Origin: Candidatus Lindowiibacteriota bacterium
Lineage (GTDB): Bacteria > Lindowbacteria > 2-12-FULL-62-27
NCBI GenBank assembly: GCA_023249255.1
Contig: JAHFCY010000089.1
Location: 1-11,743 of the forward strand
Direction: 5' to 3'
Length of the DNA: 11,743 nt
Shown here: piece by piece, positions 1-11,743 of the stretch
How positions within the stretch are numbered: position 1 is the stretch's first letter
Layout: every line of letters begins with the position of its first letter
Notes under the pieces: generated by a model
Told to the model about the DNA's origin: nothing
Database searches by the model: none
Seen by the model: the letters and a program-made list of their open reading frames with translations, nothing else
Made by a program: the position numbers and the translations under genes

Positions 1-178
1 GTCCCGCGACGGACCCGACGATACTGCGGCTGACGGCCTTGTCCATGCTGTCGACGATCGATCCGCCCACCACGAAAAAAAATGTGCCCACGAGGATGAT
101 GAAGCCGATGACCACGTTCAGAAAACTGGAGAAGAGGTTCCGAAGAGAGGTCTGGAGCAGAAGGACCATCCAGCCCAT
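1..178 (-). CDS. ABC transporter permease, FtsX/MacB/LolE-like, N-terminal part (cut by window edge)
   Basis: This is the membrane subunit of an ABC exporter, the partner of the ATPase just upstream. Only the first 59 residues are inside the window. They begin MGWMVLLLQTSLRNLFSSF, then a hydrophobic helix at about residues 17-39, then GGSIVDSMDKAVSRSIVGSVAG. The short cytoplasmic lead with an SLRN motif, one transmembrane helix and then an extracytoplasmic segment is the usual start of FtsX/MacB/LolC-E permeases. The start codon at 178 overlaps the ATPase stop by one base (TGATG), so translation is almost certainly coupled. Whether it handles lipoproteins, a lipid or a toxic compound cannot be told from this fragment. 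The rest of the protein lies to the left of the window. Confidence 0.75.
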   Translation of the reverse strand, partial: MGWMVLLLQTSLRNLFSSFLNVVIGFIILVGTFFFVVGGSIVDSMDKAVSRSIVGSVAG

Positions 179-882
179 CACCGGCTCCCGTCGGGCGCGG
201 TCTGACCGTTGGCGATTCTTCCATCGGCCAGGCGAACGACCGAGTTGGCGTGGGACATGACCTTGGCGTCATGGGTGGAGAAGATGAAGGTTGTCAACTC
301 TTCGCGGTTCATCTCCTTCATCAGGTCGATGATGGTTTCTCCCGTCACCGAATCCAGATTGGCGGTGGGTTCGTCCGCGAGGACGATTTTGGGCCGGCCC
401 ACGAGCGCCCGGGCGACGGCCACCCTCTGGCGCTGGCCCCCGGAAAGCTCGCTCGGCCTGTGCTTCGAGTGCGTGTCGAGGCCCACCTTCGCCAGGAGTT
501 CATCCACGCGTTTCGCCCTCTCCCGCGCCGACAGCCTGCGCTGAAGAAGCAACGGGAATTCCACGTTCTGGAAGACGGAAAAGACGGGCACGAGGTTGAA
601 ACTCTGGAAGATGAACCCGAGGGTATTCAGTCGAAGGTCGGTCAATTGTCGGTCGTTCAATCGTTTTGTGTCGTGGCCGTCGACGAGGACCGTGCCCGCC
701 GTGGCGACGTCCACGCATCCGATGAGATTGAGCAGCGTGGTCTTGCCGGACCCGGACGGCCCGACGATCGAAAGGAAATCTCCCGGCGCCACGGAGAGGT
801 TCACCCCCCGTAGCGCGGGCACCACCACCTTATCGAGAGGATATTCCTTGTGGACGTCCTTGATGGAAACGATCTCGGCCAT
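178..882 (-). CDS. ABC exporter ATP-binding protein, LolD/MacB family
   Basis: The cytoplasmic ATPase of a LolCDE/MacB-type exporter, 234 residues, the normal length for a stand-alone LolD-like subunit. All nucleotide-binding motifs are present: Walker A GPSGSGKT at 41-48, Q-loop Gln93, signature LSGGQ at 146-150, Walker B VLADE at 167-171, D-loop NLD at 175-177 and switch His204 in STHD. The N-terminus, IVSIKDVHKEYPL followed by VPALRGVNL, is typical of this family. The start at 882 has a good ribosome-binding site (AAGGAG, 6 bases upstream). The permease follows with a one-base overlap. Family members power extraction of lipoproteins from the inner membrane or export of peptides and macrolides. 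The substrate here is unknown, so I give no gene symbol. Confidence 0.92.
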   Translation of the reverse strand: MAEIVSIKDVHKEYPLDKVVVPALRGVNLSVAPGDFLSIVGPSGSGKTTLLNLIGCVDVATAGTVLVDGHDTKRLNDRQLTDLRLNTLGFIFQSFNLVPVFSVFQNVEFPLLLQRRLSARERAKRVDELLAKVGLDTHSKHRPSELSGGQRQRVAVARALVGRPKIVLADEPTANLDSVTGETIIDLMKEMNREELTTFIFSTHDAKVMSHANSVVRLADGRIANGQTAPDGSR

Positions 883-917
883 GTGTCCGCTCCTTCTTGG
901 ATGAATGATGGGGATGG

Positions 918-941
918 AACATTTTTTAACATTGTAACATT
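918..941. repeat. Three AACATT direct repeats in the ABC exporter leader
   Basis: AACATT occurs three times, at 918-923, 928-933 and 936-941, spaced 10 and 8 bases apart, in an AT-rich island within otherwise GC-rich sequence. The repeats overlap the candidate -10 element and probable transcription start of the exporter operon. Clustered copies close to helical spacing are the kind of pattern a repressor site gives, but the unit is short and AT-rich sequence can produce it by chance. Confidence 0.3.
931..936 (-). promoter_or_regulatory. Candidate extended -10 promoter element for the ABC exporter operon
   Basis: On the minus strand the sequence reads TGTTACAAT: a TACAAT hexamer (5 of 6 matches to TATAAT) preceded by a TG at the extended -10 position. 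It would place transcription initiation about 40 bases before the ATPase start codon. No good -35 hexamer is seen 16-18 bases further upstream, which extended -10 promoters can tolerate. This is a motif match only. Confidence 0.35.
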
Positions 942-1027
942 TGCCGGTTCACTTGATCCCGGAGCAGTGGACAGGTCGAACAAATCCAAAAACTCCGTTG
1001 GGACTTTGTTTGCCATGTCCGTTCCTC

Positions 1028-1057
1028 GAGGACACACGTGATGATTTTCATGTCCTC
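1028..1057. repeat. Inverted repeat with 7 bp perfect arms
   Basis: GAGGACA at 1028-1034 pairs perfectly with TGTCCTC at 1051-1057 across a 16-base loop, between the histone-like gene and the ABC exporter genes. There is no T-run directly after the stem on either strand, so it is not a standard intrinsic terminator. It could be a dyad operator or an RNA hairpin in the intergenic transcript. Its left arm overlaps the small palindrome CCTCGAGG at 1024-1031. Confidence 0.3.
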
Positions 1058-1158
1058 ATGCCCGTGAGTTAGAAATCCGCCACCTCCGGAAATTCCGTCC
1101 TGATTGATGACCCGAAGGCGCCGGGCCGGATTGGATTCTCGTCAATCGACTGCGGAAC

Positions 1159-1356
1159 TTAAGCGCAGGCGCAGAAGTCGTGCTTGCGGACTGTCTTTCG
1201 ACCGTTGGCTTTGGCGCGGACTGCCGCCTCGCCGATGTACCAATGAACCACCGCGTTCAATCCATCCAGCGCGTCGCCCGCCGTGTTGCATTTGGCTTTC
1301 TTCAGCAACCCCTTCACCTTGCTCGACACAACCAGCATTTCCAGTTTCTTGGCCAT
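1159..1356 (-). CDS. Small bacterial histone-fold DNA-binding protein
   Basis: A 65-residue basic protein that I read as a single histone-fold domain. It starts MAKKLEMLVVSSKVKGLLKK, a lysine-rich first helix. A long central helix follows at about residues 27-50 (DALDGLNAVVHWYIGEAAVRAKA). It ends NGRKTVRKHDF at 51-61. The RxTxxxxD pattern (Arg53, Thr55, Asp60) is the conserved loop-2 signature of archaeal histones such as HMfB. The protein stops almost at once after it, so the third helix is missing or very short, as in described bacterial histones such as Bdellovibrio Bd0055. The ending CACA, with two cysteines, is unusual. An excellent ribosome-binding site (GAGGAG) lies 7 bases before the ATG at 1356. 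Expected role: a dimeric nucleoid protein that binds or bends DNA. The gene stands alone. The assignment is by motif and helix pattern, not by alignment. Confidence 0.75.
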   Translation of the reverse strand: MAKKLEMLVVSSKVKGLLKKAKCNTAGDALDGLNAVVHWYIGEAAVRAKANGRKTVRKHDFCACA

Positions 1357-1447
1357 TGAAGCCTCCTCTGTTGTTGGAATTCAGAAAACTGCAGGGCATC
1401 AAATCAGTTTGGCGCAAACGTGTCATCCATCGCAGCGATAATTTTTC

Positions 1448-1521
1448 AGGAGGAGGATGTGAGCGTCCGCGGGAATCTCAAGGCTGCCGCGTTCGCCGCC
1501 GGGATTCCTTGCCGCGCCTGA
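1448..1521 (+). promoter_or_regulatory. Possible leader peptide with strong ribosome-binding site upstream of the membrane protein/ABC-F pair
   Basis: A near-perfect Shine-Dalgarno tract AGGAGGAGG (1448-1456) is followed by overlapping starts. ATG at 1457 is an immediate start-stop (ATGTGA). GTG at 1459 opens a 20-codon frame reading VSVRGNLKAAAFAAGIPCRA and ending at 1521. No longer gene uses this ribosome-binding site. A GGAATC/GATTCC inverted repeat lies inside the frame. Genes for ribosome-protecting ABC-F proteins are sometimes controlled by leader-peptide attenuation, so a sensing leader is conceivable. No terminator or anti-terminator pair was worked out. Confidence 0.25.
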
Positions 1522-1558
1522 CTCCTTTTATCTTCCGCACAAGGTAGAATAAACAGCC

Positions 1559-1723
1559 ATGCGCGATAAAAAATTGATCATGCTTGGGATGATTGTCGGT
1601 TCGACGGTCGGCGGTTACGTTCCGGTGATCTGGGGCGGTTCTGCGTTTTCATTCAGTTCGATCGTGTGTGGATTAATCGGTGGTATTGCCGGAATATACT
1701 TTTCCTGGAAATTGCTCCGCTGA
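1559..1723 (+). CDS. 54-residue glycine-rich small membrane protein
   Basis: A short open frame reading MRDKKLIMLGMIVGSTVGGY at its N-terminus and ending IYFSWKLLR. It has two predicted transmembrane helices, at about residues 6-25 and 33-50, separated by a loop containing Trp25-Gly-Gly. Glycines at 10, 14 and 18, then 38, 41, 42 and 45 give glycine-zipper spacing suited to tight helix packing. Charged residues occur only at the two ends. I recognise the layout from short conserved hypothetical proteins found widely in bacteria but know no function. It ends 16 bp before the ABC-F gene on the same strand, so the two are probably co-transcribed. The ribosome-binding site is weak (AAGG about 14 bases before the ATG). 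The coherent hydrophobic pattern argues against a chance frame. Confidence 0.6.
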   Translation: MRDKKLIMLGMIVGSTVGGYVPVIWGGSAFSFSSIVCGLIGGIAGIYFSWKLLR

Positions 1724-1739
1724 AGGGTCGATAACTACA

Positions 1740-3515
1740 ATGAAGGTCCTGCTTGAACTGAACAATATCCGCAAGGCTTACGGCGATCGTGTCATTTTAG
1801 ACGGAGCCAGTGTGTGCATGTCCGATGATCAGAAAGTCGGCGTGATCGGGCGAAATGGCGCCGGGAAGTCCACCCTCTGCAGGATTATTACCGGCCACGA
1901 GGACGCGGACAGCGGCGCGGTCAATACGAGCGCGTCATTTCGGCTGGCCTACCTGGAACAGCACGATCCTTACCGGTTGGATGAAACCGTCATGGGGTTC
2001 CTTCAGAGATATACCGGCAGGGAGGAATGGCAATGCGGCAAAGTGGCCGGGTCTTTTCAACTGAAGAACGAACTCTTGAAAGCCGAGATCGGGAGTTTGC
2101 CCGGTGGATTTCGCACTCGCGTCAAGCTGACGTCGATGCTTCTCGCCGAACCCAATTTCCTCATCATGGATGAGCCGTCCAATTATCTAGATTTAAAAAC
2201 CCTTATTTTGCTTGAGGAGTTTCTCCGGGATTTTCGCGGCGGATTCATGCTTGTTTCCCACGACCGGGAGTTTTTGATGCGGACGTGTACTCATACGCTG
2301 GAGATCGAAAGAGGCGATTGCGTTCTGTATCCCGGGACAGTCGAGGACTACCTGATCTTCAAGGAAGAACAGAAAGAACAGGTGATGAGTTACAACAAAA
2401 CGATCGAGGCCAAACAACGACAGCTCAAACTATTTGTGACCCGGTTTGGAGCCAAGGCGTCGAAGGCGAGCCAGGCGAGATCGAAGATGAAACAGATCGC
2501 CAAGTTGAAGACCATCGAAGTCGGACATGCGCTGGGAAATGTGGTGATCAAGATTCCGAATGTCGACAAGCAGAATAAGCTTGCGCTTTCCTGTGATGAT
2601 CTGGCCGTCGGCTATCCGGATAAGCTTGTGGCGAGCAAAATTAATATGGAGATTCAACATGGTAAACACGTCGCGGTCCTGGGCGATAACGGGCAGGGGA
2701 AAACAACTTTCCTTCGCACCCTCGCGGGCGGTCTGGAGCCCAAAGGCGGATCGTTCAAGTGGGGGCATGAGCTTGAGATCGGCTATTATGCCCAGCATGT
2801 ATTCACGGAGCTGGATACAAACTCGGACGTATACACCCATCTGGCGGATCAAGCCGCGGACGGTGTCAGCCGGCAGGAAATCCTGAATCTTGCCGGAAGT
2901 TTTTTGTTCAAGGGTGATGACGTGCGAAAAAAGATTTCGGTATTGAGCGGAGGCGAAAGAGCCCGTACCTGCCTTGCGGGCCTGTTGCTGGCGAAACGAC
3001 AGGTGCTGATCTTCGACGAGCCGACCAACCATCTCGATTTCGAGACCGTCGAAGCCCTGGGCCGGGCTCTCAAAACATTCAGTGGCACGGTATTCTTTGT
3101 CAGCCACGACCGCACGTTCGTCAATCTGGTGGCGACGGAAATCATCGAAGTTCATAACGGCTCGGTCCGGAAGCACGCGGGCGATTATGAGGACTATGTG
3201 TACCATCTTGAAAAACGGATCAAGGAAGAATTACGGACAGGAATTGCGATTGAATCCAAATCCTCAAAGCCCGAAATCCCGGTCGACCGGACCCGCAAAG
3301 AAATCCGGGACGAGATGCGGAAATCTTCGTCCCGGATAAAAAAGATTGAAGAGAGGCTTGAGATTCTCAAGAAAGAGCGAGACGGCATTCAACGGGAGTT
3401 CGAGGGCGCCTCCGGATGGTCGCGCGAACGCAACGCGCGGTATGAGGAGCTTGAGCGATTGATCCGCGCCGACGAGGACCTCTGGATCGAGGTGAACTCG
3501 AAGCTGGAAAAATAA
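1740..3515 (+). CDS. ABC-F family ATPase (translation factor/ribosome protection type)
   Basis: A soluble protein of 591 residues with two ABC domains and no membrane segments, the ABC-F layout (EttA, Uup, YheS, antibiotic-resistance ABC-F). Domain 1: Walker A GRNGAGKS at 37-44, a degenerate signature LPGGF at 120-124, Walker B LIMDEP at 141-146, His174. The inter-domain linker, about 203-275, carries the basic FVTRFGAKASKASQARSK segment (232-249), the arm that reaches toward P-site tRNA on the ribosome. Domain 2: Walker A GDNGQGKT at 315-322, LSGGE at 402-406, Walker B LIFDEP at 423-428, His456. Residues 517-591 form a charged C-terminal coiled coil, as in Uup/YheS-like members. I chose the ATG at 1740, just before VLLELNNIRKAYG, over a GTG at 1680 because the extra 20 residues overlap the preceding gene and do not resemble the family. 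It probably relieves ribosome stalling; a resistance role is possible but unproven. Confidence 0.93.
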   Translation: MKVLLELNNIRKAYGDRVILDGASVCMSDDQKVGVIGRNGAGKSTLCRIITGHEDADSGAVNTSASFRLAYLEQHDPYRLDETVMGFLQRYTGREEWQCGKVAGSFQLKNELLKAEIGSLPGGFRTRVKLTSMLLAEPNFLIMDEPSNYLDLKTLILLEEFLRDFRGGFMLVSHDREFLMRTCTHTLEIERGDCVLYPGTVEDYLIFKEEQKEQVMSYNKTIEAKQRQLKLFVTRFGAKASKASQARSKMKQIAKLKTIEVGHALGNVVIKIPNVDKQNKLALSCDDLAVGYPDKLVASKINMEIQHGKHVAVLGDNGQGKTTFLRTLAGGLEPKGGSFKWGHELEIGYYAQHVFTELDTNSDVYTHLADQAADGVSRQEILNLAGSFLFKGDDVRKKISVLSGGERARTCLAGLLLAKRQVLIFDEPTNHLDFETVEALGRALKTFSGTVFFVSHDRTFVNLVATEIIEVHNGSVRKHAGDYEDYVYHLEKRIKEELRTGIAIESKSSKPEIPVDRTRKEIRDEMRKSSSRIKKIEERLEILKKERDGIQREFEGASGWSRERNARYEELERLIRADEDLWIEVNSKLEK

Positions 3516-3557
3516 ACAGGAATCATTGATCGGGGGAATTAAACGGAGTCCGAAAAA

Positions 3558-4892
3558 TCACTCTTCAATCTTGTACGTTTCAATTTTGTTGTAGAGGCGG
3601 GTCCGGGAAATGCCGAGGAGCCGGGCGGCCTGGGATTTGTTTCCAGCAGCGGCCTTGAGGGCGCGTTCGATCAAGACTTTTTCCGATTCGGTGAGGCTCG
3701 GGACGTCGCCGACGTGCGCGGTCGTGGCGACGCGGATCGTGGCCGGAAGATCGGTGGCTTCGACGCGGTCCTTCACGCCCATCGCAAAGCAACCTTCGAT
3801 GACGTTCTCAAGCTGGCGGACGTTGCCGGGCCAGGGATGCGACTGCAGAACGTCCATGGCTTGCGGCGAGACCCCGCCGACCGTGCGGCCGAAAATTGAA
3901 TTGAACCGATCGATGAAATGAGACACGAGGACGGGAACGTCCTCGCGGCGGTCGCGCAGGGGCGGGATCTGAATCGTGATGACCGAAAGCCGGTAATATA
4001 AATCCTCGCGAATCTGTTTCGACTCGATCGCGTCCTCGACGTTCTGGTTGGTGGCCGCGACGATCCGGGCGTCGACCTTCCGTTCGCGCGCGTCACCGAC
4101 GGGCCGGATGGCTTTTTCCTGAAGAGCGCGGAGGAGTTTGACCTGGGCGGCCGGGGCCATCTCGCCGATTTCGTCGAGAAAGAGCGTGCCCTTGTCTGCC
4201 GCGACAAACATGCCGTCGTGGTCGGCCACCGCCGTCGTGAACGCGCCTTTCTTGTGTCCAAAGAGTTCGCTTTCGATAAGCTCGCGCGGCAGAGCGCCGC
4301 AGTTGACAGGAATGAACGGCTGTTTGGCCCGGTCGCTCTGATCGTGAATCGCGCGGGCGACCATCTCCTTGCCCGTGCCGCTTTCGCCGAGGATCAACAC
4401 GGGGCTTTCGACGCTCGCGGCCGCCGAGATTTTTTCAAAGACGGCGCGCATGGAGGCGGACCGGCCGATGATTCCTTCGACCCCTGCGGCCCGCCGGATT
4501 TCCTTCCGCAATTTTCGGACTTCAATCTCGAGTTTCCTTTTTTCGCTGAACCGCCCGACGGTCGCAAGCAGCTCCTCTTTCGTGAACGGTTTGGTGATGT
4601 AGTCGGCCGCGCCGAGTTTCATCGCTTCGACGGCGGTTTTGACGGTGCCGTAGCCCGTCATGAGGACGACCGGCAGGCCCGGTTTATTTTTTGTGATCCA
4701 CTTCAAAAGCCCGATGCCGTCGACGGGACCGGGCATCCGAAGATCGGTCAGGACGATGTCCGCTCCTTCAGCGATCTCCTTGATCGCCGCCTCGCCGCTT
4801 GGTGCCACCAGCGTCTGGTATCCGGCGCGTTTGAGCAGACGTTCACAACTCGACAGCATGTCCGGATCATCTTCGACGATCAGCACGTTCAT
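3558..4892 (-). CDS. NtrC/AtoC-family sigma-54-type response regulator with GAFTTA loop
   Basis: A 444-residue regulator with the full NtrC layout. The receiver domain at about 1-118 has acidic residues 7-9, phospho-acceptor Asp50 (VLTDLRMP), Thr79 and Lys101. A central AAA+ domain at about 138-370 has Walker A GESGTGKE (169-176), Walker B LFLDEIGE (237-244) and the REDLYYRL region (295-302). A C-terminal Fis-type helix-turn-helix spans about 418-441 (KSQAARLLGISRTRLYNKI). The sigma-54-contacting loop reads GAFTTA (216-221) instead of the nearly invariant GAFTGA, so coupling to sigma-54 may be altered. It is the last gene of an operon, 9 bp after its kinase, and is presumably phosphorylated by it. 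The gene converges on the ABC-F gene with 42 bp between stops and no clear terminator hairpin there. Targets are unknown; the palindromic site at 7429 is one candidate. Confidence 0.93.
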   Translation of the reverse strand: MNVLIVEDDPDMLSSCERLLKRAGYQTLVAPSGEAAIKEIAEGADIVLTDLRMPGPVDGIGLLKWITKNKPGLPVVLMTGYGTVKTAVEAMKLGAADYITKPFTKEELLATVGRFSEKRKLEIEVRKLRKEIRRAAGVEGIIGRSASMRAVFEKISAAASVESPVLILGESGTGKEMVARAIHDQSDRAKQPFIPVNCGALPRELIESELFGHKKGAFTTAVADHDGMFVAADKGTLFLDEIGEMAPAAQVKLLRALQEKAIRPVGDARERKVDARIVAATNQNVEDAIESKQIREDLYYRLSVITIQIPPLRDRREDVPVLVSHFIDRFNSIFGRTVGGVSPQAMDVLQSHPWPGNVRQLENVIEGCFAMGVKDRVEATDLPATIRVATTAHVGDVPSLTESEKVLIERALKAAAGNKSQAARLLGISRTRLYNKIETYKIEE

Positions 4893-4901
4893 GGATATGG
4901 G

Positions 4902-5876
4902 TCAGTCTCCGCCGATGGATGCCGCGGCGAGCGGGTTGACGCTCGGCGGCGTGGCGGGCAGATCGACGATGAACGTCGATCCTCTGTCCGGCGCTGATTC
5001 GACGCGGATGGATCCGCCGTGGTCCTCGGCGATGCGCTGGGCGACCGCCAGTCCCAACCCCGTGCCCTTGTCGGCCGCCTTGGTCGTGAAAAACGGCTCA
5101 AAAATATGCGGCATGACGTCCGGCGGGATGCCCGCGCCGCCGTCGTTCACGAAAATGCACAGCCGACCGTTGCCCCCCACAATCGTTCGAACCGTGATCC
5201 GACCACCGTTGGGCTGTGCGTCGACGGCATTTTGAATGAGATTGAAGATCAGCTGTTCGATGAGATTGACGTTGCAGAACACCGCGCATTCGTTGCAGTC
5301 GACGACGGTTTCAAATTGGATACCGCGTTTTTTCATTTCATGATCGAAGAGCGTCGCCACCCGGCGGATGACAAAACAGATGCTCTCCTCCCGGTCGGCC
5401 TCCCGGTGTGGTTTGGCGTAGAGGAGGAGATTTCGCACGACTCCCTTGCAATAGTGCGTGTTGCGCAGAATTTTTTGAACTTCCTGATGGAATTCGTCGT
5501 TGCCGTTCAGTTCCTCGTCCAGCATTTCCGCCGTGAGCATGATCGAGCCGAGCGGGGTGTTGAGCTGGTGGGCGACGCCGGCGGCGATTTTGCCGATGGC
5601 CGCCATTTTTTCGGTGTCTGCCATCTGCCGGTCAAACAGCGCCTGTTTTTCGGCGACCGCCTCCTCGAATTTTCGGCGGCTGCGCAGAACGAAAAATCCG
5701 GCCCAGGCGGCCAGAAGCAGAGCGCAGACAAGGCCGTGGGACACAAAGAGCGCGTGGACTTCGGGGATTGAAAGACCGGCAAAATAATTCGAAGCGACCA
5801 GTTGAAAAACGCCCCAGAACAAAACCGCAAGCGTGAGGCCGGTGAGGACGACGAGCAGACGAGATGTCTGTTTCAT
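4902..5876 (-). CDS. Membrane sensor histidine kinase, NtrB-like
   Basis: A 324-residue inner-membrane kinase. Two transmembrane helices, at about residues 7-29 and 44-65, enclose a loop of only about 14 residues, so there is no real extracytoplasmic sensor domain. A short coiled stretch (66-95) leads into the dimerisation domain with phospho-acceptor His103 in AHQLNTPLGS. The ATPase domain has the N box with Asn212 and Asn216 (FNLIQNAVDA), D box VNDGGAGI (Asp245), F box FEPFFTTK (259-266) and G2 box GTGLGL (271-276). No PAS or GAF domain is present, so the signal must be sensed within the membrane or through a partner protein. Its ATG overlaps the stop of the flavoenzyme gene by 4 bp (ATGA) and no ribosome-binding site precedes it, implying translational coupling. 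Its partner is the NtrC-type regulator downstream. Confidence 0.93.
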   Translation of the reverse strand: MKQTSRLLVVLTGLTLAVLFWGVFQLVASNYFAGLSIPEVHALFVSHGLVCALLLAAWAGFFVLRSRRKFEEAVAEKQALFDRQMADTEKMAAIGKIAAGVAHQLNTPLGSIMLTAEMLDEELNGNDEFHQEVQKILRNTHYCKGVVRNLLLYAKPHREADREESICFVIRRVATLFDHEMKKRGIQFETVVDCNECAVFCNVNLIEQLIFNLIQNAVDAQPNGGRITVRTIVGGNGRLCIFVNDGGAGIPPDVMPHIFEPFFTTKAADKGTGLGLAVAQRIAEDHGGSIRVESAPDRGSTFIVDLPATPPSVNPLAAASIGGD

Positions 5877-7369
5877 GACAGGTGTATTGTTTCAGAACGA
5901 TTCGGATCCGTCAATACCCCCTCTCGAGCCGCCGGTATTCCCAGCAGGCTGTTGACCACTTCGCGGGCGGAATAGCTGGTCCGGCCCGGCGCCAAAAAAC
6001 GCGCGACGTCGGCCAGATCGTCTCCGCAGGTGATCAAGGGATGCTCAACATAGCCGTCGCTTCGAATCTGCGCGTGCCCGATGTTGGCCATGAGGGCGTT
6101 GCAGAGACATTTTCGTCCGGCGGTTTTCTCCTCAAGCCCGCCCTTCACCAGATATTTATCAACCGGTTCCGACGAACACCGGTATCCGATTTTCCCGTTA
6201 TCCCGCTGATACGCCTCCCGCAGATATCCGAGATCGCAGACGCGCCGCCGCTCCAGATACACGTCGCGTTCGGAAACGGTGTTTTCCAGCAGGGCGACTT
6301 TGAACGGAAAGCCTGTCGGCGAAGCGATCGGATCGGTAAAGACTTTGGCTTGGCCGTTTTTCGCCATGGTCAGCAGTCTCGATTTGTATTCGGCGCTCAT
6401 TCCCGATTCCTCGCAAAACGCAAATGCCGTGCCGACTTGAATGCCGGCCGCGCCGACAGAGCGGGCCTCTTGGAGTTTGCTGGCCGTTGCCCATCCGCCT
6501 GCAAGCCAGAACGGCAGACCGAGTTTTTGAATCTGTTCGAAATCAACAATGTCGCGCTCGCCATAGATCGGTTCACCCGCTTCCGACAGGCGCAGTTTTC
6601 CGCGCGGCGGCGCGTTGTGTCCGCCCGCGGTCGGGCCCTCGATGATGAACCCGTCAATACGGCCGTTGGATTTCTGAATCATGAACTGGGCGAGGGTGTT
6701 CGAGGCGATGATGGGAAGAAAATAAGGCCGATTGAGCGGCGGCAGTTCGCGTTCCGAAAACAGCGCCGGATTGAATTCGACGACCGGCGAATCGCCCTCG
6801 GGCGTCGCGCCGTCGACGTGAATGGCGTAGACGGCCGGTTTATGGTTCACAAACAAATCCAGAATGCCGGGAATTTTGTTGGGAATACCGGCGCCCATGA
6901 GGATGTACGTGACGCCCGCCAGCATCGCGCCGTAGACTGATGGCAGATGCGGGAGCTGGATTTTTTCAAGGTAATTGATCCCGATCGGGCCGTCGTGTCC
7001 TTCGCGGGCCAGAAAGACTTCGACGAAATTGGCGATGATGCAAAGCTCAATGAGTTCGCGCGGCGAATTCTTCGAGTGCATCGGGATCGTCTTGTAGGGC
7101 TGATCCGCCGGCTTGCCGCCGGCGATATAATATTTTTTCCAGATCCGTTCGGCCATGGCCGGAAAGGGGAAGTGATCGAACGCGCGGCGGATGTGGCCAC
7201 CGGGATCACCGTCCTGAAGCCTGCGGGCGAGGATGAGGTCGAGGGCGGTTCCCGAAACGACGCCCATCTGGCCGAGTTTTGAAACGGCCCGGGCGAGGAC
7301 CCACCACGACACGCCGGCGCCCATGCCGCCCTGAATGATTTTCGGGGGATTCACGATCACAGATTCCAT
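5873..7369 (-). CDS. Nitronate monooxygenase (2-nitropropane dioxygenase)-like FMN enzyme with extended C-terminus
   Basis: A 498-residue flavin-dependent TIM-barrel protein of the nitronate monooxygenase superfamily, which also includes FabK- and PfaD-type enoyl reductases. The N-terminus has the family motif IIQGGMGAGVS (11-21). FMN/phosphate-binding and active-site segments follow: EGPTAGGH at 244-251, with His251 in the position of the nitronate monooxygenase catalytic histidine, LAGGWA at 289-294, and GIQVGTAFAF at 309-318. At about 500 residues it is longer than simple nitronate monooxygenases (roughly 320-380). The extra C-terminal part has five cysteines (378, 398, 421, 423, 448), including RKCLCNAL, that could bind a metal or cluster. 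The true substrate may be a nitronate, an enoyl thioester or something else. It is the first gene of an operon with a kinase and regulator. No ribosome-binding site precedes the ATG at 7369, so the mRNA may be leaderless. Confidence 0.85.
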   Translation of the reverse strand: MESVIVNPPKIIQGGMGAGVSWWVLARAVSKLGQMGVVSGTALDLILARRLQDGDPGGHIRRAFDHFPFPAMAERIWKKYYIAGGKPADQPYKTIPMHSKNSPRELIELCIIANFVEVFLAREGHDGPIGINYLEKIQLPHLPSVYGAMLAGVTYILMGAGIPNKIPGILDLFVNHKPAVYAIHVDGATPEGDSPVVEFNPALFSERELPPLNRPYFLPIIASNTLAQFMIQKSNGRIDGFIIEGPTAGGHNAPPRGKLRLSEAGEPIYGERDIVDFEQIQKLGLPFWLAGGWATASKLQEARSVGAAGIQVGTAFAFCEESGMSAEYKSRLLTMAKNGQAKVFTDPIASPTGFPFKVALLENTVSERDVYLERRRVCDLGYLREAYQRDNGKIGYRCSSEPVDKYLVKGGLEEKTAGRKCLCNALMANIGHAQIRSDGYVEHPLITCGDDLADVARFLAPGRTSYSAREVVNSLLGIPAAREGVLTDPNRSETIHLS

Positions 7370-7375
7370 GGATAT

Positions 7376-7404
7376 ATCATGCCAGCGAAGCCCGAATTCG
7401 TCAA
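7376..7404 (-). promoter_or_regulatory. Candidate promoter for the flavoenzyme-kinase-regulator operon (possibly leaderless)
   Basis: On the minus strand, TTGACG (7404-7399, 5 of 6 matches to the -35 consensus) is followed after 17 bases by CATGAT (7381-7376, 4 of 6 matches to the -10). Counting the usual 7 bases on, transcription would begin at about 7369, the A of the start codon. That fits the absence of a Shine-Dalgarno sequence. Motif spacing is good, but the assignment rests on inspection alone. Confidence 0.35.
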
Positions 7405-7428
7405 CGGCGCCGATTACGATTTCGAAAG

Positions 7429-7464
7429 TGATATCATGATATATATCATGATATCATGATATCA
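7429..7464. repeat. AT-rich palindromic TGATATCA array, probable operator
   Basis: A 36-base stretch is built almost only from TGATATCA units: copies at 7429-7436, 7449-7456 and 7457-7464, with a TGATATATATCA element between them at 7437-7448. Positions 7429-7456 form a perfect 28-base inverted repeat with no loop. The core TGAT-ATAT-ATCA has the half-site order and N4 spacing of FNR/DNR-family operators (TTGAT-N4-ATCAA), though the outer bases are A and T rather than T and A. It lies 60-95 bases upstream of the flavoenzyme start and directly after the stop of the AhbD-like gene. An ATATATCATG copy recurs at 7372-7381 beside the start codon. It is too AT-rich, and lacks the T-run, for an intrinsic terminator. 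Confidence 0.6.
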
Positions 7465-7472
7465 CTCTGCCG

Positions 7473-8750
7473 TTACGGCCGCGCGGTCGTCCTGACTGAC
7501 TCCGCCTGCTCCGTTTCCCCGCGTCGTTCGGACCGGATGAGCGGCCCCGTTTTCGACATCCCTGTCTCGCGGGGTAATCGGCCATCCTTGGCCAGCGGCG
7601 GCACGTACACGCACGCCGGTTCTTCCTCAAGCGGGTCGCCCGTGAGGGCCCAGGCGCGGGCGCGGTTTCCGCCGCAGACGATGCGGTATTCGCACACGCC
7701 GCATTTGCCTTTCAGCTTGTCGGGATTTCGAAGATCGCGGAAGAGGAAGCTGTCGCGATAGATGTCGATGACGCTTTTTTCGCGGATATTGCCCGCCCGG
7801 ATCGGCAGAAATCCGCTCGGGTAGACGTCGCCGACGTGAGAGATGAAGACCAGACCCTTGCCGTCGTTCACACCCTGCGTGGGTCGCTGAATGCCGTCGG
7901 CGTATCGGAATCCGGCGCCGCTGACTTCGACGTAGCGCCCTCGCCCGTCCGTCGCGGCCGCCCTGCCGGCTCGCCGTTCACGCGCGATCGCCACGCGCCT
8001 GAAATGCTGGGCCGCTGTGGCCTTGATGTCGAACGGAACTTTTTTGGTCAGATCGTAGAGCCAGTGAAATATTTTCTCGTGCTGGACGGGCGAGATCATA
8101 TCGTCTTTTTTGCCGCGGCCCATCGGCACGAGAAAGAAAACGCTCCACTGGACCGCGCCGAACCCCTCGACGAGCTTGGCGATCTCAGGCAGGACGGCGA
8201 TGTTTTGCCGCGCGACGGTGGTGTTGATCTGGAGCGGGATGTCGAGGTCTTTCAGATCGCGGATGATTTCGATCGTTCGGTCAAAACATCCCTTCTCGCC
8301 GCGAAAATCGTCATGGACCGCCGCGGCCGGGCCGTCCAAAGACAGCGCGATGCGGGCGATGCCGGCGTTTCGAATTTCCTTGAGACGCATTTTTGTGACG
8401 AGCGGTGTGGCGGAAGGAGTGAGGGACGTGCGAAGTTTCCGCTCCTTGGCCGCGTAACATATCAAGTCTTCGAGGTCCGGCCGCTTCATCGGGTCGCCGC
8501 CGGTGAGGACGAACACGGGGGATCCCCACGCGGCGATGTCGTTGATGAGCCGGTAGCCTTCGGTCGCCGACAACTCGCGGGAATCCCGGATTTTTTGCGC
8601 GGCCGCGCGACAATGGACGCAGCAGAGGTCGCAGGCGCGCGTGACTTCCCAGATAACCGTGTACGGCGTCAGGTTGAAATCGACAGACGGGATCGGAGTC
8701 TCTTTCCACGCCAGTTTCGCGCCCGCCTGTGCGCCGACTTCGCGAATCAT
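7473..8750 (-). CDS. Radical SAM/SPASM protein, AhbD-like (possible tetrapyrrole decarboxylase)
   Basis: A 425-residue radical SAM enzyme with a C-terminal SPASM domain. The [4Fe-4S]/SAM motif Cys40-x3-Cys44-x2-Cys47 sits in VTRACDLCCVHCRAAA, followed by the GGDP form of the SAM-binding GGE motif (84-87). SPASM-type cysteines are at 350, 353, 359 and 380 (KCGVCEYRIVCGGNRARA), enough for an auxiliary cluster. The HCRA start, TGGDP, NTT(V)ARQN and FFLVPMGRG resemble AhbD, which turns iron-coproporphyrin III into heme b, and its uncharacterised relatives (I recall TIGR04053). An insertion at about 255-300 and the ending YPSGFLPIRAGNIRE suggest the relatives rather than AhbD itself. The tail after about 390 is polar and probably disordered. 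The start overlaps the preceding gene by 4 bp (ATGA). Substrate is inferred from family and neighbour only. Confidence 0.82.
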   Translation of the reverse strand: MIREVGAQAGAKLAWKETPIPSVDFNLTPYTVIWEVTRACDLCCVHCRAAAQKIRDSRELSATEGYRLINDIAAWGSPVFVLTGGDPMKRPDLEDLICYAAKERKLRTSLTPSATPLVTKMRLKEIRNAGIARIALSLDGPAAAVHDDFRGEKGCFDRTIEIIRDLKDLDIPLQINTTVARQNIAVLPEIAKLVEGFGAVQWSVFFLVPMGRGKKDDMISPVQHEKIFHWLYDLTKKVPFDIKATAAQHFRRVAIARERRAGRAAATDGRGRYVEVSGAGFRYADGIQRPTQGVNDGKGLVFISHVGDVYPSGFLPIRAGNIREKSVIDIYRDSFLFRDLRNPDKLKGKCGVCEYRIVCGGNRARAWALTGDPLEEEPACVYVPPLAKDGRLPRETGMSKTGPLIRSERRGETEQAESVRTTARP

Positions 8751-8956
8751 AGCCCGAACTCGAATCCGGCGCCTGCTTCAACCGCGTCCATGTCTTCTTC
8801 ACGCCAACCCACCGCCAGGTAGTACGGGCATTTTCGGTAATCGACGCTGCAGTACAGCCGGATTTCCTCCATGCTCGGAACCATCAGCCGGTCCGCTTCG
8901 CAGATGATCGTGTCTTTGCCTTTCTGGTACGGGCAACCTGTTTCGACGTTGGTCAT
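8747..8956 (-). CDS. 69-residue cysteine-rich protein between two radical SAM genes
   Basis: A small acidic soluble protein with four cysteines at 8, 19, 36 and 43 in the contexts GCPYQ, IICEA, LYCSVDYRKCPYY. Paired CPY(Q/Y) motifs and spaced cysteines suggest one zinc or iron-sulfur site. I recall similar short Cys-rich conserved proteins with this C...C...C...CP pattern but no established function. It has its own strong ribosome-binding site (AAGGAG, 7 bases before the ATG). It overlaps both neighbours by exactly 4 bp (ATGA at 8953-8956 and 8747-8750), so it is made in step with the two radical SAM enzymes. Likely an accessory, cluster-carrier or complex subunit. A peptide substrate for the radical SAM enzymes is less likely, because the C-terminus (DAVEAGAGFEFGL) has no obvious repeated core and the cysteines look like metal ligands. 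Confidence 0.75.
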   Translation of the reverse strand: MTNVETGCPYQKGKDTIICEADRLMVPSMEEIRLYCSVDYRKCPYYLAVGWREEDMDAVEAGAGFEFGL

Positions 8957-10164
8957 GAACCTTCTCCTTTCATCGGTATTGGATCCCGTTCCATATCGGG
9001 ATTGCCGGCCAAAATTTCATCGTCAGTCAGAATGCAGGCCGGATCGGATCCCCACGGATCGCCCGTCGCCGCTTCGGCCCGCGACCGCAGTCCCCCGCCG
9101 CACATCGTTTTAAACCGGCATGCGGAGCACCGTCCTGTGAGGTGGAGCAGGCGGTCGCGAAGCTCGATGTGATAGGCGTCGGTGGGGTGAGCCCAGATTT
9201 CGGAAAAGGGTTTGTTTCGGACGTTGCCGAACGTCCGGTGCATCGAAAACTGGTCGGGGTGAACATTGCCGCTCCAGTCGATCTCGCCGATTCCGACGCC
9301 CGAACTCGTCCGCGCGCCGCCGTGCCGTTCCAGCATCTCGTGGATTTTTTCGGAACGGCCGTGGTTGGCGCCGAGAAGTTTGAGATAGATGTAAGGCCCG
9401 TCCGAGTGGTTGTCGACGGTCAGGAGTTCTTTTTCAAGATGGTTATCCGCGAAAAACCATGCGGCGTGGCACAGTTTGTCGATCGCCGATCGCCGCTGCT
9501 GGAGCGGCAAATCGTCCGGTCGGATGTGACTGCCCCGGCCTGCATAGGCAAGGTGATAGAAACAGGCGCGGCCGATCGGTTCCTCGCCGACAAAATGCAG
9601 GACGTTGTCCAGATCGGCGACCGTGTGTTTGGTCAGTGTCAGCCGCAAGCCCACGCGAACGTTCATCTCCGCCAGATGCCGCACGCCCCGTTTGGCCATC
9701 TCGAACGCGCCGGGCGCGCCGCGGAAAAAATCGTTGACGGCGCCAAGCCCGTCGAACGACACGCCGACGTAGGAAAATCCGGCGTCGGCTATTTTCTTTG
9801 CGACGTTCGCTGTGATCAGTGTCCCGTTGGTTGAAAGCGTGACCCGAAGACCGAGCCGGACGGCAGTTGCGGCCAGCTCGAAAATATCAGGCCGCGTAAG
9901 CGGCTCGCCGCCTGAAAACAGGACGAACTTCACGCCATATTCGGCCATGTCTTTCAACACGGCTATGACTTCGGCAGTCGTCAATTCGTTGGGACCCAGC
10001 TGGGTGTTCGAATCGGAGTAGCAGTGGATACAGCGAAGGTTGCACCGCCGCGTGAGGTTCATCACCACGATCGGACGAATCGCCGCCGGGTCCTTCGGTT
10101 TGGCGTATCGGACGGCGTCGGACTCGTTTGAAGTTCCCGCATAAAGCGTGGAAATATTAATCAT
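8953..10164 (-). CDS. ahbC: Radical SAM/SPASM protein, AhbC/NirJ-like (didecarboxysiroheme deacetylase family)
   Basis: With the start at 10164 the protein has 403 residues. The radical SAM motif is Cys41-x3-Cys45-x2-Cys48 in NLTRRCNLRCIHCYSDS, then SGGEP (84-88) and STNGTL (111-116). SPASM cysteines are at 346, 349, 355 and 377. The segments CFYHLAYAGRGS, TVDNHSDGPYIYLKLL and GIGEIDWSGNVHPDQF are, as I recall, hallmarks of AhbC/NirJ proteins. These remove acetate side chains from 12,18-didecarboxysiroheme to give iron-coproporphyrin III (AhbC), or act on the propionates in heme d1 synthesis (NirJ). I chose the ATG at 10164 because MINISTLYAGT matches the family N-terminus; the frame stays open to a TTG at 10251, with another ATG at 10224. 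No clear ribosome-binding site precedes any of these. It heads the three-gene coupled operon. AhbC versus NirJ cannot be settled without the rest of the pathway. Confidence 0.85.
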   Translation of the reverse strand: MINISTLYAGTSNESDAVRYAKPKDPAAIRPIVVMNLTRRCNLRCIHCYSDSNTQLGPNELTTAEVIAVLKDMAEYGVKFVLFSGGEPLTRPDIFELAATAVRLGLRVTLSTNGTLITANVAKKIADAGFSYVGVSFDGLGAVNDFFRGAPGAFEMAKRGVRHLAEMNVRVGLRLTLTKHTVADLDNVLHFVGEEPIGRACFYHLAYAGRGSHIRPDDLPLQQRRSAIDKLCHAAWFFADNHLEKELLTVDNHSDGPYIYLKLLGANHGRSEKIHEMLERHGGARTSSGVGIGEIDWSGNVHPDQFSMHRTFGNVRNKPFSEIWAHPTDAYHIELRDRLLHLTGRCSACRFKTMCGGGLRSRAEAATGDPWGSDPACILTDDEILAGNPDMERDPIPMKGEGS

Positions 10165-10633
10165 AGTGGATGGTGTAGATTGCAAAATCAGCGCCACCGA
10201 ATATCTGTTCTGGAAATCCAACATATCCTTCTGATAATCAATAAAATCCAAATGACGGCCAACAAGTGCTGACTCGACCCCACAAACAATTTCTGTCCCG
10301 ATTCGTTACATCCTTCGCGCCTTTCATACCCAGTCCCCCATCCTTGCCGCCGTCGGCCCTGCCGGAAATTTATGCGTTCCAGTCGCAGGTGAATGGGCTG
10401 TACGGGTCGGCCTCCGCTGACAACTCCTCCCGGATCTGTCCCACCACACTCCGGCCTGATTCACAGGGATGAAAACAAAACAATGAACCGCCTCACCTCA
10501 TACAGGATGGGGAATCTGCATACCAAGGAAAGACTGTCCGGTTTGCCGGTGACATGTGCCGAATTACGTCAGGATGTGTTCGCTGACCATCCCATTCGGG
10601 CCCGGTGGGTGACGACGCGGATCAGCGGCGGGA
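10165..10633. other. 469 bp region without a convincing gene
   Basis: This stretch separates the aminotransferase stop from the AhbC/NirJ-like start. Open frames on both strands lack family features: a plus-strand frame at 10266-10472 and another from 10393 that runs into the aminotransferase antisense. A 29-codon minus frame (10238-10327) has no good ribosome-binding site. I see no tRNA, no recognised riboswitch core such as a B12 box, and no terminator with a T-run. A short CCGG-TTTG-CCGG dyad lies in the middle. The only other items are the tentative promoter at 10234-10262 and its TGATAATCA dyad. It is unusually long for a window where other same-strand genes overlap, so it may hold a regulatory leader or gene remnants. 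Confidence 0.5.
10234..10262 (-). promoter_or_regulatory. Candidate promoter for the radical SAM operon
   Basis: On the minus strand, TTGGCC (10262-10257, 4 of 6 to the -35 consensus) is followed after 17 bases by GATTAT (10239-10234, 4 of 6 to the -10). It would give a leader of about 65 bases before the ATG at 10164. The -10 overlaps a small dyad TGATAATCA (10232-10240), whose TGAT/ATCA half-sites match those in the array at 7429-7464. Both hexamers are moderate matches, so this is tentative. Confidence 0.25.
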
Positions 10634-11710
10634 TCAGGGAGAGCAACGGCCGAGGATTTGTCCCAGCGCGTCGAGCAGATGTTGATCTTTCTCGCGGCCT
10701 TGCGTGGCCAGACAGACGTGCCGGCTGTCCATACCAACTTTGTTGGTGCAGTCGCAGACGTAGATTTTAAAATCGCGCGCCAGGCGGTCGCAGAGTTTGG
10801 TTGCCGTCAAGGGACCCTTATCCGATCCGCTCCCGGCAGCGTCGTCATCCATTCTGACCAGAATAAAATTGGCGCCGGACGGATAGGGCGTGAAGCCGCG
10901 GATTTTCAAAAGTCCCGCGTGGAGCGCGCGGATGTCATCGATCACCATCCGGCGTGTGCGGTGGTAGTCGTCGTCGGTGGAGGGCAAAAGCGACAGAAAA
11001 TATTCGGCGATGGTGTTGACGTTCCAGGTCGGCAGGGCTTTTTGGAGCTGATCAAGAAATTTCCGGTTGGCGACGTAGCAGTAGCCCAGCCGAAGACCCG
11101 GCACGCCGCAGTGTTTGCCCATGCTGCGGACGACAAGCAGGTTTGGAAACGCGTCCGCGCAGGACAACAGGCTCGGAACCGGGTCTCCCGCAAAATCGAT
11201 GAACGATTCATCCACGATCACGAGGTCCATATCCTGCGCCGACGTCAAAAATTCGCGCAGATCGTCAAGCGAATGAAACTGGCCGGTCGGGTTGGCCGGA
11301 TTGATGACGATGAGCGATTTGAGTCCGTTGTTTCGCGCCCAGGCCAGATAGGCCGCCAGATTCAACTGATATCGGTGGTCGGCCCGAAGACGGTAGAGCC
11401 GGGCGGCGCGGGTCGATTTGAGTTTGTGGAGATAGTCGCCGAACGTGGGGATGGCGATGCCGATATTGCGGATGAGCGACCGGCAGACGATCGAAATGAA
11501 CTCCGTGGCGCCATTTCCGATCAGGAGATGTTCCGGATCGACGTGGATGACCTCCGCCAGGTGTTTGCGGCTGATCGACTGATCGCAGGACGGATAGGAT
11601 TTGATCAGGGTCGGCAGACGCGCCTGAATATCCGCCAACATTTCGGGCGTCGGATAATAGGGATTGCTGATGGTGCAGAAATCGAGAATCCCGCCGATTT
11701 GATCAGGCAT
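10634..11710 (-). CDS. PLP-dependent aminotransferase, HisC/CobD-like (class I/II, fold type I)
   Basis: A 358-residue enzyme of the histidinol-phosphate aminotransferase / threonine-phosphate decarboxylase group. The N-terminus FCTISNPYYPTPEM is the substrate-binding arm. GNGATE (65-70) binds the PLP phosphate and NPANPTG (137-143) contains the Asn that contacts the PLP oxygen. VDESFIDF has Asp167, which pairs with the ring nitrogen. Lys199 in RSMGKHCGVPGLRLGY is the Schiff-base lysine, with Arg207 as a further PLP contact. Arg330 near the C-terminus probably binds the substrate carboxylate. All catalytic residues are present, so it should be active. A short hydrophilic insertion (DDDAAGSGSDKG, 288-299) is not typical. 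The start follows the end of another frame directly (TGAATG) with no ribosome-binding site, implying coupling to a gene beyond the window. HisC, CobD and nucleotidyltransferase-associated roles all remain possible. Confidence 0.85.
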   Translation of the reverse strand: MPDQIGGILDFCTISNPYYPTPEMLADIQARLPTLIKSYPSCDQSISRKHLAEVIHVDPEHLLIGNGATEFISIVCRSLIRNIGIAIPTFGDYLHKLKSTRAARLYRLRADHRYQLNLAAYLAWARNNGLKSLIVINPANPTGQFHSLDDLREFLTSAQDMDLVIVDESFIDFAGDPVPSLLSCADAFPNLLVVRSMGKHCGVPGLRLGYCYVANRKFLDQLQKALPTWNVNTIAEYFLSLLPSTDDDYHRTRRMVIDDIRALHAGLLKIRGFTPYPSGANFILVRMDDDAAGSGSDKGPLTATKLCDRLARDFKIYVCDCTNKVGMDSRHVCLATQGREKDQHLLDALGQILGRCSP

Positions 11711-11743
11711 TCACAGCGTCGGTTGATCGTGCATTGTTTTCAG
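11711..11743 (-). CDS. Possible C-terminal tail of an upstream gene (cut by window edge)
   Basis: On the minus strand the last 33 bases read as an open frame LKTMHDQPTL followed by TGA at 11713-11711, immediately before the aminotransferase ATG (TGAATG). The aminotransferase has no ribosome-binding site of its own, so a coupled upstream gene ending here is the simplest explanation. Ten residues are too few to identify it. Confidence 0.3.
   Translation of the reverse strand: MKTMHDQPTL

Follow-up and report, generated by a model that had tools for sequence, protein, structure and literature searches.

What kind of histone is encoded by a 65-residue open-reading frame in a Candidatus Lindowiibacteriota (Lindowbacteria) genome, and what would it do in a cell that already has HU and another histone? 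The frame lies in an 11,743 nt stretch of contig JAHFCY010000089.1 (hereafter the window), and an initial annotation had read it as a free-standing bacterial histone fold similar to the minimal histones of Bdellovibrio. Its translation, MAKKLEMLVVSSKVKGLLKKAKCNTAGDALDGLNAVVHWYIGEAAVRAKANGRKTVRKHDFCACA, contains the annotated R53, T55 and D60 motif and the CACA tail, and loop 1 adds a cysteine, C23, to the two of the tail (Table 1).

Orthologs sharing 95% and 97% protein identity were found in two other Lindowbacteria genomes, each from another genus. Because these orthologs lie beside different genes in all three genomes, and pairwise DNA differences fall mainly at the third codon position (20/24, 16/22 and 14/20), the frame is a genuine gene and not a chance ORF. 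Aligning the three orthologs also identified a promoter-like element, beyond which the sequence farther upstream diverges; TGACA-N17-TTTGAT (1398-1425) has a single copy in the window, where 0.01 copies would be expected. A consensus promoter scan found nothing because its −10 box must carry A as the second base. The gene is apparently transcribed on its own, as predicted from sequence. An operon or partner-gene arrangement was rejected, since each of the three orthologs has its own set of neighbouring genes and the neighbours also vary over the wider clade described below. No smc/map neighbourhood, as in Leptospira, was seen by eye around the clade histones, and no Rfam families were present in the window.

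Other features of the surroundings were recorded by inspection. A short minus-strand ORF in the window (801-1037) is possibly a broken copy of an ORF in another genome, G001 (L012:12954-13442, MANEIPAEFLDLF), which is longer, lies close to the histone and looks like a flavin/F420-binding oxidase; by eye, the two ORFs have similar starts. Upstream of the G001 histone, L012:9633-9752 resembles a tRNA 3′ half (GGTTCGAATCC...), for which ARAGORN made no call; it adjoins AbiE-like and PIN-like ORFs and may be an island edge. On the minus strand of the window, 7473-10251 encodes two consecutive radical SAM/SPASM proteins, next to a gene for a nitronate monooxygenase-like protein and to a two-component pair; this may be one operon.

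Table 1 Coordinates of the histone gene, its signals and a related tandem histone (window positions unless a locus is given).
Feature	Position	Strand	Basis or remark
Histone gene, 65 aa + stop	1159..1356	minus	ORF, sequence match, structure prediction, fold search
R47-F61 codons: FtF residues R47/N51/R53, loop-2 RxTxxxxD (R53/T55/D60)	1174..1218	minus	Residue roles: PMC11390915, PMC12701072
CACA tail codons (C62, C64), past the end of other FtF histones	1162..1173	minus	
Shine-Dalgarno AGGAGG	1362..1367	minus	Identical in three orthologs
Promoter-like ATGACA-N17-TTTGAT	1398..1426	minus	NTGACA-N17-TTTGAT kept in three orthologs
Tandem double histone, 121 aa	L031:3992-4357, contig JAUYGZ010000015.1	+	Both halves FtF type

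A sequence search of the PDB gave HLp of Leptospira perolatii as the best match (E 7.2e-9). Bdellovibrio HBb came second (E 1e-6), and archaeal HTkC (0.022) and Asgard histones ranked lower. The AlphaFold2 model was confident (pLDDT 89.2, from an input alignment of 38 rows), with helices at residues 11-20 (alpha-1) and 29-50 (alpha-2), a one-turn alpha-3 at 58-60 and the CACA tail at 62-65, although residues 61-65 were of low confidence (mean pLDDT 65). Foldseek with VIA-align again placed HLp first (rmsd 0.5-0.6 Å, Z 8.8-9.0, TM 0.97-0.98 on target), ahead of HBb (1.1-1.6 Å, Z 8.2-8.7), HTkC (0.9 Å, Z 8.0) and HMfB (2.0 Å, Z 6.3); the top matches stood about 2 Z over the remaining rows and covered the whole domain, the aligner itself cautioning that Z <8 may mean merely a common arrangement. 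The monomer has the helix-strand-helix-strand-helix order of solved histones, its alpha-2 is shortened and its alpha-3 lies within the 3-4 residues typical of alpha-3-truncated histones, unlike the full-length alpha-3 (about 10 residues) of nucleosomal archaeal histones. HMfB and others of that type share the histone fold and RxTxxxxD, but also have a longer alpha-2, and nucleosomal histones are archaeal only (PMC11390915). The window protein is a bacterial, alpha-3-truncated histone.

The annotated histone fold was borne out by the sequence match, structure prediction and fold search, and the suggested comparison with HMfB and Bd0055, made with the monomer model, returned histone folds, with HLp closest. 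The claim that the chain ends before a third helix holds in that the helix is shortened, yet alpha-3 is truncated rather than missing. The likeness to Bdellovibrio did not hold: HLp is nearer than Bd0055/HBb (E 7e-9 vs. 1e-6; 0.5 vs. 1.1-1.6 Å), and the window histone possesses R47 and N51, which HBb lacks.

These two residues bear on how the protein assembles. Face-to-face (FtF) and dimer histones are told apart by the profile residues R48 and N52 (Schwab et al., PMC11390915), and in HLp the tetramer contact is made by R49, N53 and R55 (Hu et al., PMC12701072). Using the offset of 2 given by the structure alignment, these HLp residues correspond to R47, N51 and R53 of the window histone, and the published FtF profile (R48, N52, R54, T56, D61) is matched throughout by R47, N51, R53, T55 and D60. 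The dimer type, in which R48 and N52 are missing, does not describe this protein; sequences in which R, N or both are missing from the FtF positions were HBb-like or of a similar dimer type. The HLp DNA contacts S14, K15, K17, K21, T27, G29 and T57 (roles from PMC12701072) are all identical in the window histone, the non-identical positions being A13 (S11) and T56 (K54). HLp (PDB 9QT0, 9QT1, 9QT2; PMC12701072), which wraps about 60 bp of DNA, thus resembles the window histone in fold, in sequence (45% identity), in the tetramer and D62 equivalents and in nearly all DNA contacts. HTkC, the FtF histone of Thermococcus kodakarensis (PDB 9F2C; PMC11390915), shares the alpha-3-truncated fold but is archaeal and only 32% identical, with no C-terminal extension reported.

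We consider it probable that the window gene encodes an FtF histone which acts as a ring tetramer wrapping DNA, accessory to the resident histone and HU. Two chains would pair as a histone handshake dimer, and a ring-shaped tetramer would arise from two dimers joined via R47, N51 and R53, with DNA wrapped round its basic rim through S12, K13, K15, K19, T25, G27 and T55; DNA wrapping by such a tetramer is the likeliest function, judging from the residues retained. The nucleoid role proposed in the initial annotation is likewise putative. Structure prediction supports handshake pairing in this branch: a natural tandem double histone from a lineage sister to the window clade (L031) is predicted to fold as a single-chain handshake dimer (pLDDT 87.5, pTM 0.79), and its model matches single-chain H2A-H2B dimers and Methanopyrus HMk along its length. 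Doublet (DUF1931-type) and fused histones, like this tandem, have two paired histone folds, whereas the window gene encodes a single fold. Downstream of the tandem gene come a terminator-like hairpin and a gene that by eye looks like rpmH.

One feature that sets the window histone apart from HLp is its C-terminus: HLp ends at F63 (equivalent to F61), where the window histone continues with CACA. In the FtF model the C-terminal carboxylate of the opposing chain partners the R48 equivalent (PMC11390915; D4GZE0), a pairing that a longer chain would be expected to alter. Ending one residue after D61 is a structural detail of D4GZE0 rather than a stated criterion for membership, but with four more residues after F61 the FtF interface may differ or fail in the window histone. 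The extension is shared. Among the FtF rows returned by one pattern-based scan, all 51 single-histone rows outside the clade end one residue after the RxTxxxxD aspartate (extension in 0/51); all 12 clade rows carry 2-4 residues past this usual C-terminus (tails CACA, HID, INM, MAG, ICM, MS, MAN, IVM and IITQ). Two further sequences, L112 (tail LA) and L113 (tail YICK), also fit the pattern. Clade members come from Lindowbacteria, Elusimicrobiota, Myxococcota (filed as Deltaproteobacteria), Bdellovibrionota and Acidobacteriota, with support of 98/83 in the careful tree, while a quick tree that also included the second histones gave 83; the alignment spans 67 columns and resolves weakly, so we make no firm claim on inter-phylum transfer. 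Text searches of the main papers, supplementary tables aside, turned up no mention of a C-terminal extension in FtF histones, and an extended FtF clade across about five phyla would seem to be new.

Starting where other FtF histones end, the extension should alter or cover the dimer-dimer contact. Were it to block face-to-face contact altogether, the window histone would be a DNA-bending dimer like HBb, the next best match in both searches, and the tail does displace the terminal carboxylate that FtF tetramers use (PMC11390915). We regard this as unlikely, since R47, N51 and R53 are kept in 12/12 clade members despite their spread over several phyla, and in HBb itself the first two FtF positions are S and D. 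HBb/Bd0055 of Bdellovibrio bacteriovorus (PDB 8FVX, 8CMP, 9EZZ) shares the short histone fold, the RKTV loop and about 40% identity with the window histone. The HBb type is also what the second histone of the window genome resembles.

That second gene is part of a wider pattern. Searched with one profile, a separate second histone gene was present in 12 of 13 genomes with the clade type and in 4 of 40 other histone-bearing bacterial genomes (Fisher p = 8e-8, a statistic that ignores relatedness). Of 149 Elusimicrobiota genomes, 38 had a histone. Three of these carried the clade type (G061, the seed genome of this sample, G171 and G234), and each had a second histone too, as did few of the remaining histone-bearers. 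HU was present in 3/3 Lindowbacteria genomes. The window histone as the sole architectural protein of its cell was rejected given HU and the second histone, and its setting differs from that of HLp, the only histone of a host without HU. The distribution of second histones suggests that the clade type is an accessory histone of patchy occurrence that joined a resident one. A bacterium with two histones is already known (Bd0055 and Bd3044), but a near-constant second histone in genomes with the clade type appears new. Such regular company could mean that the window histone forms mixed dimers or tetramers with the second histone. We think this quite unlikely: the companion varies by host (Lindowbacteria and Elusimicrobiota have a dimer-type one, Myxococcota and Bdellovibrionota an FtF-type one), and the second genes lie elsewhere in the genome, so that parallel use fits better than a single obligate partner. 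The most likely role of the window histone is thus an accessory one, supplementing the resident histone and HU.

The CACA tail was noted in the initial annotation as a possible site of disulfide or metal linkage, and it is invariant across the three Lindowbacteria genera. Some other clade lineages also have a cysteine in the tail (ICM, YICK, VMCK), making metal or redox use a possible role. Metal binding or disulfide formation by the CACA tails, so as to lock the tetramer or sense its redox state, nevertheless strikes us as very doubtful, as most clade tails lack cysteine (HID, INM, MAG, MAN, MS, IVM, IITQ, LA), C23 is common in the histone family and the cytoplasm is normally reducing. Equally speculative is the fuller scheme, in which an FtF clade of about five phyla was added to the resident histone and uses its extension at the dimer-dimer contact, and ring assembly and DNA wrapping are controlled by the Lindowbacteria CxC through metal binding or redox sensing. 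In the Elusimicrobiota sample, L113 (G234) has an N-terminal CKC (MSECKCKW) besides its YICK tail, with cysteines at both ends of the fold.

Curated profiles were less informative. Pfam and NCBIfam gave sub-threshold matches only, both to histone-fold families (CENP-X and archaeal histone) and none to the ribbon-helix-helix family that the initial annotation had named as a possible refutation, and the PF00808 profile had no match in the genome; as these curated HMMs miss the window histone, absence from them says little. An unrelated small protein (e.g. a ribbon-helix-helix antitoxin) or a chance ORF, to which the want of any model above its cut-off might point, has next to no probability, contradicted as it is by the PDB sequence match, ortholog conservation, structure prediction and fold search. 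A phage collection held no relative, and a plasmid search gave three weak matches, to Halorussus. Two putative viral contigs in IMG/VR encode histones with FtF-type residues (L017:4001-4168 and L018:4001-4180; 48% and 37% identical to the window histone).

Detailed structural work covers only two bacterial histones, a dimer and a tetramer (PMC12701072). The window histone marks a third recognisable group, in which the tetramer residues are kept, extra residues lie at the join and a second histone is nearly always present, and it raises testable questions about the role of the FtF C-terminus and about why some bacteria keep two histones as well as HU.
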